Source: a virus. From it: DNA of 64,000 bases. Positions 1 through 64,000 of the stretch are shown here, piece by piece. Location: IMG/VR virus record IMGVR_UViG_3300018875_000005, positions 22,093 through 86,092 of that record, one strand, 5' to 3'. Position numbers and translations under genes: made by a program. Position 1 is the first letter of the stretch. Every line of letters starts with the position of its first letter. The notes beneath the pieces are model-generated. The model was not told where the DNA came from. It made no database searches and saw nothing but the letters and a program-made list of their open reading frames with translations.

Positions 1-2958
1 CTCGGCCTGTCCGGGGAATCGCTGATCGGCACCCTGCGCCGCGCCGGAATCAGCCTGAATGAGGTCACCGACTCCTACCTCGGCCAGGGCGAGTCCATCA
101 ACACCCTGGTGCGCCGCCTGCGAGACCTGGCCCGGGAGTCCGAGGGCGGCATCGGCTCCGGCACCCGCCAGGCGCAGGCGTACACCGAGGCAGCCAACGC
201 GCTGGAGTCCATGTCGGGGGAGGCGGGGAAGGCAGCCGCGCGGGCGAAGGAGCTGGACGACGCCGCCAAGGGCACCGAGGGCGGGGTGACCGCCTATCAG
301 CGGCTGAAGGACGCCGTCACCGCCCTGGGTGACAAGACCGCGGACGCCGACTCCCGCACCCGGGCGCTGCGGGACGCCCTGGACCTGCTCTCCGGCGGCT
401 CCGTCAGCTACGAGGCGGCACAGGCCCGGGTGAACAAGGCGATCACCGCGGCGAACGACGCGATGCAGGACGGCATCGAGAAGGCCGACGGCTGGGGCAA
501 GCAGCTCGTGTCGGCCACCGGGTCGATCGACACCACCACCAAGAACGGCCAGCAGCTCTACGACACCATGTACGGGCTCGCCGACGCCTCCTCCGCAGCG
601 GCCATCGCCGCGTTCGACTTCGCGCAGCAGCAGAACAAGACGCTGCCGCAGTCGCTGCAGGCCGCGCAGGGGGAGATGGCCAAGGCGCGCGAGGCGGCGA
701 TCAGTCTGGCGATGGCCCACGGTATGACGAAGCGGCAGGCGCAGGGTGTCGCCGATGCCATGGGTTTGATCCCCGGCAAGGTGTCCATGCTGCTCCAGAC
801 GCAGGGGCTGGACTCCACGCTCGCTGACCTGCTGGCGGTGCAGGCCGCGTTCAAGCAGGTGCCGGGGGAGAAGACGGTGCGGGTGGACACCCTCAGCGAG
901 GAGGCCCGCACCGAACTGGAAGACCTCGGCTACAAGATCAAGCTCATTCCCGGCACCCGCGAATACAAGATCACCGCCCCGACGGCGGGCGCCCGCAAAC
1001 AGCTCGACCTGCTCATCGACAAGCTGGCCGCCACTCCCGACAAGACCGTCAAGGTCTCCGCCGCTACCCGGGCCGCCATCACCGACCTCCAGCGGGTACA
1101 GGACAAGATCCGCGGCACCAACGGCAAGACCATCACCATGCGGGCGCCGACCGCGGAGGCCCGCAAGCAGCTCGAACTCCTCGGCTTCAAGATCCGTGAC
1201 ACCAAGGGCAAGAACGTCACCATCACCGTGCCGACCGGCGGGCCCGTCTCCGCGGTGTCCACCATCCAGGGCGCCATCGACAGCCTTCAGGGCAAGACGG
1301 TCACCATCCGCACCAATCACGTGGAGACCCGCACCCTGATCCCTCGGGGCCCGAACGGGCAGCCGCTGATGAGCGCCGACGGCGGCATCGTGAACTTCGC
1401 CCGGGGCGGCATCAGCCGCCAGCGCGGCGGCGTCCAGCACTTCGCCGGCGGCCGGGAGAACCACATCGCGCAGATCGCCCCGGCCGGCACCTGGCGGGTA
1501 TGGGCCGAGCCGGAGACCGGCGGCGAGGCGTACATCCCGCTCGCTCCGGCCAAGCGGGAGCGGTCCCGGGCCATCGCCGAGGAGACCGTGCGCCGCCTGG
1601 GCGGCCAGGGCATCGCCTGGAACGCCGACGGCAGCGTGATGTCCTTCGCCGGCGGGGGCGGGTTCACCTACCAGCCCGACGGCGGCGGCCGGGGCGTCTC
1701 CGATGTGCAGTCCCGCTACGAGGAGCGGCACCAGCCGATCTCCCGCGAGGACTACAACAAGAAGATCCGCGCCCGCGCGAACGCCCTGGACCGGCTGCGG
1801 GAGGCGGAGGCGAAACTGCGGGCGCTGCGACGCCGCAAGCACACCCGGGCCCAGGAGGTGTCCGCCGAGCGGAAGGTCGCCGCAGCCCGCCGCGCGTATG
1901 CCACCGCCACCGAGGCCGCCAACAGCGCGACCGCCCGCTACAAGAAGCGGTTCTCCCTGGCCGACTGGCAGAAGGAACTGTCCGCCTCGGTGAAGGCGAA
2001 CGCCGCCTGGGAGGCGAACCTCGCCAAGATCGGCAAACGCGCCGGGTTCGAGGTCGAGCAGATCCTGCGGGACATGGGCATCGAGGGCGCCTCCATGGTC
2101 TCCGCCCTGGCCAAGGCATCCAGCAAGCAGTTCGCGTCGATCGTCGCCAACCTCAAGAAGCTCGCCCCGAGCGCGAAGGCCGCGCTGGCGGACTACACCA
2201 AGCAGCTCAACGCCCACAACAAGACCTCCGCCGCCTTCCAGAACAACCTCGTGAAGCTGGCGGGGATGGGCTACGGCGACCTGGCGGCGCAGCTTGCCGC
2301 GCAGGGCGACGAGGCCGCCCAGAAGGTCGCCGCCGGCGCGGTCGCCTCCCGCAGCGCCGCCGCCGCGGCGAACAAGTCCGCCCAGGCCAACGCCAAGCTC
2401 CTGTCGGATGAGGAGTTGGAGCAACTGGTGCAGATCATCGCCGCCATCAAGAGCAGCGGCACCGGCATCCACGCGGTCGCGGCCACCACCGGCCTGGGCG
2501 AGGACGACATCATCGCCGTCGCCACCAAGGCGGCTGGCCAGATCAAGGGCTCTCTCGGTTCCCGCGCCACGCGGTTCCTCGCCGACCTCGCCAAGGCCCA
2601 GCGGGGCATGGCGTATGCCAACGGCGGGATCCGGGAGGGCATCTACGCCACCCGCGGCGGCCTGGTCCGCTGGGCCGAGCCGGAGACCGGCGGGGAGGCG
2701 TACATCCCGCTCGCCGCGGCCAAGCGGGCGGGCGCCATGCGGGTCCTGTCCGACGTCGCCGGCCGGTTCGGGGTGGGCCTGACCGACGCCGGGGCCGGCG
2801 GCCGGGTTGTCATCGTCCGCGAGCAGGGCCCGCTGGTCGGCGAGCAGCACTGGCACGTCAGCGGCGCCCGCAACGACGCCGCGCTGGCCCGGAAGATCGA
2901 CGCCGCGAACGCCTACCAGCTCCGCAGGCTCGCACGGGGAGGGGTGGGGGCACGATGA
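1..2958 (+). CDS. Tail tape-measure protein, 5'-truncated by the window edge
   Basis: The reading frame is open from base 1, so only the last 985 residues are visible. Tape-measure proteins fix tail length and occupy the tail lumen before DNA ejection. The protein is long, Ala/Lys/Gln-rich and mostly helical. Residues about 265-430 hold short related units (ARKQLDLL, ARKQLELLGFKI, ARTELEDLGYKI). The motif EPETGGEAYIPLA occurs twice, at residues 503-515 and 893-905; it is common in actinophage tape measures. The gene is the longest here and sits directly before tail-tip genes, as expected for a siphovirus. The stop overlaps the next start (ATGA). Identification rests on size, composition, position and this motif. 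Confidence 0.92.
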   Translation, partial: LGLSGESLIGTLRRAGISLNEVTDSYLGQGESINTLVRRLRDLARESEGGIGSGTRQAQAYTEAANALESMSGEAGKAAARAKELDDAAKGTEGGVTAYQRLKDAVTALGDKTADADSRTRALRDALDLLSGGSVSYEAAQARVNKAITAANDAMQDGIEKADGWGKQLVSATGSIDTTTKNGQQLYDTMYGLADASSAAAIAAFDFAQQQNKTLPQSLQAAQGEMAKAREAAISLAMAHGMTKRQAQGVADAMGLIPGKVSMLLQTQGLDSTLADLLAVQAAFKQVPGEKTVRVDTLSEEARTELEDLGYKIKLIPGTREYKITAPTAGARKQLDLLIDKLAATPDKTVKVSAATRAAITDLQRVQDKIRGTNGKTITMRAPTAEARKQLELLGFKIRDTKGKNVTITVPTGGPVSAVSTIQGAIDSLQGKTVTIRTNHVETRTLIPRGPNGQPLMSADGGIVNFARGGISRQRGGVQHFAGGRENHIAQIAPAGTWRVWAEPETGGEAYIPLAPAKRERSRAIAEETVRRLGGQGIAWNADGSVMSFAGGGGFTYQPDGGGRGVSDVQSRYEERHQPISREDYNKKIRARANALDRLREAEAKLRALRRRKHTRAQEVSAERKVAAARRAYATATEAANSATARYKKRFSLADWQKELSASVKANAAWEANLAKIGKRAGFEVEQILRDMGIEGASMVSALAKASSKQFASIVANLKKLAPSAKAALADYTKQLNAHNKTSAAFQNNLVKLAGMGYGDLAAQLAAQGDEAAQKVAAGAVASRSAAAAANKSAQANAKLLSDEELEQLVQIIAAIKSSGTGIHAVAATTGLGEDDIIAVATKAAGQIKGSLGSRATRFLADLAKAQRGMAYANGGIREGIYATRGGLVRWAEPETGGEAYIPLAAAKRAGAMRVLSDVAGRFGVGLTDAGAGGRVVIVREQGPLVGEQHWHVSGARNDAALARKIDAANAYQLRRLARGGVGAR

Positions 2959-3851
2959 CCACACCGGTAGAGCTGGACGACTACCAGCACGAGCTGGGCG
3001 GGGTCCTCATCGGCACCGGCACCGCCGTGCAGATCCGCACCATCGAGGGCCTGGGCCTGGCCCCGGTGCGGACCGGGGACGTGGAGCCGGACGGCGAGGA
3101 CGGCACCTGGCTGGGCATCGACCGCTACGGCGGGCGGACCGTCCGCATCGACGCCGCCGTCAAGGTGGTCGGCGACGCGGGCGGGGTGCTGGACCGGATC
3201 GCCGACCTGGTGGAGGCCGCCGACGACGAGGACGTGCGCGGCCACGGCGGCACCACGATGGATCTGCGGCTGAAGTTCCCCGGCCGGCCGGTGCGGGTGC
3301 TGCGGGGCCGGATCCGCAAGGCCGAACCCGAGCTGGACCAGGTCATCCACGGCTACGCCCCGCTCGACATCGAGTTCCAGACGGCCGATCACCTGTACTA
3401 CGCCGACGAGCCGGGCACCACCTCCATCCCGCTGGGCCTGATCTCCTCCGGCGGCCTGTCCTTTCCGCTGGCGTTCCCGCTGACCATCGAAGGCGACCCG
3501 CAGGCCGTCGGCCGGCCCAGCTTCCTCCAGGTGGAGGGCACCGCGGCCACCTGGCCGGTGCTGCGCGTCACCGGGCCGTGTGCCAACCCGACCATCACCC
3601 ATGTCGCCTCGGGCCGGTCGCTGACGGTGCAGGCCACGCTGGCCGCCGGGGAGTGGGTGGAGATCGACACCCGGCCCGGGTGGCGGACGGTGCTGCGGGA
3701 GAACGGCGGCGGCGTCCCCCTGGCCGGCACGTCCCGCGTCGATGAGTTCCGGCTGACGCCGGGGCTGAACGAGATCCGGTGGACCGCCACCGACCCGACC
3801 CTGACCTCCACGCTGGCCGTCACCTGGTGGCCCGCCTACAAGGCTCTCTGA
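2955..3851 (+). CDS. Distal tail / minor tail protein
   Basis: This 298-residue protein follows the tape measure with a 4-bp ATGA overlap. That is the usual slot of the distal tail protein, which forms the ring joining tube and tip. It is beta-rich throughout: an N-terminal half with LGLAPVRTGDVEPDGEDG and a C-terminal carbohydrate-module-like half ending TLAVTWWPAYKAL. No catalytic motif or signal peptide is seen. Many actinophage 'phage tail family' proteins share this layout. The family assignment is by context and general composition, so the exact structural role (distal tail or first baseplate component) is an inference. Confidence 0.8.
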   Translation: MTTPVELDDYQHELGGVLIGTGTAVQIRTIEGLGLAPVRTGDVEPDGEDGTWLGIDRYGGRTVRIDAAVKVVGDAGGVLDRIADLVEAADDEDVRGHGGTTMDLRLKFPGRPVRVLRGRIRKAEPELDQVIHGYAPLDIEFQTADHLYYADEPGTTSIPLGLISSGGLSFPLAFPLTIEGDPQAVGRPSFLQVEGTAATWPVLRVTGPCANPTITHVASGRSLTVQATLAAGEWVEIDTRPGWRTVLRENGGGVPLAGTSRVDEFRLTPGLNEIRWTATDPTLTSTLAVTWWPAYKAL

Positions 3852-3863
3852 AGGAGGCCCGCG

Positions 3864-4835
3864 ATGGCCCTCATCACGACCCCGATCGCCGTCACCGGCG
3901 CCACCCACACCGCGCAGCAGTTCCGCATGATGGTCCGCGACCTGGCCCGCGGGAATCAGGGCATCACCGAGGGCGACGACCTCAAGGTGACCGCGCTGCC
4001 GGTGAACGGGGCCGGGGTGCAGGTCGGGGACGGGTCGGCGGTCATCACCGGCAAGGTGTCGTCGGTGCAGGGCTCCTACAGCGTCTACAACGTGGGCACG
4101 GACACGGTGCCGATCTCGGCGACCGGCGGCACCGGCCGGTCGGACATGCTGATCCTGCGGGTGGAGGACCCCGAGTACGAGGGCACCCGCGATCCGGCGA
4201 CGGACCCGATCGCGTTCTTCGACGTGATCTCCAACGTCTCCAACACCGCGACGACCGTGCCCGCTGGCTACTCGGCGATTCCGCTGGCCCGGATCGACAT
4301 CCCCGCCTCCACGGCGACCATCACCAACGCCATGATCAAGGACTTGCGGCGGGTCGCCAACCCGCGGCGGGAGCGGATTCTGTACCCCTACTACTACTCC
4401 GGCTCCCTGACCGAGATCAGTGGCACGTCCGAGACGTGGAAGACGCACCCGGCGCTGCCGTCGGCGACCCCGGCGGGGGCGATGGCGAACATCGCCATCC
4501 CCGCGTGGGCGGCCACCGCCAAGGTGATCTTCTCGGTGTCGAACCTGCGGCTGGCCGACGGCAACATCTGGGGGGAGTTCCGCTTCAAGCTGGGCGCGAC
4601 CGAGGCCGCGCAGGCGGTGTCCATCGACGACAACCAGGGCACCCCCGCCCGCCGGGCCCACGTGGAGATGGTCGAGACGATCGACCTCACCACCACGGCC
4701 GGGGCGGCGATGCGCGGCACCACCCAGGCGTTCTACTCCCGGATGCGGACCCGCTCCGGCAACGCCGGGAAGATCGGCGTCGACTCGATGACCACGTTCA
4801 AGATTGATATCGAGTTCACCGAGGGCGCCCTGTAA
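3864..4835 (+). CDS. Minor tail / baseplate structural protein
   Basis: A 323-residue protein preceded by a strong ribosome-binding site (AAGGAGG, 8 nt upstream of the ATG). The N-terminus (MALITTPIAVTGATHTAQQF) and the following region with VNGAGVQVGDGSAVITGKV resemble proteins of actinophage tail tips that carry a short N-terminal docking domain and a beta-rich body. The stop codon shares one base with the next start (TAATG). It lies between the putative distal tail and hub genes, so it is most likely a tip or baseplate component. No enzymatic motif is visible. Confidence 0.72.
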   Translation: MALITTPIAVTGATHTAQQFRMMVRDLARGNQGITEGDDLKVTALPVNGAGVQVGDGSAVITGKVSSVQGSYSVYNVGTDTVPISATGGTGRSDMLILRVEDPEYEGTRDPATDPIAFFDVISNVSNTATTVPAGYSAIPLARIDIPASTATITNAMIKDLRRVANPRRERILYPYYYSGSLTEISGTSETWKTHPALPSATPAGAMANIAIPAWAATAKVIFSVSNLRLADGNIWGEFRFKLGATEAAQAVSIDDNQGTPARRAHVEMVETIDLTTTAGAAMRGTTQAFYSRMRTRSGNAGKIGVDSMTTFKIDIEFTEGAL

Positions 4836-5932
4836 TGGCCCGCTGGCGGTACTGGACTCAGCACGCCCTGACCGGGCAGCAGCTCCATCCGGCGCTGCCG
4901 TTCACCGGCGTGGAGTTCTCCCGCGAACTCAACGGCCCCGGCGCCTTCTCGGGCACCCTCACGCCGCGGTTCGTGCGCGCCAACCCGGACGTCCTTGAAC
5001 CCGGGCGGGCGCTGCTGTACGTGGAGGCCGACGGGTTCATCCGCTGGGGCGGCCTGATCTGGCAGGTCGAGCCCGAGGGCGCCCAGTACCAGGTGGAGGC
5101 CGCCGGCTGGTCGTCGTATCTGACGCGGCGCCACGACCACCACGGCGAGCTGAACGGCCGCGGCCCGTACGTCTACGCCGACCCGTGCCAGGTGATCCGC
5201 GACGTGTGGGACTACGCCCAGGAGCAGCCCGACGGCGACCTCGGCGTCACCGTAGACGCCACGTTCTCACAGGCGAAGGTCGGCACCCCCGCCGAGCCGC
5301 TGCACTCCTACTGGTACGAGACGCCGTCCCTGGGCGACCTGGTCGACGACCTCGTCAGCGAGGACGACTCCCCGGACTACGCCTGCCACACCGAGTACCA
5401 GACCAACGGGACCGTGGCCCGCCGCATCCTGCTGGGCTATCCGCGGCTCGGGGCCCGCCGCACCGACATCTCCTTCCGGTCGGGGGTGAACATCGTCGGC
5501 GCCCCGCCGGTCACCTACAGCGCGGACGAGTACGCCAACACCGTCCTCGCCACCGGCAGCGGGGAGGGCACCGCCCGCCGCTTCGCGGTCGACTCAGTCC
5601 GGGACGGGCGGCTGCGGCTCGAATCGGTGCTGGCGCTGCCTGCGGTCAACGGCAACGACGTCCTCGGCCGACGGGCCCGCGCCGAGCGGAAGCGCCGCCA
5701 GATCCTGGGCCAGGTGGAGTCCATCCAGGTCCGCCACCACCCCGCCGCGCCGCTCGGGTCCTGGCAGGTGGGCGACGACGTGCTGGTGCAGGTCAACAAC
5801 GACTGGACGTCCTGGTCCGGGTGGTGCCGGATCACCGCGGACACCATCCGCCCGGATACCGGCGAGGACGGCGACGACGAGATCGTCCTGACCCTGGCCC
5901 GCGCCGACAGCTTCTACTACGGAGGTACTTGA
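4835..5932 (+). CDS. Tail-tip hub-like minor tail protein
   Basis: A 365-residue protein that starts inside the upstream stop (TAATG). The opening MARWRYWTQHALTGQQLHPALP and the segment LEPGRALLYVEADGFIRWGG (residues about 51-70) match the hub-type (gp27-like) minor tail proteins common in Streptomyces and Arthrobacter phages. These form the tip platform on which fibres sit. The C-terminal part (residues 250-350, with RRQILGQVESIQVRHHPAAP and QVGDDVLVQVN) is OB/beta-barrel-like. Translation is coupled to the genes on both sides. The family call is from recognised pattern and position, without a search. Confidence 0.75.
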   Translation: MARWRYWTQHALTGQQLHPALPFTGVEFSRELNGPGAFSGTLTPRFVRANPDVLEPGRALLYVEADGFIRWGGLIWQVEPEGAQYQVEAAGWSSYLTRRHDHHGELNGRGPYVYADPCQVIRDVWDYAQEQPDGDLGVTVDATFSQAKVGTPAEPLHSYWYETPSLGDLVDDLVSEDDSPDYACHTEYQTNGTVARRILLGYPRLGARRTDISFRSGVNIVGAPPVTYSADEYANTVLATGSGEGTARRFAVDSVRDGRLRLESVLALPAVNGNDVLGRRARAERKRRQILGQVESIQVRHHPAAPLGSWQVGDDVLVQVNNDWTSWSGWCRITADTIRPDTGEDGDDEIVLTLARADSFYYGGT

Positions 5933-7218
5933 TGCCCTCGGACAACACGTTGGCCCGCAAGGTCCACGCGCTGGAGCAGCGGCTCCGGCAGATCGAGCGG
6001 GGGCAGCGGGTCGCGCACGGCGCCAGCATCGAGAACGCCGCCATCGAGGTCCGCGACGCCGGCGGCTCGCTGCGGGCGATCGTGGGGCAGCAGGGCGACG
6101 GCACCACCGGTGTGAACGTCGTCAACGGCCCCACCCCGCCCACGCCGTCCGCGCCGACCGTGGAGCCCGCCCTCGCCGCGCTCGCCGTCACCTGGAACGG
6201 GCAGTTCGCCGACGGGGCGGTGGCGCCGCTGGACTGGATGCGGTGCGAGGTGCATGTCGGCCCGACCGCCGGGTTCACTCCGGATCAGGGGACGCTGCGG
6301 GACACCATCGAGTCCCCGCAGGGCGGCACCGTGGTCGTCCCCCTGCCGTACACCCAGTGGCACGTGAAGCTGCGGTCCCGGACCACGTCCGGGGTCGCCT
6401 CCGCCCCGACGGCCGCGGTTGCGGGTACCCCGCGCAAGGCCGAGGCCGCGGACATCGTGGCCGGCGCCATCACCGCCAACCACATCGCCGTCGACGCCCT
6501 CACCGGCAAGACGATCACCGGCGGGACCATCACCGGCGCCACCATCCAGACCGCCGCCTCCGGCGCCCGCGTCGTCCTCGACGACCGTATGCGCATCTAC
6601 GACGCCGGTAACAACCTGATGGCTCAGGCCAAGCCGACCGACGCCACCAACGTGGCCGGGTTCTACGTCTACAACGGCGACGGCTACTCCGCGGCCCTGA
6701 CCCAGGGCATCGTCTCGTTCCGCCTCGCCAGCGCCACCTACCAGCGCTACCCCTACCTCGAGCACCGCATCGCGGCCGGGGACGTCAGCGACCTCCTCCT
6801 GCGGTCCGGCACCACGCACTCCTCCGGGGCGCAGGCGGTCGTGAAGCTGACCGGCGGTACGAGCAGCATCCGCCCCTATGTCCGGATCTTCTCCGATGCG
6901 CTGGGCAGCCTCGACTGCGACCTGGAGGTCACCGGCGTGCTCACCGCCCGCAGCATCGCCACCGGGACGGTGACCATCACCCCGTCCGCCGCGCATGTCC
7001 CCACGCAGTTCCAGGTCACCGGCCTGAACGTGGCCGGGACCACATTCCGCGGCTTCGCCACCGCCAACACCACCGTGCCCGGCGTCCGCACCCCGACCGG
7101 AAACCAGGGCGTCACCGGCGTCTCGGTGTCCAACGTCAGCGGCACGGGGCTGACGGTCTGGGTGAACCGCGAGAACACGACCGCAACCAACATCAACTGG
7201 ATGGTGATCGGATCATGA
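5932..7218 (+). CDS. Tail fibre / receptor-binding minor tail protein
   Basis: I place the start at the ATG of the TGATG overlap (5932), giving 428 residues with a GGAGG site just upstream; the frame stays open further left but only in shadow of the previous gene. Residues 1-25 are a short heptad-like coiled coil (NTLARKVHALEQRLRQIERG), typical of trimerising fibre necks. A fibronectin-III-like segment (about 70-165) follows, and then a turn-rich shaft (ALTGKTITGGTITGATIQ, about 183-200). The C-terminus is Thr/Val/Gly-rich and beta-structured (about 340-428). This is the arrangement of host-recognition fibres. It is probably the main receptor-binding protein, by inference. Confidence 0.75.
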   Translation: MPSDNTLARKVHALEQRLRQIERGQRVAHGASIENAAIEVRDAGGSLRAIVGQQGDGTTGVNVVNGPTPPTPSAPTVEPALAALAVTWNGQFADGAVAPLDWMRCEVHVGPTAGFTPDQGTLRDTIESPQGGTVVVPLPYTQWHVKLRSRTTSGVASAPTAAVAGTPRKAEAADIVAGAITANHIAVDALTGKTITGGTITGATIQTAASGARVVLDDRMRIYDAGNNLMAQAKPTDATNVAGFYVYNGDGYSAALTQGIVSFRLASATYQRYPYLEHRIAAGDVSDLLLRSGTTHSSGAQAVVKLTGGTSSIRPYVRIFSDALGSLDCDLEVTGVLTARSIATGTVTITPSAAHVPTQFQVTGLNVAGTTFRGFATANTTVPGVRTPTGNQGVTGVSVSNVSGTGLTVWVNRENTTATNINWMVIGS

Positions 7219-7487
7219 GTGAGACCAGCGCGACTCCGGAGGCCGGGGAGCCGAGCAGTGAGCCGCCGCTCCAGCCGGAGCAGCCCATCGTCTTCGAGCC
7301 GGCCACGTGGTACGAGGGCACCTGGACCTGCGCGACGAACACCTGCGTGAACTACAACACCATCTGGCCCATCACCAATCTGTACTCCAACAACGGCATC
7401 TATGTGCCGGTGCAGTGCGGCCGGTGCCAGACGCTGGGCACGATCCTGACCGCGGTCAAGATGGACCCGCAGCCGCCCGAGGAGTGA
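7215..7487 (+). CDS. Small Cys-containing protein between fibre and lysin genes
   Basis: A 90-residue protein coupled to the fibre gene by an ATGA overlap. It has an acidic, Pro/Glu-rich N-terminal third, then Cys residues in TCATNTCVNY and VQCGRCQTLG that could form a small zinc-binding or disulfide module. No signal peptide or membrane segment is seen. Small proteins of this kind follow fibre genes in several Streptomyces phages, where they may cap or chaperone the fibre. I do not recognise a named family. Confidence 0.68.
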   Translation: MSETSATPEAGEPSSEPPLQPEQPIVFEPATWYEGTWTCATNTCVNYNTIWPITNLYSNNGIYVPVQCGRCQTLGTILTAVKMDPQPPEE

Positions 7488-7491
7488 CCGA

Positions 7492-7514
7492 CGGCCGGGG
7501 CAACCCCCGGGCCG
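7492..7514 (+). terminator. Hairpin after the tail operon
   Basis: Stem CGGCC-(G)GGGG paired with CCCC-GGCCG around a CAAC loop, 4 nt after the stop of the last tail gene. There is no T-run, as is usual in high-G+C actinobacteria. A TACGCT box at 7524-7529, just downstream, may serve as the -10 of a lysis-cassette promoter, but no convincing -35 is present. Confidence 0.45.
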
Positions 7515-7632
7515 CCGGGCGATTACGCTGAGTACATCGGGCGACCCTCCGCCCATCCCAGAGGGACGCACCCCACGTGGTGTCGAGCACAACGCCAGCA
7601 GCAGTGGGCGCGGGGAGAAGAGGGGCACACGC

Positions 7633-8982
7633 ATGGCGACGCCCATTGGCGCGTCCGCTCTCGTCCAGGCACTACGCGACGAGGGGCTGGAGGTCGTCGA
7701 GGTCGCGGGCTGGCGTACCCGCAACCGCAACAGCAAGGGCCCGTGGGGGCCGGTGTACGGGGTGATGATCCACCACACCGTCACCAAGGGCTCAGCCCGG
7801 ACGGTCGAGATCTGCCGGGACGGCTACAGCAGCCTGCCGGGCCCGCTGTGCCACGGCGTCATCACCAAGGACGGCCGGGTGCACCTGGTCGGCCACGGCC
7901 GCGCCAACCACGCCGGCTCCGGCGACGACGACGTACTCAGGGCCGTCATCGACGACCGGCTCCTCCCGGCGGACAACGAGGCCAACACCGACGGCAACCG
8001 CCACTTCTACGGCTTCGAGTGCGAGAACCTCGGCGACGGCAAGGACCCGTGGCCCGCGGCCCAGCTCGAGGCGATCGAACGCGCCGCGGCGGCGCTGTGC
8101 CGCTACCACGGCTGGGACGCGGAGTCGGTGATCGGGCATCTGGAGTGGCAGCCCGGGAAGGTCGACCCGCGCGGCTTCACCATGACCTCGCTGCGGTCCC
8201 GGGTGCGGGCCCGGCTCGCCGCGCAGCCGGGCGGGTCCCGGCCGGCGCCGAAGCCCGCCCCGAAGCCGTCCTCCACCACCACGTACACGGTGCGGAAGGG
8301 CGACACCCTGTGGGGCATCGCCCGCGCCCACGGCACGACCGTGCCCCGCCTGGTGGACCTCAACGACCTGACGGACCCGGACGGCATCAAGGCCGGGCAG
8401 AAGATCAAGGTCCCCGCCAAGGCCGGCGGCGGTCCGGCTCCGGTGCCGGACCGGGACGCCTACCCGGGAGCCGACAAGTTCGGCGACGGCGCCACCAACG
8501 TCCACATCACCCGGCTGGGGCAGATGCTCATCGACCGCGGTGGCACCCGCTTCTACAAGACCGGCCCCGGCCCGACCTGGGGCACGGCGGACCGGGAGGC
8601 CACGCGGGCGTTCCAGCGGGCCCAGGGCTGGTCCGGTGCGGCGGCGGACGGCATCCCGGGGGAGCGGACCTGGGAGCTGCTGGTGACGGGCAAGGGCAAG
8701 GACATTCCGCCGCCGGAGCCCGCGGAGCCGCGGTTCGAGCCGTTCCCGGGCCGGGAGTTCTTCCACGCCGGCCGCACCAGCCCCATCATCACCGCGATGG
8801 GCCGGCGGCTGGTCGCCGAGGGCTGCGGCAAGTACCAGCGCGGCCCGGGCCCGAACTGGACCAACGCCGACAAGGCCAGCTACGCCGCGTGGCAGCGGAA
8901 GCTCGGCTACACGGGCGACGACGCGGACGGTATCCCCGGCAAGACGAGCTGGGACAAGCTGCGCGTCCCCCGCGTCTCCTGA
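7633..8982 (+). CDS. Endolysin: N-acetylmuramoyl-L-alanine amidase with LysM and two wall-binding repeats
   Basis: A 449-residue modular endolysin that cleaves the glycan-peptide amide bond of peptidoglycan at the end of the lytic cycle. Residues about 40-190 are an Amidase_2/PGRP domain. The likely zinc ligands are H47 (in IHHT), H169 (in GHLEW) and D178 (in KVDPRG). Residues about 217-262 are a LysM (TYTVRKGDTLWGIARAHG). Two related peptidoglycan-binding repeats follow (about 275-355 and 370-447), each with a GPGP[TN]W core and an ADGIPG end. An Ala/Pro linker separates amidase and LysM. No signal peptide is present, so release probably needs the holins next door. A GAGAAGAGG ribosome-binding site supports the ATG at 7633. 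Confidence 0.95.
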   Translation: MATPIGASALVQALRDEGLEVVEVAGWRTRNRNSKGPWGPVYGVMIHHTVTKGSARTVEICRDGYSSLPGPLCHGVITKDGRVHLVGHGRANHAGSGDDDVLRAVIDDRLLPADNEANTDGNRHFYGFECENLGDGKDPWPAAQLEAIERAAAALCRYHGWDAESVIGHLEWQPGKVDPRGFTMTSLRSRVRARLAAQPGGSRPAPKPAPKPSSTTTYTVRKGDTLWGIARAHGTTVPRLVDLNDLTDPDGIKAGQKIKVPAKAGGGPAPVPDRDAYPGADKFGDGATNVHITRLGQMLIDRGGTRFYKTGPGPTWGTADREATRAFQRAQGWSGAAADGIPGERTWELLVTGKGKDIPPPEPAEPRFEPFPGREFFHAGRTSPIITAMGRRLVAEGCGKYQRGPGPNWTNADKASYAAWQRKLGYTGDDADGIPGKTSWDKLRVPRVS

Positions 8983-9031
8983 CCGCCTCCTCCCCCTTCT
9001 CTCATCCTCTTCTCGCAGAAAGAAGATGCTC

Positions 9032-9415
9032 ATGCGGATCTTCGGTCGTGAACCGGCCCTGTGGCTGGCCCTCATCGCCGTCCTGGTCAAGGTGGTCGCC
9101 GCGTTCGGTGTCGAGGTGACCGCCGAACAGCAGACGTGGATCAACGCCGTGGCCGCTGCCGCGGTGGGCCTGATCCTCGCCGTCGTCGCCCGGGAGGGCA
9201 GCATCGGTGCCGCCGTGATCGGTTTCGTCCAGGCCGTCCTCGCCCTGGCGGTCGGCTTCGGACTGGACTGGTCGGCTGACCAGCAGGCCGTGGTGATGTC
9301 CCTCATCGCGACGGCCGTGGCGATGTTCGAGCGGTCCCAAACGGTCCCGCCGGTGGGACCGCTGCCGGTCGAGCAGCGGTCGGTGCTGGACCCCAAGGGC
9401 CCGCGGAGCGTGTGA
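9032..9415 (+). CDS. Holin-like membrane protein
   Basis: A 127-residue membrane protein directly after the endolysin. I choose the second ATG (9032) because AGAAAGAAG at 9017-9025 abuts the first ATG (9026) but has normal spacing to the second. There are three hydrophobic segments: LWLALIAVLVKVVAAFGV, an Ala/Val-rich stretch WINAVAAAAVGLILAVVA, and AAVIGFVQAVLALAVGFGL. The C-terminus is short and charged. This matches the short holins of Streptomyces phages, which permeabilise the membrane and let the lysin reach the wall. The call is by topology and position. Confidence 0.75.
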   Translation: MRIFGREPALWLALIAVLVKVVAAFGVEVTAEQQTWINAVAAAAVGLILAVVAREGSIGAAVIGFVQAVLALAVGFGLDWSADQQAVVMSLIATAVAMFERSQTVPPVGPLPVEQRSVLDPKGPRSV

Positions 9416-9861
9416 TGGTGTGCCGCGCGGTCCGGCGGCTCCCTGCCCGTCTGGGCCGCCGCGGCATCTTCCTCCTGGTGTTGGGCGCGGGTAAGACGTG
9501 CTACGGCATCGGGTTCATCGTGGAGCCGCAGACCGGTGCGCAGGGGCTGCGCCTGCTCACCGAGATGTGTTCCCTTCAGTCGTGGGCGTGGCTATGGATC
9601 GTCGCGGGATTGGTCACGCTGGGCTCTGCGTTCGTCGGCATCGGACGGGATTGGTTTGGGTTCGTTGCTGCTCTTATCCCCCCAACGGTGTGGGCTCTGG
9701 CCTACATCGTCGCCGTGGTCAACGGCGACTACTCACGCGGCGGTTTCGTCGCGGTCTGGTACCTGACGAGCCATGTCGGGGTGATCTTGTGGGCTTCTGG
9801 GGTGCCCGAGCATTCGGTTCCCCCATCACCTCGGAGGTCCCGGAGAGGTACAGCGCCGTGA
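9415..9861 (+). CDS. Four-segment membrane protein of the lysis cassette
   Basis: About 148 residues. The start is either the ATG at 9415 (TGATG overlap with the holin-like gene) or a GTG one codon earlier. There are four clear hydrophobic helices, beginning near residues 18, 53, 80 and 108 (e.g. WAWLWIVAGLVTLGSAF). A basic N-terminus and Arg-rich C-terminus suggest both ends are cytoplasmic. It could be a second holin, an antiholin or a spanin-like accessory; the sequence alone does not decide. It is coupled to the next gene by a GTGA overlap. Confidence 0.68.
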   Translation: MVCRAVRRLPARLGRRGIFLLVLGAGKTCYGIGFIVEPQTGAQGLRLLTEMCSLQSWAWLWIVAGLVTLGSAFVGIGRDWFGFVAALIPPTVWALAYIVAVVNGDYSRGGFVAVWYLTSHVGVILWASGVPEHSVPPSPRRSRRGTAP

Positions 9862-10241
9862 GCACAGCGGAATGGGCGACGATCATCACCGCAGCAGGCG
9901 GCATTCTCGGCGGGGGCGGCTGGTTCGTCGCCCGCGCGACGGTCAAGGCGGCACGGGTGACGAAGGAGGCCAACGAGGCGGTTGCCCGGATCCAGGCGCA
10001 GCCGGCGGCGCAGCAGGCGTCGCTGGCGGTTCTGGAGGCGACGGTGCGGCGGGTGGACAAGGAGAACGAGGCGTTGCGGACGGAGAACCAGCAGATCCGG
10101 GAGCGGCAGACGCGCATGGAGCGGATCTTGAAGGCGTTCTCGTGGACGTTGGAGGACTTCTACCGGTGGGCGCGGAATCCGGTGGGTGACCCGCCGCCTG
10201 TGCATCCGTTGGTGGATGAGTACAACCGAACTGGAGTTTGA
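9858..10241 (+). CDS. Membrane-anchored coiled-coil protein of the lysis cassette
   Basis: A 127-residue protein starting at GTG 9858 inside a GTGA overlap. The N-terminal hydrophobic anchor (WATIITAAGGILGGGGWFVA, residues 5-24) is followed by a long charged coiled coil (about 30-100) rich in Glu, Arg and Gln. The layout resembles the small DUF2746-type proteins seen after holins in actinophages, although I cannot confirm that family. A role as lysis accessory is likely from position. It is the last gene before the 34-bp repeat at 10287. Confidence 0.68.
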   Translation: MSTAEWATIITAAGGILGGGGWFVARATVKAARVTKEANEAVARIQAQPAAQQASLAVLEATVRRVDKENEALRTENQQIRERQTRMERILKAFSWTLEDFYRWARNPVGDPPPVHPLVDEYNRTGV

Positions 10242-10286
10242 GCAGTGGCTTTCCTGTCGGCTTTGACCTGCTGGTTTTCCGCCGCA

Positions 10287-10320
10287 CGTCCTACGAAAAC
10301 GCACCCTAAATAACGGGCGC
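10287..10320. repeat. 34-bp inverted repeat, left copy (IR-L)
   Basis: This copy begins CGTCCTACGAAAACG and ends AATAACGGGCGC. Its exact reverse complement recurs at 25075-25108, with 34 of 34 bases identical. The two copies bound a 14.8-kb block with paired tyrosine-recombinase genes. The copy is AT-rich for this genome and does not fold on itself, so it is not a terminator. It may be a recombination site (invertible segment or att-type core) or a terminal inverted repeat of a mobile module; both are inference. Confidence 0.9.
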
Positions 10321-10406
10321 TCGCGATCTTGCCTGGCCTATGGGCCGCGCGGCTGAGCCCGTCCCGGAGCCTGCGGGTCGCCGCTGGTACGGGGGCGGGC
10401 TAGCCG

Positions 10407-10420
10407 TACGATCCGGGGCA
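10407..10420 (+). promoter_or_regulatory. Putative -10 box for a leaderless gene
   Basis: TACGAT at 10407-10412 lies seven bases before the ATG at 10420, and no ribosome-binding site precedes that ATG. Actinobacteria translate many leaderless mRNAs, and the spacing would put transcription start at or next to the A of ATG. No clear -35 is visible. Confidence 0.4.
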
Positions 10421-10689
10421 TGGCTGATGTGTTCGATTTCCCTGCTGATCTGGTCGAGGCCGCGCGCCGCTTCCACGAGGTGACCAGCGAGCTGGACGTG
10501 CTGGAGCGCCCGACGTTCACGGCGGACTATCCGGAGGGCGTGGTGGAGCGCGAGGCGGAGCTGCGGGGTGCGGCGCGGGACCTGGCCGAGCAGGTGGTGA
10601 CGCACGAGTTCTGGGGCTCGTTGGAGGGGCCGGCGCGGGTGGAGGCTCGGTCTGCGTTGAAGCAGATGGCCAGGTCGTCGGCGGGTTGA
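10420..10689 (+). CDS. Small acidic protein of unknown function
   Basis: An 89-residue protein, mostly helical and acidic (MADVFDFPADLVEAARRFHE), with no cysteine, signal peptide or membrane segment. It is probably translated from a leaderless transcript (TACGAT seven bases before the ATG). It is the first gene inside the inverted-repeat-bounded block. I do not recognise the family. Confidence 0.62.
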   Translation: MADVFDFPADLVEAARRFHEVTSELDVLERPTFTADYPEGVVEREAELRGAARDLAEQVVTHEFWGSLEGPARVEARSALKQMARSSAG

Positions 10690-10795
10690 TCCGGACTTGT
10701 CACCCATTCCGCTTACGCTGCTGGGCAGTTGGATGGCTGCTGGGGCGCGGGGCTCCTGTCTGGGGGCGGCTGTCCTGCACAGGAGGTGGAACGCC

Positions 10796-11086
10796 ATGGC
10801 GCGGAACCGGGTGAAGTTCACGTTCAACGAGAAGGCGCTAGAGAAGGCGGCCGGGAAGGCAGCGCAGCCTGTGGTGGAGCGGCTAGCGCGGGATCTGACC
10901 GCGATGCTTCAGGGGATGGCCGGGGAGTTTGAGGGGCGGCCGGTGGAGGAGATCAAGCCGGTGCTTCAGGCGCGGTGGGCGCGTACCACTTCGGGTGGGA
11001 GCATCACGGACCCGGAACTGTCGCAGTACGCTGAGGCGATAGCGGTGGGTCGGTCGATCGAGGTGCGGGCGGACAGGCTGCGGTGA
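10796..11086 (+). CDS. Small helical protein of unknown function
   Basis: A 96-residue protein. AGGAGGT upstream fixes the ATG at 10796 rather than the more distal GTG in the same frame. The N-terminus is basic (MARNRVKFTFNEKALEKAAG) and the body helical; a stretch PVVERLARDLTAMLQGMAGE suggests amphipathic helices. It faces the leftward cluster across a strong bidirectional terminator. No family is recognised. Confidence 0.66.
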   Translation: MARNRVKFTFNEKALEKAAGKAAQPVVERLARDLTAMLQGMAGEFEGRPVEEIKPVLQARWARTTSGGSITDPELSQYAEAIAVGRSIEVRADRLR

Positions 11087-11103
11087 CCGCGTAGGCTGAC
11101 ACG

Positions 11104-11142
11104 GCGGGGCCCCTTCCCACTGCGACTGGGAAGGGGCCCCGC
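11104..11142. terminator. Bidirectional terminator between convergent genes
   Basis: A perfect 16-bp stem (GCGGGGCCCCTTCCCA with its complement) around a 7-nt loop, placed between the convergent stops at 11086 and 11168. It lacks a T-run but is very stable and would work in both directions. Confidence 0.8.
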
Positions 11143-11167
11143 ACTGTGCCGGGTCAGTGGGCCAACG

Positions 11168-11446
11168 TCACTCCTTGGGGCTCTGTGCGGCGATGGCTCG
11201 CCTAAGACGGCGGGCCCGGTCGACGGTCTCCTCGTTCCAGCCGTGTAGGTGGGCGACTTCCTCCAGTGCGGTGTCTCCGCCGCAGATGTCGTCATGCTGG
11301 TGGTCCTCCTCGCAGCCCCAGCCGCAGAGGAGGGCGTAGAGCCAGGCGTCGGCCCGGTCCTTGGCCCAGTCGCGGGAGTCGAAGGCGAGGGTTCGGCGGA
11401 GACTTGTCAGCGCTTCGGTGAGGTCGGCCGGGGGCGGCTTGCTCAT
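11168..11446 (-). CDS. Small Cys/His-containing protein
   Basis: A 92-residue protein, last gene of a leftward cluster that begins at 12905. After an N-terminal helical part it has LLCGWGCEEDHQHDDICGG (about residues 40-58), a Cys/His-rich patch that could bind a metal. The C-terminal helix is basic. The ATG is preceded by a purine-rich GTGAGGACC stretch. I recognise no named domain; similar small proteins are frequent in Streptomyces prophages. Confidence 0.65.
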   Translation of the reverse strand: MSKPPPADLTEALTSLRRTLAFDSRDWAKDRADAWLYALLCGWGCEEDHQHDDICGGDTALEEVAHLHGWNEETVDRARRLRRAIAAQSPKE

Positions 11447-11456
11447 GGTCTGGTCC

Positions 11457-11669
11457 TCACTTCTGGCTGGTGGGGTTGGGGTCGACGTGGGTGAGGGCGA
11501 TGCCGCCGCTGACGCCGTCGACGGAGACGACGGCCGCGCCGTGGCCGAGCGTCCAGGCGGGGGTGCGGGTTCGGGTGTGCAGCGGCTTGTCGTCGCGGGC
11601 GTCAGGGTAGGCCGTGACGGGTGTGCCGATGGGGTACAGGGCGTTCCACTGCTCAGCGGTCAGGGCCAT
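11457..11669 (-). CDS. Conserved small Streptomyces protein
   Basis: A 70-residue protein opening MALTAEQWNALYPIGTPVTA and ending IALTHVDPNPTSQK. This pattern (TAEQWNxLYPxGTPV ... ALTHVDP) recurs in many short Streptomyces chromosomal and prophage proteins of unknown function. It is probably a single beta-barrel-like domain. It sits in the leftward cluster, 10 nt after its neighbour's stop, with a GAGGACC ribosome-binding site. Confidence 0.72.
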   Translation of the reverse strand: MALTAEQWNALYPIGTPVTAYPDARDDKPLHTRTRTPAWTLGHGAAVVSVDGVSGGIALTHVDPNPTSQK

Positions 11670-11678
11670 GTCGGGTCC

Positions 11679-11960
11679 TCACTTCTCGGTGTCGTCATCG
11701 GGACGCAGGCTGGGGCCGAACAGTTCTTCCGGGAGGTTCTGCGCGGGGAGTCCCAGGGAGGTCTCCACCGCGCGCAGCAGCTCTTGGAGTCGGTTCAGAT
11801 AGACGGCACGTTCCCATTCGAGCCGCACCACGTGCTGCTCTCGCTCCGGGTGCAGTTCCCAGTATTCGTATGCCTCGCGGGGCGCCCGTGCGATGGCCTG
11901 GCGGGCTTCCACAGCGAGGTCGGCGAGGTGTTGTCGCTGCTGCTCGGTCTCGCGCTGCAT
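11679..11960 (-). CDS. Helical protein of unknown function
   Basis: A 93-residue, Glu/Arg/Gln-rich protein (MQRETEQQRQHLADLAVEAR) predicted to be mostly coiled coil. I use the ATG at 11960, which overlaps the end of the upstream gene by design of the cluster; a longer in-frame extension to 12275 is antisense-like and unlikely. No catalytic or metal-binding motif is visible. Confidence 0.65.
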   Translation of the reverse strand: MQRETEQQRQHLADLAVEARQAIARAPREAYEYWELHPEREQHVVRLEWERAVYLNRLQELLRAVETSLGLPAQNLPEELFGPSLRPDDDTEK

Positions 11961-11962
11961 GG

Positions 11963-12232
11963 TCAGTTCTCCTGGTCGGTGTCGGGCAGCACGACGCGGG
12001 CGGTGACGATGAGCTTGGTGCCGGGCGGGAAGTTGTCTGCGGTGGCCTGGAAGCCGGGGCCGCTCTCGATGCCGTGGTGGGCCTTGTCCGGTGTGCCCTC
12101 GGGCCCCCAGAAGTAGCCGAGGAACCGGGACTCGCGGGTGTAGCGGTCGGTCAGGTACTTGGGGTGGAGTTCGAGGACGGTCGTGGTCTGCGGGTTGTCC
12201 GGGGAGAGAACTTCGCTGGGCTGGGCACGCAT
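11963..12232 (-). CDS. Small protein of unknown function
   Basis: An 89-residue protein. The ATG at 12232 has GAGGA 9 nt upstream; a GTG at 12247 that overlaps the upstream stop is an alternative. The middle segment (YTRESRFLGYFWGPEGTPDK) and a beta-rich C-terminus ending LIVTARVVLPDTDQEN suggest a compact beta fold. No family is recognised. It is the fourth of six genes in the leftward run. Confidence 0.64.
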   Translation of the reverse strand: MRAQPSEVLSPDNPQTTTVLELHPKYLTDRYTRESRFLGYFWGPEGTPDKAHHGIESGPGFQATADNFPPGTKLIVTARVVLPDTDQEN

Positions 12233-12243
12233 GGTCGTGGTCC

Positions 12244-12477
12244 TCACTCTCCGGTGAAGTGGGCGGGCCGGTCATAGGTGCGGATTACGATGCGCCGGCC
12301 GGGGTTCTCCTGCTGCACTTCGGCGTAGTGGCGGGCGGCGGCTTGGAGGGCGCCGCTGCCTCCGGGGGAGCCGAAGCCGAGGAGCTGGCCGGTGTCGGCG
12401 TCGTGGATGCGGTAGTGGATGACAGGGTCGGTGGGGTTGGCGTCGGCAAGGCGCATGCCATTCCACGTGTCGGTCAT
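12244..12477 (-). CDS. Small protein of unknown function
   Basis: A 77-residue protein whose start I set at ATG 12477, with GAGGACACC upstream. It contains DPVIHYRIHDADTGQLLGFG and RRIVIRTYDRPAHF, which look like paired beta strands around a Gly-rich turn. It forms part of the leftward cluster, where small gaps and GAGGAC-type ribosome-binding sites recur. I do not recognise the family. Confidence 0.62.
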   Translation of the reverse strand: MTDTWNGMRLADANPTDPVIHYRIHDADTGQLLGFGSPGGSGALQAAARHYAEVQQENPGRRIVIRTYDRPAHFTGE

Positions 12478-12488
12478 GGTCGGTGTCC

Positions 12489-12905
12489 TCACTTCTCGGT
12501 GTTCTTGATGGCTGTGTAGAAGGTCTCCACGAGGTCGGCGGGCATCCGGTAGCCCACGACCTTCCCGAATCCCGGTCCCTGCGGCTCGACCGGAGCAGGA
12601 ATGCCGTCCGGCCACCAGCCTTTGCGGATTCCGCGCTCCAGGACCCGCTTCAGTGGGGCGCTGTGCCCGCGGAGGCTGGTGTCCTCGTCGTCGCGGAGGT
12701 CGTCAGCGGAGACGAATCCGTCGCGGATGGCGGCCTCGCGGACGATGCGGCGGGCGCGGGCGGGGAGTTCCCGGTAGTAGCGCTCGGCTCGTTCGGGGGT
12801 CCAGGTGGTGTCGATCTCGACGTGGGCGGTGTGGTTGGCGAGGAGGTCCAAGAGCCGGTTCTGGAAGTCGCCGGTGGGGTCCTCCACGGTGACCGTGATT
12901 CTCAC
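12489..12905 (-). CDS. First gene of the leftward cluster; conserved protein of unknown function
   Basis: A 138-residue protein with GGGAGG upstream of its ATG. The N-terminal strand-rich part (MRITVTVEDPTGDFQNRLLD) leads into a helical region with ERAERYYRELPARARRIVRE, and the C-terminus has VVGYRMPADLVETFYTAIK. The layout, a short N-terminal strand followed by a helical winged-type core, recalls small Streptomyces proteins with an HTH-like fold, but no named family is certain. It heads the operon that diverges from the excisionase-like gene, with an inverted repeat in the shared promoter region. Confidence 0.7.
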   Translation of the reverse strand: MRITVTVEDPTGDFQNRLLDLLANHTAHVEIDTTWTPERAERYYRELPARARRIVREAAIRDGFVSADDLRDDEDTSLRGHSAPLKRVLERGIRKGWWPDGIPAPVEPQGPGFGKVVGYRMPADLVETFYTAIKNTEK

Positions 12906-12922
12906 AGAGCCTCCCGTAGTGA

Positions 12923-12999
12923 CTGACGTGGATAGATGTGAACTGACGGGATGACAGTACCGGCTCCGCGCTCATCTGTCCATGGTTTATCCACGTCAG
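12923..12999. promoter_or_regulatory. Divergent regulatory region with 12-bp inverted repeat
   Basis: CTGACGTGGATA at 12923-12934 is repeated in inverse as TATCCACGTCAG at 12988-12999, with 53 bases between. The pair lies between the leftward cluster and the rightward excisionase-like gene, so it could be a two-site operator for a dimeric regulator, perhaps with looping. No perfect promoter boxes are apparent. Confidence 0.6.
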
Positions 13000-13079
13000 A
13001 ACGGACGAGCGAATACCGCTCCGGAATAACCCCGGAGGACCTTCCTAACCACGGGGCAGCGCCAGTCGGGTGATGGGCC

Positions 13080-13409
13080 GTGACCCGCGCTGGCCCATCT
13101 CGGTGGCAGGATGTGACCACCCCCGACCACGCCGCCGCCTTGCCGCGCCTCCACACCTACGCCGAGGCCGCCGAGATCCTTCGCATCGAGGAGAGTTGGC
13201 TGCGGCAGCACATCAAGCAGTTGCCGCGCGTGAAGCTGGGCGGGCGCGTGTTCTTCACCGACGCGGACCTGCGGCGGATCATCGAGCTGCACCACCATGA
13301 GCCGGAGCAGTCCGCGCGGCCCGTCCCGAGTGGGCAGCCGAGCCCGGCTGGCCCGCACCCGTTCTCCGACCTTAAGCCGCTGCCACGCCGACGCCGACCG
13401 CCGCCGTAG
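13080..13409 (+). CDS. Excisionase-like MerR-type HTH protein
   Basis: About 109 residues from GTG 13080, or 98 from GTG 13113. The core TYAEAAEILRIEESWLRQHI, followed by KQLPRVKLGGRVFFTDADLRRII, is a typical MerR/HTH_17 excisionase-family domain: a helix-turn-helix plus a wing with K-GGRVFFT. A Pro/Arg-rich tail follows. Such proteins bend DNA at attachment sites or act as small regulators. It lies upstream of the tyrosine recombinase and diverges from the leftward cluster, which fits a directionality factor or regulator of the block. The choice between those roles is inference. Confidence 0.78.
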   Translation: MTRAGPSRWQDVTTPDHAAALPRLHTYAEAAEILRIEESWLRQHIKQLPRVKLGGRVFFTDADLRRIIELHHHEPEQSARPVPSGQPSPAGPHPFSDLKPLPRRRRPPP

Positions 13410-13470
13410 TCCGGACCGCGCCGCAGAATCGCTCTGGGAGATGCGCATAACGTGTGTTTAGAGCCCGGAG

Positions 13471-13499
13471 GCGGGGCCGCGAGGAGGATCCTGCCCCGC
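13471..13499. terminator. Hairpin between convergent genes
   Basis: GCGGGGC at 13471-13477 pairs with GCCCCGC at 13493-13499 around a 15-nt loop. It sits between the ends of the rightward HTH gene (13409) and the leftward Cys-rich gene (13517). Confidence 0.5.
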
Positions 13500-13516
13500 G
13501 GGGGGAGGCTGACTTT

Positions 13517-13738
13517 TCAGAGGTCTCCTACCTGGTGGCAGTCCCAGTCGCACGCCCCACCGTTGTCGTCTGAGCAGTCATGCGGAGGGTCCGGGTCGAG
13601 CGGAGGCAGAGGGCCGTGGAACGACTCCCACGCGGGCCGGACGGCCCGGACGGTGTTCATCGTCCAGTCCATTGCCTCCGGGCCCGCGCAGATCCAGCAG
13701 ACGTAGTTGTCGTCGTGCTTGCACCTCTTGTCGCTCAT
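13517..13738 (-). CDS. Small Cys/His-rich protein
   Basis: A 73-residue protein (ATG 13738; a GTG at 13756 is an in-frame alternative). It has two Cys/His clusters, MSDKRCKHDDNYVCWICAG at the start and HDCSDDNGGACDWDCH near the end, consistent with one or two zinc sites. No ribosome-binding site is evident, so a leaderless or weakly translated mRNA is possible. It is single and convergent with its left neighbour. Function is unknown. Confidence 0.6.
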   Translation of the reverse strand: MSDKRCKHDDNYVCWICAGPEAMDWTMNTVRAVRPAWESFHGPLPPLDPDPPHDCSDDNGGACDWDCHQVGDL

Positions 13739-13974
13739 GCCCACAGGATCGTTCACCGCATCCCCGCCCCTTCGTAGAACGCGCGGGGATGCGACCTCAT
13801 GCTCCCTGATCGGCTTCTCCTGGTGACGTCATCTGGATCGCAGGATCGCTCCTGGCGAAGAATCGAACGGCTCGAACGATCCGCCCTCCGTACGGCCGCG
13901 CCGGAGGCAACAAACCGTCTGGCTCCAGATAATGTCTCTTCTCAGGAGCGAAACGATCGAGACCGGAGAGACGG

Positions 13975-14361
13975 ATGAGCGACGGCTTGAGCGAGGACGT
14001 GCGCCAGCACGTCCACTCCCTCTTCTTCGACCAGATGAAAATCTGCGGCTGCGGCCTGCCCGAACTCACCCTCGAACTCGTCCGGGACCTCCTGACCGTC
14101 ATCGAGGAGCGTGGGCGCACCGAGACCGTCATCCCCCACGAGGGCGCCCGTCACATCGTCCTGTCCGTCCTGGATAACATCGACCTGATCGAACACGGCA
14201 GCATCATCGACGCCGCCTGGCTGACGAAGAAGGGCCGGTGGTACCTGCGCGCCCTCCAACGCGTCGAGTGGGAAGACATCGAAGACGAAGGCGTCGGCCT
14301 GCCCCACGACGGCACGCCCTGCACCGAAGCATGCCTCAAGCCCTTCTGGATTCAGCAGTGA
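13975..14361 (+). CDS. Small protein overlapping the recombinase gene
   Basis: A 128-residue protein with a GGAGAG ribosome-binding site, coupled to the recombinase downstream by a GTGA overlap. It contains KICGCGLPELTLELVRDLLT and, near the C-terminus, HDGTPCTEACLKPFW, so a small metal site is possible; most of the chain is helical. Its fixed place in front of two recombinase genes suggests an accessory role, perhaps like the small third protein of some multi-recombinase elements. That is inference. No family is recognised. The 236 bases upstream hold no gene; a GATAAT hexamer at 13928-13933 could be a -10 box. Confidence 0.74.
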   Translation: MSDGLSEDVRQHVHSLFFDQMKICGCGLPELTLELVRDLLTVIEERGRTETVIPHEGARHIVLSVLDNIDLIEHGSIIDAAWLTKKGRWYLRALQRVEWEDIEDEGVGLPHDGTPCTEACLKPFWIQQ

Positions 14362-15488
14362 GCGAGCACGACGACGCGGACGAGGTGGTCGACGCCGAAC
14401 TGGTCGACGACCACCTGCCCGCCCGACGCAACACCGGCCTGCCCGCGCACCCCGGTACCAAGAACGACCCCGACGCCTGGCTCCCCCCGGAGGTCCAAGA
14501 GGACGTCAAGGCGGGCATCGCCGACGCCACCGACCGCGCCTACACCGCGGACTTCGAGCAGTTCGCCGCCTGGTGCGCCACGGTCGGCCGGCGCCCCATG
14601 CCCGCCGCGGCGCAGACCGTCACCCACTACATCTCCACCCTGACCCGCACCCCGCGGGCCAAGACCGGGCGGCCGTACAGCCCGGCCACACTGGAACGCA
14701 TCATCGCCGCGATCCGCACCACCCACGCCGCCGCCGACCAGCCCATCCCCGAGACCAAGGGAGCGCGGAAGGTCGTCGCCGGCTACCGGGAACGGCTGGC
14801 CAACGCCAAGGACCCGGCCGCCGCCCCCCGGCGGGTGTCCCCCGCCCTGCCGGACATCGTGCGGCGGGCGCTGGCCCCGCTCGACCGCACCACCCTGCGC
14901 GGCAAGCGGGACGCCGCGCTGCTGCTGCTGGGGTTCGCCTGCGCGGCCAGGGCGAGCGAGCTGGTGGCCCTGGACATCGACAGCGTCACCACCCCGCCCG
15001 AGGTGGAGGGCATCGGCGTGAAGGTGAAGCTGTACCGCAGGAAGGTCAAGAAGTGGCAGGACATCACGGTGAAGTACGGGAAGGACCCCGACACGTGCCC
15101 GGTGCGGGCCGTCCGCGCGCTCATCGCCGCGCTGGCCGACGAGGGCCACACCGCGGGGCCGCTGTTCCTGCGGATCGACCGGTGGGGGTACCTCGCCCCG
15201 CCCATGTACCGGGGCGGCCGGCCGATCGGTGATCCCAGCGGGCGGATGACGGAGGAGGCAGCCTCGGACGTGGTGGAGAAGGCGATGGCGCGGGTCGGGC
15301 AGCCGGGCCGGTGGCGGTCTCACTCGCTGCGGCGGGGCTTCGTCACCGCGGCGCGGAAGGCTGGTGCCGACCCGGTGCACACCAGTAGACATGGCGGCTG
15401 GGTCGATGGGTCCAAGGCGTACCAGAGCTACATCGAAGAAGACGACGGGCTGGGCGACGACAACCCGCTCACCGACATCGGACTGTGA
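14358..15488 (+). CDS. Tyrosine recombinase / integrase
   Basis: A 376-residue protein (GTG start in a GTGA overlap). Residues about 50-150 are a SAM-like core-binding domain (DFEQFAAWCATVGRRPMP); residues 165-370 are the catalytic domain. Catalytic residues are visible: R198 (CAARASEL), H322 and R325 (HSLRRG), H345 (RHGGW) and nucleophile Y355 (KAYQSY). The set appears complete, so it should cut and rejoin DNA. Phages use such enzymes for integration; here it lies in a block flanked by a 34-bp inverted repeat. The next gene encodes a related protein that lacks the tyrosine. Confidence 0.93.
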   Translation: MSEHDDADEVVDAELVDDHLPARRNTGLPAHPGTKNDPDAWLPPEVQEDVKAGIADATDRAYTADFEQFAAWCATVGRRPMPAAAQTVTHYISTLTRTPRAKTGRPYSPATLERIIAAIRTTHAAADQPIPETKGARKVVAGYRERLANAKDPAAAPRRVSPALPDIVRRALAPLDRTTLRGKRDAALLLLGFACAARASELVALDIDSVTTPPEVEGIGVKVKLYRRKVKKWQDITVKYGKDPDTCPVRAVRALIAALADEGHTAGPLFLRIDRWGYLAPPMYRGGRPIGDPSGRMTEEAASDVVEKAMARVGQPGRWRSHSLRRGFVTAARKAGADPVHTSRHGGWVDGSKAYQSYIEEDDGLGDDNPLTDIGL

Positions 15489-15499
15489 GGGGAGCCAGG

Positions 15500-16747
15500 G
15501 TGACCACTGAGGCGCAGGCGCCGTCGATCGTGCAGCTCGGGGCGGTGGTGGACCGGCTCGCCCCGGCCGTGTCCGGCTCCCGGCTGCGGCAACTGCGGTG
15601 GGTGGCCGGGGAGATGGAGCGGGCGCTGGCCGATCCGGTGATGCCCGCCGAGGCCCGCGCGAGCCTGCGGGGGCTGCTGGGGGATGAGGCGGTGATGGTG
15701 TACCTGACGCTGGCCGCGGCGGGGCGGCTGCGGCGGGTGGACAGCCGCCGGGCGGGGCCGTCGCGGGCGTCCATGAGCGTGCGGGTGTCGTGTCTGCGGC
15801 AGATCGCCGCGGCGGCCGGGGTGGAGGTGGCGGTGCCGAGCGTGCCGCAGCCGGAGGCGAGGCCGGAGATTCCGCAGCATCAGCAGGCGGCGCTGTACCG
15901 GAGGTTGGTGGACATGGCGTCCGGGGGTCCGCTGTCCCGGGACGGCACCAGCCTGTCGGTCGAGGATCGGACGCGGCTGCTGGCGATGGTGGCGGTGGTG
16001 CTGGATACCGGGGCGCGGACGGGGGAGCTGGCCGCGCTGCGCATGTCCGACCTGGACCTGGAGGGCGGGGTGGTCGCGGTGCGGCGGCGGGTGCAGCGGG
16101 CGTCGGAGATGCAGGTGGCGCGGGTGGCGGCCCGGGTGGGGCTGGACCGGTCGACGGTGGGGCGGGTGCTGTCCGGCCGGCTGACGGGGTTCCGGCTGAG
16201 TGAGGAGGCCCGGCGGGCGGTGTGGGAGGTGTATGAGGAGGTGGCGGGCCGGCCGGTGGTGGAGGTGTGCCGGCTGCGGGAGGGCACGGTGGTGGCGGTG
16301 CGGCGCTGGCTGAAGGTCCGGGAGGGCCTGGTGGCGGGGCTGGAGGGCCGGGTGGAGGCGGTGTGGGTGTCGCTGGCGGCGAACGCGGTGAGCCTGCCGG
16401 GGTTGCCGTTGCAGCCGCGGGGGTTGCGGCGGGCGTACAGCCGGGGGGTGGTGGCGCTGAACTGGGTGATGGCCGGGGAGCACGGCTGGGAGCCGCTGCC
16501 GACGGCGTTGGAGACGCTGCGCCGGTCGGTGGAGGTCCGGCCGGCGGAGGAGCCGGCGGGGCCGGTATATGAGCGGCATCTGGGTGGGCGTCCGCATGCG
16601 GTGTTGTCGGAGGAGCAGCGGGAGCTGGCGCGGGTGTTGCTGGCGGATCCGGGGGTGACGGTGGAGGAGGTGATCCGCCGGGTGGGGACGTCGCGGGATG
16701 TGTTGTATCGGGAGGTGCCGGAGGCGCGGTCGCGTCGGCGGTTGTAG
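15500..16747 (+). CDS. Recombinase-like partner protein lacking the nucleophile, with embedded HTH
   Basis: About 415 residues. GAGGGGAG supports GTG 15500; GTG 15485, overlapping the recombinase stop, is possible. The catalytic-domain outline is kept: R173 (GARTGELAALRMSDLDL), L309-R310-R311 in place of HxLRR, with R307 where the His should be, and H328 in EHGWE. No tyrosine is found at the expected distance: the position aligned with Y355 of the neighbour is in TALETLRR. Between the first Arg box and LRR lies a LacI-type HTH (VARVAARVGLDRSTVGRVLS, about residues 205-225). A second resolvase-like HTH ends the protein (VTVEEVIRRVGTSRDVLYRE). It is probably a non-catalytic DNA-binding partner of the upstream recombinase. 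Confidence 0.8.
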   Translation: MTTEAQAPSIVQLGAVVDRLAPAVSGSRLRQLRWVAGEMERALADPVMPAEARASLRGLLGDEAVMVYLTLAAAGRLRRVDSRRAGPSRASMSVRVSCLRQIAAAAGVEVAVPSVPQPEARPEIPQHQQAALYRRLVDMASGGPLSRDGTSLSVEDRTRLLAMVAVVLDTGARTGELAALRMSDLDLEGGVVAVRRRVQRASEMQVARVAARVGLDRSTVGRVLSGRLTGFRLSEEARRAVWEVYEEVAGRPVVEVCRLREGTVVAVRRWLKVREGLVAGLEGRVEAVWVSLAANAVSLPGLPLQPRGLRRAYSRGVVALNWVMAGEHGWEPLPTALETLRRSVEVRPAEEPAGPVYERHLGGRPHAVLSEEQRELARVLLADPGVTVEEVIRRVGTSRDVLYREVPEARSRRRL

Positions 16748-16812
16748 TCGGGGGTGGTGTAGTTGGGCTGGTGGTGGGGCAGGTGTGGGGGTGCCGCCGC
16801 GCCGAGGCAGTG

Positions 16813-16852
16813 GGTGGCCCCGTCCTCCGGGCGCAGGAGGGACGGGGCCACC
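16813..16852. terminator. Bidirectional terminator
   Basis: A 16-bp stem (GGTGGCCCCGTCCTCC and its complement with one bulged G) between the recombinase-like gene, ending at 16747, and the convergent gene ending at 16866. Confidence 0.78.
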
Positions 16853-16865
16853 TCGCGTTGTGGGG

Positions 16866-17336
16866 TCAGTCGACGGTGATGCCGGGGTAGCAGTGGCTGT
16901 GGTCCCAGTCCTCGTCGTTGGGGTAGCCGCAGTGGCAGGTGGTGGGACGTGCGGGCAGCCCTTCAGAGCGGTACTTCAGCGCCATCAGCAGCGGGAACTT
17001 CGCCAGCCACGCTTTTGGGTTCTCCCCTTCCTGTTCCAGGATGTCCCATTCGCGGTTGAAGCAGTCGACGGCGACGTTTCCGGAAGGCGCCAGGAAGCCG
17101 GGGTTGGCCATCTCCCACAGGAGGCGGGTGTGGACGGCCTCGGCCTGGCGGAGCGCGAAGGAGCGGACGCGGGCGCAGTAGTCGGGGTCCATGTCGTCGA
17201 GGCGGAGGATCTGTCCCTCGGCGTTGCGCCAGACGCGGTCTTGGTCGAGGAGGTCGCTCCAGTGCTCTACCCAGGCCCAGTCTTCAGGGTTGGTGCTGTC
17301 GGGGTAGAGGTCATCGTCGACGTCGATGGTGTTCAC
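16866..17336 (-). CDS. Conserved acidic protein of unknown function
   Basis: A 156-residue protein. I place the start at GTG 17336, which has TAGGAGC 4 nt upstream; a longer frame to 17480 is Pro/Arg-rich and looks non-coding. The N-terminus is acidic (NTIDVDDDLYPDSTNPEDWA), the middle helical and Trp-rich, and the C-terminus has a short Cys/His cluster (TTCHCGYPNDEDWDHSHCY) that may bind zinc. It is the last gene of a small leftward run of Zn-ribbon-type genes. No family is recognised. Confidence 0.7.
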   Translation of the reverse strand: MNTIDVDDDLYPDSTNPEDWAWVEHWSDLLDQDRVWRNAEGQILRLDDMDPDYCARVRSFALRQAEAVHTRLLWEMANPGFLAPSGNVAVDCFNREWDILEQEGENPKAWLAKFPLLMALKYRSEGLPARPTTCHCGYPNDEDWDHSHCYPGITVD

Positions 17337-17344
17337 GGATGCTC

Positions 17345-17548
17345 CTACAGGCCGGGGAGAGGCTCTTGGTCTACTTCGCTGGTGGGTGGTGTGGGGGCGT
17401 GGTGGTGGGGGTCGCAGTCCGGCCCGTAGCCGTTGAGGCGTGAGGCGGGTGAGGTGAGTTCGCGTCCGCAGCGGCGGCACCAGGCGCGGCGGCGCCCGTC
17501 CCCCGTGTCGAGGTCGGGGAGGGGCGCCTGTCGGTGCTGCGGGGTCAT
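17345..17548 (-). CDS. Small zinc-ribbon protein (DUF6011-like)
   Basis: A 67-residue protein with CRRCGRELTSPASRLNGYGP followed by DC. The pattern CxxCGRxLTxPxSRxxGYGxxC is that of DUF6011-type zinc ribbons, frequent in actinobacterial phages and mobile elements. The two Cys pairs should bind one zinc. Its ATG lies within a few bases of the upstream stop, so it is translationally coupled to the 51-residue gene next to it. Function is unknown. Confidence 0.72.
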   Translation of the reverse strand: MTPQHRQAPLPDLDTGDGRRRAWCRRCGRELTSPASRLNGYGPDCDPHHHAPTPPTSEVDQEPLPGL

Positions 17549-17552
17549 GGGC

Positions 17553-17708
17553 TCAGTGCGCGGCGGTACCGCTGTCGGTGGTGTCGATCGGCAGGTCGTG
17601 CTCGTCGCCGTCGTCGCCGTGGATCTCGGGGATGTAGGGGTCGCCGTGGAAGTCGCGGAGGTGGGGCAGGATCTCGCGGGCCGAACGGGTGGTGTTCTGG
17701 TCGGTCAT
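17553..17708 (-). CDS. Tiny acidic protein (51 aa)
   Basis: A 51-residue frame with a good CAGGAGAAACCC ribosome-binding site before ATG 17708. It is acidic and His/Asp-rich (DFHGDPYIPEIHGDDGDEHD). The stop lies just upstream of the next start, consistent with coupling. Codon choice is G/C-ending as in neighbours. No family is recognised. Confidence 0.58.
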   Translation of the reverse strand: MTDQNTTRSAREILPHLRDFHGDPYIPEIHGDDGDEHDLPIDTTDSGTAAH

Positions 17709-17778
17709 GGGTTTCTCCTGGGGTCTGGTGGGGCGCCGGTTGTTTCGGTACGCTGGCCGCGTTGATCGCGGCGTATCT

Positions 17779-17806
17779 GGGCCCGCCCCCGGTTGGGGGA
17801 CGGGCC
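17779..17806. terminator. Hairpin between two tiny leftward genes
   Basis: GGCCCGCCCCC pairs with GGGGG-A-CGGGCC around a GGTT loop. It separates the gene ending at 17823 from the one starting at 17708, so the latter may have its own promoter. Confidence 0.55.
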
Positions 17807-17822
17807 TTCGTGCTGTCCGGGG

Positions 17823-17978
17823 TCAGGCGCGTGAGCGTTGCCAGTACTTGGGGTGGTTGCCGGTCCCGGCGCAGGTCGGGCAGTTGCCGGTGTCCGGGTC
17901 GCAGTACGAGCAGCCGCGGCCGTCGCACTCGGGGTCGGCGCCGGTTCCCTCGCAGGTGGGGCACTCGTCCATGGGCAT
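17823..17978 (-). CDS. Tiny zinc-finger protein with DnaJ-type CxxCxGxG repeats
   Basis: A 51-residue frame preceded by AAGGAGG (5 nt before ATG 17978). It contains CPTCEGTGADPECDGRGC, then CSYC and CPTCAGTG, which are the CxxCxGxG units of DnaJ-type zinc-finger domains. Small actinobacterial proteins with this motif are common in phage early regions; their function is unknown. The zinc-binding role is inferred from the motif. Confidence 0.68.
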   Translation of the reverse strand: MPMDECPTCEGTGADPECDGRGCSYCDPDTGNCPTCAGTGNHPKYWQRSRA

Positions 17979-18043
17979 GGGGCCTCCTTGGGGTCAGTGT
18001 GGTGGTCGGGCGGGCGGGTGTTGCCCGTGCTGCCCCGGCTGGG

Positions 18044-18760
18044 TCAGGGATGGCGGAGGTCGGCGATGAGGACGGTGGCGTTGTCGGCGCGCTCCCCGGC
18101 GTGGGCGATGGCCGCCTGGACGAAGCGGCGGGCGGTGGGGCCGGGGGTGCCGATGAGGTGGTCGGCGAGGTTCTCGCTGGCGTCTTCCAGGGGCTCGTAG
18201 GCGCCGTCGGAGGCGAGGAGGAGCCGGCAGTTCTCCGGGGCGCGGGTGGTGGTCTCGATGGCCGGGTGGCCGCACTCGTTCATGGTCTGCTCGTCGCTGT
18301 ACTCGGAGCCGAGGTAGGAGGTGATGAGGTTTCGGTTCCCGCCGGGGAAGACGCGGCGGAGGTTGTGGTCGGCGGTGAGGCGGTGCACGGTGCCGCGGAC
18401 CAGGACGTAGGCGCGGGAGTCGCCGCACCAGGCGATGGTCAGCGGGCGGCCGGGGATGCTCACGGCGACGACGGCCGCGGCCGAGGGCAGGTAGCGGCGC
18501 AGGTAGGGGTCCTGGCGGTCGGGTTCGGCGGCGTAGGCGTTGTAGACGGTGCGGAGGCCGGCCTCGGCGTCGCCGCGGTTGGCGGCGGCGCGGGCGAGGC
18601 GTCGGGCGGCGGTGCGGGTCCAGTCCCGGACGGCGTCGTCGGAGCCGATGCCGTCGAGGAGGGCGTAGGCGCGGCCTCCGCCGGGGATGGCGGCGGTGGC
18701 GGTGGCGTCGCACTGGTGGGTGCGGGTGCCGATGAGCTGGGCGGTGGCGTGGGTGTGCAC
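18044..18760 (-). CDS. PP2C-family Ser/Thr protein phosphatase
   Basis: A 238-residue protein from GTG 18760 with GGAG upstream. The PPM/PP2C metal-binding signatures are in order: LLDGIG (D36-G37), CGDSRAYVL (D114), LLASDGAYE (D185-G186) and RADNATVLI (D226-N227). These are the residues that hold the two catalytic Mn/Mg ions, so it should dephosphorylate Ser/Thr proteins. There is no sensor domain or membrane segment. It lies 66 bases downstream of the WYL-domain gene and is probably co-transcribed from the promoter with the 18-bp operator at 19292. Such a phosphatase on a phage could act on host Ser/Thr-kinase signalling (inference). Confidence 0.9.
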   Translation of the reverse strand: MHTHATAQLIGTRTHQCDATATAAIPGGGRAYALLDGIGSDDAVRDWTRTAARRLARAAANRGDAEAGLRTVYNAYAAEPDRQDPYLRRYLPSAAAVVAVSIPGRPLTIAWCGDSRAYVLVRGTVHRLTADHNLRRVFPGGNRNLITSYLGSEYSDEQTMNECGHPAIETTTRAPENCRLLLASDGAYEPLEDASENLADHLIGTPGPTARRFVQAAIAHAGERADNATVLIADLRHP

Positions 18761-18825
18761 GGTGGTGCTCCGTTCGGTGCGGTGCCTGCGGGCTGGGTGG
18801 GGTGTCCGGCCCGCAGGCGCGGGGG

Positions 18826-19242
18826 TCAGGCGGCGAGGCTGGTGTCGGTCTGGGTGAGGCGGCGGCGGGGCCGGTAGTCGGCGTCGTCCTTGTCGCGGGC
18901 CAGCTCGTAGAGGAAGAGGGCCTGGGCGTCGTCGGTGGGGGCGGGCTCGTCCCGCTCGTAGACGGTGGGCTCGGGGCGCTCCAGGACGAAGCCCATGCGG
19001 TGGATGGTGTAGGAGCGGATGCGGCTGAGGCGGAAGTTGCGCTCGTCGCCGCGGAGCCGGCACATGGCGACGAGGGCGATGTCGCCGTCGCTGGTGGTGC
19101 GGACCTCGTACGGCTCGACGGTGCGGATCGTCTCGGTGCCGTCGCGGTCGAGGTAGGTGATGGTGATGGCGTGCTGGTGGTCGAGGGCGCGGTAGAGGTC
19201 GGTGAGGGTGCGGCGGGTGGTCTGGCGGTCGGTGTGCTTCAT
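18826..19242 (-). CDS. WYL-domain protein
   Basis: A 138-residue protein (ATG 19242, Gly-rich purine stretch upstream). The first 90 residues form a WYL-like Sm-fold domain: HAITITYLDRDGTETIRTVE, then VEPYEVRTTSDGDIALVAMC and a strongly basic DERNFRLSRIRS. WYL domains sense nucleotides or nucleic acid in regulators and defence systems. No N-terminal winged helix is present, so it is a stand-alone WYL protein. It is the first gene of a leftward operon with the PP2C gene and is divergent from the RHH gene. A TAGTGT -10 box (19278-19283) lies 8 nt from the operator at 19292-19309. Confidence 0.78.
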   Translation of the reverse strand: MKHTDRQTTRRTLTDLYRALDHQHAITITYLDRDGTETIRTVEPYEVRTTSDGDIALVAMCRLRGDERNFRLSRIRSYTIHRMGFVLERPEPTVYERDEPAPTDDAQALFLYELARDKDDADYRPRRRLTQTDTSLAA

Positions 19243-19291
19243 GGCTGCGTCCCCCTGGGGTGTTGTCGGCGGGGTCAACACTAGCCGCTTT

Positions 19292-19309
19292 GCATTGCGT
19301 ACGCAATAC
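19292..19309. promoter_or_regulatory. 18-bp palindromic operator, site 1, with divergent promoters
   Basis: GCATTGCGTACGCAATAC. A TAGTGT -10 box lies 9 nt to the right (19319-19324, rightward) and another 8 nt to the left (19278-19283, leftward). One site would thus control both the WYL/PP2C operon and the RHH gene. The same 18-bp element recurs at 19362, 34866, 41511, 52966 and 55667. Confidence 0.85.
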
Positions 19310-19361
19310 CAATGCGTGTAGTGTGGTACCCGCCGGGACAGGCCCGGACGAGCGGGCGACC

Positions 19362-19379
19362 CGCTTGCGTACGCACTAC
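19362..19379. promoter_or_regulatory. 18-bp operator, site 2 (half-degenerate)
   Basis: CGCTTGCGTACGCACTAC. The left three bases depart from consensus; the TGCGTACGCA core is intact. It lies between the site-1 rightward promoter and the GTG at 19399, just upstream of the AAGGAGG ribosome-binding site. A repressor bound here would act as a roadblock. Confidence 0.75.
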
Positions 19380-19398
19380 CCCCAAGGAGGACACTGGC

Positions 19399-20004
19399 GT
19401 GGTCACCACACCCACGCGCCCGCCGGGCCGCCCCAGGTCCGAACGGCGCACACCGCCGAGAGGACCCCGCCCCATGGCCCTGCGCCCCACCGCCAAGGAC
19501 CACCAAGTCAAGAACCGCCTCGTCGAGGCCGCGGCCGTACTCCGCGAACACCAGCGCCCGGACCTCGCCGACGCGGTGGACTACGTGTTGTCCCCGAAGG
19601 GTTGGCCGATGCTGGGCCGGCTCCGGTCCGCGGCGGGCGGCTCCGACCTGCCGAAGAACCTGCCGATCTCGATGCAGCGGCCGGTGAAGGAGCACATCAA
19701 GCGTGCCGCTGCCGCGAAGGGCGACGACCTGACCACCGTGGTAGAGGAGGGCCTGCGGGCGTTCATCAACGGCGACTTCCGTCCGGGGCGGCCGCCCCGG
19801 GCCGAATACGGCACAAGCGACCGAGTCAACCTCAACCTCCGGCCGGACGGTGAGCTGGTCCAGCAGGCCAAGGCCATGTGTGAGGACAAGGCTCTACCGG
19901 AGGAGTGGCTGGGCTGGAGGCCGTCGGTGTCCGTAGTCGCCCGGCTGTGGCTACTGGAGCGGTATCCGCTGCCGCAGTCCGCCGACACCGGCGCCGAGCA
20001 GTAG
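19399..20004 (+). CDS. Tandem ribbon-helix-helix-like DNA-binding protein; candidate operator repressor
   Basis: A 201-residue protein from GTG 19399 with AAGGAGG 8 nt upstream. After a basic N-terminus it has two RHH-like modules: LPISMQRPVKEHIKRAAAAK with following helices (about residues 90-130), and VNLNLRPDGELVQQAKAMCE with PSVSVVARLWLLERYP (about 145-190). A similar doubled module forms the N-terminus of the ParA fusion at 30492. RHH proteins bind short palindromes as dimers. Sites 1 and 2 flank this gene's own promoter, so autorepression is likely, and it is the best candidate for binding all six operators. That link is inference. Confidence 0.7.
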   Translation: MVTTPTRPPGRPRSERRTPPRGPRPMALRPTAKDHQVKNRLVEAAAVLREHQRPDLADAVDYVLSPKGWPMLGRLRSAAGGSDLPKNLPISMQRPVKEHIKRAAAAKGDDLTTVVEEGLRAFINGDFRPGRPPRAEYGTSDRVNLNLRPDGELVQQAKAMCEDKALPEEWLGWRPSVSVVARLWLLERYPLPQSADTGAEQ

Positions 20005-20093
20005 CACCAGTGGGGTGGTGCGGGGTTCGGATGCCGACGACGGGGCCCCGCACTCGCCCGTAGCAGCACGACATCACCTATAGGAGTGACCTC

Positions 20094-21056
20094 ATGGCGA
20101 CAGCCGCCGAGGCCCCCGCACGCGCGGGCGGCCCGACTCAGCACACCCTCTTGCAGTTCACCCAGGCCACCAAGGAGAAGGCCAAGGCCCGCGTCGCCCT
20201 GTGCGGCCCGTCCGGCTCGGGGAAGACCTTCACGGCCCTGACAATCGCCACCGCCCTCGGGGCCCGCACTGGCGTCATCGACACCGAGCGCGGCTCGGCG
20301 TCCAAGTACGCCGACGAGTTCGCGTTCGACCGGCTGGAGCTGGACCAGTACGACCCGCGGATCCTGGTGGATGCCCTCGGGGTCGCCGCGGGGGCCGGCT
20401 TCGATGTGGTGGTGGTCGACTCGCTCACGCACTTCTGGTCCGGGTCGGGCGGGATGCTGGAGCAGGTCGACGCGATCGCCCGCCGGTCGTCGAGCAACAA
20501 CACGTTCGCGGCGTGGAAGGACGCCCGGCCGATCGAACGGAAGATGATCGACGCGCTGGTGTCGTATCCCGGGCACGTGATCGTCACGATGCGGTCGAAG
20601 ACGAAGTACGAGATCGACTCCTCCAGCGGGCGGAGCGCCCCGCGGAAGGTGGGGCTGGCTCCGGAGCAGCGAGACGGCATCGAGTACGAGTTCGACATCG
20701 TGGGCGACATGGACCCGGACAACGTGCTGACGGTCACCAAGTCCCGGGCGCGTGCCCTGTCGGGGGCGGTGGTGCCGCAGCCGACGATGGAGTTCGGGTT
20801 GCGGATCAAGGAGTGGCTGGAGGCTGGTGCGGAGCCCGCGGTGCGGCTGGAGGATCTGATCTCCCGGGCGGTGGACCCGCGGGCGACGTTCGAGGGGCTG
20901 CGGGAGTTGATGCAGATCGTGCGCCGGCAGCGGGTCGCGGCTGCGCCGCTGCTGGACGAGCACGGCAAGCCGTCGACGCTGGGTGAGGTGATTCTGCGCC
21001 GGGGCCAGGAGTTGAAGGCGGCGCAGGGCGCCGGGCCGGACAGGAGCGCCGCCTGA
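20094..21056 (+). CDS. Sak4-like AAA/RecA-fold ATPase, single-strand annealing type
   Basis: A 320-residue protein with AGGAG before the ATG. Walker A is GPSGSGKT (residues 38-45), followed by GVIDTERGSASKYAD. The hydrophobic Walker B-type strand VVVVDSLTHFW lies near residues 105-115. This is the layout of phage Sak4-type RecA-like recombinases, which assist annealing during phage recombination and repair. The C-terminal 90 residues are helical. It is co-transcribed with the methyltransferase gene and, through the RHH gene, probably under operator sites 1 and 2. A general phage AAA ATPase is the main alternative. Confidence 0.82.
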   Translation: MATAAEAPARAGGPTQHTLLQFTQATKEKAKARVALCGPSGSGKTFTALTIATALGARTGVIDTERGSASKYADEFAFDRLELDQYDPRILVDALGVAAGAGFDVVVVDSLTHFWSGSGGMLEQVDAIARRSSSNNTFAAWKDARPIERKMIDALVSYPGHVIVTMRSKTKYEIDSSSGRSAPRKVGLAPEQRDGIEYEFDIVGDMDPDNVLTVTKSRARALSGAVVPQPTMEFGLRIKEWLEAGAEPAVRLEDLISRAVDPRATFEGLRELMQIVRRQRVAAAPLLDEHGKPSTLGEVILRRGQELKAAQGAGPDRSAA

Positions 21057-21280
21057 TGGATACCGACAACACGACCGTGGTCCACCTGCCGATCCGGGTG
21101 CAGGAGAAGGAGGTGTGGCTCCTCACTGAGGACGAGCGCCGCACCGTTGGCGTCACTCTGGTGCGGGAGCCGCTGTTCGGCCGGGTCTATGACCTGTACT
21201 ACCTGAACGGCAGGCGGATTGGTCCTGAAGACCGGGTGCTGGTTCCGGTCGGGTTCCCTCTGGACGGGAGCGCTGCCTGA
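21056..21280 (+). CDS. Small protein between ATPase and methyltransferase
   Basis: A 74-residue protein coupled on both sides by TGATG overlaps (21056 and 21280). It is mostly beta-strand-like (VVHLPIRVQEKEVWLLTEDE; GRVYDLYYLNGRRIG). No catalytic motif, signal or membrane segment. Its fixed position between recombination and DNA-modification genes suggests a helper role, but none is visible in sequence. Confidence 0.7.
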   Translation: MDTDNTTVVHLPIRVQEKEVWLLTEDERRTVGVTLVREPLFGRVYDLYYLNGRRIGPEDRVLVPVGFPLDGSAA

Positions 21281-22488
21281 TGGCCTTCTTCACCGCGTGG
21301 GCCCCGCGGCAGAAGGGCATCGTGCTGGATGGGTTCGCTGGCCCGGGTGGCTGGTCGGAGGGTATCCGCCGCTGGCTGGGCCTGCACGATGTGGGCCTGG
21401 AGTGGGACGAGTCCGCCTGCCAGACCCGCGCCGCAGCCGGGCACACCACGATCCGGGTGGACGTCTCCGCGTTCGTGCTGGCGCCGCTGGTCGGCCGGGT
21501 GTGGGGGCTGATCATGTCCCCGCCGTGCACGAAGCTGTCCGCGGCTGGCACCGGCATAGGGCGGCGGTTCCTGGGCCTGCTGGCCGACGGGATCCGGCGG
21601 ATGATGCGCGGTGAGGACTGCCGCCAAGAGGTCCGCGACGCCATCTATCCCGTAGCTCTGGCGGAGCAGCGCAAGCGCAACGCCAAGCGCCCGGAGGCGA
21701 GCCGCTGGACGGACGCGGAGATGGAGGCCGCCGCTCGGGACGATGCCTTCGTGACAGCGCTGATGCTGGAGCCGGCCCGGTTCCTGTACGCACTGGTCTG
21801 TGAGCGCGGCGGCCAGGGGGCGGCGCTGGAGTGGGTGGCGTTCGAGCAGGTCCCCGCTGCCGAGCCGCTGTGGCGGGTCTATGCCGAGGAGCTGCGGCGC
21901 CTAGGCTGGTCTGCGGCGGCGGGGGTGGTGAACCTCGCGGACTACGGCGGGGGCCAGGACCGGCCGCGTGCGGTCTTGGTCGGCTCCAGCGCTCGCAAGG
22001 TGGCCCTGCCGCCGAAGACGCACGGCGAGGTGTGGGGGGATGACCTGTTCGGGGGGCGGCTGCTGCCTCGGGTGACGATGGCGCAGGCGCTGGGCTGGGG
22101 TTACCTTCAGCGGCCGGCGCCGACGGTGACCGGCGGCGGGACCGCGACGGGCGGGGCTGAGCCGTTCGGAAATGGGTCGCGGAAGGCGATGCTCGCAGCG
22201 ATGGCGGATCCGCGGCACTGGGCGTGGAAGCGTCCGGCGGACACGGTGTCCGGCACGGTCGGGCACGTCGGCGGCAAGCAGGCCGGAGGGCATCTGAATC
22301 TGGACCCGGAGGAGGGCGCGGTCCTTCAGACCTTTCCCCGGGACTACCCGTTCCAGGGCACCAAGGGGCAGCGGTCGCGGCAGATCGGCGACGCGGTGCC
22401 TCCGTTGCTGGCGGCGCATGTGGTGGCCGCGGCGGCAGGGCTTCCGGCCCCGTCCGCGCGTCAGGAGGCGGAAGGAGTAGCCGCGTAG
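21280..22488 (+). CDS. DNA (cytosine-5) methyltransferase
   Basis: A 402-residue protein with the C5-methyltransferase motifs in order. Motif I is DGFAGPGGWS (residues 17-26, AdoMet binding). Motif IV is SPPCTKLS with catalytic C83. Motif VIII is QDRPRAVLV, after LADYGGG. Motif X is QIGDAVPPLLA near the C-terminus. The target-recognition region (about 265-345) contains RPADTVSGTV. It transfers a methyl group to cytosine in DNA, probably to protect phage or plasmid DNA from host restriction. No restriction endonuclease is adjacent, so it looks like an orphan enzyme. Specificity cannot be read from sequence. Confidence 0.9.
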   Translation: MAFFTAWAPRQKGIVLDGFAGPGGWSEGIRRWLGLHDVGLEWDESACQTRAAAGHTTIRVDVSAFVLAPLVGRVWGLIMSPPCTKLSAAGTGIGRRFLGLLADGIRRMMRGEDCRQEVRDAIYPVALAEQRKRNAKRPEASRWTDAEMEAAARDDAFVTALMLEPARFLYALVCERGGQGAALEWVAFEQVPAAEPLWRVYAEELRRLGWSAAAGVVNLADYGGGQDRPRAVLVGSSARKVALPPKTHGEVWGDDLFGGRLLPRVTMAQALGWGYLQRPAPTVTGGGTATGGAEPFGNGSRKAMLAAMADPRHWAWKRPADTVSGTVGHVGGKQAGGHLNLDPEEGAVLQTFPRDYPFQGTKGQRSRQIGDAVPPLLAAHVVAAAAGLPAPSARQEAEGVAA

Positions 22489-22517
22489 CAGGTTGCCCGG
22501 GCGGTACGGGCGTGAGA

Positions 22518-22550
22518 GGGGCCGGAAGTCCTGCGGGGGCTTCCGGCCCC
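22518..22550. terminator. Hairpin after the methyltransferase gene
   Basis: A perfect 11-bp stem (GGGGCCGGAAG / CTTCCGGCCCC) with an 11-nt loop, 29 bases after the methyltransferase stop. No T-run. The next gene starts at 22587, so partial read-through is possible. Confidence 0.65.
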
Positions 22551-22586
22551 TCGGCATGGGTGGACGACGAAGAGGGAGGAGACGTC

Positions 22587-22832
22587 GTGCTGGTGGTGAT
22601 TGCCCTGGCTCTGATCTGGGTGGGGCTGGTGATGGGCGCGGTCCGGGGGTTCTGGGTCCTGCGGCAGATGGCGTCGTCACCTCGGGTGGCGCGGGGGCCG
22701 GTGCCGTCGGTGCAAGCAGTGGTGGCGGCGGAGGCGATCGTGCGGGACGCCTACCGCAGGTTGGGCGGCCTGTACGAGCCGCCGACCGGCCGGCCGGGCC
22801 CGGCAGCGGCGCAGGGACAGCAGTCGAGGTGA
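22587..22832 (+). CDS. Small membrane protein
   Basis: About 81 residues from GTG 22587 with GGGAGGAG upstream. One N-terminal hydrophobic helix (VVIALALIWVGLVMGAVRGF) is followed by a hydrophilic tail with a short amphipathic helix (VVAAEAIVRDAYRRLGGLY). Probably a single-pass membrane protein. No family recognised; its position after the methyltransferase hairpin makes it the first gene of the WhiB-like operon. Confidence 0.62.
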   Translation: MLVVIALALIWVGLVMGAVRGFWVLRQMASSPRVARGPVPSVQAVVAAEAIVRDAYRRLGGLYEPPTGRPGPAAAQGQQSR

Positions 22833-22865
22833 GAGTGAGCGCGGGGAGATGGGTGGTGATGTGCG

Positions 22866-23183
22866 GTGTGGGCGGAGCTGGCGGCGGCGGGTGTCGCGGT
22901 GGCCGGGGTCGGGGTGGGGGTGGGGTGGCTGGCGGTCCGGCTGCGGGCGGCGCGGCGGGCGCTGGCGGCGGAGCGCGCCGCGCGCCGCCTGACCGATGCG
23001 GCCTGGGGCCGGGAGATGGACGCGATCGAGCACGATATCGCCGAGTTCGTGGCGGTGGTGCGGGGGGTGGTGGAGGGGCGGCGGGCTCAGGAGGCGGCTC
23101 TGGCGGAGGCCGGGGCGGTGGTGGACCGGGCGTGGGCCCGGCACGAACAAGAGCGAGAGGCGGGAGGGGGCAGCGATGGGTAG
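22866..23183 (+). CDS. Small membrane-anchored coiled-coil protein
   Basis: A 105-residue protein from GTG 22866. The first 30 residues form a hydrophobic anchor with Gly/Val repeats (AAAGVAVAGVGVGVGWLAVR), and the rest is a charged coiled coil. It overlaps the next gene by 8 bases. Start choice is uncertain because the region is very G-rich. Function unknown. Confidence 0.62.
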   Translation: MWAELAAAGVAVAGVGVGVGWLAVRLRAARRALAAERAARRLTDAAWGREMDAIEHDIAEFVAVVRGVVEGRRAQEAALAEAGAVVDRAWARHEQEREAGGGSDG

Positions 23184-24225
23184 TCGACAGCGAGGCGGGA
23201 CGGAGGCGGGGGTGGTGGGGTCGGTGGAGGCCCTGACCGGGCACCGGCACTGGCGGTACCGCGGGTGCGCCCCCGTCCCGGCGGAGGTGGCGGATTTCCC
23301 CGGGCAGGCGCTGGGGGATCCGGCGCTGCATGTGGATGCGTGGCATGGCGCGGACCGGGGCGAGACGCCGGAGCCGCAGCGGGAGCGGCTGGCCCGGGAG
23401 AAGGCTGTTCTCGCGGTCTGCGCCCGGTGTCCGGTGCTGGCGGAGTGCCGGGCGTATGCGTGCTCGGAGACCGCGGATGGGCGGCTGGCGGAGCCGCTGG
23501 GGATCTGGGGCGGGATGCTGGCGTTGGACCGGCATCGGGCGTTGATCCGGCGGCGGGCCGCGGCCGGGCCGGTGGTGCCGGTGCGGGACCGGCTGGCGGA
23601 GGTCCGCAGCGCGCAGAAGCAGGCGCTGCTGGCGGCGCTGGCGCGGGAGGTCGATGAGGAGTTGGTGGCCTGGCGGGCGGGGCTGGACCTGCGCACCGCG
23701 AACTGGCAGCGCAGTCTGCTGTGCGGGCTGTTGGGGCTGGACAAGGAGACCGCGACGAGGGCGGAGTTGTTGGCGGCGGCCCGGGCGGCGGGGGTGCTGC
23801 CGAGGGGGGTGCGGGTGCGGCCGGACGGGCGCTGGCCGGTGGCGGCGGCGCCGACCACGGACGGGGTGCGGCAGCGGCGGATCGCGCCGGGCCGGCCGGT
23901 GCAGTTGGTGTTGCCGGTGCTGGAGCTGGTGGGGCTGGTGCCCGCCGCCGGCACCGCGCCCGGTGCGGGCGGCGGCGGGGCTCTGTCGGCCGGCCCGGCA
24001 GCACCGGCCTCCGCAGACGGCGCGGGCGGTGCGGGCAGCCGGTCGTCCCGGCCGGGTCCGCCGTCCCGCCCCGCGGGCCGCGCCGCCAGTCCCGGTCCCG
24101 GGCGCGGTCGGCGACGGGCCCTGCGCCTGCTCCGGCCACCCGTCGAACCGCTACCGCTTCCGCTGGTCTTTCCTCCGGCCCCCGCCGCGGCGGGGGCCTC
24201 GTCGTCTCTGGGAGCCGCCGCATGA
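23176..24225 (+). CDS. WhiB-like iron-sulfur protein with long C-terminal extension
   Basis: A 349-residue protein (ATG 23176, GGGAGGGGG upstream). Residues 25-125 match the Wbl pattern: four Cys (C31, C82, C85, C91; CxxCxxxxxC) that would hold a [4Fe-4S] cluster, then GIWGGMLALDR in place of the G[VI]WGG turn. Wbl proteins bind the primary sigma factor and modulate transcription; phage WhiB proteins can alter host expression. The remaining 220 residues are unusual: a helical middle (about 130-250) and a Gly/Ala/Pro/Ser-rich low-complexity tail, the latter perhaps disordered. A second Wbl-like gene lies at 39550. Confidence 0.8.
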   Translation: MGSRQRGGTEAGVVGSVEALTGHRHWRYRGCAPVPAEVADFPGQALGDPALHVDAWHGADRGETPEPQRERLAREKAVLAVCARCPVLAECRAYACSETADGRLAEPLGIWGGMLALDRHRALIRRRAAAGPVVPVRDRLAEVRSAQKQALLAALAREVDEELVAWRAGLDLRTANWQRSLLCGLLGLDKETATRAELLAAARAAGVLPRGVRVRPDGRWPVAAAPTTDGVRQRRIAPGRPVQLVLPVLELVGLVPAAGTAPGAGGGGALSAGPAAPASADGAGGAGSRSSRPGPPSRPAGRAASPGPGRGRRRALRLLRPPVEPLPLPLVFPPAPAAAGASSSLGAAA

Positions 24226-24629
24226 CCCCCACCCCCACCGCGCCGTCCGTGGAAGTCCTGGCGATTCCCGGGATCGACGCCGCCCTCGCGGGCCGGCTGT
24301 CCGGGTCCGCCGCGGTCCTGGCCGGGCTGCTGGCCGCCGCCGCCCTGGACGAAGCCGGACAACCGAACCGGCTGAGCCGGTTCCTGTTCCCCGACCTGGA
24401 CCCGGAGGCGGTGCGGCGGGTGTGGGACGCGGGCCTGGTCGTGGGGTACCGGGCCGGGTTACTGGCGGGGCGGCCCCGGTGGGACGCCGACGCCCTCGCC
24501 GCGGCCCGGGAGGCGCTGGAGACGGCGGGCTGGGAGGCGATGGCCGCCACCCTGGACGATCCGGTGGCGGTGGCCCGCCGGGCGGCCCGGGTCGAGCCCG
24601 AGTCCGTGCTCGTCCCGGAGCCGTGGTGA
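24222..24629 (+). CDS. Helical protein of unknown function with a TTA codon
   Basis: A 135-residue protein coupled by ATGA to the WhiB-like gene and by GTGA to the next. It is Ala/Leu-rich and helical (VLAIPGIDAALAGRLSGSAA). It contains a TTA leucine codon at 24459-24461; TTA is rare in Streptomyces and decoded by the bldA tRNA, so its translation may be tied to development. No motif or family is recognised. Confidence 0.66.
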   Translation: MTPTPTAPSVEVLAIPGIDAALAGRLSGSAAVLAGLLAAAALDEAGQPNRLSRFLFPDLDPEAVRRVWDAGLVVGYRAGLLAGRPRWDADALAAAREALETAGWEAMAATLDDPVAVARRAARVEPESVLVPEPW

Positions 24630-25009
24630 CCGCCCCCCGGGGCCGGGGCCGGCCGGTGGTCTTCGACCAGGGCGCGCGGGAGCGGTTCCTCGCTGCCCTC
24701 ACCGCGGGGGAGCGGCTGGAGGACGCCGCCCGCGCGGCGGGGGTGTCGCGGAACGTTCCCGCCCGCCACGCCCAGGCCGACCGGGCGTTCGCCGCCGCCC
24801 TGACCGAGGCCCGGGCAACCGGCCGGAAGGCCCGCGCCGAGCGGGCCCCGCACGGGGAGTCCCGCTACAACCACCAGCAGTGCCGCTGCCCGGTCTGCCG
24901 CACGGACGCCACCCGGAAACGCTCCGGCCGCCCCGATCGCAGTACCTCACAGAACCCCCACCCCAGGAAGGAGGACCCGCCCCATGCCCAGCCATGGTCC
25001 GCCGCGTGA
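24626..25009 (+). CDS. Small HTH-like protein with HG-x-CRC-type motif
   Basis: A 127-residue protein (GTG start, GTGA overlap). An N-terminal helical region with LEDAARAAGVSRNVPARHAQ resembles a resolvase-type HTH. It is followed by HGESRYNHQQCRCPVC, a conserved HG..YN..CRC..C motif found in many actinobacterial phage and WhiB-linked proteins. It is the last gene before the right copy of the 34-bp inverted repeat. DNA binding is likely, by inference. Confidence 0.7.
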   Translation: MTAPRGRGRPVVFDQGARERFLAALTAGERLEDAARAAGVSRNVPARHAQADRAFAAALTEARATGRKARAERAPHGESRYNHQQCRCPVCRTDATRKRSGRPDRSTSQNPHPRKEDPPHAQPWSAA

Positions 25010-25074
25010 CATTCCCTCTCGGCCCCCCGCGCAGCGGGAGGGCTTCCCTACCAGGCGGGGAGGCGAGGGCGCGG

Positions 25075-25108
25075 GCGCCCGTTATTTAGGGTGCGTTTTC
25101 GTAGGACG
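25075..25108. repeat. 34-bp inverted repeat, right copy (IR-R)
   Basis: Begins GCGCCCGTTATTTAGGG and ends TTTTCGTAGGACG. It is the exact reverse complement of 10287-10320. The bases immediately outside the two copies do not match, so the shared element ends sharply at 34 bp, as expected for a recombination site or a terminal repeat. Confidence 0.9.
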
Positions 25109-25190
25109 GGGCGGGGTGATGCGGACGGATGTGCGATGACCTGGATGTCTGATGATCCGTATGACTATCGACACGAGCGGGGAGAGGGGC

Positions 25191-25220
25191 GGGACAAGTG
25201 ACGGGCTCAACGGGTACGCT
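25191..25220 (+). promoter_or_regulatory. Candidate promoter of the 25.4-26.5 kb operon
   Basis: GGGACA at 25191-25196 and TACGCT at 25215-25220, with an 18-bp spacer. Transcription would begin near 25227 and give a leader of about 165 nt, with hairpins, before the ribosome-binding site AAAGAGG at 25378. Confidence 0.45.
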
Positions 25221-25392
25221 GGTGCTTGCGCCAGACGACCACTCAGATGTGAGACTGGCCCGACAACTGCAAAACGAACGGCCCCGCGCAGTCCCAGGTG
25301 TGTCACCACCCGGGGCGGGGCCGGTGCCGGAGAACCGCTTGGGGAAGCGGCCCGGCTATCGCCAACCGAGACTCGTGAAAGAGGCTGACGAC

Positions 25393-25503
25393 ATGCCTAA
25401 GCGTACCCACCTTTCTGCGTGGCACGACAGTGGACCCGGTGACTCCGCCCGTTTGCGGGCGTCGAGCACGGTCCCTGTCCCTCCGACCTCCCCCGCACGA
25501 TGA
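25393..25503 (+). CDS. Leader-adjacent tiny peptide (36 aa)
   Basis: A 36-residue frame from ATG 25393 with AAAGAGG about 8 nt upstream. The same GAAAGAGGCT motif precedes the operon-leading gene at 34968. The stop overlaps the next start (ATGA), so it could couple translation into the DUF6221 gene. Composition is Ser/Pro/Thr-rich with no motif. It may be a leader peptide rather than a functional protein. Confidence 0.45.
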   Translation: MPKRTHLSAWHDSGPGDSARLRASSTVPVPPTSPAR

Positions 25504-25952
25504 GCGCCGCTGGCGAGGACATCCTCGCCTGGACCGAGGCCGCCATCACCCGCGTCGAGAACGCTGCCCGGCACGCCACCGAAGGCCCCTGGCGCACCCA
25601 CGACACCCACCTCGACCACGGCGGCCACACCGCCACGATCCTTGCCGGGGAAGGCAACGACACCGAACTCCTGGCCTGGCTGCCCACCATGAGCCACGAG
25701 CCGTGGGACGACACCCGCAACGCCTGGCGGAACGCCGACCACATCGCCCTCAACGACCCGGAGGCGGTGCTGCGGCGCTGTGCCAGCGACCGGAAGCTCC
25801 TGGAACTGCACAAGCCCGAGGGCAGCAGCGGCGAATGCCGCACTTGCGTGGAGTGGTCAGAGACAGAGCACTGGCACTGCCCTGTCCCCTTCCCTTGCGA
25901 CACCTTCCTCACGGTCGCCGAAGGCTACAACTGGCAGGAGGGCGGACAGTGA
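25500..25952 (+). CDS. DUF6221-like protein, copy 1
   Basis: A 150-residue protein with the DUF6221 layout of Streptomyces phages and prophages. It opens DILAWTEAAITRVENAARHA, has a middle ADHIALNDPEAVLRRCASDR (residues about 80-99), and a C-terminal Cys/His cluster (GECRTCVEWSETEHWHC). It ends with the family's GYNWQEGGQ-type tail. A second copy follows at 28149. Function of the family is unknown. Coupled to the next gene by GTGA. Confidence 0.78.
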   Translation: MSAAGEDILAWTEAAITRVENAARHATEGPWRTHDTHLDHGGHTATILAGEGNDTELLAWLPTMSHEPWDDTRNAWRNADHIALNDPEAVLRRCASDRKLLELHKPEGSSGECRTCVEWSETEHWHCPVPFPCDTFLTVAEGYNWQEGGQ

Positions 25953-26185
25953 GCGCCAAGCAGCGGTGGCTGGCCCGCGTCACCAGCTTCGCGTTCCCCC
26001 GCACGTTCGCCACGCACTGGGGCGACACCGGCAGGAACTACCTGTGCTTCACCGCCGAGATCACTACAGGCAGCAAGAACGCCGTCGGCCGCGAGGTCGA
26101 GGTGCAGATCCCGGACGAGGATGCCGAGAAGCTGGCCCGCCAGATCCTCCGCATCATCCAGGCCCGGAAGGAGGTCGGCCAGTGA
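25949..26185 (+). CDS. Small protein of unknown function
   Basis: A 78-residue protein from GTG 25949 (GTGA overlap). It has a basic N-terminus with RVTSFAFPRTFATHWGDTGR and a C-terminal helix ending LARQILRIIQARKEVGQ. No cysteines or membrane segment. It belongs to the operon started at 25.2 kb and is coupled to the next gene by GTGA. No family recognised. Confidence 0.62.
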   Translation: MSAKQRWLARVTSFAFPRTFATHWGDTGRNYLCFTAEITTGSKNAVGREVEVQIPDEDAEKLARQILRIIQARKEVGQ

Positions 26186-26541
26186 GCATCGGCCGACCCG
26201 ACGTGCCGATGACCCGTGACGAATTGCGCGAGACCATCGCCGACGTCATCTGTAACCACGCCCGCATGAGCCCCGCTGTGCAGTGGGAGATCGACCTCCT
26301 CATGGGAGCCGTAGAACAGCACGTAGCGCTTCGCCTCAACGAACAGGCAGACAGGCTCGACAGCCTTCCTCCCAGCGGGGAAGCACTGCAAGGGCCGTAC
26401 TGGTTCCGGGACGGCATCCACAATGCCGCAGACCTGCTCCGCGATGAGGCCGATCGGATCGAGCGGATCGCTCGTAAGTCTTCCCCGGCTGAGAAGGCAC
26501 AGGGGCAGCCCTCACCCACGGAGGGGGATCGGATGACGTAA
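26182..26541 (+). CDS. Small helical protein of unknown function
   Basis: A 119-residue protein (GTG start in a GTGA overlap, with GGAGG upstream). It is helical and charged, with HARMSPAVQWEIDLLMGAVE and the C-terminal DLLRDEADRIERIARKS. No zinc, signal or membrane features. It is the last gene before the Rep upstream region, and ends in TAA. Confidence 0.62.
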   Translation: MSIGRPDVPMTRDELRETIADVICNHARMSPAVQWEIDLLMGAVEQHVALRLNEQADRLDSLPPSGEALQGPYWFRDGIHNAADLLRDEADRIERIARKSSPAEKAQGQPSPTEGDRMT

Positions 26542-26637
26542 GTCCACTGGGCGGGAGGTCCGTGCCCCTTTGGCGAGGGGCTTCCTCTACCGCCCGGCCG
26601 CTTGGTGTTGGCGCACCGTCTGCGGCCTAGTTCCACG

Positions 26638-26658
26638 GTCCGAAGTGGCGCTTCGGAC
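26638..26658. other. Stem-loop in the Rep upstream region
   Basis: Perfect 8-bp stem GTCCGAAG / CTTCGGAC around TGGCG, in the 239-bp gap before the Rep-like gene. A weaker CCCCT/AGGGG hairpin lies nearby at about 26566-26581. They could terminate the upstream operon or belong to a replication origin; I see no clear direct repeats here. Confidence 0.5.
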
Positions 26659-26755
26659 TAAGGCCCGGATCGACCGGTTGGCAGCCGGATCGGCCCGAGC
26701 GAACAGGTTCTGGCGAACCACAGACCACCCACCGAAGCAGGGGCCCTGTTGTCCC

Positions 26756-26784
26756 TTGTCAGCTAAGGACGGTTCCCATAGTGC
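26756..26784 (+). promoter_or_regulatory. Candidate Rep promoter
   Basis: TTGTCA at 26756-26761, a 17-bp spacer, then TAGTGC at 26779-26784. Transcription would start near 26791, i.e. inside the frame if GTG 26781 is the start codon. This argues for a later start such as ATG 26824, although that codon lacks a ribosome-binding site. Confidence 0.42.
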
Positions 26785-28145
26785 CTCAGCGCACCCTTAC
26801 TTGTCAGCTTGACGCCTCCCCTATGGGGGATTTGCGTCATTCATCCGCCCCTATCGGCGGCACCGAGTACCGCATCCCCGACCACCAGCAGCACATCCAC
26901 AGCACCCCGTGCCGCCGCACCGGCCCCCGCCGCTGGCTCCGCGCCGTCACCTGGGCCGTCGCCGCCGGACTCCACCCCAAGGCCACCGCCACCACCCTCG
27001 CCGTCGCCGAAGACCTCGCCGGCCGCATGCACTTCGACACCGGCCACGTCCTGTACGGCCTCGACAAGATGGTCGCCCGGCTCGGCCTCTCCCGGTCCTG
27101 CATCACCGCCCACATCCGCATCCTCCGGGAGATGGGCCTCCTCGCCTGGGTCCAGCAGGGCACCCGCGCCAACATCCGCCGCGCTCTCGGCCTCAAGGGG
27201 TACGCCGGGACCGCCACCGTGTACGCCGCGACCATCCCCCCCGCCTACGACACCGCCATGGGTCACCGCACCGTCGGCGCCGGCTACACCGCGCGGGTCG
27301 TCGTGGACTACCGGACCATGCCGAAGCCGTCAGGAGAGTCTTCCCTCGGCGACTCCCATGACGGCTCCCCTGAGACTCCCCAGACTGCCGCGAAACGATC
27401 TTCGTGGACCCCTTCCCTAAACGTGGTTAAGGAGGAGGAGAAGGTTCAGGTGAGTGGTGGGTTTACTACTACCGCTGGCGCGGCAGCCAACCACGAGCCC
27501 GCCCCCACCAACACCGACAACGCCACCGGCAGCCGCCGCGGCGGAAAGGGCCGCGACAAGGCCAGCCGGAAGCGCACCACGATCTGCGGGCAGCCCATCA
27601 CCGGCCGCATGATCGCCGAGGCCCGGCGCCTCGCCCCCCACCTGCGGGCCCGCGTCAACTGGCTCCAGAAAGCCAGCTACGGCCAGCTCTCCTGGGTGCT
27701 CCTGGACCCGATCGCCTGGGGCTGGGACGAGGAGCAGATCGTCTCCTGGTGCTACGCCCTCGGCCGCGTCTCCCACGACGGCCGCCCGTGGCGCCCCCGC
27801 TGTCCGCACCGCGTCCTCGCCAAGCACCTCCGCGCCGAACACGACCAGGCCACCGTCGAGACCGGCCTCGTCACCGCCGCCGAGAGCCCGTCCTGGCAGG
27901 CGTACCTGCTGCGCCAGTCCCTCGCCGCCCTCGCCACCGAGGCCGCCAACGACCTCGAGGACACCACCCCGGCCCGCACCGACGAAGACCGCCGCATCGC
28001 CCGCTACCACGGCATGAACGACCTCGCCGCGGTCGCCGACCACGTCGAACGCGACCCCGACGACGCCCTCGACCTGTACGGCACCTACCTGTGCACCCGC
28101 GCCATCCGCCTCACCGCCTCCACCCACTTCACCCAAGGAGCCTGA
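26781..28145 (+). CDS. Rep-like winged-helix protein (candidate replication initiator)
   Basis: 454 residues from GTG 26781 (ATG 26824 is an alternative). Residues 50-150 are a winged helix-turn-helix: HFDTGHVLYGLDKMVARLGL, then SRSCITAHIRILREMGLLAW. A low-complexity Asn/Thr/Arg-rich linker follows (about 210-270). The C-terminal helical domain has ARRLAPHLRARVNWLQKASY and LDPIAWGWDEEQIVSWC. Streptomyces plasmids and integrative elements often carry such Rep-like HTH proteins, and it is followed by a helicase-loader-type gene and ParA/ParB. Initiator function is inference from these neighbours. The upstream gap has hairpins but no obvious iterons. Confidence 0.7.
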   Translation: MPQRTLTCQLDASPMGDLRHSSAPIGGTEYRIPDHQQHIHSTPCRRTGPRRWLRAVTWAVAAGLHPKATATTLAVAEDLAGRMHFDTGHVLYGLDKMVARLGLSRSCITAHIRILREMGLLAWVQQGTRANIRRALGLKGYAGTATVYAATIPPAYDTAMGHRTVGAGYTARVVVDYRTMPKPSGESSLGDSHDGSPETPQTAAKRSSWTPSLNVVKEEEKVQVSGGFTTTAGAAANHEPAPTNTDNATGSRRGGKGRDKASRKRTTICGQPITGRMIAEARRLAPHLRARVNWLQKASYGQLSWVLLDPIAWGWDEEQIVSWCYALGRVSHDGRPWRPRCPHRVLAKHLRAEHDQATVETGLVTAAESPSWQAYLLRQSLAALATEAANDLEDTTPARTDEDRRIARYHGMNDLAAVADHVERDPDDALDLYGTYLCTRAIRLTASTHFTQGA

Positions 28146-28148
28146 CCC

Positions 28149-28607
28149 GTGACCGACAACCGAGACATCCTCGCCTGGCTGGACGCCGCCATCAGCCTTC
28201 GTGAAGCGGCGGCAAAGGATGCTGCGCGCTCGTACGGACCTAGGTGGGTTCGCCCGGTCGACAGCGACATGGTGCGCGTCTCGGAAGACGACATCTGGTT
28301 CCAGGCGCTGAGCGACGAGATTGCTGAGCACATCGTCTACAACAGCCCCGAGGTGGTGCTGCGGCGCTGCGCCGCCGACCGGAAGACGCTGAGCTACTAC
28401 CGCTCCCTCAAAAGCATCGCCGAAACGCCCGACGAGGAGCAGAAGACCCGGCAGCGGTGGAAAGACGGCCGCGCCTCCGCAGGTGAAATGATCGACGCGC
28501 TGAACGCCGGGGCTCTCCGCGAACACGCCCTCCAGTCCCTCGAAGCGCTGGAGCCCGTCATCCGCAACCTCGCCGAGGGCTACGGCTGGACGGAGGGCGG
28601 CCAGTGA
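28149..28607 (+). CDS. DUF6221-like protein, copy 2
   Basis: A 152-residue paralogue of the protein at 25500. Both have NRDILAWLDAAI / GEDILAWTEAAI near the start, SPEVVLRRCAADRKTL / DPEAVLRRCASDRKLL in the middle, and LAEGYGWTEGGQ / VAEGYNWQEGGQ at the end. This copy lacks the Cys/His cluster and has a longer charged insert. It sits between the Rep-like and DciA-like genes; the link to replication is only by position. GTG start; GTGA overlap downstream. Confidence 0.76.
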   Translation: MTDNRDILAWLDAAISLREAAAKDAARSYGPRWVRPVDSDMVRVSEDDIWFQALSDEIAEHIVYNSPEVVLRRCAADRKTLSYYRSLKSIAETPDEEQKTRQRWKDGRASAGEMIDALNAGALREHALQSLEALEPVIRNLAEGYGWTEGGQ

Positions 28608-29395
28608 CCACCACGCCCGAGCACTCCGGCGCCGACCTCGCCCGCGTCGCCCTCGCCGCCGCCCGCAAGGCCGCCAAAACCCGCCCCGTCAACGACCGGG
28701 CCGCCCGCCGGCGCCGCACCACCCGCCGCCGCGGCACCGGCCGCGACCCCCTCCAGCTCGGCGCCGCCATCGGCCAGCTCATGGACGACCGCGCCTGGGA
28801 CGCCCCCACCGCCGGCGCGGACATCGTCGCCGACTGGCCCACCATCGCCCCCGAACTCGCCGGGCACGTCGCCGCCGAACGCTTCGACACCGACACCGGC
28901 GTCCTGTGGCTGCGCCCCGCCTCCCCCGCCTACGCCGCGAACCTCCGCCTCCTCGAACGCCAGATGGTCCGCCGCATCAACGAGAAAGCCGGCCGGGACA
29001 TAGTCCGGGGCCTGCGGGTCCTCACCCCCGGCCGCATCGACCCCGCCCCCGCGGCGGCGCCCGCCTTTACCGCGGTAAAGCCCACCCCGGCGCCGGAGCC
29101 TGCCGAGCCGCTGCCCCCGCACCCCGCCTACCTCGCCGCCCGCGAAGCCATCCGCGCCGCACAACAGGCCCACGACAACAACCCCGAACAGGCCCTGCGC
29201 GACCGGTACTTCGCCGGGCACCGCAACACCCTCCGCGAACCCGACCCCGCGTTCGCCGACGCCGTCACCGCCCTCGAGACCGCCCAGACCGCCGAGGACC
29301 GGGACGCCGCCCGACGGGCCGCCATCGCCCGCGCCCGCGACCAGCGCGCCGGCCGCTACCCCACCACCCCCCGACCCCTCGGCGGCGCCGCCTGA
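28604..29395 (+). CDS. DciA-family (DUF721) helicase-loader homologue with C-terminal extension
   Basis: A 263-residue protein. Residues about 1-140 match the Streptomyces DciA layout: SGADLARVALAAARKAAK, a basic RRRRTTRRRGTGRDPLQLGA, MDDRAWDAP, then DWPTIAPELAGHVAAERFDT and WLRPASPAYAANLRLLERQM. DciA loads or operates the replicative helicase DnaB in many bacteria; the host copy lies near dnaA/recF. Here it follows the Rep-like gene in one operon (GTGA overlap), so it probably recruits host DnaB to the element's origin (inference). The C-terminal 120 residues are Ala/Arg/Asp-rich and not part of DUF721. A 16-bp palindrome (29065-29080) lies within the gene. Confidence 0.78.
   Translation: MTTTPEHSGADLARVALAAARKAAKTRPVNDRAARRRRTTRRRGTGRDPLQLGAAIGQLMDDRAWDAPTAGADIVADWPTIAPELAGHVAAERFDTDTGVLWLRPASPAYAANLRLLERQMVRRINEKAGRDIVRGLRVLTPGRIDPAPAAAPAFTAVKPTPAPEPAEPLPPHPAYLAAREAIRAAQQAHDNNPEQALRDRYFAGHRNTLREPDPAFADAVTALETAQTAEDRDAARRAAIARARDQRAGRYPTTPRPLGGAA
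29065..29080. repeat. 16-bp perfect palindrome inside the DciA-like gene
   Basis: CTTTACCGCGGTAAAG. It is an AT-richer island in a G+C-rich coding stretch, at the junction of the DUF721 part and the extension. It may be an operator or a chance palindrome; no second copy was seen. Confidence 0.6.
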
Positions 29396-29402
29396 GCCAC
29401 GG

Positions 29403-29969
29403 CTACCCCGCTTCGACGACCTCCTCGAGAGCCCCGTGCTCATCCAGATGCCAGCGGACTCCTGCCTCGTCGGTGAAGTAGACGTGCGGCCGGTTGTTGT
29501 CCACCGACGCCTCCGGCCACCGCGACGAGTAGAAGAACGCCACACGCTCCGCGCCCAGCAGCGGGACCGGCACCGACCAAGGATTCCCGTCGAAGTCCGT
29601 GGCCCGGGAAGCGTTGTACGCCTCCCCGAACCTCACCAGAACATCCCGGACTGGCGCGTCGCTGTCGTTCCGTACCAGCACGAACCAGTGGTCGTACCCC
29701 TCGAAGCCGCCCATGCCGTCGTCTCTGCCGCCGCTCTTATGAGGCTCCATCCGTATCTGGGCAGCCTGCGCCCGCTTCCGGTCCTCCGCCACGGCCAGCA
29801 GCTCGGCCCGCTCCAGCGACAGAACCTCCTGCTGCCGTTCGATGAAGTCCTGCTGCTCCTTGATCTGCTTCTGCTGGCTCCGCAGTGTCTTGTACGCCGC
29901 CCACGCCGCCGCTGCCGCGAACGCGGCCCCCACCCACGTCGGGGCGTCCCCCCAGTCGATCCAGTCCAC
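29403..29969 (-). CDS. Membrane-anchored coiled-coil protein, antisense in the replicon cassette
   Basis: A 188-residue protein on the opposite strand to its neighbours. It has an N-terminal hydrophobic helix (TWVGAAFAAAAAWAAYKTLR), a coiled coil (QQKQIKEQQDFIERQQEVLS), and a beta-rich C-terminal domain with DHWFVLVRNDSDAPVRDVLV. This layout is common among Streptomyces plasmid and prophage proteins. It lies between the DciA-like gene and the ParA operon and is convergent with the former (stops 8 bases apart). Function unknown. Confidence 0.75.
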   Translation of the reverse strand: MDWIDWGDAPTWVGAAFAAAAAWAAYKTLRSQQKQIKEQQDFIERQQEVLSLERAELLAVAEDRKRAQAAQIRMEPHKSGGRDDGMGGFEGYDHWFVLVRNDSDAPVRDVLVRFGEAYNASRATDFDGNPWSVPVPLLGAERVAFFYSSRWPEASVDNNRPHVYFTDEAGVRWHLDEHGALEEVVEAG

Positions 29970-30081
29970 GGCCGCAGCCTACGAACGGCCGCCTGCCCTC
30001 GGGGCCGATCCGGGGCAATCCCCCGGCCACGACTGCGGCACCGTAGACCCCACCCCTTCCCCCGAGAACAGGAGCACCGCC

Positions 30082-30180
30082 ATGCGCGACCCCCTCCACC
30101 TCAGCCTCCTCGCCGTCCTCCTCATCGCCATCGCCCTCGTCACCGCCGCCCTGACGATCACCGCGCGGGAGGGCCTGTGA
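30082..30180 (+). CDS. Tiny single-pass membrane protein (32 aa)
   Basis: A 32-residue frame with an ACAGGAGCACCGCC ribosome-binding site. It is almost entirely a hydrophobic helix (LSLLAVLLIAIALVTAALTI) with a short charged end. It is coupled to the next small gene by GTGA. Too small for a family; could be a regulatory or exclusion peptide. Confidence 0.55.
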   Translation: MRDPLHLSLLAVLLIAIALVTAALTITAREGL

Positions 30181-30359
30181 CCACCACCCCCGCCCGGCCC
30201 GTCACCACCATCCGCACCCAGCCACGCCCCCAACCCCCGGACTGGCGCCACGTGTTCCTCGAGCCCGCCTACACCGACGGCCGCCCCTGGAATGACCCCC
30301 ACGACGACGGCAGACCCGGCTGCGAAGACGAGGAGGACGCCGTCGTCATTACGACGTAA
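30177..30359 (+). CDS. Small protein ending within a parS-like site
   Basis: A 60-residue protein (GTG, GTGA overlap). It is Pro/Thr/Asp-rich with no clear domain (PDWRHVFLEPAYTDGRPWND; acidic end EDEEDAVVITT). Its TAA stop lies inside the first parS-like palindrome (30344-30364), so the palindrome constrains its last codons. Function unknown. Confidence 0.55.
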   Translation: MTTTPARPVTTIRTQPRPQPPDWRHVFLEPAYTDGRPWNDPHDDGRPGCEDEEDAVVITT

Positions 30360-30364
30360 TGACG
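30344..30364. promoter_or_regulatory. parS-like palindrome 1
   Basis: Core TCATTACGACGTAATGA, extended to 21 bases of perfect dyad around a central A. It lies 128 bases upstream of the ParA start and covers the stop of the preceding gene. The same core (with G at centre) occurs at 30398-30426 and 32387-32401. Such sites are typical centromere or autoregulatory operators of ParAB systems. Confidence 0.8.
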
Positions 30365-30397
30365 GCCCGTCTCCGGCTGCGGGACAGCCGCCCGGGG

Positions 30398-30426
30398 CGG
30401 TCTTCATTACGGCGTAATGAAGACCG
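30398..30426. promoter_or_regulatory. parS-like palindrome 2
   Basis: Core CATTACGGCGTAATG extended by CGGTCTT...AAGACCG to 29 bases of perfect dyad. It lies 54 bases upstream of the TATGGT -10 box for parA. It is the longest of the three copies, and so the best candidate for the primary centromere or parAB operator. Confidence 0.82.
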
Positions 30427-30479
30427 GGCGGGAGAGTGAAACACGGAGCCTCCTGCTCCTCACCCGCCTCACGCGTCAG

Positions 30480-30492
30480 TATGGTGACGCCA
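30480..30492 (+). promoter_or_regulatory. -10 box for leaderless parA
   Basis: TATGGT at 30480-30485 lies six bases before the ATG at 30492, with no ribosome-binding site. This suggests a leaderless parA mRNA and fixes the start against upstream in-frame ATGs. Confidence 0.5.
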
Positions 30493-31640
30493 TGGCATCT
30501 CCGTATCCCGACGGCGACCGGGAAAAGGTAGCGTCGAAGCTCCCGGCCGCACTCCGGCAAGAACTCAAGATCCGCACCGCCGAGCACGGCGTCGACATCC
30601 AAGACGCCGTCACCGAAGGCATCCACGCCTGGCGCGCCGACGACGGCCCGCATCCGACCGTCGACACCGCCGGCGCCGAGTCCTTCTCCACCTGGCTCCC
30701 CGCCGGCCTCTACGACTCCTTCAAGACGACCTGCACCGCCCGCGGCATCTCCTACACCCAGGGCCTAGCCCAGTCCGTCCGCCGCTGGCTGGAGACCCAC
30801 CCCTCCCCCGGCCGGCAGCCCCACACCGGACCCCAGCGCAAAATCGTCTGCAACCAGAAGGGCGGCGTGGGCAAGACCGCCATCGCCGCGGGGATCGCCC
30901 AGGCATACGCCGAGGACGGCAAGCGGGTCCTCCTCATCGACTACGACCCCCAGGGCCACCTGACCGAACAGCTCGGCATCGCCCAGATCCCGCCGGGCGA
31001 GGACAGCCTGGTGGCCCACATGTGCGCCGAGGGCAAAGCCGACCTCCGCGACCTGCTGGTCACCTTCGAAGACGAGCGCTTCGGCAAGCGGCTCCAGATA
31101 CTGCCCGCGTGCTTCGACGGGTTCCTCCTGGACGCGAAGATCGCCACTAACACCCGCATCCGGCGCCGCGAGACCACTCTGGAGCGGGCCCTGGAACCGC
31201 TGGAGGCGGACTTCGACGTCGTCGTCATCGACTGCCCGCCGTCCCTGGGTATCGCCATGGACGCCGCCATCTACTACGGCCGCCGCCGCGAGGGGGAGCC
31301 CGAAGGCGTCTCCGGCGTCATCATCCCCGTCCTCGCCGAGGACTCCTCCGCCACCGCCTACGCCATGCTCACCGAACAGATCGAATCGCTGAAGGAAGAT
31401 CTCGAGCTGGAACTGGACTACCTCGGCCTGGTGGTGAACCTGTACGACTCCCGCCGCGGGTTCGTCGCCACCTCCAGCCTCAAGCAGTGGAAGAGCCTGG
31501 GCGACCCCCCAGTCCTGGCGGTCATTGGAGACCTGAAGGAGCAGCGCGAGGCCGTCCGCATGGGCAAGCCGCTGCTGACCTACGCCCCCCACTGCGACCA
31601 GGCCGAGGCCATGCGGCAGATCGCGAGGGCCGCATCGTGA
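30492..31640 (+). CDS. parA: ParA partition ATPase with N-terminal ribbon-helix-helix modules
   Basis: A 382-residue protein. Residues 116-382 are a ParA/Soj ATPase: deviant Walker A KGGVGKTA (123-130), then RVLLIDYDPQGHLTEQLG, and the strand DFDVVVIDCPPSLG (Walker B). ParA drives segregation of ParB-bound centromeres over the nucleoid. The first 105 residues hold two RHH-like units (LPAALRQELKIRTAEHGVDI and STWLPAGLYDSFKTTCTARG), much like those in the protein at 19399. They probably bind the upstream palindromes and autoregulate the operon. The start at 30492 is supported by a TATGGT box six bases upstream; it ends in a GTGA overlap with parB. Confidence 0.9.
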   Translation: MASPYPDGDREKVASKLPAALRQELKIRTAEHGVDIQDAVTEGIHAWRADDGPHPTVDTAGAESFSTWLPAGLYDSFKTTCTARGISYTQGLAQSVRRWLETHPSPGRQPHTGPQRKIVCNQKGGVGKTAIAAGIAQAYAEDGKRVLLIDYDPQGHLTEQLGIAQIPPGEDSLVAHMCAEGKADLRDLLVTFEDERFGKRLQILPACFDGFLLDAKIATNTRIRRRETTLERALEPLEADFDVVVIDCPPSLGIAMDAAIYYGRRREGEPEGVSGVIIPVLAEDSSATAYAMLTEQIESLKEDLELELDYLGLVVNLYDSRRGFVATSSLKQWKSLGDPPVLAVIGDLKEQREAVRMGKPLLTYAPHCDQAEAMRQIARAAS

Positions 31641-32644
31641 CCGGCAAGGCCAAGCAGCTCGGCGCCTCGTCGGCGTTCGGCCGCGCCGGGACCGCCCGCA
31701 GCGCCCGCGGCCGACTCGCCGAGAAGGTCCTGGGCGGCAGCGACGACGGGCCGACCCGTCTCGCTCTCCACCTGCTCAGCCACAACCCGGACAACCCGCG
31801 TGACTCCCTGCCCGACGTCACCGAGCTGGCCGCGTCCCTACGGGACCACGGGCAGAAGTCCGCGGTGACCATCATGTCCCGCGAGGCGTATCTGGCGGCC
31901 AACCCCGGCCGCGAGGACGAACTCGAACCGCGGGCGGAGTACGTCGTCATCGACGGCAACTGCCGCCTGGCCGCCGCCCGGCAGGCCGGCCTGTCCTCAC
32001 TGCGGGTCATGATGGACGAGTCCCTGGGCGGCGACCCGGACGAGCTGCTGGAGTCCGCGCTGGTGGCCAACATCCACCGCCAGGACCTGGCCCCCCTGGA
32101 CGAGGCGCGGGCGCTGAAGAAGCTGCTGGAAGTGCACGGCACTCAGGAGAAGCTGGCCAAGCGGCTGCACCGCTCCCAGGGCTGGGTCTCCCAGCGGCTG
32201 GCGCTGCTGTCCCTGACGCCCGAGCTGCAAAAGCGCCTCGAGGCCGGGGAGGAGCCGGTAGACCTGCTGCGCGCGGTGGGGAAGAAGCCGCCGGAGCGGC
32301 AGGAAGAGGAACTGGCGCGGCTGAAGGAGGAACGGACCCGGAAGCAGACTGCGAGGCAGGCGGCGAAGCAGTCCGGGGAAGACGGCCATTACGGCGTAAT
32401 GAGGAGGAAGGCGCGCCCGGCCGCGTCTCCCGTTCCCGCGACCGGGGAAACCCCGCCTCCACCGGTCCCGCCGGCTCAAGCCGAGCCGCCTGCCCCGCCG
32501 GCCCCGACTGGAGCGGCTGGAACGGAACCGCGGCGGGTGACGGTGACACTGCCGCTGCACGACCCCGGGGCGGTGTGCCTGATCCTGCGCGAGCGGATGG
32601 AGCCCGAGGCGTTGCAGACCCTCATCAAGCTCCTCACCCAGTAG
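31637..32644 (+). CDS. parB: ParB-family centromere-binding protein
   Basis: A 335-residue protein coupled to parA by GTGA. The N-terminal CTPase-type ParB domain is recognisable: LSHNPDNPRDSLPDVTELAA (residues about 47-66), AEYVVIDGNCRLAAARQAGL (99-118), and ESALVANIHRQDLAPLDEAR. An HTH follows (KLAKRLHRSQGWVSQRLALL). The C-terminus is a Pro/Ala-rich linker and a short dimerisation-like end. ParB binds parS, spreads and stimulates ParA. A third parS-like core (32387-32401) lies within its own coding sequence. Recognition of that palindrome is an inference. Confidence 0.9.
   Translation: MTGKAKQLGASSAFGRAGTARSARGRLAEKVLGGSDDGPTRLALHLLSHNPDNPRDSLPDVTELAASLRDHGQKSAVTIMSREAYLAANPGREDELEPRAEYVVIDGNCRLAAARQAGLSSLRVMMDESLGGDPDELLESALVANIHRQDLAPLDEARALKKLLEVHGTQEKLAKRLHRSQGWVSQRLALLSLTPELQKRLEAGEEPVDLLRAVGKKPPERQEEELARLKEERTRKQTARQAAKQSGEDGHYGVMRRKARPAASPVPATGETPPPPVPPAQAEPPAPPAPTGAAGTEPRRVTVTLPLHDPGAVCLILRERMEPEALQTLIKLLTQ
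32387..32401. promoter_or_regulatory. parS-like palindrome 3, inside parB
   Basis: CATTACGGCGTAATG, the 15-bp core of the two sites upstream of parA. It lies in the linker-coding part of parB, where the amino-acid sequence (HYGVM) is unlikely to be constrained, so the palindrome itself is probably selected. Confidence 0.75.
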
Positions 32645-32949
32645 GGAGCGCCCCGCATACGGGGGTTTGCGGGTGTTTGGGTTCACCCGTTCGGGTGACG
32701 CCCTGGCATATGCCTTCCCTATACACACAGTTCTGCGGCACCGTGGACACGTCGCCGATTCCCTACGGGTCGGCGACGCCGGGCACGGGGGAGCGGCATC
32801 CGGTGGTCTCACAGCCCCTGGGGGTTGTGGCGCGCACAGCAGCCCTCGGGGCTGTGTTCGCAGCCCACCCGCCGCCTCCCGGCCCGCGCGGACCTCGCCC
32901 TCCTCCGCGCCCCTACCTGCGTGACCGGAACCGGGGCTAGACTGGCCGC

Positions 32950-33031
32950 ATCTGACGGGCCTGCCCGTGAGGTCACCGCCCCCGCCGGAGTCGTTGTCGG
33001 CAAACTCCGCTCCGGCCCGGGGGCGTTTTTT
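32950..33031 (+). ncRNA. Candidate small RNA of about 80 nt
   Basis: TAGACT at 32938-32943 could be a -10 box with a start near 32950. The predicted transcript has a short ACGGGC/GCCCGT hairpin and then a classical terminator: CGCCCCCGCCGGAG pairing with CTCCGGCCCGGGGGCG, followed by six T (33026-33031). T-runs are rare in this window, which makes this terminator stand out. The upstream promoter is weak at -35, so expression is uncertain. Confidence 0.38.
32977..33031 (+). terminator. Rho-independent terminator with T6
   Basis: A long G+C stem beginning CGCCCCCG and closing CGGGGGCG, followed by TTTTTT at 33026-33031. It is either the end of the candidate small RNA or of a read-through transcript from parB. 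Confidence 0.82.
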
Positions 33032-33299
33032 ACTGCCCGCCCCTGCGCCACGCTCGGGACGACTTAGGGCGCACTTACCTATGCGGGGGCGCCCACAGGG
33101 CGTACGATCACCGAAAACACAACCTGTGGCCAAAACACGACCCCGAAATTGGACACCGAGGGTCATGTTGGCGCCAAATCGTAAGCGGAGTCTCACTCTG
33201 CGGCACCAACGGTGGCACAGTGAGGCCCACCGGCCCCGGGCCGCCGGCAGCCCGCGCGCCGCACCCCTTCCCTACGCGCCGGCCCGAGCGGAGACGCCC

Positions 33300-33665
33300 A
33301 TGCCCGGAGACCCGGCAGGCCCCACCCCGCCGCACACCCCCAACGTCGTCCCCCTGTGCCCCCACCGCCGCGCCGCCGCCTCCTCCCGCCCCGCCGGCGA
33401 CTGCGGCACCCCCCGGGAACCCGACGCCCCCGCGGCCCCCGCCGAAACCCCCGAGGCGATCCTCACCCAGACCATCCAGGCCCTCTACCTCCACCGCGGC
33501 CGGTCCCTGACCGACCCCGACACCGCCGAGGCGTACGACATCGCCCTGGAGGCCGCCCTCGTCATGGTCGACGCCGTCTTCGTCCAGGGCCACATGGGAA
33601 ACGACGCCCACCACCGGCTGCGGCACATGGTCACCGCCGCCCGCCGCGTCCCCGACCTGCTCTAA
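33300..33665 (+). CDS. Small protein of unknown function
   Basis: A 121-residue protein. I set the start at ATG 33300 (GCGGAGACGCCC upstream). The first half is Pro/Ala-rich with CPHRRAAASS, and the second half is helical (EAILTQTIQALYLHRGRSLT; AYDIALEAALVMVDAVFVQG). No family recognised. It is followed by a symmetrical terminator at 33679. Confidence 0.66.
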   Translation: MPGDPAGPTPPHTPNVVPLCPHRRAAASSRPAGDCGTPREPDAPAAPAETPEAILTQTIQALYLHRGRSLTDPDTAEAYDIALEAALVMVDAVFVQGHMGNDAHHRLRHMVTAARRVPDLL

Positions 33666-33678
33666 ACCGGCCACCAGC

Positions 33679-33705
33679 GGGAAAAGGCAGACGCTGCCTT
33701 TTCCC
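33679..33705. terminator. Bidirectional terminator
   Basis: Perfect 12-bp stem GGGAAAAGGCAG / CTGCCTTTTCCC with an ACG loop. It has A- and T-runs on both strands and lies 14 bases after the stop at 33665. Confidence 0.8.
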
Positions 33706-33714
33706 TACGAGTCG

Positions 33715-33743
33715 TTCACGATCGAACCACTCTGTGCCACGAT
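33715..33743 (+). promoter_or_regulatory. Candidate promoter of the Zn-ribbon gene
   Basis: TTCACG (33715-33720), a 17-bp spacer and CACGAT (33738-33743). Transcription would begin near 33750, so the in-frame ATG at 33742 cannot be the start and 33853 is preferred. Confidence 0.45.
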
Positions 33744-33852
33744 GAGTACTGTCCGGATCACCCGGCAGCTCATCATCCGGCCCCGGCGCGCGCCCCGCAG
33801 CACCCCAGTACCGCGCTCCGCGCCCCTCGGGCCACCTCGTGGAGGGGACGCC

Positions 33853-34401
33853 ATGGGAGCAGACGACACCGCCCACACCGCCGCAGCCCGACTGCGCCTC
33901 CTCGTCAACGAGTTCACCACGCCCCGCCGCACCGGCGGGGCCGCCGAGAGTCCGGTGCCGCGGCAGCTCCCCACTCAGCCCTCCACCCCGGTGGACCTCG
34001 GCATGCTGGACTACGTGCAGCGCCAGATCGGCGAGATCATCGACCACACCCGGCAGGCCGCCCCCGATGCCGGGCCGCCGCCGGCGGACGTAGTCGACTC
34101 CTACCGGTGGATGCGGGACCACACCGCCCATGCCGCCCCCGAGCAGCGCCTGGCCCGGGACGCCATGATGGAGCGGCACAGCCTGGAGCACGCGCTGGCG
34201 ATGGGCGACACCAGCGTCATACGCAGGATCACCTGCCCCCGCTGCCACTGCTGGAGCCTGTTCTGGCAGTCCGCCCGCAGGGTCGCGGCGTGCGTCAACC
34301 GCCGCTGCCTCGACCGCGGACGCCCCTCGCTGTGGACGCTCCGTCAATTGGCGGAATATCGCGTGCAGAAGCGGGCAGTGGCCTCTCGTACCGCAACTTA
34401 A
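33853..34401 (+). CDS. Zinc-ribbon protein of unknown function
   Basis: A 182-residue protein from ATG 33853 with GGAGGGG upstream. The N-terminal two-thirds is helical (DTAHTAAARLRLLVNEFTTP; DYVQRQIGEIIDHTRQ). The C-terminal part has CPRCHCWSLFWQSARRVAAC and VNRRC, a four-Cys zinc ribbon, followed by a Trp/Arg-rich end. Such ribbons often bind nucleic acid. It is monocistronic, with its own promoter. No named family. Confidence 0.7.
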   Translation: MGADDTAHTAAARLRLLVNEFTTPRRTGGAAESPVPRQLPTQPSTPVDLGMLDYVQRQIGEIIDHTRQAAPDAGPPPADVVDSYRWMRDHTAHAAPEQRLARDAMMERHSLEHALAMGDTSVIRRITCPRCHCWSLFWQSARRVAACVNRRCLDRGRPSLWTLRQLAEYRVQKRAVASRTAT

Positions 34402-34489
34402 GCCGCGCCGAGCGAGTCCAAGTAAGCGGGTACGCGCCACCCGTACAATCGCATAACGGAACAATCCTGCACGAGTCCCCACCTCTGTC

Positions 34490-34792
34490 GTGCGGTCACA
34501 ACCCCTCATCGGCGTCGTTGCTGCGAGCGTCGCCGCCGAGCCCATGGGAGCCCTCACCGTGGCCACACCGCATCTACCCGAGGACGCCTACGAACTCGTC
34601 ACCGTGGAGGAGGCATCCGCACTGACACAGCCGACCGAGTACCCAGTGTCTGAGCGCACCGTCAGACGGTGGGTGACCGAGAAGGGCCTGCGCCGGGTCC
34701 GGCTCGGCGATCGTGGCGCGTACCGCATCTCGTACACCGACCTGCTGGAGGTGCAGCGGGACGCGGCCCGCCGCGCCGGCCTCAATCCGTAG
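34490..34792 (+). CDS. Excisionase-like HTH protein
   Basis: About 100 residues from GTG 34490 (ATG 34544 and GTG 34559 are in-frame alternatives). The core is a MerR/excisionase-type HTH: YPVSERTVRRWVTEKGLRRV, then RLGDRGAYRISYTDLLEVQR as wing and helix. It ends just before a strong terminator. A TACAAT box lies at 34444-34449. It may act as a directionality factor or as a regulator of the operon that starts at 34.9 kb; sequence alone does not tell. Confidence 0.75.
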   Translation: MRSQPLIGVVAASVAAEPMGALTVATPHLPEDAYELVTVEEASALTQPTEYPVSERTVRRWVTEKGLRRVRLGDRGAYRISYTDLLEVQRDAARRAGLNP

Positions 34793-34810
34793 TACCTGCT
34801 CGTAAGCCCT

Positions 34811-34852
34811 GCCCTGCCCTGCCGGACCCTGACCGGCGGGGCAGGGCTTTTC
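34811..34852 (+). terminator. Rho-independent terminator
   Basis: A 15-bp stem (GCCCTGCCCTGCCGG with CCGGCGGGGCAGGGC, one G-U pair) around ACCCTGA, followed by TTTT. It isolates the HTH gene from the operator-controlled operon to the right. Confidence 0.85.
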
Positions 34853-34865
34853 CGTATCCCCATAC

Positions 34866-34898
34866 GTATTGCGTACGCACTACTAACGGGGGTATGGT
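34866..34898 (+). promoter_or_regulatory. Operator site 3 with promoter of the 34.9-40.9 kb operon
   Basis: The 18-bp operator GTATTGCGTACGCACTAC spans 34866-34883. It is followed after exactly 9 nt by TATGGT (34893-34898). TTGCGT at 34869-34874, within the operator, is an 18-bp-spaced -35. A bound repressor would cover the -35. The arrangement is nearly identical base for base at 41511-41543. Confidence 0.85.
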
Positions 34899-34914
34899 GG
34901 CAGGGCCGACAACG

Positions 34915-34941
34915 GGACGGCCCCGCCACCAGGGGCCGTCC
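34915..34941 (+). promoter_or_regulatory. 5'-leader hairpin
   Basis: Perfect 10-bp stem GGACGGCCCC / GGGGCCGTCC around GCCACCA, between the site-3 promoter and the ribosome-binding site GAAAGAGG of the first gene. It may be an attenuator or an mRNA stabiliser. A similar leader architecture is seen at 25279 and 59700. Confidence 0.55.
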
Positions 34942-34967
34942 GGAGTACCTGCCGAAAGAGGCTCGCC

Positions 34968-35330
34968 ATGACCGCCATCCTCGAACCCCCGGTCACCACC
35001 ACCGCCACCGCGCCCGCGGCCCGCGTCCTCTACCGCGACCTCACCCCCGCCCAGCGCACCGCCTGGCACACCGCCGAGACCAAGGCCCACGAGGCCGCGC
35101 GGCGGCGCAGCATCACCGGCATCCTCACCGCCTGGGCCGTCGCCGCCGCCGCCCTGAACGTCGCCCTGTCCGACGGCGGCGAACTCGCCGAATGCGGCTG
35201 CCCCGAGCAGGGCTGCGACTGCGACGCCATCTACGACGCCGCCACCGGCGCCGAGACCGTCGACACCGTCGGCGGCGTGCAGACCCCGATCTGTTCCGCC
35301 TGCTGGAGCGAGCACCCCCCGGCCGACTGA
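34968..35330 (+). CDS. First early-operon gene; small Cys-rich protein
   Basis: A 120-residue protein with GAAAGAGG before the ATG. A helical middle with GILTAWAVAAAALNVALSDG is weakly hydrophobic. The C-terminal half has ECGCPEQGCDCDAIYD and PICSACWSEH, i.e. several Cys pairs for zinc. It is the leading gene under operator site 3. Function unknown. Confidence 0.7.
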   Translation: MTAILEPPVTTTATAPAARVLYRDLTPAQRTAWHTAETKAHEAARRRSITGILTAWAVAAAALNVALSDGGELAECGCPEQGCDCDAIYDAATGAETVDTVGGVQTPICSACWSEHPPAD

Positions 35331-35350
35331 CCAGCCGGCACCCCTAGAGC

Positions 35351-35415
35351 GCCAGCCCGGCCCCGGTCGAGCACCCGCATCCCCGGCGGCAGTAGCACCC
35401 GCCGGCCGGGCTGGC
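35351..35415. repeat. 12-bp inverted repeat in an operon spacer
   Basis: GCCAGCCCGGCC (35351-35362) and its complement (35404-35415) enclose a 41-nt loop in the 136-bp gap between two early genes. It could modulate read-through. Confidence 0.55.
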
Positions 35416-35466
35416 ACCAACCCGCCTTCTTCCCGCACCACCCGACACCGCACCCGGGAGACCGCC

Positions 35467-35898
35467 ATGCCCGAAACCGCCCGCATCCTCCGCGCCGCCG
35501 CCCAAAACCTCACCTGGCGCGGACTCCACACCGGCGACCAGTTCGCCTCCCCCACCGGCGCCCTCGACGTCTGCGCCGCCATCTACACCGCCGCCCACGG
35601 CACGATCCCGCACGAGTTCCACACCGACGAGGTCGCCTCCATCGCCCTCATCGAGGCCAGCGCCCCCGCCATGGCCGCCATCCGGGCCGTCTCCGCCTCC
35701 CTGGAGAGCGAGCCCTGCACCACCGAAATCTGCCCCGGCCACGAGGTGCCCGACTACATCGAGCACGTCTCCAACTGGGCCGCCACCGCCCCCATCAACC
35801 ACACCGAGCCGCCGACCGAGTCCGAGGTCATCGGCCGCCTCTACCGGCTCTCCCACCAGCTCGCCGCCACCGTCCCGCCCCAGCGGCCCGCCGCCTGA
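35467..35898 (+). CDS. DUF6197-like protein
   Basis: A 143-residue protein that opens ARILRAAAQNLTWRGLHTGD and continues ALDVCAAIYTAAHG. This resembles the pattern of DUF6197 proteins of Streptomyces phages (a repeated helical RAA...W... unit followed by a VCAxGA-like strand), but the match is imperfect. The C-terminal half contains CTTEICPGHEVPDYIEHVSN, possibly a metal site. It belongs to the operator-3 operon. Function unknown. Confidence 0.66.
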   Translation: MPETARILRAAAQNLTWRGLHTGDQFASPTGALDVCAAIYTAAHGTIPHEFHTDEVASIALIEASAPAMAAIRAVSASLESEPCTTEICPGHEVPDYIEHVSNWAATAPINHTEPPTESEVIGRLYRLSHQLAATVPPQRPAA

Positions 35899-35937
35899 CC
35901 ACCCGCCCGCCCCACGACACCGACCGGAGCACCCGCC

Positions 35938-36279
35938 ATGACCACCACGACCATCGCCCGCGCCCACGGCACCAACGACCGCCCCGACGCCTTCTACGCC
36001 GGCTACGCCGACGCCTACGACGAGCACCAGCCCGACACCACGCTCGACATGCTGTCCGCCCGCCTGGAGACGTTCCTGGACAACCTGACGCCGAACAGCC
36101 CGGACGCCTTCCACTACCTGCTCGGCTACAGCGCCGCCTACGTGCAGATGAAGCTGGGCGAGGAGGCGGTCGTCGAGGCCGAGGAGACGCTGGCCTACGA
36201 GGACCGCGCCGCGCAGCACCGCGCCCAGGCCTCCGCCGAGATCGCTGCCTACCGCGCCGAGGCCGGTGAGGACCGGTGA
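35938..36279 (+). CDS. Acidic helical protein
   Basis: A 113-residue protein with an ACCGGAGCACCCGCC leader. It has a Tyr/Asp-rich stretch (FYAGYADAYDEHQPDTTLDM) and a long C-terminal helix (EEAVVEAEETLAYEDRAAQH). No cysteine, signal or membrane features. Coupled by GTGA to the next gene. Unrecognised. Confidence 0.66.
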   Translation: MTTTTIARAHGTNDRPDAFYAGYADAYDEHQPDTTLDMLSARLETFLDNLTPNSPDAFHYLLGYSAAYVQMKLGEEAVVEAEETLAYEDRAAQHRAQASAEIAAYRAEAGEDR

Positions 36280-36695
36280 GCACCGTCTACATCACCCGCG
36301 GCCGGAAGTACCACACCGACGAGAAGTGCCCCCTCATGGTCGGCGGCGAGATGCTGTGGGACTTCGACAGTGAGGACTGGTGCCACATCGCCGGGTCCTA
36401 CCGGCGAACCGCCCCCACCGCGTGGTACGCGGCAGCCTGCGGCAAGCTTCCCTGCCTCGGCTGCGTCCCCGACGAACTGCGCGCCTTCCCGCCACTGCAC
36501 GGCCAGACCTTCGGTCACAAGCCGGTCAGCTTCTTCGGCGGCTCGCTCGTCTGTGCCCGCTGTGAGCAGACAGCATCCCAATCCTGGATCGACGAGTTCG
36601 ACACCCCGCACTACCGCAGTTGGTCCGAGCCCGTCCCGTGGCCCTGCACCAGCGCGATCGTCCTCGGCCTGGTCGAGCGGGGTGAGGACCGGTGA
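36276..36695 (+). CDS. Zinc-binding protein of unknown function
   Basis: A 139-residue protein (GTG start, GTGA overlaps on both sides). Cys/His residues occur in HTDEKCPLM, CHIAGS, AACGKLPCLGCVPDE and LVCARCEQT, so two zinc ribbons are plausible. The N-terminus (MSTVYITRGRKYHTDEKCPL) is typical of a widespread actinophage group whose function is unknown. Confidence 0.7.
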   Translation: MSTVYITRGRKYHTDEKCPLMVGGEMLWDFDSEDWCHIAGSYRRTAPTAWYAAACGKLPCLGCVPDELRAFPPLHGQTFGHKPVSFFGGSLVCARCEQTASQSWIDEFDTPHYRSWSEPVPWPCTSAIVLGLVERGEDR

Positions 36696-37102
36696 GCGCC
36701 CGCATCCTGCCCCTGCGCCCCCGCCGCGGCGTCGACCTCACCAAGACCCCCGAGCAGTGCTGGCACGAGCCCCACAACTACCCGGACCTCCGCGAACACG
36801 CCGCCACCGCCGCCCTGGTCGCTGGCTCCCTGGGCTTTGACGCCCCCTTCCAGAGGTGGACCGGCCTGTCCGACGGCCGCGCCATCTGCCTCCTGCCCGG
36901 CGGCACCCGCCTCCTCTACACCCCCACCCGCACCTCGTCCGGGTCCAGCCTCACCGCCTACCGGCTCTGCGACCGCGGCTGCTGGCACGCCCAGGCCGTG
37001 CCCACCCCCGACCACCTGGCCGCCCTCACCAGCACCACGCCCGTGTGCGACGCGCACATCCCCCACCTGACCCTCATCCCCAGCGGAGGCACCGTCGCAT
37101 GA
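36692..37102 (+). CDS. Small protein of unknown function
   Basis: A 136-residue protein (GTGA overlap upstream, ATGA downstream). It is beta-rich with GRAICLLPGGTRLLYTPTRT and a Cys pair in RLCDRGCWHAQ. No family recognised. Part of the operator-3 operon. Confidence 0.66.
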   Translation: MSARILPLRPRRGVDLTKTPEQCWHEPHNYPDLREHAATAALVAGSLGFDAPFQRWTGLSDGRAICLLPGGTRLLYTPTRTSSGSSLTAYRLCDRGCWHAQAVPTPDHLAALTSTTPVCDAHIPHLTLIPSGGTVA

Positions 37103-37410
37103 CCTCCTCCCACGACCCGGCCTACGTCGCCGCCCTCGCCGACCAGCTCCAGCACGCCACCGAGTTCCGCGTCCCCTGCGGCCAAGACCCCGACCTCCTC
37201 GTCATCCGCGACCCCGACGGAGACGGCTGGGCCATCGCCGACAGCGCCGACCCGGAGCAGGTGTGGCTCGGCACCTGGTGGACCTTCCGCAGCCACCCCG
37301 CCTGCGACAACCCCTACCGCTTCACCCGCGAGCAAGCCCTCACCGAGGCCCTGCGCCTCGCCAACCGCCCCGTCTACCAGCCCATCAAGGAGAACCCCAG
37401 CCATGGCTGA
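37099..37410 (+). CDS. Small protein of unknown function
   Basis: A 103-residue protein from ATG 37099 (ATGA overlap). It includes DPDLLVIRDPDGDGWAIADS and a Trp-rich GTWWTFRSHPACDNPYRFTR. A single domain with beta strands then helix is likely. It overlaps the DUF5131 gene by 8 bases. Unrecognised. Confidence 0.65.
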   Translation: MTSSHDPAYVAALADQLQHATEFRVPCGQDPDLLVIRDPDGDGWAIADSADPEQVWLGTWWTFRSHPACDNPYRFTREQALTEALRLANRPVYQPIKENPSHG

Positions 37411-38155
37411 CCAGAGCGCCATCGAATGGACCGAGGCCACCTGGAACCCCACCACCGGATGCGACCGCATCTCGGCCGGCTGTGACAACTGTTATGCCCT
37501 GACCCTGGCCAAACGGCTGAAGGCGATGGGCTCACCGAAGTACCAGAACGACGGCGACTCTCGTACCTCCGGTCCCGGCTTCGGCGTCACCACCCACTCG
37601 GACGCGCTGGACGTGCCCTACGGCTGGAAGAGTCCACGGACGGTGTTCGTCAACTCCATGTCGGACCTGTTCCACGCCCGCGTTCCGCTGGCGTTCGTCC
37701 GCCAGGTCTTCGCCGTCATGGCCGACACCCCGCAGCACACCTACCAGGTGCTCACCAAGCGGGCCCGCCGGCTGCGGCAGATCGCCCACCTCCTGGAGTG
37801 GCCGCCCAATCTGTGGATGGGCGTTTCGGTCGAGTCCGAGACCGAACTCTCCAGAGTGGACGACCTGCGGCAGGTTCCGGCCGCAGTGCGGTTCCTGTCC
37901 TGCGAGCCGCTGCTGGGACCGCTGACAGGGCTGGACCTCACCGGGATCGGCTGGGTCATCGTCGGCGGCGAGTCCGGCCCCAAGGCCCGACCCATGGACC
38001 TGGGCTGGGCGTCACAGGTCGTCCGGCAGTGTCAGCGGTCCCAGGTCCCCGTGTTCATGAAGCAGCTCGGCTCCCGCTGGGGCAAGCCGCACAAGGACAT
38101 CGACCAGTTCCCGGTCGGCCTCCGCGTCCGCCAGTTCCCGCAGGAGGCCCGCTGA
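37403..38155 (+). CDS. DUF5131 (phage Gp37/Gp68) family protein
   Basis: A 250-residue protein with the DUF5131 start IEWTEATWNPTTGCDRISAG and a CX6CX2C cluster (C20, C27, C30), which could bind an iron-sulfur cluster in radical-SAM style. Family blocks follow: TVFVNSMSDLFH, YQVLTKRARRL, PNLWMGVSVE, RFLSCEPLLGP, WVIVGGESGPKARPM and PVFMKQLGS. DUF5131 is widespread in phages; it has a TIM-barrel-like layout and no firmly established role. It is in the operator-3 early operon, next to small Zn-ribbon genes. Confidence 0.92.
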   Translation: MADQSAIEWTEATWNPTTGCDRISAGCDNCYALTLAKRLKAMGSPKYQNDGDSRTSGPGFGVTTHSDALDVPYGWKSPRTVFVNSMSDLFHARVPLAFVRQVFAVMADTPQHTYQVLTKRARRLRQIAHLLEWPPNLWMGVSVESETELSRVDDLRQVPAAVRFLSCEPLLGPLTGLDLTGIGWVIVGGESGPKARPMDLGWASQVVRQCQRSQVPVFMKQLGSRWGKPHKDIDQFPVGLRVRQFPQEAR

Positions 38156-38370
38156 TGGCGTCCGCGAACACCCGCCGGCCGCTCGACCCGAGCTGGTTCG
38201 AAGCCATCCACACCGAACCCGGCGACCTCGACGACTGGGACGTGGCCAGCCTCCTCCGCTGCAAACGCTGCGCCTCCACCATCACCCCCCACGCCGCATC
38301 GCCGACCCTCGCCGACCTCAACGCCGCGGCCACCGCCCACCACTGCCTCAACCCCCAGGAGACCTCATGA
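38155..38370 (+). CDS. Small protein of unknown function
   Basis: A 71-residue protein from ATG 38155 (TGATG overlap). It has a Trp-rich N-terminal part (DPSWFEAIHTEPGDLDDWDV) and CKRCAS, a Cys pair likely completed by His and Cys near the end (AHHCLN). Possible small zinc ribbon. Coupled to the next gene by ATGA. Confidence 0.62.
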   Translation: MASANTRRPLDPSWFEAIHTEPGDLDDWDVASLLRCKRCASTITPHAASPTLADLNAAATAHHCLNPQETS

Positions 38371-39077
38371 CCGGCTACATCCCGCCCGCCATCAACGCCA
38401 TGGTGCAGCGCCTCCAGCAGGCCACCGGGCACACCCCCACCGTCACCCAGCCGTGCAGCACCGTCCGCCACCTCGAACTCAGCAACGACCGCGTCACCCT
38501 CACCATCGACTACCGCCGAAACAGCCGCGGCAAGTGGTGCTGGATCGACTCCAAGCTGTACATCGACGGACGCGAGCGGCCCAAAGCCCAGGGATTCGAC
38601 GACTTCGTCAGGATCTGGGGCGACCCCGACGGCACCAACACCCCCCAGGCCGAGCCCGTGACGCTGCCCGAGGTCACCCCTCTGCCCGACGACACCGAAC
38701 TGCCCGCCGCCATCGAGCACCTGCGCAGCATCATCCGGGGCAGCCAGGCCGACGACGACCGCAACTACATCGGGCAGACCGACGACGGCTACACCCTCGT
38801 CCTCCAGGGCACCAAGGGCACCGCCCACCTGTACTTCACCCGGACCGGGAAGGGCGAGTTCAGCTACGGCCTCGACCCGCAGACCCCGTTCCGGTTCGTC
38901 GACCACGACGGGATCGAGCGCACGGACGAGTGCAACGGCCAGCTTGAGGTGCTGCTGGAGATGTTCCTCGGCGCGAGTCGGGTCGTGCCCGGCCCCACAC
39001 CGTCCATCGGGCGGCCCCGGCAGGCCGCGGCCGTGAACTCGGTGACCGTCCGCCGCTCCACCGTCATCCGCGTCTGA
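38367..39077 (+). CDS. Protein of unknown function
   Basis: A 236-residue protein (ATGA overlap). Beta-strand-rich segments include HLELSNDRVTLTIDYRRNSR and YTLVLQGTKGTAHLYFTRTG; the C-terminus is basic (GRPRQAAAVNSVTVRRSTV). No motif or family is recognised. It lies directly before the RusA-like gene in the early operon. Confidence 0.7.
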   Translation: MTGYIPPAINAMVQRLQQATGHTPTVTQPCSTVRHLELSNDRVTLTIDYRRNSRGKWCWIDSKLYIDGRERPKAQGFDDFVRIWGDPDGTNTPQAEPVTLPEVTPLPDDTELPAAIEHLRSIIRGSQADDDRNYIGQTDDGYTLVLQGTKGTAHLYFTRTGKGEFSYGLDPQTPFRFVDHDGIERTDECNGQLEVLLEMFLGASRVVPGPTPSIGRPRQAAAVNSVTVRRSTVIRV

Positions 39078-39097
39078 GAACCCACGGGAGGCCCCTC

Positions 39098-39550
39098 ATG
39101 ACCGCGCTCACCACTGAGTCGTTGGCCGTCACCCGGCCCCGGCACTGGCGCATCGCACTGCCCGCCGGGACGTTCCTCCTCAACGACAACCAGCGCCTCC
39201 ACTTCCGGCGCAAGGCCGAGTACATCGACCTCATCCGCCGCGCCGCCGGGTTCGCCGCCCGCGCCGCGAAGGTGCCGACGCTGGAGAAGGCCCACGTCTT
39301 CTACATCGTCTGCCCCAAGCCCGGCACCCGGCGCCGCGACCCCGGCAACTGGTCCCCCTCCGCCAAGGCCGCCATCGACGGCCTGGTGGACGCCGGAGTC
39401 CTGCCCGACGACGACTCCACCCGGCTCCTCGGCCCCGACCCCCGCCTCGGCCCGCCGGTCAAGGGCTCCCAGCTCGTCCTGGTCGTCACCGACCTGACCG
39501 CCATGGCCCCCGACCACCTCGCCCTCCTCAACCCGCCCGGAGACCTCTGA
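39098..39550 (+). CDS. RusA-family Holliday-junction resolvase
   Basis: A 150-residue protein. RusA hallmarks are the N-terminal basic LLNDNQRLHFRRKAEYIDLI, the D81-P82-x-N84 turn (RRRDPGNW), K90, D94 in AKAAIDGLVDAGVLPDD and the acidic D104-D106. In RusA enzymes the conserved Asp residues hold Mg and cut four-way junctions symmetrically. Phages use it to resolve recombination and replication intermediates. It shares a one-base overlap with the WhiB-like gene. Confidence 0.9.
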   Translation: MTALTTESLAVTRPRHWRIALPAGTFLLNDNQRLHFRRKAEYIDLIRRAAGFAARAAKVPTLEKAHVFYIVCPKPGTRRRDPGNWSPSAKAAIDGLVDAGVLPDDDSTRLLGPDPRLGPPVKGSQLVLVVTDLTAMAPDHLALLNPPGDL

Positions 39551-40326
39551 TGCCCGCTGCTGCCCTCACGCCCCTGCGCCGGCCGGACTGGCGCGACCGC
39601 GCCAACTGCGCCACCACCGACCCCGCCTGGTGGGACGACGGGAACCTCCGCGGCAAGACCCTCTGCCTCAAATGCCCCGTCCTCGCCGACTGCCTCACCA
39701 GCGCCCTCGCCAGCGAAGGCGACACCGCCGACGGCCGCACCGGCACCCGCGGCGGACTCACCGGCCCCGAACGCAACGAACTGCACCTCGACCAGACCCT
39801 CCTGGATCTGCCCGGCGGCTGGGACGCCGAGGAAGCCCGCATCATCGCCCTCGAAGCCGCCGCCACCGGCCGCAGCACCGAGGACATCGCCCAGGAGGAA
39901 GGCGCCGGACCCCTCACGGCCCGCCTCGCCGCCCGCCTCCTGGGCCGCGCACCCGAACCCGCCACGCTCATCGCCGGCCGCCGCCTCGCCGCCACCCACG
40001 AACCCGTCATCCGACACATGCACAGCCGGCGCTGCTCCCTGGGCACCATCAGCGCCCGCCTCGGCGTGCGAGTGCCCGTCGCGCGGGCCGCCCTCGACGC
40101 CCTCGGACTCGAACCGGTCGACCCCCGGGCCACCTCCCTGACCGAGCAGATCCTGGAACGCAGCGACGAACTCCTCGCGCTGCGGAACCGCGGCCTGTCC
40201 CTGGAGGAATGCGCCCGGGAGATGGGGTCCACCAAGAAGGTCGTGCGGGCCGCGTGGGAGAGGATCCGCAGGAACACCACCCCGGCCGCCCAGCAGGCCG
40301 TGGCAGGGCTGGAGCTGGCGTCATGA
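39550..40326 (+). CDS. WhiB-like protein with C-terminal HTH repeats
   Basis: A 258-residue protein. Residues 12-75 match Wbl: WRDRANCATTDPAWW, then C39, C42 and C48 in LCLKCPVLADC, and TRGGLTGPER in place of GxWGG. Four Cys (with C20) would hold an iron-sulfur cluster. Residues about 90-250 are helical and contain repeated resolvase-like HTH units: GRSTEDIAQEEGAGPLTARL, SRRCSLGTISARLGVRVPVA and LSLEECAREMGSTKKVVRAA. A Wbl domain fused to HTH repeats is unusual and suggests direct DNA binding together with sigma-factor contact. Confidence 0.82.
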   Translation: MPAAALTPLRRPDWRDRANCATTDPAWWDDGNLRGKTLCLKCPVLADCLTSALASEGDTADGRTGTRGGLTGPERNELHLDQTLLDLPGGWDAEEARIIALEAAATGRSTEDIAQEEGAGPLTARLAARLLGRAPEPATLIAGRRLAATHEPVIRHMHSRRCSLGTISARLGVRVPVARAALDALGLEPVDPRATSLTEQILERSDELLALRNRGLSLEECAREMGSTKKVVRAAWERIRRNTTPAAQQAVAGLELAS

Positions 40327-40883
40327 CCCCCCGCACCGCCACCCAGCGCGGCGACCTCGCCGAAGAGGTGCTGCCCGTCGCCGCCCACCTCTCCCTCCTC
40401 GTCCACGGCGACGGCGGCGACCGCGACATCCAGCAGGCCATCGCCCGCCTCGACGCCGCCCAGCGCGACGCCCTCATCGTCGTCCTGGCCGCCCTCGCCG
40501 ACCCCGACCGGCCCCTGGGCGCGCTGCTGGGCTGGGTGGACTTCGACGAGCGGGGCCGGCCCGCGGAGCCGGACCTGGACGACCGGACCACGCTGCGGCA
40601 GATCGCCGACGAGTACCCGCTGTGGGCCGACGGGCCGGACATCGACGAGGTCGCGGTCCGCCGGGCGCTGACCGGGGAGCCGGTGCCGCTGACGCCGCGG
40701 GAGCGGACCCGCGCGGTGGAGGTCGGGATCCTCCGTGGCCTGAGCTATGGCGGCGTGGCCGACGCGCTCGGCATGACCCGCGCGGCCGTCGAGAAGTCGT
40801 GGGACCGGACGAAGAAGAAGCGCCGGGCGGCCGGCCTGCCGGTGCCCGAGATCCCGGTCAACGAGATCCGCGACGCCTCCTGA
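40323..40883 (+). CDS. HTH protein with sigma-region-4-like C-terminus
   Basis: A 186-residue protein (ATGA overlap). The C-terminal HTH is RGLSYGGVADALGMTRAAVE, followed by KSWDRTKKKRRAAG. The N-terminal two-thirds is helical and acidic. It sits at the end of the operator-3 operon with the WhiB-like gene, so both may regulate transcription. An HTH antiterminator or transcription activator for late genes is a possible role, by analogy only. Confidence 0.72.
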   Translation: MTPRTATQRGDLAEEVLPVAAHLSLLVHGDGGDRDIQQAIARLDAAQRDALIVVLAALADPDRPLGALLGWVDFDERGRPAEPDLDDRTTLRQIADEYPLWADGPDIDEVAVRRALTGEPVPLTPRERTRAVEVGILRGLSYGGVADALGMTRAAVEKSWDRTKKKRRAAGLPVPEIPVNEIRDAS

Positions 40884-40925
40884 CCCCCGTACCCCGTACA
40901 CCCAACCCATCCGAAGGAGACCAGC

Positions 40926-41432
40926 ATGGCTGGAGAGTGTGTGATCACTGTTGTCGGCAACCTCGTCGACGACCCCGAACTGCGTTTCACCCCCGACGGG
41001 GCTGCGGTGGCGAAGTTCCGTGTCGCGTCCACCCCGCGCACCTTCGACCGGCAGACCAACGAGTGGAAGGACGGCGAGTCCCTGTTCCTGACCTGCTCGG
41101 TGTGGCGGAAGCAGGCTGAGAACGTCGCCGATTCCCTGGTGAAGGGGGCGCGGGTCATCGTGCAGGGCCGGTTGAAGCAGCGGTCGTACGAGGACCGGGA
41201 GGGCGTCAAGCGCACGGTGGTGGAGCTGGACGTGGACGAGGTTGGGGTGAGTCTGCGGAATGCGACGGCGCGGGTGACGAAGGCCGGTTCGGGTGGTGGG
41301 GGTCGGGAGGCGTTCGCGCAGGCCCGGCAGCGGTCCGCGCCGGGTGATCCGTGGGCCGCAGGCCAGTCGCCGCAGTCGGGCGGGTGGGGCGGTGGTCAGG
41401 GCGGCGCCGCGGATGAGCCGCCGCCGTTCTGA
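40926..41432 (+). CDS. ssb: Single-stranded DNA-binding protein
   Basis: A 168-residue protein with GAAGGAGACC before the ATG. Residues 1-110 are an OB-fold [43 protein letters not shown], and [20 protein letters not shown] with [21 protein letters not shown] Gly/Gln-rich linker leads to the acidic tip DEPPPF, which recruits partner proteins. It coats single strands during replication and recombination and fits with the RusA and Sak4-like genes. Codons here use more T/G endings than neighbours, which may mean a different origin. Confidence 0.95.
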
Positions 41433-41448
41433 CGGTGCCGCTGGTGGA

Positions 41449-41478
41449 GGCCCGGTCCTGGTGTGGGGCCGGGCCTTC
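41449..41478 (+). terminator. Terminator after ssb
   Basis: GGCCCGG / CCGGGCC stem around a 13-nt loop, then TTCG. Lies just upstream of operator site 4. Confidence 0.65.
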
Positions 41479-41510
41479 GCCGTGTCTGGTCGCAGCACAC
41501 ATCCCTATTC

Positions 41511-41543
41511 GTATTGCGTACGCACTACCAACAGGGGTATGGT
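41511..41543 (+). promoter_or_regulatory. Operator site 4 with promoter of the 41.7-45.7 kb operon
   Basis: GTATTGCGTACGCACTAC at 41511-41528, 9 nt, then TATGGT at 41538-41543. The block matches the 34866-34898 promoter at nearly every base, including the AAC-GGGG spacer. It indicates coordinated control of both operons. Confidence 0.85.
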
Positions 41544-41666
41544 GAGACCACCGCCCCCCACTCCCGAACGGGCCGTCCGGCCGTCCCTCCCGACGAGGGG
41601 ACCACTCCCGCGAGTGGATCGCAGCCGGCCGGGCGGCCCACCCAAGCCAGCGCTCCGGAGGCACCC

Positions 41667-41837
41667 ATGGCCCGCCGCAAGCCCCGATCTCCCGGCGTCA
41701 TGCTCCGAGGCCGCGCCGCCGGCCTCCACTACTGGGACGACGAAGTCACCGCCGACGGCGGCAAGATCCGCCTCCGCCGCGAGCGGGCCGCATTCCAGCA
41801 GTCCTTGCTCACCGAGTACGGCATCACCACCGGCTGA
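41667..41837 (+). CDS. Small basic protein leading the second early operon
   Basis: A 56-residue protein with CCGGAGGCACCC before the ATG. It is strongly basic (MARRKPRSPGVMLRGRAAGL; KIRLRRERAAFQQSL). No family recognised. It is the first gene downstream of operator site 4, with a leader of about 120 nt. Confidence 0.62.
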   Translation: MARRKPRSPGVMLRGRAAGLHYWDDEVTADGGKIRLRRERAAFQQSLLTEYGITTG

Positions 41838-41893
41838 ACGCCCGCCGCTGCCCGCACCCCGTCCAGCACCCGTTCCGAGAGGACACCCCTGCC

Positions 41894-42319
41894 ATGACCG
41901 ACACCATCGCCACCAGCCCGGTCCGCTGCCCGCACGCCGACTGCCTCTGGGAGCTGGACGGCATCCCGGACCACTGCCCCACCGCCCGCGACTGGCACCT
42001 GGCCGCGCACCAGGCCGAGGCGCACGGCGTGCCGATGACCGCCGAGCAGATCGCCCTCGGCCACGCCATGGGCTACACGGTGGCCGCGGACGAGCGGCAG
42101 CTCACCCCGGACAACCTCGAAGAGGTCGACGGCTGGCTCGACCGGGCCGACCAGTTCGCCAAGCCGTACTGGGAGACCGTGGACGGCCGTCTGACCGTCA
42201 CCGGACTGCGGATCGGCTCCGGGGTCGGCCGGACCGTCGCCCGCTTCGGCGACACGATCGTCCGCCACCCCGACGGCACGCACACCGTCCGCCGCGACAC
42301 CGAGGCGGGTGCCCGATGA
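41894..42319 (+). CDS. Zinc-finger protein of unknown function
   Basis: A 141-residue protein. The N-terminus holds CPHADCLWELDGIPDHCP and HLAAHQAEAH, i.e. Cys and His spaced like a C2H2-type site. The C-terminal part is beta-rich (GRLTVTGLRIGSGVGRTVAR). ATGA overlap with the next gene. Similar proteins occur in actinophages; function unknown. Confidence 0.68.
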   Translation: MTDTIATSPVRCPHADCLWELDGIPDHCPTARDWHLAAHQAEAHGVPMTAEQIALGHAMGYTVAADERQLTPDNLEEVDGWLDRADQFAKPYWETVDGRLTVTGLRIGSGVGRTVARFGDTIVRHPDGTHTVRRDTEAGAR

Positions 42320-43263
42320 GCGAGACCCCCACCCCCGCCCCGCTGGCGCCGGAGCGCGAGGCCCTGCCGGCCCCCGGCCGTGACGTGCACTCCGTGATCC
42401 TCGCGGCGCTGACCGAGTACGCGAAGACGTGCGGCCCGGTGGACGTCGCTGAGCACCGCGTCCGCGACTACATGGCCGAGTGCGTCGCCGAGAAGCTGAC
42501 CGAAGCGGGCTTCCCCGCCCACCTCGGACACCTGGAGCAGGTGCAGGCCGAGCTGGACGCCGAGCGCGAGCGGTCGGAGAAGCGCCGCAAGCGCATGGCC
42601 GCGGCCGAGGGCGACCTCCAGGACATCCGCGGCCTGCTGGCCCCGTCCGGTGCCCCGCGCAGGGTGCCGATGGAGCTGGGGGAGCGGGTGGCTCCGGCGG
42701 TGGAGTGGCTGCTGGCCGAGGTGGAGCGGCTGCGGGGCGTGGTGGACATGCAGTCCTCCTCGATGACCGCTCTGAGCCGCGAGCTGGAGACCTACCAGCG
42801 TCTGGAGTCGGAGCGCGAGGGCAACCAGCGGGTGGATCAGTCCCTCGCGGCGGTCGCGAATCGGCGGGTTGCCGAGCTGAACCGCGAGGTGGAGCGGCTG
42901 CGGGCCCGTGCCACCGAGCTGGAGCAGCAGACCGACGCCGCCCGTGCCGTGCACCGCAAGCACGACGACTCCCCCCACTGCCGGCACGACGGCGAGCCGT
43001 GGCCGTGCCCGACCCTGACCGCGCTCGACGCCGCCGCCATGCAGCACCGCCCCGCCGAGTCTGCCCGCGCCCTCCCCGGCCGGGCCGCCCGCTGCGCCCG
43101 CCCCGGCTGCGGCCACTCCGGCGCCGACCACCACCACGCCAACGCACGGTGCTGGGCGAACTTGCCCCGGGAGCGGAAGCCCAACGGCACGTGGGGCCCG
43201 ATCCGGGTCTGCGAGTGCTCCGGCTTCACCGCCGACACCGGCGAGGCGGGGAAGCAGGGGTGA
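42316..43263 (+). CDS. Long coiled-coil protein with C-terminal Cys/His sites
   Basis: A 315-residue protein (ATGA overlap). Residues about 60-215 form a heptad-rich coiled coil (LEQVQAELDAERERSEKRRK; NREVERLRARATELEQQT). The C-terminal 100 residues have SPHCRHDGEPWPCP, CARPGCGHSGADHHHANAR and RVCECSG, suggesting one or two zinc sites. The last block (GCGHSGADHHH...C.C..F) resembles a small ribbon common in Streptomyces phages. Possibly a scaffold or nucleic-acid-binding protein; unrecognised. Confidence 0.7.
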   Translation: MSETPTPAPLAPEREALPAPGRDVHSVILAALTEYAKTCGPVDVAEHRVRDYMAECVAEKLTEAGFPAHLGHLEQVQAELDAERERSEKRRKRMAAAEGDLQDIRGLLAPSGAPRRVPMELGERVAPAVEWLLAEVERLRGVVDMQSSSMTALSRELETYQRLESEREGNQRVDQSLAAVANRRVAELNREVERLRARATELEQQTDAARAVHRKHDDSPHCRHDGEPWPCPTLTALDAAAMQHRPAESARALPGRAARCARPGCGHSGADHHHANARCWANLPRERKPNGTWGPIRVCECSGFTADTGEAGKQG

Positions 43264-43817
43264 CTCCCACCGCCGAGGTGCTGGTGCCCGGTGTGGTCGT
43301 GGACGAGACCCGCGACCTCGCCGGGCACCTGTCCACCGCCGTCCTCTCCGCCGACGGCGTCTACCGCTACCTCCTGACCCGCATCTGGCAGCCTGCCAGG
43401 CCCCTCGCCGTGTGGATCATGCTCAACCCGAGCACCGCCGACGCCAACCACGACGACCCCACCCTCCGCCGCGTCACCACGTTCACCCGTCGCGCCGGCT
43501 GCGGCGGCCTTGCTGTCGTCAACCTCTACGCCCTCCGCTCCACCGACCCCGCCGCCCTCCGCGACCACCCCGACCCCGTCGGGCCGCTGAACGACGCCTT
43601 CGTCCGCCGCGCCACCGCGGAGGCCGGGCTCGTCATCTGCGCCTGGGGCGGCTCCTTCCCCGCCCCCGACCGTGCCCAGGCCGTCACCCGGCTACTGGCC
43701 CGGACCGGCGCCCGGCTCCGCTGCCTTGGCACCACCACCAGCGGCCAACCGAAACACCCCGTCCGCCTCCCCAACGCGACCCCGCTCGTCCCGTACCACC
43801 CGGAGCCACACCCATGA
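43260..43817 (+). CDS. DUF1643 family protein
   Basis: A 185-residue protein from GTG 43260 (GTGA overlap). DUF1643 signatures are the phrase VWIMLNPSTADANHDDPTLR, VTTFTRRAGCGGLAVVNLYA and LVICAWGGSFP, plus the late LRCLGTTTSGQPKHP. DUF1643 is widespread in bacteria and phages with no established function; its conserved NPSTAD and GQPxHP blocks suggest an active site. It is in the operator-4 operon, coupled to the HTH gene by ATGA. Confidence 0.9.
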   Translation: MTPTAEVLVPGVVVDETRDLAGHLSTAVLSADGVYRYLLTRIWQPARPLAVWIMLNPSTADANHDDPTLRRVTTFTRRAGCGGLAVVNLYALRSTDPAALRDHPDPVGPLNDAFVRRATAEAGLVICAWGGSFPAPDRAQAVTRLLARTGARLRCLGTTTSGQPKHPVRLPNATPLVPYHPEPHP

Positions 43818-44176
43818 CCACCCCAACCCCGACCGGGCCCGCCCTCGACAACCGCGAACTCCACGTCCTCCAACGCCAAGCCGACGGCATCCCCCTCCGC
43901 GAAATCGCCGCCGAACTCCACCTGACCACCGGAGGAGTCGGCAACATCAACCGCGCCATCACCCGCAAACTCGGCGCCCGCAACATCACCAACGCCGTCC
44001 TCCTCGCTTGCCAGGCCGGCATCCTCGACGGCCGCCCCCGACGCCACGGCGACCACGCCGGGTACGCCGCCCACCTGTACCGGGGTGAGGAGCCCTGCGC
44101 GGCGTGCTGGGCGGGTGAGCGCGCCTACCGGGCCGAACGCAGGCGGGCCAGGAAGACCCGCCGCAACGCAGCGTGA
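43814..44176 (+). CDS. LuxR-type HTH protein
   Basis: A 120-residue protein. Residues 12-70 form a GerE/LuxR-type HTH: LDNRELHVLQRQADGIPLRE, then IAAELHLTTGGVGNINRAIT and RKLGARNITNAVLLA. The C-terminal part has HGDHAGYAAHLYRGEEPCAA and CWAGERAYRAER, the same HG..Y...C..C pattern as the protein at 24626. A DNA-binding regulator is likely, probably of phage or plasmid genes (inference). Confidence 0.8.
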   Translation: MTTPTPTGPALDNRELHVLQRQADGIPLREIAAELHLTTGGVGNINRAITRKLGARNITNAVLLACQAGILDGRPRRHGDHAGYAAHLYRGEEPCAACWAGERAYRAERRRARKTRRNAA

Positions 44177-44232
44177 CACCGGTCTCCGGAATCCCGGGCC
44201 GAGCAACTACCCACCGCAACAAAGGAGCCCCG

Positions 44233-45099
44233 ATGACCGACCAGACCCCGTGCTGCTCCACCCGGCACTGCGCGGACCACGGATGGTGCCACCGCTGCAA
44301 CCCCACGCTGGCCGAAGCGTCTCGCCATGTCCTCCGCGCCATGGACGCCGCAGGCATCGCGCACGACGGCCGGGTGTACGCCGCTGTGATGGCCGCGATC
44401 GCCGGACGAACCCCAGGACCCGCCGTGATGCCCGTGGCCGACGCCGAGCAAGCCGCCCTCGCCGCCCGCATCACCGCAGAACGCGACCGGGCCGCCACCG
44501 CCGCAGCCAACGCCCGCGACGAGAGCGTCGCCCGCGTCAACGAGGGCATGGCCGCCGGACTCGACATCGCTCTCCGCATCCTCAACGCCCAGCCCGAACC
44601 TGCCGCGCCCGCCCCGGTCGACGAGGACCGCCGCACCCACGACAGCGATGGCGCCTGCGTCCTCGACTGCCCGCCGGTCGGCGACCCGAGCCCGTGCCCG
44701 TGCACGCCCGGGGTTCTCGACCGCCGCCAGCGGTACGACCACGCGCTCCGCACCACGCCCCGCGCCGACTGCATCGACTTCCCCCCGAACGGCCCGCACG
44801 GACCCGACGGCCACCGGTACGACGCCCGCTGCGCCCTGTGCACCGGCGACACCGGAGCGCTCGCCGCCGACCTCCGCGAGCGACTGCGCAAGGCCGAGCA
44901 GGAGGCCAACGCCACGGCCACCGCAGCCGCTCACCTCACCACCCTCGCCCGGCAGCGCGCCGAGCGGGCCGAGGCCGCCGTCAACCGTGCCCTCCGCCGC
45001 CTCGACACCTGGAAGCAACGCCTCCCCGAGACCGTGCGCACCACCACCGTCATCGAAACCCTCCGCGCCGACCTCGCCACCGAGAGGACCCAGCCGTGA
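44233..45099 (+). CDS. Cys-rich coiled-coil protein of unknown function
   Basis: A 288-residue protein. ATG 44233 has AAAGGAGCCCCG upstream; a GTG at 44173 overlaps the previous stop but lacks that support. N-terminal Cys/His cluster (CCSTRHCADHGWCHRCNP), a central CVLDCPP and CPCTPG, a CALCTGDTG site, then a coiled coil near the C-terminus (LRERLRKAEQEANATATAAA). Multiple metal sites are plausible. Unrecognised. Confidence 0.68.
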   Translation: MTDQTPCCSTRHCADHGWCHRCNPTLAEASRHVLRAMDAAGIAHDGRVYAAVMAAIAGRTPGPAVMPVADAEQAALAARITAERDRAATAAANARDESVARVNEGMAAGLDIALRILNAQPEPAAPAPVDEDRRTHDSDGACVLDCPPVGDPSPCPCTPGVLDRRQRYDHALRTTPRADCIDFPPNGPHGPDGHRYDARCALCTGDTGALAADLRERLRKAEQEANATATAAAHLTTLARQRAERAEAAVNRALRRLDTWKQRLPETVRTTTVIETLRADLATERTQP

Positions 45100-45332
45100 C
45101 CGACACCGACCTCGACCGCCAGCGCCACCAGCTCAGCGAGCTGATGTCCGCCATCTCCGAAGAGCGCTACGCCGCCGGCTGGCTCGACGGCCTGGACCGC
45201 CGCCTCCACGCCGAAGGCGGCCTGTGGGAGACCATCGGCCGCGCCATCGGCTGGCCCGTCGGCGACTACAAGCACTGGACGTGGATGTCGTGGAACGAAG
45301 CCGGACGGCAGTACAAGAAGGAGGGCCGATGA
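45096..45332 (+). CDS. Small protein of unknown function
   Basis: A 78-residue protein (GTG start, GTGA overlap; ATGA with the next gene). It is helical with a Trp-rich end (GDYKHWTWMSWNEAGRQYKK). No motif. It lies immediately before the DUF4326 gene. Confidence 0.62.
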   Translation: MTDTDLDRQRHQLSELMSAISEERYAAGWLDGLDRRLHAEGGLWETIGRAIGWPVGDYKHWTWMSWNEAGRQYKKEGR

Positions 45333-45736
45333 CCACCGCCACGGCCCCACGCAGGGTCCAGCGCCAGCGCACCCGAGGCTGGACCGCCCCGCTCGACCAC
45401 CTGGGCCGCAAACCCGTCTACGTCGGCCGCGGCACCCCCTACGGGAACCCGTGGATCATCACCCAGGACAACCACCGCAACTGGATCGTCATGTGGGACG
45501 GCACCCGGCAGCAGGCCCTGCCCCGCGGGCTCAACACCTTCACCCCCGCAGACGACAGGCGTGACGCCCACGCCACGGCCGTGCGCCTGTACCGCGAGCA
45601 CCTGGACGCCCACCCGGAGCTGGTGGAGCGCGCCCGCCGGGATCTGGCCGGCAGGGACCTGATGTGCTGGTGCGCGCTGAAGCCCGTGCGCCTTCCCTGT
45701 CATGTGGACGTGCTGTTGTCCCTCGTCAACGGGTGA
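45329..45736 (+). CDS. DUF4326 family protein
   Basis: A 135-residue protein. The DUF4326 pattern is visible: PVYVGRGTPYGNPWII, a middle AVRLYREHLDAHPELVERAR, and RRDLAGRDLMCWCALKPVRL with CHVDVLL. This small family is common in actinophages and phage islands; the conserved CWC...PCH residues suggest a metal or catalytic site but the role is unknown. It is the last gene of the operator-4 operon and is followed by a strong terminator. Confidence 0.88.
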   Translation: MTTATAPRRVQRQRTRGWTAPLDHLGRKPVYVGRGTPYGNPWIITQDNHRNWIVMWDGTRQQALPRGLNTFTPADDRRDAHATAVRLYREHLDAHPELVERARRDLAGRDLMCWCALKPVRLPCHVDVLLSLVNG

Positions 45737-45774
45737 TCTCCGGGCGTACGGTGTTCGTGCTGGGGGCACCCTGT

Positions 45775-45813
45775 AGCGCCCCGTTCTCCTGCGGGAGGGC
45801 GGGGCGCTTTTTC
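45775..45813 (+). terminator. Rho-independent terminator with T-run
   Basis: AGCGCCCCG / CGGGGCGCT stem closed by an inner TTCTCCTGCGGGAGGG loop with its own CTCC/GGAG pairing, then TTTTTC. Ends the operator-4 operon. Confidence 0.88.
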
Positions 45814-45877
45814 GTGTGTGGGGGCCGTTCCATAGTTGAAGCCGTGTTGAAGTTCTTCAACAGGGGTGAGCATGGCC

Positions 45878-45912
45878 GTGCCCCGCCTTCTCCGTGTGGA
45901 GGGGCGGGGCAC
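45878..45912. other. Stem-loop in the convergent junction
   Basis: GTGCCCCGCC pairs with GGCGGGGCAC, with inner CTCC-GTGT-GGAG. It may be a back-up terminator. Confidence 0.5.
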
Positions 45913-46071
45913 TGGCGTGTCTCCGGGGGCTTCCGGCTCCGCGCGGTGTGACGTCCCCAGAGCGGGCACCGCAGTGTCGGGCCGGGGTCTGGCAGCAGAC
46001 CCGAGCCTGGTCCCGGCAGACACCGCCCATGGTGGCACGCGGGTCCGACAACGCCCCCTGAAACGCGAAGG

Positions 46072-46103
46072 CGCCCCGCCTCTACGGGGGATGAGGCGGG
46101 GCG
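46072..46103. terminator. Terminator of the leftward accessory operon
   Basis: Perfect 11-bp stem CGCCCCGCCTC / GAGGCGGGGCG around a 10-nt loop, 57 bases downstream of the leftward stop at 46160. Confidence 0.65.
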
Positions 46104-46159
46104 TCACGGGCAGTGTGGCACGCGGCACCGGACGGCGTGGCAGGGTTCACCCCCGCGCG

Positions 46160-46273
46160 TCACCGGCCGACAAGCCAGGCGCCGAGTTGTATGGCGGCGT
46201 GGAGGAACAGGGCGAGGGCCAGGAGTCGGGGGACGGGAACCATCTCCGTGGCCCACCACCACACCGCACGCAT
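46160..46273 (-). CDS. Tiny single-pass membrane protein (37 aa)
   Basis: A 37-residue frame that starts in the stop of the HTH gene (TGATG) with GGAGGTG upstream. It has one hydrophobic helix (VPRLLALALFLHAAIQLGAW). Coupling to a HTH gene suggests a paired function, such as a regulator-linked membrane peptide. No family. Confidence 0.55.
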   Translation of the reverse strand: MRAVWWWATEMVPVPRLLALALFLHAAIQLGAWLVGR

Positions 46274-46494
46274 CACGACACCTCCTCGACCAGCTCAAGG
46301 CCGACAACGAGCCGCATGCCGCACAGGGCGAGGAGGCGTTCGGCCCAGGGCAGGGTGAGCGTGGTCCGCCCGGTGAGCATCTGGCTCACGTGCTTGGCGG
46401 ACAGGCCGACACGGCGGGCGGCGTCGGCCTGGCTGATGCCGGCCGTGGTGAGCGCGGCGCGGACCTGGCGGCGGAGGGCATCCTCAGCGGTCAC
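46273..46494 (-). CDS. XRE/Cro-type HTH protein
   Basis: A 73-residue protein consisting almost entirely of an XRE HTH: ALTTAGISQADAARRVGLSA, then KHVSQMLTGRTTLTLPWAER. It would bind DNA as a dimer. It is small enough to be a Cro-like repressor or the antitoxin of a pair, and lies in the leftward operon between a 130-residue gene and a tiny membrane peptide. Its target is unknown. Confidence 0.85.
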   Translation of the reverse strand: MTAEDALRRQVRAALTTAGISQADAARRVGLSAKHVSQMLTGRTTLTLPWAERLLALCGMRLVVGLELVEEVS

Positions 46495-46883
46495 GGCTGC
46501 GCCTCCAGCTCTTCAGCGTTACCGAGGGCATGCCGGAGCCGGTGCAGCCGATCCCGCGTCCAGCAGTAGAACCGCCCCACCTGCACGGCCTCCAGCACCC
46601 TCGGGTCGGTGGACTCGTGGGCACGGCCGAGGAGCCGCAGCCATTCCACGCCGACCCATGCCACGCCGCGGTGGTAGCAGCGCGGGCCGACGGAGCGCGT
46701 GTCGTGGGGCGGGCAGCCGTACTCGACCGGGCCGCCCGAGACACGCTCGATCAGCAGGTCACAGTGGGGGTGGCCTTCGATGCCTGCCTTGATGGCTGCT
46801 GCGGCCTGCTCCGGCGTGCTGTACTCGCGTGCCGTGGTCGCCGGATCGTGGGAGAGGCAGAGGACGTAGTAGGTGCTGCTCAC
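46491..46883 (-). CDS. Protein of unknown function
   Basis: A 130-residue protein (GTGA-type overlaps on both sides). N-terminal MSSTYYVLCLSHDPATTARE is typical of a group of Streptomyces phage proteins; a middle GHPHCDLLIERVSGGPVEYG and DTRSVGPRCYHRGVAWVGVE follow. It may be a small alpha/beta domain; no catalytic motif is clear. Confidence 0.68.
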   Translation of the reverse strand: MSSTYYVLCLSHDPATTAREYSTPEQAAAAIKAGIEGHPHCDLLIERVSGGPVEYGCPPHDTRSVGPRCYHRGVAWVGVEWLRLLGRAHESTDPRVLEAVQVGRFYCWTRDRLHRLRHALGNAEELEAQP

Positions 46884-47131
46884 GGCTGCTCCTCGACGGG
46901 CGGGGTCCAGCCCAGCGCCAGCAGGGCCTCCCGCGTCCGGTCGGGGATCACAACCTCGGCCTCGGCGTCGGTGGTGACCTCGTAGGCGATGAGGTCCAGT
47001 TCGAGCACGGGCACCTTGTCGACGCTGGCGCTGAGGGTGACGGCGCGGACGCCGGGCAGTTGGCGGCCGTCGAGTTCGACGGTGCCGGTGCCGTCGCCGC
47101 GGAGGTGGAGCCGCGCGGTGCGGGTGGTCAC
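46880..47131 (-). CDS. Small beta-rich protein
   Basis: An 83-residue protein (ATGA overlap). It has alternating beta strands (ARLHLRGDGTGTVELDGRQL; PVLELDLIAYEVTTDAEAEV) and a short C-terminal helix. Proteins of this layout are common in actinophages and often are called minor structural or hypothetical. Its place outside the structural region suggests an accessory role. Unrecognised. Confidence 0.66.
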   Translation of the reverse strand: MTTRTARLHLRGDGTGTVELDGRQLPGVRAVTLSASVDKVPVLELDLIAYEVTTDAEAEVVIPDRTREALLALGWTPPVEEQP

Positions 47132-47454
47132 GACCCCTCCCGGGCGAGTTCGTATGTTTGCTCGAAGATGTCCGGCTTACAGGGATAGAACTCGCCCTGG
47201 ACGCCGCGGATCACATAGTCGCCGCGGTCGACCCAGTGCAGTCCCTCAAGCGTGGAGATAATCATCCGGCCGTCTCGGGGGTCGATACTCACGCCGCTGG
47301 GCGGGTACGGCTCGCGACCCTCGATGACGGCCATGGGATCGAAGGAGCCGAGTGTGTTGGCCTCCACCCACTGATAGACAGCGTGTGTCTGGGCGGTCGT
47401 CCCGTCGAAGAGCATGGCTTCGACCACGACGGGCTTCTTGCGGTAGCGGGGCAT
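47128..47454 (-). CDS. Conserved phage protein with PGDYG-like motif
   Basis: A 108-residue protein. It opens MPRYRKKPVVVEAMLFDG and has RMIISTLEGLHWVDRGDYVI and RGVQGEFYPCKPDIFEQTYE, the recognisable layout of a very widespread phage protein ('MPKYRKKPVxVEAxQ ... TLEG ... GD[WY]IIxGVxGExYPCKPDIFExTYE'). Its function is unknown. ATGA overlap with the next gene. Confidence 0.9.
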   Translation of the reverse strand: MPRYRKKPVVVEAMLFDGTTAQTHAVYQWVEANTLGSFDPMAVIEGREPYPPSGVSIDPRDGRMIISTLEGLHWVDRGDYVIRGVQGEFYPCKPDIFEQTYELAREGS

Positions 47455-47455
47455 G

Positions 47456-48436
47456 TCATTTCTCTTTCGCGGTGGAGGCGATGGCCTCGCGGACGAGCGC
47501 GGTGGGGATCTGCTCCGGGTACTGCGAGGTGAGGTCGATGATCCGGGTGACGGTCTCCTCGGCGGCGCGGTGCAGCGCGGCGAACGTCTCGGCAGTGCGG
47601 CGGAGGTCGGCGACGTCCTCCACCACGCCACGGGACGGACCACGCGCCCCGCCGACCGCGGCGGCGTGCATCGCGGCGATGGTCTTGCACGCCCGCTCGT
47701 AGTCGGCTCGGAGCCGGTCCAACTCCTCCCGGAGCCGGGCGGCCTTCTCCCCGCCGCCGGCGGGCTTCTGTCGGCAGCGGGTGGCCTGGGTGTGGCCGTC
47801 GGCGCACTCCTCACCGCACCCGGCCGGCCGTTCGTCGCGGACCTCGGCGGCACGGATCGGCGCCAGTGCGGACACGTCCGGCCCCTCCTCCGGGACGGGT
47901 TCAGGCCGGGTACCGTCGTCCTCCCTCCAGCCAGGACACGGGACCGGGCGGCCTTGGAACATCAGGGTGTGCGCGTCATGCGGCATTCTCCGGCCCCAGC
48001 GCCCGCAGCCTCCAGGCACGCTGGACCGCCACTCGCTGTAGAACTCCCGTGCCGCCTTCAGCCCGTCGGTGCCGGTTGCCGGGTAGCCGAGAACGATTCC
48101 GAGGGCGACTTGTAGCCCGAGGAGTTCCCCGGCGATGTTCCCTCTGGCGTGCTCGAGGACTTGGCCGCTGTCGTAGCGGGTGTTCCGGCGGTGGAGTTCG
48201 GCGACGATCCGGTCGCGTATCGCCTCTTTCGCGGCGGCTTCGGCGGCTTCGGCGGCTTCCCGGCCCTTGCGGTACAGGTCGGCGGCCTGGTCGGCGAGGT
48301 CGTCCCAGTCGGGGGTACGGCACAGGGTGCAGATGCGCACGGTGAGGGGGTCGCCGCCGCGGAGGCGGGTCTCGTAGTGGTGGTCGCAGACGGCGGAGAC
48401 GGCGATGGGTTCCGGGGGCTCGGTGGAAGGGGCCAT
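47456..48436 (-). CDS. Coiled-coil protein with N-terminal zinc site
   Basis: A 326-residue protein. I choose ATG 48436; an in-frame GTG at 48493 lies in the divergent promoter. The N-terminus has VSAVCDHHYETRLRGGDPLT and ICTLCRTPDW, probably a zinc ribbon. The long middle is helical (DLYRKGREAAEAAEAAAKEA), and residues about 240-320 are a coiled coil (EKAARLREELDRLRADYERA). It heads the leftward operon to 46160. No family recognised. Confidence 0.7.
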   Translation of the reverse strand: MAPSTEPPEPIAVSAVCDHHYETRLRGGDPLTVRICTLCRTPDWDDLADQAADLYRKGREAAEAAEAAAKEAIRDRIVAELHRRNTRYDSGQVLEHARGNIAGELLGLQVALGIVLGYPATGTDGLKAAREFYSEWRSSVPGGCGRWGRRMPHDAHTLMFQGRPVPCPGWREDDGTRPEPVPEEGPDVSALAPIRAAEVRDERPAGCGEECADGHTQATRCRQKPAGGGEKAARLREELDRLRADYERACKTIAAMHAAAVGGARGPSRGVVEDVADLRRTAETFAALHRAAEETVTRIIDLTSQYPEQIPTALVREAIASTAKEK

Positions 48437-48511
48437 GTCTCGATGGTGGCGGTATTCCGCGCCGACGTTCCCCCCGCTCCACCCCCTGCCCACACGGCAG
48501 GATGGCCCGCC

Positions 48512-49078
48512 ATGAACACCACCATCACGGCCCTACTCGCCGCCGCGGACGAGCCCCGAGACATCGGCAAGACCACCGGCATTGACATGAGCGAAGGCTG
48601 GGGCATGGTCATAGCCGCCGTCTTCACCGGCCTGTTCGTGTTCGCCGCTGGCCTCATCGCCTACCGGGCCGGCCGGCGGCAGGTCGCCGACCAGGCCGCT
48701 GCCGAGCACCGGGCGTGGCGGCGCCAGAACCGGCTTGAGGCGTACCAGCGGTTCATCACCGTGATCGAGGAAGCGCATCAGGCTCTGGAGAAGCGCCTCA
48801 GTGATCCGGAGAGCGGTAACGAGGAAGTGCTGCGGGCGCTTGAGCGGATGCTGTCGGCGGAGACCGCGATTCGCCTGGCCGGTCCTGCGGCGATGGCAGG
48901 TCAGGCGAGGGACGTGACGAAGGCGGTACATGAGGCGCGGGGGTATGTGTTCCGGCCGAGGTCTGCTTGGACGCCAGCGGTTGGGCTGGAGTGGACGGCT
49001 TGGGTGGGCAAGATCGTTGCCGCTGAGGAGCGGTTCGTGGAGGCTGCGGCGAAGGTGCTGGACGATCCGGGGCAATGA
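48512..49078 (+). CDS. Membrane-anchored coiled-coil protein
   Basis: A 188-residue protein. CAGGAT at 48499-48504 ends seven bases before the ATG, so a leaderless mRNA is likely. One transmembrane helix (WGMVIAAVFTGLFVFAAGLI) is followed by a charged helical body (EAYQRFITVIEEAHQALEKR). The type is very common in Streptomyces ('membrane-anchored hypothetical'). It diverges from the operon to its left. Confidence 0.74.
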   Translation: MNTTITALLAAADEPRDIGKTTGIDMSEGWGMVIAAVFTGLFVFAAGLIAYRAGRRQVADQAAAEHRAWRRQNRLEAYQRFITVIEEAHQALEKRLSDPESGNEEVLRALERMLSAETAIRLAGPAAMAGQARDVTKAVHEARGYVFRPRSAWTPAVGLEWTAWVGKIVAAEERFVEAAAKVLDDPGQ

Positions 49079-49257
49079 AGTCGGTCGAGGGCAGCGCGCG
49101 GAATTGTCAGTCCTGCCAGCCGAGCGGGACCAGCGTCGTAGGCGTCGCCGGGGTAGACCAGGCCGCCGTTGAGGGTGGCGTGGTTGAGGGCCCGGATCGC
49201 CTCGGCGGCGCGGTCGGCGAGCTGGGCGGGTGTGGCCGGGGCGCTGGTGTCGGTCAT
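48901..49257 (-). pseudogene. Probable remnant of a small prophage gene, antisense to the membrane-protein gene
   Basis: From ATG 49257 the first 45 residues (PAQLADRAAEAIRALNHATL, then PGDAYD) match the start of a small protein family frequent in Streptomyces phages, 'ADRAAEAIRALNHAT...YPGDxYD'. After about residue 50 the frame runs into the antisense strand of the gene at 48512 and the sequence becomes low-quality (Ser/Ala/Pro-rich). The original C-terminus appears to have been replaced, so this is probably a truncated remnant. A short functional chimera cannot be excluded. Confidence 0.5.
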
Positions 49258-49292
49258 AGGCGGGAGTCTGCCAGGGACGGCATGATGGGCGG

Positions 49293-49433
49293 ATGAAGGA
49301 CGAGGAGAACCACCCAGTGGCGTGTTCCGGGTGTGAGCAGGTGCCGTGTCACGTGTGCGGGTCGTGCCCGTGCCAGCCGGACGACTATGCGTGCCGTCGG
49401 GCTCGGCATTGGGAGATCGAGCCGCCGGTTTAG
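49293..49433 (+). CDS. Tiny Cys-rich protein (46 aa)
   Basis: A 46-residue frame from ATG 49293 with eight Cys, arranged as CSGC, CHVCGSCPC and YAC. It could hold one or two zinc ions. A CATGAT box ends six bases before the ATG, so translation may be leaderless. Its stop overlaps the convergent 37-residue gene by 4 bases. No family recognised. Confidence 0.55.
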   Translation: MKDEENHPVACSGCEQVPCHVCGSCPCQPDDYACRRARHWEIEPPV

Positions 49434-49543
49434 CGGAGGATCGTCCAGACGATGACGACGGCGACGAGGATCCCGAACCAGAGCGGGATGCCGGTGCGGG
49501 TGAACCTGCCGCGGTTGTCGCGGGGCGGGAGCCGTCGCGCCAT
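49430..49543 (-). CDS. Tiny single-pass membrane protein (37 aa)
   Basis: A 37-residue frame with AGGAGGGGG before ATG 49543. It has a basic N-terminus (MARRLPPRDNRGRFTRTG) and a hydrophobic C-terminus (IPLWFGILVAVVIVWTILR). C-tail-anchored topology is likely. It is at the end of the leftward run from 52911. Confidence 0.58.
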   Translation of the reverse strand: MARRLPPRDNRGRFTRTGIPLWFGILVAVVIVWTILR

Positions 49544-49659
49544 CGTGATCCCCCTCCTGCATGGGCCTGGGCGGCCGTGTGCCGTCCGCTCTACGGTGCG
49601 GACGGCACTGGGGTGGGGCAAGGGCGCGAACCGGCCCCCGGGGAGGCGTACGGGGGCGC

Positions 49660-50454
49660 TCAGGGCTTTTCGAGCGGGAGCTGGGCCTGGGGCTCAGCGT
49701 GGCCTTTGGCCTTCCACTGCTTCCGGTACCGGTCGACGTCGTCGGCGCACTCGCGGCGGGCGTGGAACACCGCACTGTCGTCGCCCAGGTCCGGACGCCA
49801 CAGGTTCGGGCCGGGGAACCTGACGGACTTCATCCGGGACGTGATGGCCTCCCCACAGCCCAGGCAGTGCCCGGCCGGGATCGACATCAGCTCCTCGGCC
49901 ATCGCCATCCGCTCCTCGATGACCCGGTCCTGGAGTTCGCTGGTGCACGGCGGCAGCTCGCCGCATTCCCGGCAGACCGCGTAGTGCTCGGGCAGCACCT
50001 TCCAGGTGTAGGAGGCCGGGGCGCGCAGGTGCCGCGGCTTCGCCTGCGGCTTCCCGTGGGGCCGCACGACGACGTTGAACGGCCGGTCGATCCAGGTGGC
50101 CTTCTCCGGCCGCTCACCGTACGGGGTCAATCTCGACTCCCAGCGTTTGACGGCCTCCTCGAACGCCTTCTCCCACTCCTCGCCCCACAGGTCGAGGGGC
50201 TTCTCGCGGATCTCCAGGACTTCCCACGGCTTGCGCTGGAAGACGACGACCATGCCGGGGGCGAGCTGGAGCCGGCGGGAGAGGCGCTGCCGGTCGTGGA
50301 TGCGGTCTTCCTGGCGGCGCTTGGCAGTGGAGGCTTCGCCGATACGGGGAACGTGGGTGAGGTCGATGGGGCGGAGGGCGACGTAGGCGTCTCGGGTGGG
50401 GTTGCGGCTGACCCAGTACATCTCAACGTCGAGGCCGTCGAGGCGGATACGCAT
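49660..50454 (-). CDS. Zinc-ribbon protein of unknown function
   Basis: A 264-residue protein that starts in the upstream stop (TGATG). The N-terminal half is basic and beta-rich (YVALRPIDLTHVPRIGEAST; MVVVFQRKPWEVLEIREKP). The C-terminal half has CRECGELPPC, HCLGCGEAITSR and HARRECADD, giving two zinc-ribbon knuckles. Nucleic-acid binding is plausible. No named family. Confidence 0.72.
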   Translation of the reverse strand: MRIRLDGLDVEMYWVSRNPTRDAYVALRPIDLTHVPRIGEASTAKRRQEDRIHDRQRLSRRLQLAPGMVVVFQRKPWEVLEIREKPLDLWGEEWEKAFEEAVKRWESRLTPYGERPEKATWIDRPFNVVVRPHGKPQAKPRHLRAPASYTWKVLPEHYAVCRECGELPPCTSELQDRVIEERMAMAEELMSIPAGHCLGCGEAITSRMKSVRFPGPNLWRPDLGDDSAVFHARRECADDVDRYRKQWKAKGHAEPQAQLPLEKP

Positions 50455-50879
50455 CACGGCTGGGGCTCCTTCGGTTGGGAGAGTTGGAGCAGGTCGTCGA
50501 GCTTGCGGAACAGCACGGGGTTGGTCTCCATCAGCCGCGGCGCCCACTGCGACAGCAGGGCACGGACCTCCGCGAGCTGCCGCTCGGCGGTCATCGACGG
50601 CGGCTGCTGGTCTGTGCCGAGGTGCCGCTCGTAGTCGGGGCGCAGTTCCTTGCAGCGTTCGCAGGTGACCGGCGTGCCATCGGGGAGCGGTCCCTGGGCG
50701 GTGGATCGGCCGCAGATCCCGCGCCCGGTGGCCCACGCGTCGAATTGCGGCAGCCACTCGTACAGGGCCAGGTGCACGAGGACGGGCTCGTCGGGGAGCG
50801 GGAGGCGGGCGACAGGCACGAGGTAGCGGCGGTTCCGGTCGAGGCCCTGCTTGTCCCCGAGGCGGACATCAACGGTCAC
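50454..50879 (-). CDS. Protein of unknown function with Cys sites
   Basis: A 141-residue protein (overlaps on both sides). It has ICGRSTAQGPLPDGTPVTCE and RCKELRPDYERHLG, a likely single zinc knuckle, then a helical C-terminus (QLAEVRALLSQWAPRLMETN). Part of a leftward operon from 52911. Unrecognised. Confidence 0.68.
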   Translation of the reverse strand: MTVDVRLGDKQGLDRNRRYLVPVARLPLPDEPVLVHLALYEWLPQFDAWATGRGICGRSTAQGPLPDGTPVTCERCKELRPDYERHLGTDQQPPSMTAERQLAEVRALLSQWAPRLMETNPVLFRKLDDLLQLSQPKEPQP

Positions 50880-51400
50880 GGATTCGGCTCCTCGGCAGTC
50901 AGGGCGGCCTCCATGGCCTCGATGACGGCCCGGTCCCCGGACTTCCGGACCGCGGCCACCACCCGCTCCAGACGGGCCTCCGCGCGCTGCCGGGCCTCGT
51001 GCGGGGTCAACGCACCCGGCGCGTGCCGCTGCACGACGAGGGTGTACATCTCCGGCGACTCGGCGATCTTCACGTCGAAGTGCAGCTTCGTCTCGCTGTA
51101 GTTCGGCGCGTCACCCAGGAGGGTCTTGGCCATGGCGACGTAGGCCGCGGCCATCTCCCGGGCCATGGACAGTTCCATCTCCCAGCGGCCGGCGCGGAAG
51201 TCGGCGTAGCGGATGCCGAGCTGGTCGGCCTGCTGCCGTGCCCACTCCTCGGCTGCGTGGTGGTCCAGGGCGGCGGTGACGGCGGCGCGGAGGCAGCAGT
51301 CACCGATGCGGTACATGTCGGCGTGCTCGTTGCGGTGGCGGCAGTCCTGGAAGGCGGCGTCGGCGGCTTGGAAGACCTCGCGGGGGAGGGTGCTGGTCAC
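50876..51400 (-). CDS. Helical protein of unknown function
   Basis: A 174-residue protein (ATGA and GTGA couplings). It is mostly helical (CLRAAVTAALDHHAAEEWAR; EMELSMAREMAAAYVAMAKT) with a beta segment LHFDVKIAESPEMYTLVVQR. No motif or membrane segment. Similar accessory proteins are frequent in Streptomyces phages; function unknown. Confidence 0.68.
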   Translation of the reverse strand: MTSTLPREVFQAADAAFQDCRHRNEHADMYRIGDCCLRAAVTAALDHHAAEEWARQQADQLGIRYADFRAGRWEMELSMAREMAAAYVAMAKTLLGDAPNYSETKLHFDVKIAESPEMYTLVVQRHAPGALTPHEARQRAEARLERVVAAVRKSGDRAVIEAMEAALTAEEPNP

Positions 51401-51504
51401 GGGCGGTCCTTTCGGCGGCGGAGGGTGTGGGCGGCGGTGTAGAGGGCGGACGCGGCGAGCGGGACGAGGATGAACAGCACCCCCGGATCGGTGAGGCGGC
51501 TCAC
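51397..51504 (-). CDS. Tiny single-pass membrane protein (35 aa)
   Basis: A 35-residue frame from GTG 51504 with GAGGGAGCC upstream. Hydrophobic core PGVLFILVPLAASALYTAAH and basic tail RRRKDRP. Coupled to both neighbours (GTGA). Too small for family assignment. Confidence 0.52.
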   Translation of the reverse strand: MSRLTDPGVLFILVPLAASALYTAAHTLRRRKDRP

Positions 51505-51614
51505 CGGCTCCCTCTGCGGCGGGAGGCGGGGGCGACGGCCACGGCGAGGGTCGCCAGGACCACCGCGGTCATGTAGGCGGCCACGCACAGCGGGCCGGTT
51601 ATCGCTTCAAGCAC
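51501..51614 (-). CDS. Tiny membrane protein (37 aa)
   Basis: A 37-residue frame from GTG 51614 that overlaps the next start (GTGA). It is hydrophobic through most of its length (TGPLCVAAYMTAVVLATLAV) and ends basic. It overlaps the upstream gene by 8 bases. Two adjacent tiny membrane genes may act together. Confidence 0.5.
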   Translation of the reverse strand: MLEAITGPLCVAAYMTAVVLATLAVAVAPASRRRGSR

Positions 51615-51828
51615 GCGGGCCGCCCGGGTCGCGGATGAGGGGGTTGCCGGGGCCGGGATCGATCTCCTGCCCGAGGCGCACCAGCGTGGTGAACTCGGCG
51701 TCCGCGATCAGCCGGTCGGCGGCTTCCAGATGGTGGGCGGCGTGTTCCTCGCGCAGCTCGTCCAGGGGTTGGCCGTCGTAGTGGCGGGCGAGGACATCGG
51801 CGATCCGGCGCCGGTCGTCGGTGGTCAT
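51607..51828 (-). CDS. Small helical protein
   Basis: A 73-residue protein from ATG 51828 with CGGAGACCCGCC upstream. Helical and charged (RRRIADVLARHYDGQPLDEL; AAHHLEAADRLIADAEFTTL). No zinc or membrane features. Unrecognised; part of the leftward operon. Confidence 0.62.
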   Translation of the reverse strand: MTTDDRRRIADVLARHYDGQPLDELREEHAAHHLEAADRLIADAEFTTLVRLGQEIDPGPGNPLIRDPGGPRA

Positions 51829-51847
51829 GGCGGGTCTCCGGAAGGGG

Positions 51848-52573
51848 TCAGAGGTACAGGAAGGTCGCGGGGTGGGCGCCGGGCACGTCCGCGGCGCAGG
51901 GCACGGTCCACGGCCCGTCCGGGCGGTGGTCGAAGCGGACCCAGCCGGTGACCAGGTCCGGGGCGTCGCCGAGGTCGTGGGCGAACACGCCGGCGGTGAG
52001 GGAGCGGTGGAGCTGCCGGATGGCGGCCACCGCGCGGCCGGTGTCGTGGGTGAGGGCGATGTAGCCGTCCTCGGTGTCGACGATCCCGACGCCGCAGACG
52101 GTGTCGGCGACCGGCCAGCACGGCTCGGGCGCGGGCTCCAGGGCCTGGGAGGTGGCAAGTTCGCGGGGGACGGTCAGCAGCAGGGCGGTGCCGCGGTACA
52201 TGGTGCAGCCGTCCACGGTGACCCAGCCCTGGCCGCGGCGGGCGGCGCGGAGGTGGCCGTTGTGGGCGCACAGCTCGCAGTGGGCGGGGTTCCAGGGGCG
52301 GGCGCCGTGCCGCTGTGGGCGCGGGGGGTTGGAGAAGTAGGACACCCACTGGGCGCGGTCGAGGGGGTTCAGGAGGGTGTCGTAGTGGGGCTGGATGGTG
52401 CCGAGGACGGTGTCGCCGGGGCGGATGTGGGCGGCTTGGGTGATGCGGATGGTGGTGGGGTCGAAGCTGTCGGCGGGGGGTGCGGTGACGGTGATGCCGG
52501 TGGTGGGGCCGGTGGGGATGTGGGTGATGGGGGCTTGGACGATGACGCGGTGGAGGGTCACGGGCTGGGGCAT
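51848..52573 (-). CDS. Protein of unknown function
   Basis: A 241-residue protein (ATG 52573, AGGGAGCCC upstream; the long frame to its right is antisense-like). It is beta-rich with HCELCAHNGHLRAARRGQGW, a possible Cys/His site, and VADTVCGVGIVDTEDGYIAL. The C-terminal segment ends in GAHPATFLYL. No recognised family. A 13-bp terminator-like stem at 52658 separates it from the 68-residue gene. Confidence 0.7.
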   Translation of the reverse strand: MPQPVTLHRVIVQAPITHIPTGPTTGITVTAPPADSFDPTTIRITQAAHIRPGDTVLGTIQPHYDTLLNPLDRAQWVSYFSNPPRPQRHGARPWNPAHCELCAHNGHLRAARRGQGWVTVDGCTMYRGTALLLTVPRELATSQALEPAPEPCWPVADTVCGVGIVDTEDGYIALTHDTGRAVAAIRQLHRSLTAGVFAHDLGDAPDLVTGWVRFDHRPDGPWTVPCAADVPGAHPATFLYL

Positions 52574-52657
52574 GGCGGGCTCCCTGGCTGGCGGGTTCCT
52601 TTGATGGTGGCCGGGCGGCGGGGGGTCGTTGCCCCGGCTCGGGGGCTCGGGACGGGG

Positions 52658-52692
52658 TGGCCCCGCCCGGCAGGGGGAGGGCCGGGCGGGGC
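52658..52692. terminator. Intra-operon terminator-like hairpin
   Basis: Perfect 13-bp stem (GGCCCCGCCCGGC with its complement) around a 9-nt loop, between the leftward genes 52705-52911 and 51848-52573. It may limit transcription from operator site 5 into the distal genes. Confidence 0.7.
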
Positions 52693-52704
52693 CTGGGGAG
52701 TGGG

Positions 52705-52911
52705 TCAGGCGCGAGACGTGCGCTGGACCTCGCGGATCATTCGCACGAACTTGCGGGGCCGGTCCTCGAAGGAGGTGGCGATGGTGACGCAGGGGGAGTT
52801 GGTCCACACACGGACCACGACACCGGTCAGCGTGTTCCCGCGGCCGTCGTCGAACTCGACCTCCTGGTCGATCTGGAGGGGCTGCGGCTGAGTGGCGGTG
52901 GTCCCGGTCAT
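52705..52911 (-). CDS. First gene of the operator-5 leftward operon; small protein
   Basis: A 68-residue protein with CCAGGAGGACACC before the ATG. Beta-rich (IDQEVEFDDGRGNTLTGVVV; RVWTNSPCVTIATSFEDRPR) with a basic C-terminus, perhaps a small SH3-like barrel. It lies 40 bases downstream of the TATGGT box of operator site 5. Function unknown. Confidence 0.7.
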   Translation of the reverse strand: MTGTTATQPQPLQIDQEVEFDDGRGNTLTGVVVRVWTNSPCVTIATSFEDRPRKFVRMIREVQRTSRA

Positions 52912-52950
52912 GGTGTCCTCCTGGTGTTCCGTTGCCGGTTCGGCTCGTCC

Positions 52951-52983
52951 ACCATAGACCTGTTAGTAGTGCGTACGCAATAC
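52951..52983 (-). promoter_or_regulatory. Operator site 5 with leftward promoter
   Basis: The 18-bp operator occupies 52966-52983 (GTAGTGCGTACGCAATAC on the plus strand). On the minus strand it is followed after exactly 9 nt by TATGGT (52951-52956). No -10-like sequence lies on the rightward side, so the lipoprotein gene to the right needs its own promoter. Confidence 0.84.
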
Positions 52984-53134
52984 CAACGGGGGGTGTTCTC
53001 GCGGGCCGGCCCCCGACCGGCACCACCGACTCCGCCGCGCCGAACCGGTCCTCCACCGCGTGTTCCTGCCGTACCGTGACCCCCAGCCAGGGCCCGGGGG
53101 AGGGCCACACCACGACAGGGGCAGGGGAAACGGC

Positions 53135-53686
53135 ATGCACACACGCACACGGGCACACACACGGGCCGGCACACGGACGACGGCCGCGGTCCTGGTCGGG
53201 CTCCTCGCCCTCACCGCCTGCGGCGCCGACGGCGGCGGGCCGGACCGGGCCGGGACGGCGTCGCAGACCCCGGCCGCCTCGCCCACCCCCGAACCCGATG
53301 CCACCGGCGCGGGCGGCATCGCCGCCACCTGGGCCCCCCGCCTCCAGGCCCTCGCCGACGACAGCGACGCCGTCGCCGACTGCCAACAGCCCTCCACCCC
53401 CGCCTGCGCCACCGCGATCGACGAGGTCATGGACGTCATCGACGGCCTCGCGGCGGCGATCGACGACACGGGCGCGGTCGCCGCCTACCCGACCACGCTG
53501 CAACGCGTCGGCAAGGCCCAGTCCGCCGCGCGCACCTACCGGAACCAGGACTGCGCGGGCGATCCGGCCGCGGACGTGGACGGGTCGCCGTGTTTCGGGG
53601 CGGCGCTGGATGTGGCGATGGCGCCGACGCTGGTGGACCTGGCCCTGGCCACCGACGACCCGGCCGGCACGGTCCCGGAGGACTGA
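53135..53686 (+). CDS. Predicted lipoprotein
   Basis: A 183-residue protein. The start at ATG 53135 follows AGGGGAAA. It has a basic n-region (MHTRTRAHTRAGTRTT), hydrophobic core (AAVLVGLLA) and a lipobox LTAC (Cys near residue 28), so it should be exported and lipidated. A Pro/Thr/Ala linker leads to a helical domain with two Cys pairs (DCQQPSTPACATAIDEVMD; DCAGDPAAD and SPCFG). Phage-borne lipoproteins often block superinfection; that role here is inference. It faces the CoiA-like gene across a terminator. Confidence 0.8.
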   Translation: MHTRTRAHTRAGTRTTAAVLVGLLALTACGADGGGPDRAGTASQTPAASPTPEPDATGAGGIAATWAPRLQALADDSDAVADCQQPSTPACATAIDEVMDVIDGLAAAIDDTGAVAAYPTTLQRVGKAQSAARTYRNQDCAGDPAADVDGSPCFGAALDVAMAPTLVDLALATDDPAGTVPED

Positions 53687-53708
53687 TCCCGGGGGGCCGG
53701 ACACGAGC

Positions 53709-53744
53709 GTGCCCCCTGCGCCACCGTCACCGCGCAGGGGACAC
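53709..53744. terminator. Bidirectional terminator
   Basis: CCCCTGCGC / GCGCAGGGG stem with outer GTG / CAC pairs around a 10-nt loop, between convergent stops at 53686 and 53759. Confidence 0.75.
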
Positions 53745-53758
53745 CACGCCGTTCGGGA

Positions 53759-55126
53759 TCAGCCAGCGGCCTGCTCGTGGCACACCTTGTCCGCCGGCAG
53801 CCCGTCATCATCCCGCATGTGAGTGGGCTTACCGCAGTGCACGCACGGCTTCTTCACCGGCGACCAGTGACGCGGATGACGCCAGTCGACGACCGGCGCC
53901 TTCCTCCCCCGCTCCGTCTGGGAAGCGGGACGCGGGGCGGGCACCACCGGACGCGGTACTCGCTCCTCGGGCCGCAGCAGGGCCTCCGCGTCGGTAACGG
54001 CCGGCACCGCCCGGGGCACCGGGATACCCGGCCGAGGGGACGCAGTGGCCGCTGCCGGGGCGGGAAGCGACCGCCGAACGACCGGGAGGGGCGGCGGGGA
54101 CGGACGGAGGGCTGGAGAGGCCGTGGGTGATTGGGTCGGGGCCGGTCCGCGGTTCTGCTGTTCCCACGGGCGGCAGGTCGGACCGTTGAGGCTGGCGCCG
54201 CCAGGCGGCTCCGGTTCCTCTCCCAATCCGTCGCCCGCGTTGTCGTTGCCGGAGCGGCCCTCAAGAAGGTCTAGGTACCGATCTCGGTCATCGGACGGTA
54301 CCCAGAAGCGGTGCACGCGGGTCTTGAGACGGTACTCCAGGGGCACCACCTCGCCGCCTGCGGTGCCGCGGACCATGTCGTCGAACAGGATGTCCCGCGG
54401 CTTGGGCACGGCGTGGAGCTTGCCGCAGCGGCGGTAAACGGCGCTGTCCGGACACGGCAGGTCGGCGGTGACGTCGCAGCGGAAGAAGTCCAGCACCCGG
54501 TAGCCGGACACCACACGCAGGTCACCGTTCTTGGCGATGACCTCGGCGGGGAGGCGGTCGGAGCGGGTCCACTGGGTGTCGCGGCGGTCGGCGTAGTCGC
54601 GGCGGTCGGTGTGCCAGGCCGGGGTGATGCCGTTCCTGACGGCGCGTTGGGCGCGGGCCCTCACGCTGCGGGGCCCGTCGTGTTCGGCGGTGGAGAGCTG
54701 CACCTCCCACCCGACGCGGCGGCCGTCGGCCTCGACCAGGGCGTCGGTGCGGATTCCGCGGGCGGTGACCTCGGTGTCGGCGGTGAAGCCGGCCTCGACG
54801 GCGACGCGGACGATGCGTTCCTTGTACGCCTTGTGCTCGTCGGTTTCGGCCGCCTGGTGGCGGGCTTCGTCCTCGGCGCGCTGGTGGACGGCCTCACGGC
54901 GGCCGTTGGCGCGTTGCCGCAGGTGCATCCAGGCGATGACGCCCTGGTCTCGGCAGATTCCGGCGCACTGGAGCCCGCGTTTCTCGACGGGGATCCTTCG
55001 AGCGGCGAAGATCTTTTGCTCCCGGTAGACGTGCTCCCACAGGTCGGGGATTTCGGGGTGTCCGAGGTCTTCACGCTCGAGCTTGAGTTCCAGACCGAAA
55101 CCGACGTGCCAGACGGGGTTCGCCAA
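53759..55126 (-). CDS. CoiA-like putative nuclease
   Basis: About 455 residues from TTG 55126, which has AAGGAG 7 nt upstream. No ATG/GTG in this frame has such support, and the frame further upstream looks non-coding. Residues 110-200 resemble the nuclease part of competence protein CoiA: TEVTARGIRTDALVEADGRR, VGWEVQLSTAEHDGPRSVRA. The D and E-x-Q fit the PD-(D/E)xK pattern. A Cys-containing region (CDVTADLPCPDSAVYRRCGK) and a Pro-rich linker follow. The end has CVHCGKPTHMRDDDG, a zinc knuckle. It may cut DNA for transfer or defence; the function is unproven. Confidence 0.68.
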   Translation of the reverse strand: MANPVWHVGFGLELKLEREDLGHPEIPDLWEHVYREQKIFAARRIPVEKRGLQCAGICRDQGVIAWMHLRQRANGRREAVHQRAEDEARHQAAETDEHKAYKERIVRVAVEAGFTADTEVTARGIRTDALVEADGRRVGWEVQLSTAEHDGPRSVRARAQRAVRNGITPAWHTDRRDYADRRDTQWTRSDRLPAEVIAKNGDLRVVSGYRVLDFFRCDVTADLPCPDSAVYRRCGKLHAVPKPRDILFDDMVRGTAGGEVVPLEYRLKTRVHRFWVPSDDRDRYLDLLEGRSGNDNAGDGLGEEPEPPGGASLNGPTCRPWEQQNRGPAPTQSPTASPALRPSPPPLPVVRRSLPAPAAATASPRPGIPVPRAVPAVTDAEALLRPEERVPRPVVPAPRPASQTERGRKAPVVDWRHPRHWSPVKKPCVHCGKPTHMRDDDGLPADKVCHEQAAG

Positions 55127-55348
55127 GACGGTCTCCTTCCACGCGGCAGGCTGGGCAGTGCCGGAGGGTGGAGCAAGCGTCTCGCAAGGGACTGACAGTC
55201 CGATAGAGGAAGGCGTGGGACATGGCCGACAGGCGTTCGTTCTTCGGCTGTGTGTGGGGAACCTGGAGGGCCGGCGCCCGGACCTGGTGGAGGCCACGGA
55301 CACCGGCCACGCCGCGCTGAAGGACTGAGCGCTGGAATAACCCATGGG

Positions 55349-55519
55349 TCAGATAGCTGGCCGGTTCGGGCCAGCGCCCGGTGCGTGGGCGACGAAGCTC
55401 ACGATCAGGAGTAGCGCCAAGGCGGCCTCGAGGTCGCCTTGTGTCACGAGGCAGGCGGTGAGGGCGAGAAGGCCGCGGAGGGCTGCGTCTCGGTCAAAGT
55501 GGTGGCTGAACTTGGTCAT
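55349..55519 (-). CDS. Small hydrophobic protein under operator site 6
   Basis: A 56-residue protein from ATG 55519 with CGGGAGCCCCC upstream. One to two hydrophobic stretches (AALRGLLALTACLVTQG; EAALALLLIVSFVAHAPG) suggest a membrane hairpin. It is the first gene downstream of the site-6 promoter, with a leader of about 130 nt. The 222 bases between it and the CoiA-like gene hold no supported gene. Confidence 0.6.
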   Translation of the reverse strand: MTKFSHHFDRDAALRGLLALTACLVTQGDLEAALALLLIVSFVAHAPGAGPNRPAI

Positions 55520-55652
55520 CGGGGGCTCCCGGGGTGGTCGTGGGGTGGATGATGGTCCGCGCCATCCCGGGAGCCCCCTGCGGGCAGGGTTGGTGTGCAT
55601 GGCGGTCGGCCCGGATTTCCCTGCTACGGTGCCGGGCCGGCCGTCACACCAG

Positions 55653-55684
55653 ACGTTACCCCTTTCGTAGTGCGTGCGCAATAC
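55653..55684 (-). promoter_or_regulatory. Operator site 6 with leftward promoter
   Basis: GTAGTGCGTGCGCAATAC at 55667-55684 (one core substitution, A to G, relative to the other sites). On the minus strand TAACGT (55653-55658) follows after 8 nt and could be the -10. It points at the small hydrophobic gene and then the CoiA-like gene. Confidence 0.75.
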
Positions 55685-55797
55685 GAACAGGTCTCAGGTT
55701 CGGGACCTCACGCCCGCGCGTCTCCTCCCGATACAACCCACGGCAGGGTCAGGGTCGGGTTCCCGATGCCTGCCGGGCGTTGCCTGTACTCAACGAG

Positions 55798-56595
55798 TCA
55801 GGACGACAGTTCCTGGCGGATCAGCGCGACCAGATGCGCCGGATGCGCGGTCTCCTCGCTCGCCTCGAGTTCCAACCACTTGGAGAAGACGGTTCCGCCG
55901 TCGGCGGTTGGCCTGCCGTCCCTCTCCCGGGTCAGGGACCAGCACGAGTCGCCGCGGTGGAAGTTCCACTCCTCACCGGCGTGAGTGAAGTCGATGTCGC
56001 AGCCGCAGCCGAACCCGTCGCCATCGCCGACGTACCCCGGCTCGTGCCGCTGGTTCAGCCTGGCATCGCCGCCCAGCAGCTCGGCCACCGCGGCGATCGT
56101 CTGGTGCACGTCGGCTGGCAGCGGTGCCTTGGCCGGCGCTGTCCGGAGCGCCGTGGTGACCTCTTGGGCGTACTGGCCCACCGTGGCGGACAGTTCGAAG
56201 GCAGCCTTCTCGAGCAGGCTCAGGGCGCTGGTGATGTTCGCCGGCCCGTGGTCGGCGGGGGCGGGGAGGTCGACGTCGCCGCGTTCGGCCATGGCTCGGA
56301 TGACGATCCTCAGATGACGCATGGCCACCGCTGCGGATTCGACCTGGGCGAAGGCGGCGGATGCCACGACGGCGGCCTGCTGGGGCGTGTAGAGGGCCCA
56401 GTCGTCGCTCAGGGCATCGATGAGGGCTTCGGTTGCCTCGACGCCGACGCAGGCGACTCCGAGGGTGTCGTTGGGCTCGCCGAGTCCGAAGTCCACGGCC
56501 GACCGTAGTTCGCCGGCGAAGTCTTGGGTGTATTCGGCGTCGGCGGCCTCGCGCCAAGTCGCACGCCAGCTCTCGGGGTTCTCAGGGTTCGTCAT
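55798..56595 (-). CDS. Protein of unknown function
   Basis: A 265-residue protein, mostly helical (ALIDALSDDWALYTPQQAAV; ERGDVDLPAPADHGPANITS). The C-terminal part has GFGCGCDIDFTHAGEEWNFH and RGDSCWSLTRERDG, i.e. a Cys/His site and a small beta domain. It is the second gene of the leftward unit headed by the Rep-like gene at 58136. Streptomyces plasmids carry similar proteins of unknown role. Confidence 0.7.
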   Translation of the reverse strand: MTNPENPESWRATWREAADAEYTQDFAGELRSAVDFGLGEPNDTLGVACVGVEATEALIDALSDDWALYTPQQAAVVASAAFAQVESAAVAMRHLRIVIRAMAERGDVDLPAPADHGPANITSALSLLEKAAFELSATVGQYAQEVTTALRTAPAKAPLPADVHQTIAAVAELLGGDARLNQRHEPGYVGDGDGFGCGCDIDFTHAGEEWNFHRGDSCWSLTRERDGRPTADGGTVFSKWLELEASEETAHPAHLVALIRQELSS

Positions 56596-56666
56596 GCGGG
56601 GTGTTCCTTTCGGTGAAGTGGTACGGGGCGGCCCGCCGACCGTGACTGGTGGGCCGCCCTAGTGGA

Positions 56667-58136
56667 TCAGAACGGGGCGTTGATGCAGTACGCCTCGACC
56701 TGCTCCGGAGTGCCGTATCGGGCGGCGTACTGGGCGCGGAGCCGCGCCGTCTCGAGGTCCGCCCCGTTCTCCTCGGGCTCCGGCCCGGGCACCGTGGGGG
56801 CGGCTCCCAAGACCGCGGCCAGTACCGCCGAGGCCTCCCGGCACGCGCCGCACATCGACTCGTCACCGCTGCGGATGAGCGGGTTGCCGCAGGCGCATTC
56901 CCGGTAGCCCCGGCCGCCCTTGCTGGAACGCTCCGCCCGGCTGGTGTCGTCGGCCCCCTGGCGGCGCTCCGCCTTCCGGGCCGCGATCCGCTCCGGGCAC
57001 ACCGGGCACTCCGCGCCAGTGTCCACGTCCACGCCGTCCTCACACCGCGGATTCGCGCACCCGTACCGGTCCGACGCCTTCAACGGCCGCACCATCGCGA
57101 TCGCGGCGCCCACCGGGTTGGTCAGTTCCCCGGCGTGGAACTTCGCCGCGTAGCCGTGGTGGTCCCACCGCCGCTGGATCCGGGCCCCGAGCTGTCCCAC
57201 AGTCCGGTCGGCGCCGGGCACGTCGCCGGCGAGGGCGTCCAGGATCGCCTGCGTCAGGGCCGGCACCAGGCGGATGCGCAGTTCGGGCGGGTAGAACGCG
57301 CACACCTTGCGGGCGGTGTCCAACTGCTGCTTGGTGTGCGGTGCCTTCCGACCGGCCTGCGACTGGTCGTCGTGCTGGGTGGGGGAGGGCTGGTTCTTGC
57401 TGGACGCGGCGCAGCCGCCTTCACGCGCGCGCACGCTACTACCTGTAGATGAGGGCCTACGGCCGTCCACGCCGCTACGCGGCGAAGCCGCCTCCCCAAC
57501 CTGTTCCGTACCAACTGTAGGTACCAGAGGGAGGTCGGGTTCTTCCAGCTCAGGGGCCGGGTCCGGGTCGGATTTACGACCCCGCGGGTCGGAATTCCAC
57601 CCCGGCGGGGTGGAATTCCGACCCGCGCCCTCCTCAGCACCCTCTCCCGGGTCGGAATTCCGACCCGCCTCGGCCTCCTCCACCCTCTGGGTGATGGCCG
57701 CCAGCTTCGCCTCCGTATTCCGCCACCCCGTGTAGCCCTCCGCAGGCATGTCGTTGATCCGCAACCGGATCGGCTTCCGCGCCGCACTCGCCCGCGACGA
57801 GGTCTTCACCGGACCGCCCTCCGGCGTCGACACCAGCCCCACCGCCGACAGACCGGCCAGGATGTCCCGCACCCGCGTCAGGCTGCTGGGCTTCCCCTTC
57901 GGCCCCGGAATCAGCTCGCACAGCACGGCCAGCGTCAGCTTCCGGACCGGGTTCTTGTACTTCTCGATGACCAGCGAGCGCAGGATGTTGTAGCCGCGCA
58001 CGTCGCTGTCCTTCAGCGCCGGGCACAGCGCGATCCAGTCGTAGACCCGGGTGGTGTACCAGCCGCCGTCCTCGGGGCCGTACAGCTCGACGGGGGTCTC
58101 CCCCTCGGGCCCGTACTGGAGCCCGCCGGCCGTCAT
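56667..58136 (-). CDS. Second Rep-like winged-helix protein with zinc sites
   Basis: A 489-residue protein. Residues 20-130 form a winged-helix domain: WYTTRVYDWIALCPALKDSD, YKNPVRKLTLAVLCELIPG and SSLTRVRDILAGLSAVGLVS. A repetitive linker (RNSDPGEGAEEGAGRNST and relatives, about 155-200) matches four DNA palindromes at 57565-57667. A helical domain (about 285-350, RLVPALTQAILDALAGDVPG) recalls that of the Rep-like protein at 26781. The C-terminus has CANPRCEDGVDVDTGAECPVC-type and CACGNPL...CGAC zinc ribbons. Replication or plasmid regulation is likely, but initiator function is not shown. Confidence 0.72.
   Translation of the reverse strand: MTAGGLQYGPEGETPVELYGPEDGGWYTTRVYDWIALCPALKDSDVRGYNILRSLVIEKYKNPVRKLTLAVLCELIPGPKGKPSSLTRVRDILAGLSAVGLVSTPEGGPVKTSSRASAARKPIRLRINDMPAEGYTGWRNTEAKLAAITQRVEEAEAGRNSDPGEGAEEGAGRNSTPPGWNSDPRGRKSDPDPAPELEEPDLPLVPTVGTEQVGEAASPRSGVDGRRPSSTGSSVRAREGGCAASSKNQPSPTQHDDQSQAGRKAPHTKQQLDTARKVCAFYPPELRIRLVPALTQAILDALAGDVPGADRTVGQLGARIQRRWDHHGYAAKFHAGELTNPVGAAIAMVRPLKASDRYGCANPRCEDGVDVDTGAECPVCPERIAARKAERRQGADDTSRAERSSKGGRGYRECACGNPLIRSGDESMCGACREASAVLAAVLGAAPTVPGPEPEENGADLETARLRAQYAARYGTPEQVEAYCINAPF
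57565..57667. repeat. Four iteron-like palindromes within the Rep-like gene
   Basis: Copies at 57565-57582 (GGGTCGGATTTACGACCC), 57586-57602 (GGGTCGGAATTCCACCC), 57608-57624 (GGGTGGAATTCCGACCC) and 57648-57667 (perfect 20-bp dyad around GGTCGGAATTCCGACC). They encode an R-N-S-[DT]-P repeat in the linker, so protein repeat and DNA repeat coincide. Streptomyces replicons can carry iterons in or beside rep genes; an origin role is inference. Confidence 0.75.
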
Positions 58137-58210
58137 GAGGACACCCCCACCGTGTCGGCCATCACACGGATGACCGAGGGGGTACTGGTGAAGCTCGTTG
58201 CTGCTCGGGG

Positions 58211-58216
58211 TACAGT
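58211..58216 (+). promoter_or_regulatory. -10 box for the candidate small RNA
   Basis: TACAGT at 58211-58216, with TGAAGC about 16 bases upstream as a weak -35. Transcription would run right from about 58223. Confidence 0.35.
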
Positions 58217-58222
58217 CAAGGC

Positions 58223-58322
58223 CGAAGACCTACTTTCAACAGGTGGACGTCTTCTCCGGCGAGGTGACCTCTCGCCGCGTTGCTGTGACTGGCCGGTGGG
58301 GTGCAGACCCACCGGCCTTTCG
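58223..58322 (+). ncRNA. Candidate small RNA of about 100 nt
   Basis: No frame with a ribosome-binding site lies here. A -10-like TACAGT is followed after about 75 bases by a strong terminator (58291-58320). The predicted RNA is divergent to the Rep-like gene, so it might be a regulatory RNA or a short leader. Evidence is limited to promoter and terminator-like sequence. Confidence 0.3.
58291..58320 (+). terminator. Rho-independent terminator
   Basis: Perfect 10-bp stem GGCCGGTGGG / CCCACCGGCC around GTGCAGA, then TTT. It lies between the two divergently read leftward genes and works rightward. Confidence 0.8.
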
Positions 58323-58368
58323 CATGTCGGGCTGCCGCGCGAGCGCGACCTCGAGCCCGTTAACCGCC

Positions 58369-58620
58369 TCACGATGCGTCCTCGGGCTTGCCGTAGTAGG
58401 CCCGGAAGAAGTCAACGAACGGCTCTGTGGCCATCACCGTGGCGTTGGACAGCGACCAGTACGGGTGCTCCCGCCCCGGGCCGAACGGCCACTTCGGATG
58501 GGTGGCGGCGATGTGTCTGATGCCCTGATGGGTGATGTGGTCGACGATTCCCAGGTCAACAAGGAGTTGGGCGCCGCTTTTGAAGGTGACGGCGGGAGGA
58601 AGCTGTTCCGGGGTCTTCAC
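58369..58620 (-). CDS. Small HTH-like protein
   Basis: An 83-residue protein. KSGAQLLVDLGIVDHITHQG and IRHIAATHPKWPFGPGREHP look like a short excisionase/HTH-type fold with a wing. It lies between the GntR gene and the Rep-like gene on the same strand. Start ATG 58620 has no strong ribosome-binding site. Regulatory role possible. Confidence 0.62.
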   Translation of the reverse strand: MKTPEQLPPAVTFKSGAQLLVDLGIVDHITHQGIRHIAATHPKWPFGPGREHPYWSLSNATVMATEPFVDFFRAYYGKPEDAS

Positions 58621-58813
58621 CGCGGATCACCGGTCCTTGGTGCACCCGGCTGCGCGCTGGTGAGTCTCACTAGTAGGCTCAAGGCGAACCTCTCTTACTG
58701 GGGTGGTTCATTGCTGCCAGCCGGAAACGCTGCGAATAACGGCTGGTGGTGCCCAGACGGTCGGCCGGTCGCTACACCGGTCGGCCGTCGTGCGTGCAGA
58801 GCACGCTCCACGG

Positions 58814-59611
58814 CTACGTCACGTCCCTCTCCTCCCGCGGCCAGGCCGCCGACTCATCCCGCTGCACCGCATACGACACAGCGAACTGCGCGGACCCCAT
58901 CCTGGTTTCGTTGACCTCGACAGGGATCTCCTCCCCATCACGATGGATCACCGACAAGCGCGTCACGACCAAAACCGGGACATCAGACGAGATGCCCAGC
59001 GCCTTCTGCTCCGCGGCGTCCGGCCGGCGGGCTGAGATGGTCTCCCGCCAGTGCAGCGGCGCGTTGAAGTGGTGTTCGGCCACGTCGTAGATGCCGCACT
59101 TGTCAGGGGCTCCCGGCCGTTCGGCCCGTAGCTCTGGGATCTCCACGGTCAGTGGCAGCGGGATGTAGCTGGTCGCCACCTGGAGTGCCTTCTTGGCGCC
59201 TGGGGGTCCCATGAGCCTGTTCCGGGTGAACGCCTCCTCGCCGTGCGGGATGCCCAGCATGTCGGCGACGTGAGTCGGCGGTGTGGCGAGACCCCGGGTG
59301 GGCGGCTCGACTGGGCGCCACTCCTTGGCGTTCTGGTCGAAGAAGTATCCGAGGTGGTCCCGGTAGACGGTCCGGTCCCGGACCACCATCACTTCCTTCG
59401 GGCGCTCCCGCACCACCGCCGGATGCTTCCTGATCAACGTCAGGTAGCCCTCTGCGGCGAGCTGCCGCAGAGCCTTGTAGACGGTGCCGCGGTGGGCGTT
59501 GTGCTGCTGCGCGAGGGCCTCCCCGGATGGCAGGGAGGACCCCGGCGGATACTCGCCCGCCTCAATCGCGGTGCGGATCGCGTCCGCCACGCGATCGGTC
59601 GTCCCTGTCAT
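58814..59611 (-). CDS. GntR/HutC-family transcriptional regulator
   Basis: A 265-residue protein. Residues 6-73 form a GntR winged helix: RVADAIRTAIEAGEYPPGSS, LPSGEALAQQHNAHRGTVYK and ALRQLAAEGYLTLIR. Residues 90-255 form a UTRA-type ligand domain (KALQVATSYIPLPLTVEIPE; VLVVTRLSVIHRDGEEIPVE). Regulators of this type (Kor/TraR group) control transfer genes of Streptomyces plasmids and integrative elements. It is divergent to a rightward gene run ending in DUF2637, so control of that run through the CTACCG dyad at 59663 is likely (inference). Confidence 0.9.
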   Translation of the reverse strand: MTGTTDRVADAIRTAIEAGEYPPGSSLPSGEALAQQHNAHRGTVYKALRQLAAEGYLTLIRKHPAVVRERPKEVMVVRDRTVYRDHLGYFFDQNAKEWRPVEPPTRGLATPPTHVADMLGIPHGEEAFTRNRLMGPPGAKKALQVATSYIPLPLTVEIPELRAERPGAPDKCGIYDVAEHHFNAPLHWRETISARRPDAAEQKALGISSDVPVLVVTRLSVIHRDGEEIPVEVNETRMGSAQFAVSYAVQRDESAAWPREERDVT

Positions 59612-59662
59612 CCGTCCTCCTTGTGATCGGTGAACACTTTCCGGTCCGTTCCTCTCTGTAGA

Positions 59663-59679
59663 CTACCGCACCACGGTAG
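59663..59679. promoter_or_regulatory. Dyad in the GntR divergent promoter region
   Basis: CTACCG-CACCA-CGGTAG, with flanking direct repeats TGTAGAC (about 59657) and GGTAGAC (about 59676). It is in the usual place for a GntR operator between the regulator and the divergent small-gene operon. TACTGT just downstream (59687-59692) could be the rightward -10. Confidence 0.6.
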
Positions 59680-59699
59680 ACGGTGCTACTGTTCTCCTT

Positions 59700-59759
59700 G
59701 TCCGAGCAAAACGGCCCCGGGCGGCGGTGTTGCTGCACCAAATGCCCGGGGCCTCGGAC
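59700..59759 (+). promoter_or_regulatory. Long leader hairpin
   Basis: GTCCGA pairs with TCGGAC, and inner GGCCCCGGGC with GCCCGGGGCC, around a 21-nt loop. It is in the leader of the rightward operon that starts at 59799. Confidence 0.6.
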
Positions 59760-59798
59760 CCACTGACTGCCTGACTGCACCAGGAAGAAGGGGTCCTC

Positions 59799-59975
59799 AT
59801 GGAGGATCGTATGCCTGCTACGCCCCGTAGCGCACGCCAGGAGCGCGTAGCGCGTGTCACCACTACCGGCAGCGTCCAGACGGCCACCACGCGCCACCAG
59901 CGCGCCGCCGACACCCGCGCCGAACGGTCCGCGGCCCGGCGGCGCCGGCTCCTAGGAGAGGGGACCGTCCGATGA
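59799..59975 (+). CDS. Small basic protein (58 aa)
   Basis: A 58-residue frame from ATG 59799 with GGAAGAAGGGG upstream. Strongly basic and Arg/Thr-rich (MEDRMPATPRSARQERVARV; DTRAERSAARRRRLLG). It is the first gene of the GntR-controlled run. ATGA overlap with the next gene. DNA or RNA binding is possible because of its charge. Confidence 0.6.
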   Translation: MEDRMPATPRSARQERVARVTTTGSVQTATTRHQRAADTRAERSAARRRRLLGEGTVR

Positions 59976-60121
59976 CCACCGACGGACAGGTCCCCGGCTG
60001 GCTCGCCGACGCCGTCGACGAGGTCACCCAGCAGCGCATCGACTCCGCCCAGCAGGCCGCCGCCGACGCCGAGGAAGCCCGCCGGCTGGCCGAGCAGCAG
60101 CAGAACGGGAACCAGCGGTGA
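59972..60121 (+). CDS. Tiny helical protein (49 aa)
   Basis: A 49-residue frame (ATGA overlap upstream, GTGA downstream). Acidic, helical, with an Ala/Gln-rich end (TQQRIDSAQQAAADAEEARR). No motif. Part of the GntR-controlled operon. Confidence 0.58.
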   Translation: MTTDGQVPGWLADAVDEVTQQRIDSAQQAAADAEEARRLAEQQQNGNQR

Positions 60122-60516
60122 CCGCCCGCCCCGCCGCTCCGGCTGCGGCGGCGGTCCGGTCCGCCGAGGACATCGCCGACCAAGCCGCCGACCTCCGCGG
60201 CATCCACCCCGGCATCGACGCCATCTGCGACGGCGCCCTCCTCCTCGCCACCGACCCGAACCTCGACCTCGACCGCACCCAGACCCTCCTCGCCTGCCTC
60301 GGCGGCATGGGCCACGGCGACCCGGACGTGATCGGCCTGCTCACCGCCCTGGTGCGGCACCTGGGCGACCCGGCCACCAACCCATGCCTCGCCGAACTCC
60401 CCCCGGAGCGGGCCGCGGAGATGACCGGGCTGGTCGGGAAGTTCGCCGCCGACGTGGAGGACTGCACGCCCCGGCATCACCTCGCCGAGGCCGCCGCCGT
60501 CATCGACGAATCCTGA
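60118..60516 (+). CDS. Helical protein of unknown function
   Basis: A 132-residue protein from GTG 60118 (GTGA overlap). It is helical with RTQTLLACLGGMGHGDPDVI and NPCLAELPPERAAEMTGLVG. Occurs in the gene run typical of Streptomyces plasmid regions. No named family; the Cys are not in a zinc pattern. Confidence 0.68.
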   Translation: MTARPAAPAAAAVRSAEDIADQAADLRGIHPGIDAICDGALLLATDPNLDLDRTQTLLACLGGMGHGDPDVIGLLTALVRHLGDPATNPCLAELPPERAAEMTGLVGKFAADVEDCTPRHHLAEAAAVIDES

Positions 60517-60602
60517 CCACCCTCCCCCGGGCGGGGCCCGGCCGGACGCCGACAACGGGCCGGGCCCCGCCCCCTCCGACCTCCCGAAAGGACCCGACCA
60601 CC

Positions 60603-60779
60603 GTGACCTCGACCCCCGACCCCGGCCCCGAGCTGATCGCCGCCATCGAGGCCATCAACACCGGCCACCAGCTCGACCCCGCGCTCGCCGAGATCGCCGC
60701 CGCCGACTACCAGCCCGGCGCGCTCCTGACGCTCGCCCAGATCCGCAGCCTCGACTCCACCACCCCCGACGCGGCCTGA
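60603..60779 (+). CDS. Small protein (58 aa)
   Basis: A 58-residue protein from GTG 60603 with GAAAGGACCC upstream. Acidic helical (LIAAIEAINTGHQLDPALAE). Followed by the first of three related hairpin-bearing spacers (60777-60863). Unrecognised. Confidence 0.6.
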   Translation: MTSTPDPGPELIAAIEAINTGHQLDPALAEIAAADYQPGALLTLAQIRSLDSTTPDAA

Positions 60780-60863
60780 CGGCTGCCTGTCCTCGCCCGT
60801 CGTGACCGGGCGGGGGCGGGGAGCCGGACAGACCGCCCGGACCAGAGACCGAGAGGAATCCCC

Positions 60864-61181
60864 ATGACCACGAGCACCATCACCGCTGAGACCGCCTGGC
60901 CGGAGGGCGTCATCGCCCGCTACCTCACCGTTGCCGGTTCCGCGCTCGGCCGCGAGGACCTCGCCGTCGACGTCGAGACCCTGGCCACCGTCGATGACGG
61001 CGACCCCTACGCCACCCGCGCCACCTGCCGCGGCTGCACGGCGTGGAAGGACGAGGACTACGTCCTGTACCGCAACTACCGGGATGAGGCGGCTCGGGCG
61101 AGGGCCGCCGAGGACGCTGCCCGCGGGTGGGCGCAGGCGCACGCCGAGACCTGCCGCGCCATCCCCCGCCCCATCGCCTGA
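60864..61181 (+). CDS. Small Cys-containing protein, paralogue A
   Basis: A 105-residue protein with AGAGGAATCCCC upstream. ETAWPEGVIARYLTVAGSAL, a CRGCTAW site and the end AQAHAETCRAIPRPIA are shared with the protein at 61752 (TAWPEGVTDRY, CHCGH, AQSHAETCRALPRP). The Cys/His set may bind zinc. The paralogue pair and the repeated spacers indicate local duplication. Function unknown. Confidence 0.7.
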   Translation: MTTSTITAETAWPEGVIARYLTVAGSALGREDLAVDVETLATVDDGDPYATRATCRGCTAWKDEDYVLYRNYRDEAARARAAEDAARGWAQAHAETCRAIPRPIA

Positions 61182-61271
61182 CGGCTGCCTGTCCGGTCCG
61201 TGCCACCACCGGCGGGCCGGGCGGGAGCCGGGCAGACCACCGGACCACCACCGAGACGAGAGGAACCCGAA

Positions 61272-61457
61272 ATGACCACCCACCACCCCGGCCGCGACTA
61301 CAGCAACTACACCGCCGACGACCTCAAGACCGCCGCCCAGCGCATCTCCACCGACCTCGCCCGCGGCGCCTCCATGGCCAACCTCCGCCCCGAAGGCGTC
61401 CAGGAGCAGCAGGACCTGCGGACCTGGATGCTCCGCGAGGCCCAGCGCCGGAGCTGA
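61272..61457 (+). CDS. Small protein (61 aa)
   Basis: A 61-residue protein with GAGAGGAACCC upstream. Helical (DDLKTAAQRISTDLARGASM). Lies between the second and third hairpin-bearing spacers. No family. Confidence 0.6.
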   Translation: MTTHHPGRDYSNYTADDLKTAAQRISTDLARGASMANLRPEGVQEQQDLRTWMLREAQRRS

Positions 61458-61551
61458 CGGCTGCCCGATCCGCCGGTCCCGCACCGGCGGTGAGGAGAAC
61501 CGCCAGCACCACCCCGACCCGCACCAACCAGCCAGGAAGGACCCGACAGCG

Positions 61552-61740
61552 ATGACCGCCACCGACTTCGCCGCTACCCACGGCGACCCCGCCACCTGGA
61601 CCCCCAACGACTACGAGGCCCAGCAGAACCTCGCCGCCTGCGACCACCACGACATCCGTCTCGCCGTCGCGGCCAACGACCTCACCCTCCGCATGCTCCT
61701 CACCGACCGCACCCCCAACACGATCCGCCCCGCCGCCTGA
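61552..61740 (+). CDS. Small protein (62 aa)
   Basis: A 62-residue protein with AGGAAGGACCCGAC before the ATG. Contains TWTPNDYEAQQNLAACDHHD and a helical end. No recognised motif. Confidence 0.6.
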   Translation: MTATDFAATHGDPATWTPNDYEAQQNLAACDHHDIRLAVAANDLTLRMLLTDRTPNTIRPAA

Positions 61741-61751
61741 CCGGAGACCCC

Positions 61752-62060
61752 ATGTCCCTGCTGAACCTCTTCACCCGCCCCACCAAGACCAAGGAGACCC
61801 CCATGCCGCAGAACGCCGAGACGACCGAGACCGCCTGGCCGGAGGGCGTCACCGACCGCTACGTCACCTTCTACGGCGCCACCTTCGGACAGCCCGACAT
61901 CACCACCAACGTGGCGCGGATGCACAGCGACCTGGACGACTTCAAGGTCGAGTGCCACTGCGGCCACCGCAACACCTACCTGGTCCACGACCGGGCCAAG
62001 GCCCTCGCCCAGAGCCACGCCGAGACCTGCCGGGCCCTGCCCCGCCCCACCACCCACTGA
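61752..62060 (+). CDS. Small Cys-containing protein, paralogue B
   Basis: 102 residues from ATG 61752 (GGAGA upstream), or 85 from ATG 61803, which also has AAGGAG. Paralogue of the protein at 60864: shared TAWPEGV..RY, a Cys pair (VECHCGHRN) and AQSHAETCRALPRP. The short N-terminal extension is present only if the first ATG is used. Function unknown. Confidence 0.68.
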   Translation: MSLLNLFTRPTKTKETPMPQNAETTETAWPEGVTDRYVTFYGATFGQPDITTNVARMHSDLDDFKVECHCGHRNTYLVHDRAKALAQSHAETCRALPRPTTH

Positions 62061-62106
62061 CCCCGGCCAGCTCTGTACCACCGATTCCAGGAAGGCACCG
62101 ATCCCG

Positions 62107-63882
62107 ATGACCACCGCCCCGGCCGCACCGGCCCAGGACACCCCCCACGGGGAGCCCCAGCACCAGGCCGGGGCCACCCCCACCCCCACCGAGCCCATCA
62201 CCCTCAACCGCTGGCAGACCGCCATCATCATCGCCGTCGCCACCGGCGCCGTCGGCATCGCCGCCCTCGGCTTCATCGGCTCCTACCAGGCCGTCGCCAA
62301 CCTCGCCGCGGCCAAGGGATTCGGCGGCTTCGCCCGCTGGTTCCCCATCGCCGTCGACCTCGGCATCGCCGTCTTCCTCGCCCTCGACCTCGTCCTCACC
62401 CGGCTGCGCATGCCCTACCCGCTCCTGCGGTACGGGGCCTGGCTCATGACCGGCGCCACCATCAGCTTCAACGCCGCCGTCGCCTGGCGCCCCGCCGGCC
62501 GTGCCGCCTCCGACGGGCCGGACTACCTCGGCGCCGCCATGCACGCCGTCATCCCCGTCCTGTTCGTCGTCGCCGTCGAGGCCGCCCGCCACGCGGTCGG
62601 CCGCATCGCGAACATCACCGCCGACCGGCACATCGAATCCCCGCCCCTGTCCCGCTGGATCCTCGCCCCCGCCTCCACCTTCGCCCTCTACCGGTGGATG
62701 CGCGTCTGCGGCATCCGCGCCTACGACACCGCCCTGGCCATGCAGCGCGACATCGACCTCTACATCGCCGAGCTGAAGAACGAGCACGGCCGCTGGTCCT
62801 GGCGCCGCAACGCCGACGCCGACCAGCTCCTGGTCCTGCGCTTCGCCCGCAAGGGCATCCCCCTGGACGAGGCCCGCGACCTGCCCGAGCAGCACCGCGC
62901 CGCCCGCGAGGCCGCCGAGCACGCCACCCAGCTCGCCCGCGAGGAAGCCGAGGAGAAGCGCCGCCAGGAGCGGGAGGAGGCCGAGCGTCAGCGCCGCGAG
63001 GCCGCCGAGCAGGAGCGACGCGACCGCGAGGAAGCCGAACGGCAGCGCCGCCTCGCCGAGGAGAACGAGAAGACCGAGAAGGCACGGCAGGAGGCCGAAC
63101 GCCAGCGGATCGCCACCGAGGAGGAGGCCCGCCGGCGGCGCCTGGAAGCCGAGACCGCCGCCGCCGAGGCCGCCGCCCAGGAGAAGGCCCGCATCGAGAT
63201 CGAGACCGCGCGCCGGATCGCCGATGCCAAGGCCGCCGCCGCCGAGGCCGTCGCCGAGGCCGAGAAACGCGCCGCCGAAGCGAAGACCGAGGCCGAGCGC
63301 CAGGCCGCCCAGGCCGCCATCGACGCCGCCCGCGCCCAGGCGAACGCCGTCGCCCAGATCGAGACCGCCCGCGCCGAGGACGCCATCAAGCGGCTGGAAG
63401 CCGACCGCAAGGAACGCGAGCGGCAGGCCGCCGACGACGAGCGCCGCCGGACCGAGGTGCGCAACGCCCTCGCGAACTCCGGAACCAAGACCACCGGAAC
63501 CCCGAACCGGGCGAACCCCGAACCGGGCGAACCGCGAACCGCGAACCAGCAGCCGAACCCGAACCGCGAACCGGCAGCCGAACCCCGAACCGGTTCCGGA
63601 ACCGCGAACCCGCGAACCACCGAACCCCGGCGAACCGCGAACCCCGAACCGCGAACCTCCTCCCGAACCGGAACCGCGAACCAGGCGAACCCCGCGAACC
63701 TCTCCGACCGGGCCGCCATCAAGCAGAACCAGATCGAGCAAGTCCTCAAGCTCATCGACGACCTCGGCTACGACGCCACCACCCTCGGCGTGGTCATGGA
63801 GCGCACCGGCATGGCCAAGACCACCGCCTACCAGCGCCTCACCGACGCCCGCGCGATCTGGAACCAGCGCAACGCCGCCTGA
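62107..63882 (+). CDS. DUF2637 membrane protein with coiled coil and C-terminal HTH (Spd-like)
   Basis: A 591-residue protein. Four N-terminal transmembrane helices (residues about 35-170: TAIIIAVATGAVGIAALGFI; FPIAVDLGIAVFLALDLVLT; YGAWLMTGATISFNAAVAW; AMHAVIPVLFVVAVEAARHA) match DUF2637, found in spread/transfer regions of Streptomyces plasmids and integrative elements. Residues about 265-450 are a long charged coiled coil. Next is a low-complexity Asn/Arg/Pro/Glu linker encoded by a GAACC repeat tract. The end is an HTH (DLGYDATTLGVVMERTGMAK). It may sit in the membrane and contact DNA during intramycelial spread (inference). Confidence 0.85.
   Translation: MTTAPAAPAQDTPHGEPQHQAGATPTPTEPITLNRWQTAIIIAVATGAVGIAALGFIGSYQAVANLAAAKGFGGFARWFPIAVDLGIAVFLALDLVLTRLRMPYPLLRYGAWLMTGATISFNAAVAWRPAGRAASDGPDYLGAAMHAVIPVLFVVAVEAARHAVGRIANITADRHIESPPLSRWILAPASTFALYRWMRVCGIRAYDTALAMQRDIDLYIAELKNEHGRWSWRRNADADQLLVLRFARKGIPLDEARDLPEQHRAAREAAEHATQLAREEAEEKRRQEREEAERQRREAAEQERRDREEAERQRRLAEENEKTEKARQEAERQRIATEEEARRRRLEAETAAAEAAAQEKARIEIETARRIADAKAAAAEAVAEAEKRAAEAKTEAERQAAQAAIDAARAQANAVAQIETARAEDAIKRLEADRKERERQAADDERRRTEVRNALANSGTKTTGTPNRANPEPGEPRTANQQPNPNREPAAEPRTGSGTANPRTTEPRRTANPEPRTSSRTGTANQANPANLSDRAAIKQNQIEQVLKLIDDLGYDATTLGVVMERTGMAKTTAYQRLTDARAIWNQRNAA
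63479..63702. repeat. GAACC-rich tract in the DUF2637 gene
   Basis: By eye about 26 copies of GAACC, mostly as CGAACC, occur in this 224-bp stretch. They encode the low-complexity linker. The motif continues past the stop (63882) into the next gene, where AGGTTCGCGAACCT (63956-63969) is a palindromic pair of the same unit. The repeats could be a protein-binding tract or only low-complexity drift. Confidence 0.75.
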
Positions 63883-63918
63883 ACCCCGAACCCGCCGAAC
63901 CCCTGGAGAACCCGAACC

Positions 63919-64000
63919 ATGAACCAGCCCACCCGAACCCGAACCGCCCCCGCCGAGGTTCGCGAACCTTCCGCCCGGCCCGCGCCGGCGCCGGTTCGCG
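63919..64000 (+). CDS. Partial gene at the right edge
   Basis: A frame from ATG 63919 (GGAGAACCC upstream) runs off the window (MNQPTRTRTAPAEVREPSAR ...). It is basic and Pro/Arg-rich, with GAACC-type repeats in the DNA. Position after DUF2637 fits a transfer or replication gene, but too little is visible to name it. Confidence 0.42.
   Translation, partial: MNQPTRTRTAPAEVREPSARPAPAPVR

Follow-up and report, generated by a model that had tools for sequence, protein, structure and literature searches.

An initiator-like gene in a Streptomyces-type phage-plasmid

The locus under study is an open reading frame for an initiator-like (Rep) protein of 489 amino acids (positions 56667–58136, minus strand). 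It lies in a 64-kb window, by which we mean the whole stretch of DNA analysed, itself a part of the 86,092-bp record IMGVR_UViG_3300018875_000005, classed as viral. Upstream of rep are a small ORF of 83 amino acids (58369–58620, minus strand), common at the same position in relatives, and a gene for a GntR/UTRA regulator recognised by profile match (58814–59611, minus strand); the order GntR, small ORF, rep is found again in pZL12, pSAM1 and others. Downstream of rep, a 528-amino-acid protein has a weak match to CoiA nuclease (53759–55345, minus strand).

Besides the GntR regulator, the genes of the element include those for tape measure and distal tail proteins, an endolysin, ParA/ParB and a DUF2637 transfer-type protein. 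The combination of phage tail genes and endolysin with ParA/ParB and DUF2637 identifies it as a Streptomyces-type phage-plasmid like pZL12: phage structural genes stand next to plasmid maintenance genes, and the length of the record falls within the range of about 85–95 kb of pZL12-like elements. Two neighbouring genes match tyrosine recombinase (Phage_integrase; 14238–16747, plus strand), so the element may also integrate. No dnaB gene was recognised beside rep in the window; several relatives of rep are located directly upstream of dnaB, with a rep-dnaB pair in L017, L028 and L029. This adjacency in relatives supports a role in replication, although not the detailed step of helicase or primase loading considered below.

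Rep is laid out as an N-terminal domain, a disordered linker and a C-terminal domain with Cys-rich motifs. The protein has no match in Pfam, NCBIfam or PHROGs, and a sequence search of the PDB returned nothing usable. RepA_N (PF06970) was matched neither by the whole protein (Pfam) nor by 14 N-terminal domains, and the lambda O-type profile did not match Rep in Pfam or PHROGs; at the level of profile comparison, Rep is without detectable sequence relation to either family. Its relatives are encoded mostly on Streptomyces plasmids, phage-plasmids among them. AlphaFold was run twice on the N-terminal domain, the pLDDT being about 62 both times. Nothing usable was matched by the first model; for the second, of low to medium confidence and covering the conserved block at 57687–58094 (minus strand), the best Foldseek matches are wHTH regulators, but weak ones (E about 0.04). 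The models are suggestive of a winged helix (wHTH) in the N-terminal domain.

Phased palindromes within rep

The window and shuffled versions of it were searched for GGGTCGGAATTCCGACCC with at most three mismatches. Four matches occur, all inside 57565–57666, against a mean of 0.07 in the shuffles, which never contained four; no further copy exists elsewhere in the 86,092-bp record. The four palindromes that had been noticed in the gene by a first reading made without database searches (the sequence-only reading) are, hence, real and far above chance. Iteron 1 (57647–57666) includes the only perfect copy (57649–57666) and encodes GRNSDP. Iterons 2 (57605–57624) and 3 (57584–57603), which encode GRNSTP and GWNSDP on the minus strand, have one variant half each; taken together, the copies concerned (at 57607 and 57586) make up a perfect inverted repeat of 22 bp whose arms are 1 nt apart. 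Iteron 4 (57563–57582) is an imperfect palindrome encoding GRKSDP, the copy at 57565 having two mismatches. The repeat in the protein, given earlier as RNS[DT]P, proves to be slightly broader. The start-to-start spacing of 21, 21 and 42 bp corresponds to two and four helical turns; alike in sequence and helically phased (four in the window, three to five in relatives), the sites have the properties of iterons.

The half variants of the window imply another symmetric form: a single GGGGTGGAATTCCACCCC palindrome is found in a 249-kb metagenome viral contig (L010:3234–3251). Also in isolation, one genome has a single perfect GGTCGGAATTCCGACC on a contig other than that of rep (G004:C45:33405–33420).

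Selection on the DNA of the repeats

Genes sharing one type of N-terminal domain were compared, 15 in number, from the window, IMG/VR contigs, plasmids such as pSAM1 and Streptomyces genomes. In all 15, three to five such repeats are found at a common position, where the N-terminal domain gives way to the C-terminal domain. The peptide G-R-x-S-D-P being itself repeated, these could be a feature of the protein, a repeat in its disordered linker, with palindromes that follow from biased codons. We recoded the same peptides synonymously with the genes’ own codon usage (5000 recodings) and scored complementary pairs between arms about a fixed axis, because a count of palindromes at free positions is weak for the window alone. 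Over the 15 genes, 494 of 590 pairs are complementary, compared with 308 ± 9 after recoding (z≈20; above all 5000 recodings); in the window alone, 33 of 40 pairs are complementary against 20.2 ± 2.5, a value reached by none of the 5000.

The codons at the centre of the palindromes are equally telling. Asn is specified there by AAT in 28 of 28 cases (elsewhere in 14 of 140, 10%), Lys by AAA in 17 of 17 (elsewhere 7 of 238, 3%) and Ile by ATT in 11 of 11 (elsewhere 13 of 166, 8%); that is, these rare codons are used at 56 of 56 centres with Asn, Lys or Ile, as opposed to about 6% elsewhere. Among relatives, the DNA at the centre remains A/T whether the residue there is N, I, K or F. In L018 and L035, the outer G-C pair is changed to T-A with compensation, by which P in the peptide becomes Q; in L034, CGG..TCC is changed to CAG..TCT, again compensated, at the cost of an R to Q replacement plus a synonymous change. 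In L041, one palindrome core occurs in two reading frames of a single gene, read as GRISDH and as MVGNPP/LDGFPT.

The synonymous null and the central codons contradict a repeat maintained for the protein, and the changes of frame preserve the DNA, not the peptide; we give that explanation next to no chance. The palindromes are selected as DNA, and the linker peptide would largely be a by-product. The sequence-only reading had named as the decisive objection relatives that keep the linker peptide and lose the palindrome; we observed the DNA to be kept despite changes in peptide, frame and location, and the objection therefore fails.

Palindromic repeats set in frame within a coding gene also bring to mind mobile elements like the Rickettsia palindromic elements. 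The repeats described here are, however, confined to one gene and to one site in it, and copies elsewhere in genomes of 6–11 Mb are almost absent, for which reason insertion of such an element strikes us as barely conceivable.

Traces of decayed genes were also encountered. On a 428-kb linear plasmid, window-type palindromes persist in a broken rep remnant with no recognised N-terminal domain (L019:1512–1571), and a decayed rep elsewhere (L044; G246 C58) has one palindrome remaining, in another frame (SGSEFWPAG).

The type of iteron follows the N-terminal domain

Where the same C-terminal domain is joined to another N-terminal domain, different inverted repeats occupy the same place: GTTCCAGGATTCTGGAAC in pZL12 and L014, GTGGCGTCAT..TGACGCCAC in L022, GGGTGACATGTATGTCACCC in L024, and GGGGGACTCTGAGTCCCCC, listed for L062 and pCQ3. 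Five genes on linear and circular plasmids (L016–L018, L035 and L036) combine a window-type N-terminal domain with different C-terminal domains, and they retain the window palindrome. In a pairwise comparison over 43 distinct elements, an iteron-like 16-mer is common to all 88 pairs with similar N-terminal domains and to 112 of the 815 dissimilar pairs (Mantel 0/500), the latter share being a background of 14% that includes chance matches. Such a 16-mer is shared by 82 of 82 pairs with similar N-terminal and dissimilar C-terminal domains, as against 15 of 58 in the reverse case. In four members whose N-terminal domain is related (L029, L043, L045 and L046), the linker is Ala/Pro/Lys-rich and free of iterons, and the flanking DNA examined yielded no palindromic ones either; L046 resides in a 9-Mb contig, and L029 directly upstream of dnaB.

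By association only, the sites thus appear specific to the N-terminal domain of the protein, a pattern that fits binding by that domain. The earlier proposal that the palindromes are a candidate binding site of the gene product is supported, at the level of sequence. An array of palindromes is also typical of parS, and the element encodes ParA/ParB, so a partition site, or an incompatibility site for another plasmid protein such as ParB, has to be weighed. The sequence of the array, however, goes with the N-terminal domain of the very protein that encodes it, and the array sits in that gene, about 25 kb away from parAB; a function of this kind seems to us very unlikely.

A conserved hairpin core adjoins the iterons

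A second DNA-level element lies beside the iterons; neither this hairpin core nor the modular swapping of parts had been remarked on in the sequence-only reading. The core (57402–57492, minus strand; single copy in the window) was recognised by a peak of synonymous conservation, by alignment and by covariation. Codon identity at the peak is 0.93 versus 0.37 expected, while the folded C-terminal part shows roughly 0.5–0.7 versus 0.4–0.55. In this class of C-terminal domain, the peptide encoded by the core, just after the iterons, is of low complexity (..RSxxDGRRPSxGSSAREAEGGCAASGK..). The core is common to the class regardless of the type of iteron: a single copy was counted in each of 24 viral contigs (mostly 83–98 kb) and in each of 18 genomes among 394 of Streptomyces, a reversed control giving two matches.

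Three small hairpins and one alternative are predicted in the core. Hairpin A (GCGGC-TTC-GCCGC; 57479–57491, minus strand) would have a GAA loop on the plus strand; in the alternative A2 (57471–57483), the 3′ arm of A pairs with the next GCGGC instead, with a GTA loop on the minus strand. Hairpin B (GGCC-GTA-GGCC; 57454–57464, minus strand) would have its GNA loop on the minus strand, and its stem varies with compensation among relatives, while hairpin E (GCGGC-TGC-GCCGC; 57406–57418, minus strand), with a GCA loop on the plus strand, is almost invariant. Stems A and B covary: pairing is seen in 97.7% of the cells, compared with 83.4 ± 1.4 after shuffling and no more than 59% after sliding; for stem A2, 100% of the cells pair. 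Nearly all loops read GNA or GNNA on one of the strands, which is the coding strand for B and A2 and its complement for A and E. As the core DNA folds no better than shuffled sequence (z about 0), it is covariation alone that argues for its structure.

Iterons and core outside the gene

In L079 (minus strand, about 88–125) and L020, frameshifts inside the core alter the peptide while the DNA element is kept. Two further members, L061 (plasmid CP108398) and L105 (a genome contig), have a rep with the same C-terminal domain; the linker of L061 visibly contains neither iterons nor core, and for L105 only the C-terminal part of rep is seen. In both, iterons followed by the core are present in non-coding DNA downstream of rep (L061:2381–2587; L105:1277–1538), without the conserved reading frame and, in L061, beyond a gene on the opposite strand. 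The two may be related and, hence, not fully independent. From these non-coding copies and the frameshifts in L079 and L020, the iterons plus core would therefore be a cis-acting DNA element that can reside inside or outside the gene.

These arrangements bear on two other functions. The stems covary and are within the transcript in most members, which would also suit a role of the core, and perhaps of the palindromes, in rep mRNA, for instance in translational or antisense control. Such a role is at odds with the position of the element outside rep in L061 and L105, in the former even past an opposite-strand gene, and with the loops, of which the GNA form appears on the non-coding strand for A and E and on the coding strand for A2 and B, as would suit single-stranded DNA. 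Moreover, Rfam yielded only chance microRNA models, on the palindromes. We consider control at the RNA level very unlikely.

Initiators often autoregulate, and palindromic dimer sites together with a probable wHTH domain would also suit a repressor, so that the palindromes could be operators for rep autoregulation or a transcription roadblock in the gene rather than an origin. They are, however, situated 470–570 bp into the gene with none near the promoter, each array has three to five phased copies and adjoins a conserved core, and in L061 and L105 iterons and core are downstream of rep. Operators or a roadblock are, to our judgement, unlikely.

Relation to known origins

That an origin can be contained in the gene of its initiator is already known. 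In lambda, 19-bp imperfect inverted-repeat iterons occur in the middle of the O gene, beside a second origin element (PMC7466680). The window element resembles this arrangement in having iterons inside the initiator gene plus a second element, and probably in a partnership between initiator and helicase; it differs in that the proteins have no sequence similarity that we could find (no Pfam match) and in that the iterons of lambda border on an AT-rich region, whereas here a GC-rich hairpin core takes that place and no AT-rich stretch adjoins the iterons (63–75% GC around the sites). In RepA_N plasmids such as pSK41, a wHTH N-terminal domain binds Rep boxes central in rep, the linker is dispensable and the C-terminal domain is separate; in the chimeric pPR9, the N-terminal domain and the origin have been exchanged together in nature (PMC5703833). 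The central position of the sites and the joint swap of N-terminal domain and origin are shared with RepA_N, but Rep of the window has no RepA_N match in Pfam, the hosts of RepA_N plasmids are Firmicutes and not Actinomycetes, and a hairpin core is not among the features described in the passages covered (PMC5703833).

Among Streptomyces replicons, a comparison can be drawn with the theta plasmids pFP1, pFP11 and pWTY27, on which the initiator binds repeats, either inverted or direct (PMC3583192). The iterons there are placed next to repA in the published description, whereas those reported here, L061 and L105 apart, fall within the gene. The pZL12.82 product is annotated as similar to pFP1.15c, and the name RepA is absent among the pZL12 GenBank features examined. 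The Streptomyces linear plasmid pSLA2 is reported to have iterons inside rep1 and a DnaB-like Rep2 (Chang, Kim and Cohen, 1996). By that description, pSLA2 Rep1/Rep2 can be likened to the rep-dnaB pair of L017, L028 and L029, the window element having no recognised dnaB. In Streptomyces telomeres, single-stranded DNA folds into hairpins whose GCA loops are closed by sheared G:A pairs (PMC4513846). GNA loops likewise characterise the core, the strand differing between its hairpins; unlike the telomere hairpins, the core is internal, present in one copy and found on circular as well as linear replicons.

The general principle is, therefore, that of lambda O and of RepA_N, including the pPR9 swap. 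In the literature covered, we found no description of a large series of swappable N-terminal domains with their iterons on Streptomyces phage-plasmids, nor of a covarying hairpin core, and these look like the new aspects.

A proposed origin and its exchangeable parts

Very probably, the palindromes are iterons and belong to a replication origin that lies within the initiator gene. The N-terminal domain would bind as a dimer to the 20-bp palindromes, which follow one another at two helical turns, and the bound complex would open the adjacent core; the strands of the core could then fold into small hairpins and, with the C-terminal domain, help to load helicase or primase. Since the binding domain and its site adjoin in one gene, they would be exchanged together as a cassette.

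More tentatively, and with somewhat more doubt than confidence, we suggest that one gene unites two exchangeable parts of an origin, the iteron array with the DNA-binding domain and the core with the C-terminal domain, the core folding in melted DNA into mini-hairpins with GNA loops on both strands (A and E on one, A2 and B on the other). If this is true, coding sequence would here contain an initiation site of a new kind, single-stranded, or a new kind of primase- or helicase-loading site. The strongly covarying hairpin core could, in any event, serve as a marker of these origins.

A swap of this one gene, by a single recombination, would replace the protein along with the DNA site that it recognises, and would thereby alter origin specificity and incompatibility. 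The iterons and core offer a clean case in which a function of the DNA dictates the sequence of a protein linker. For the plasmids and phage-plasmids of Streptomyces in question, a large group that for the most part lacks annotation and is represented by the 43 distinct elements compared, they provide a testable origin, which would allow the construction of minireplicons and vectors and predicts incompatibility from the N-terminal domain and the type of iteron.
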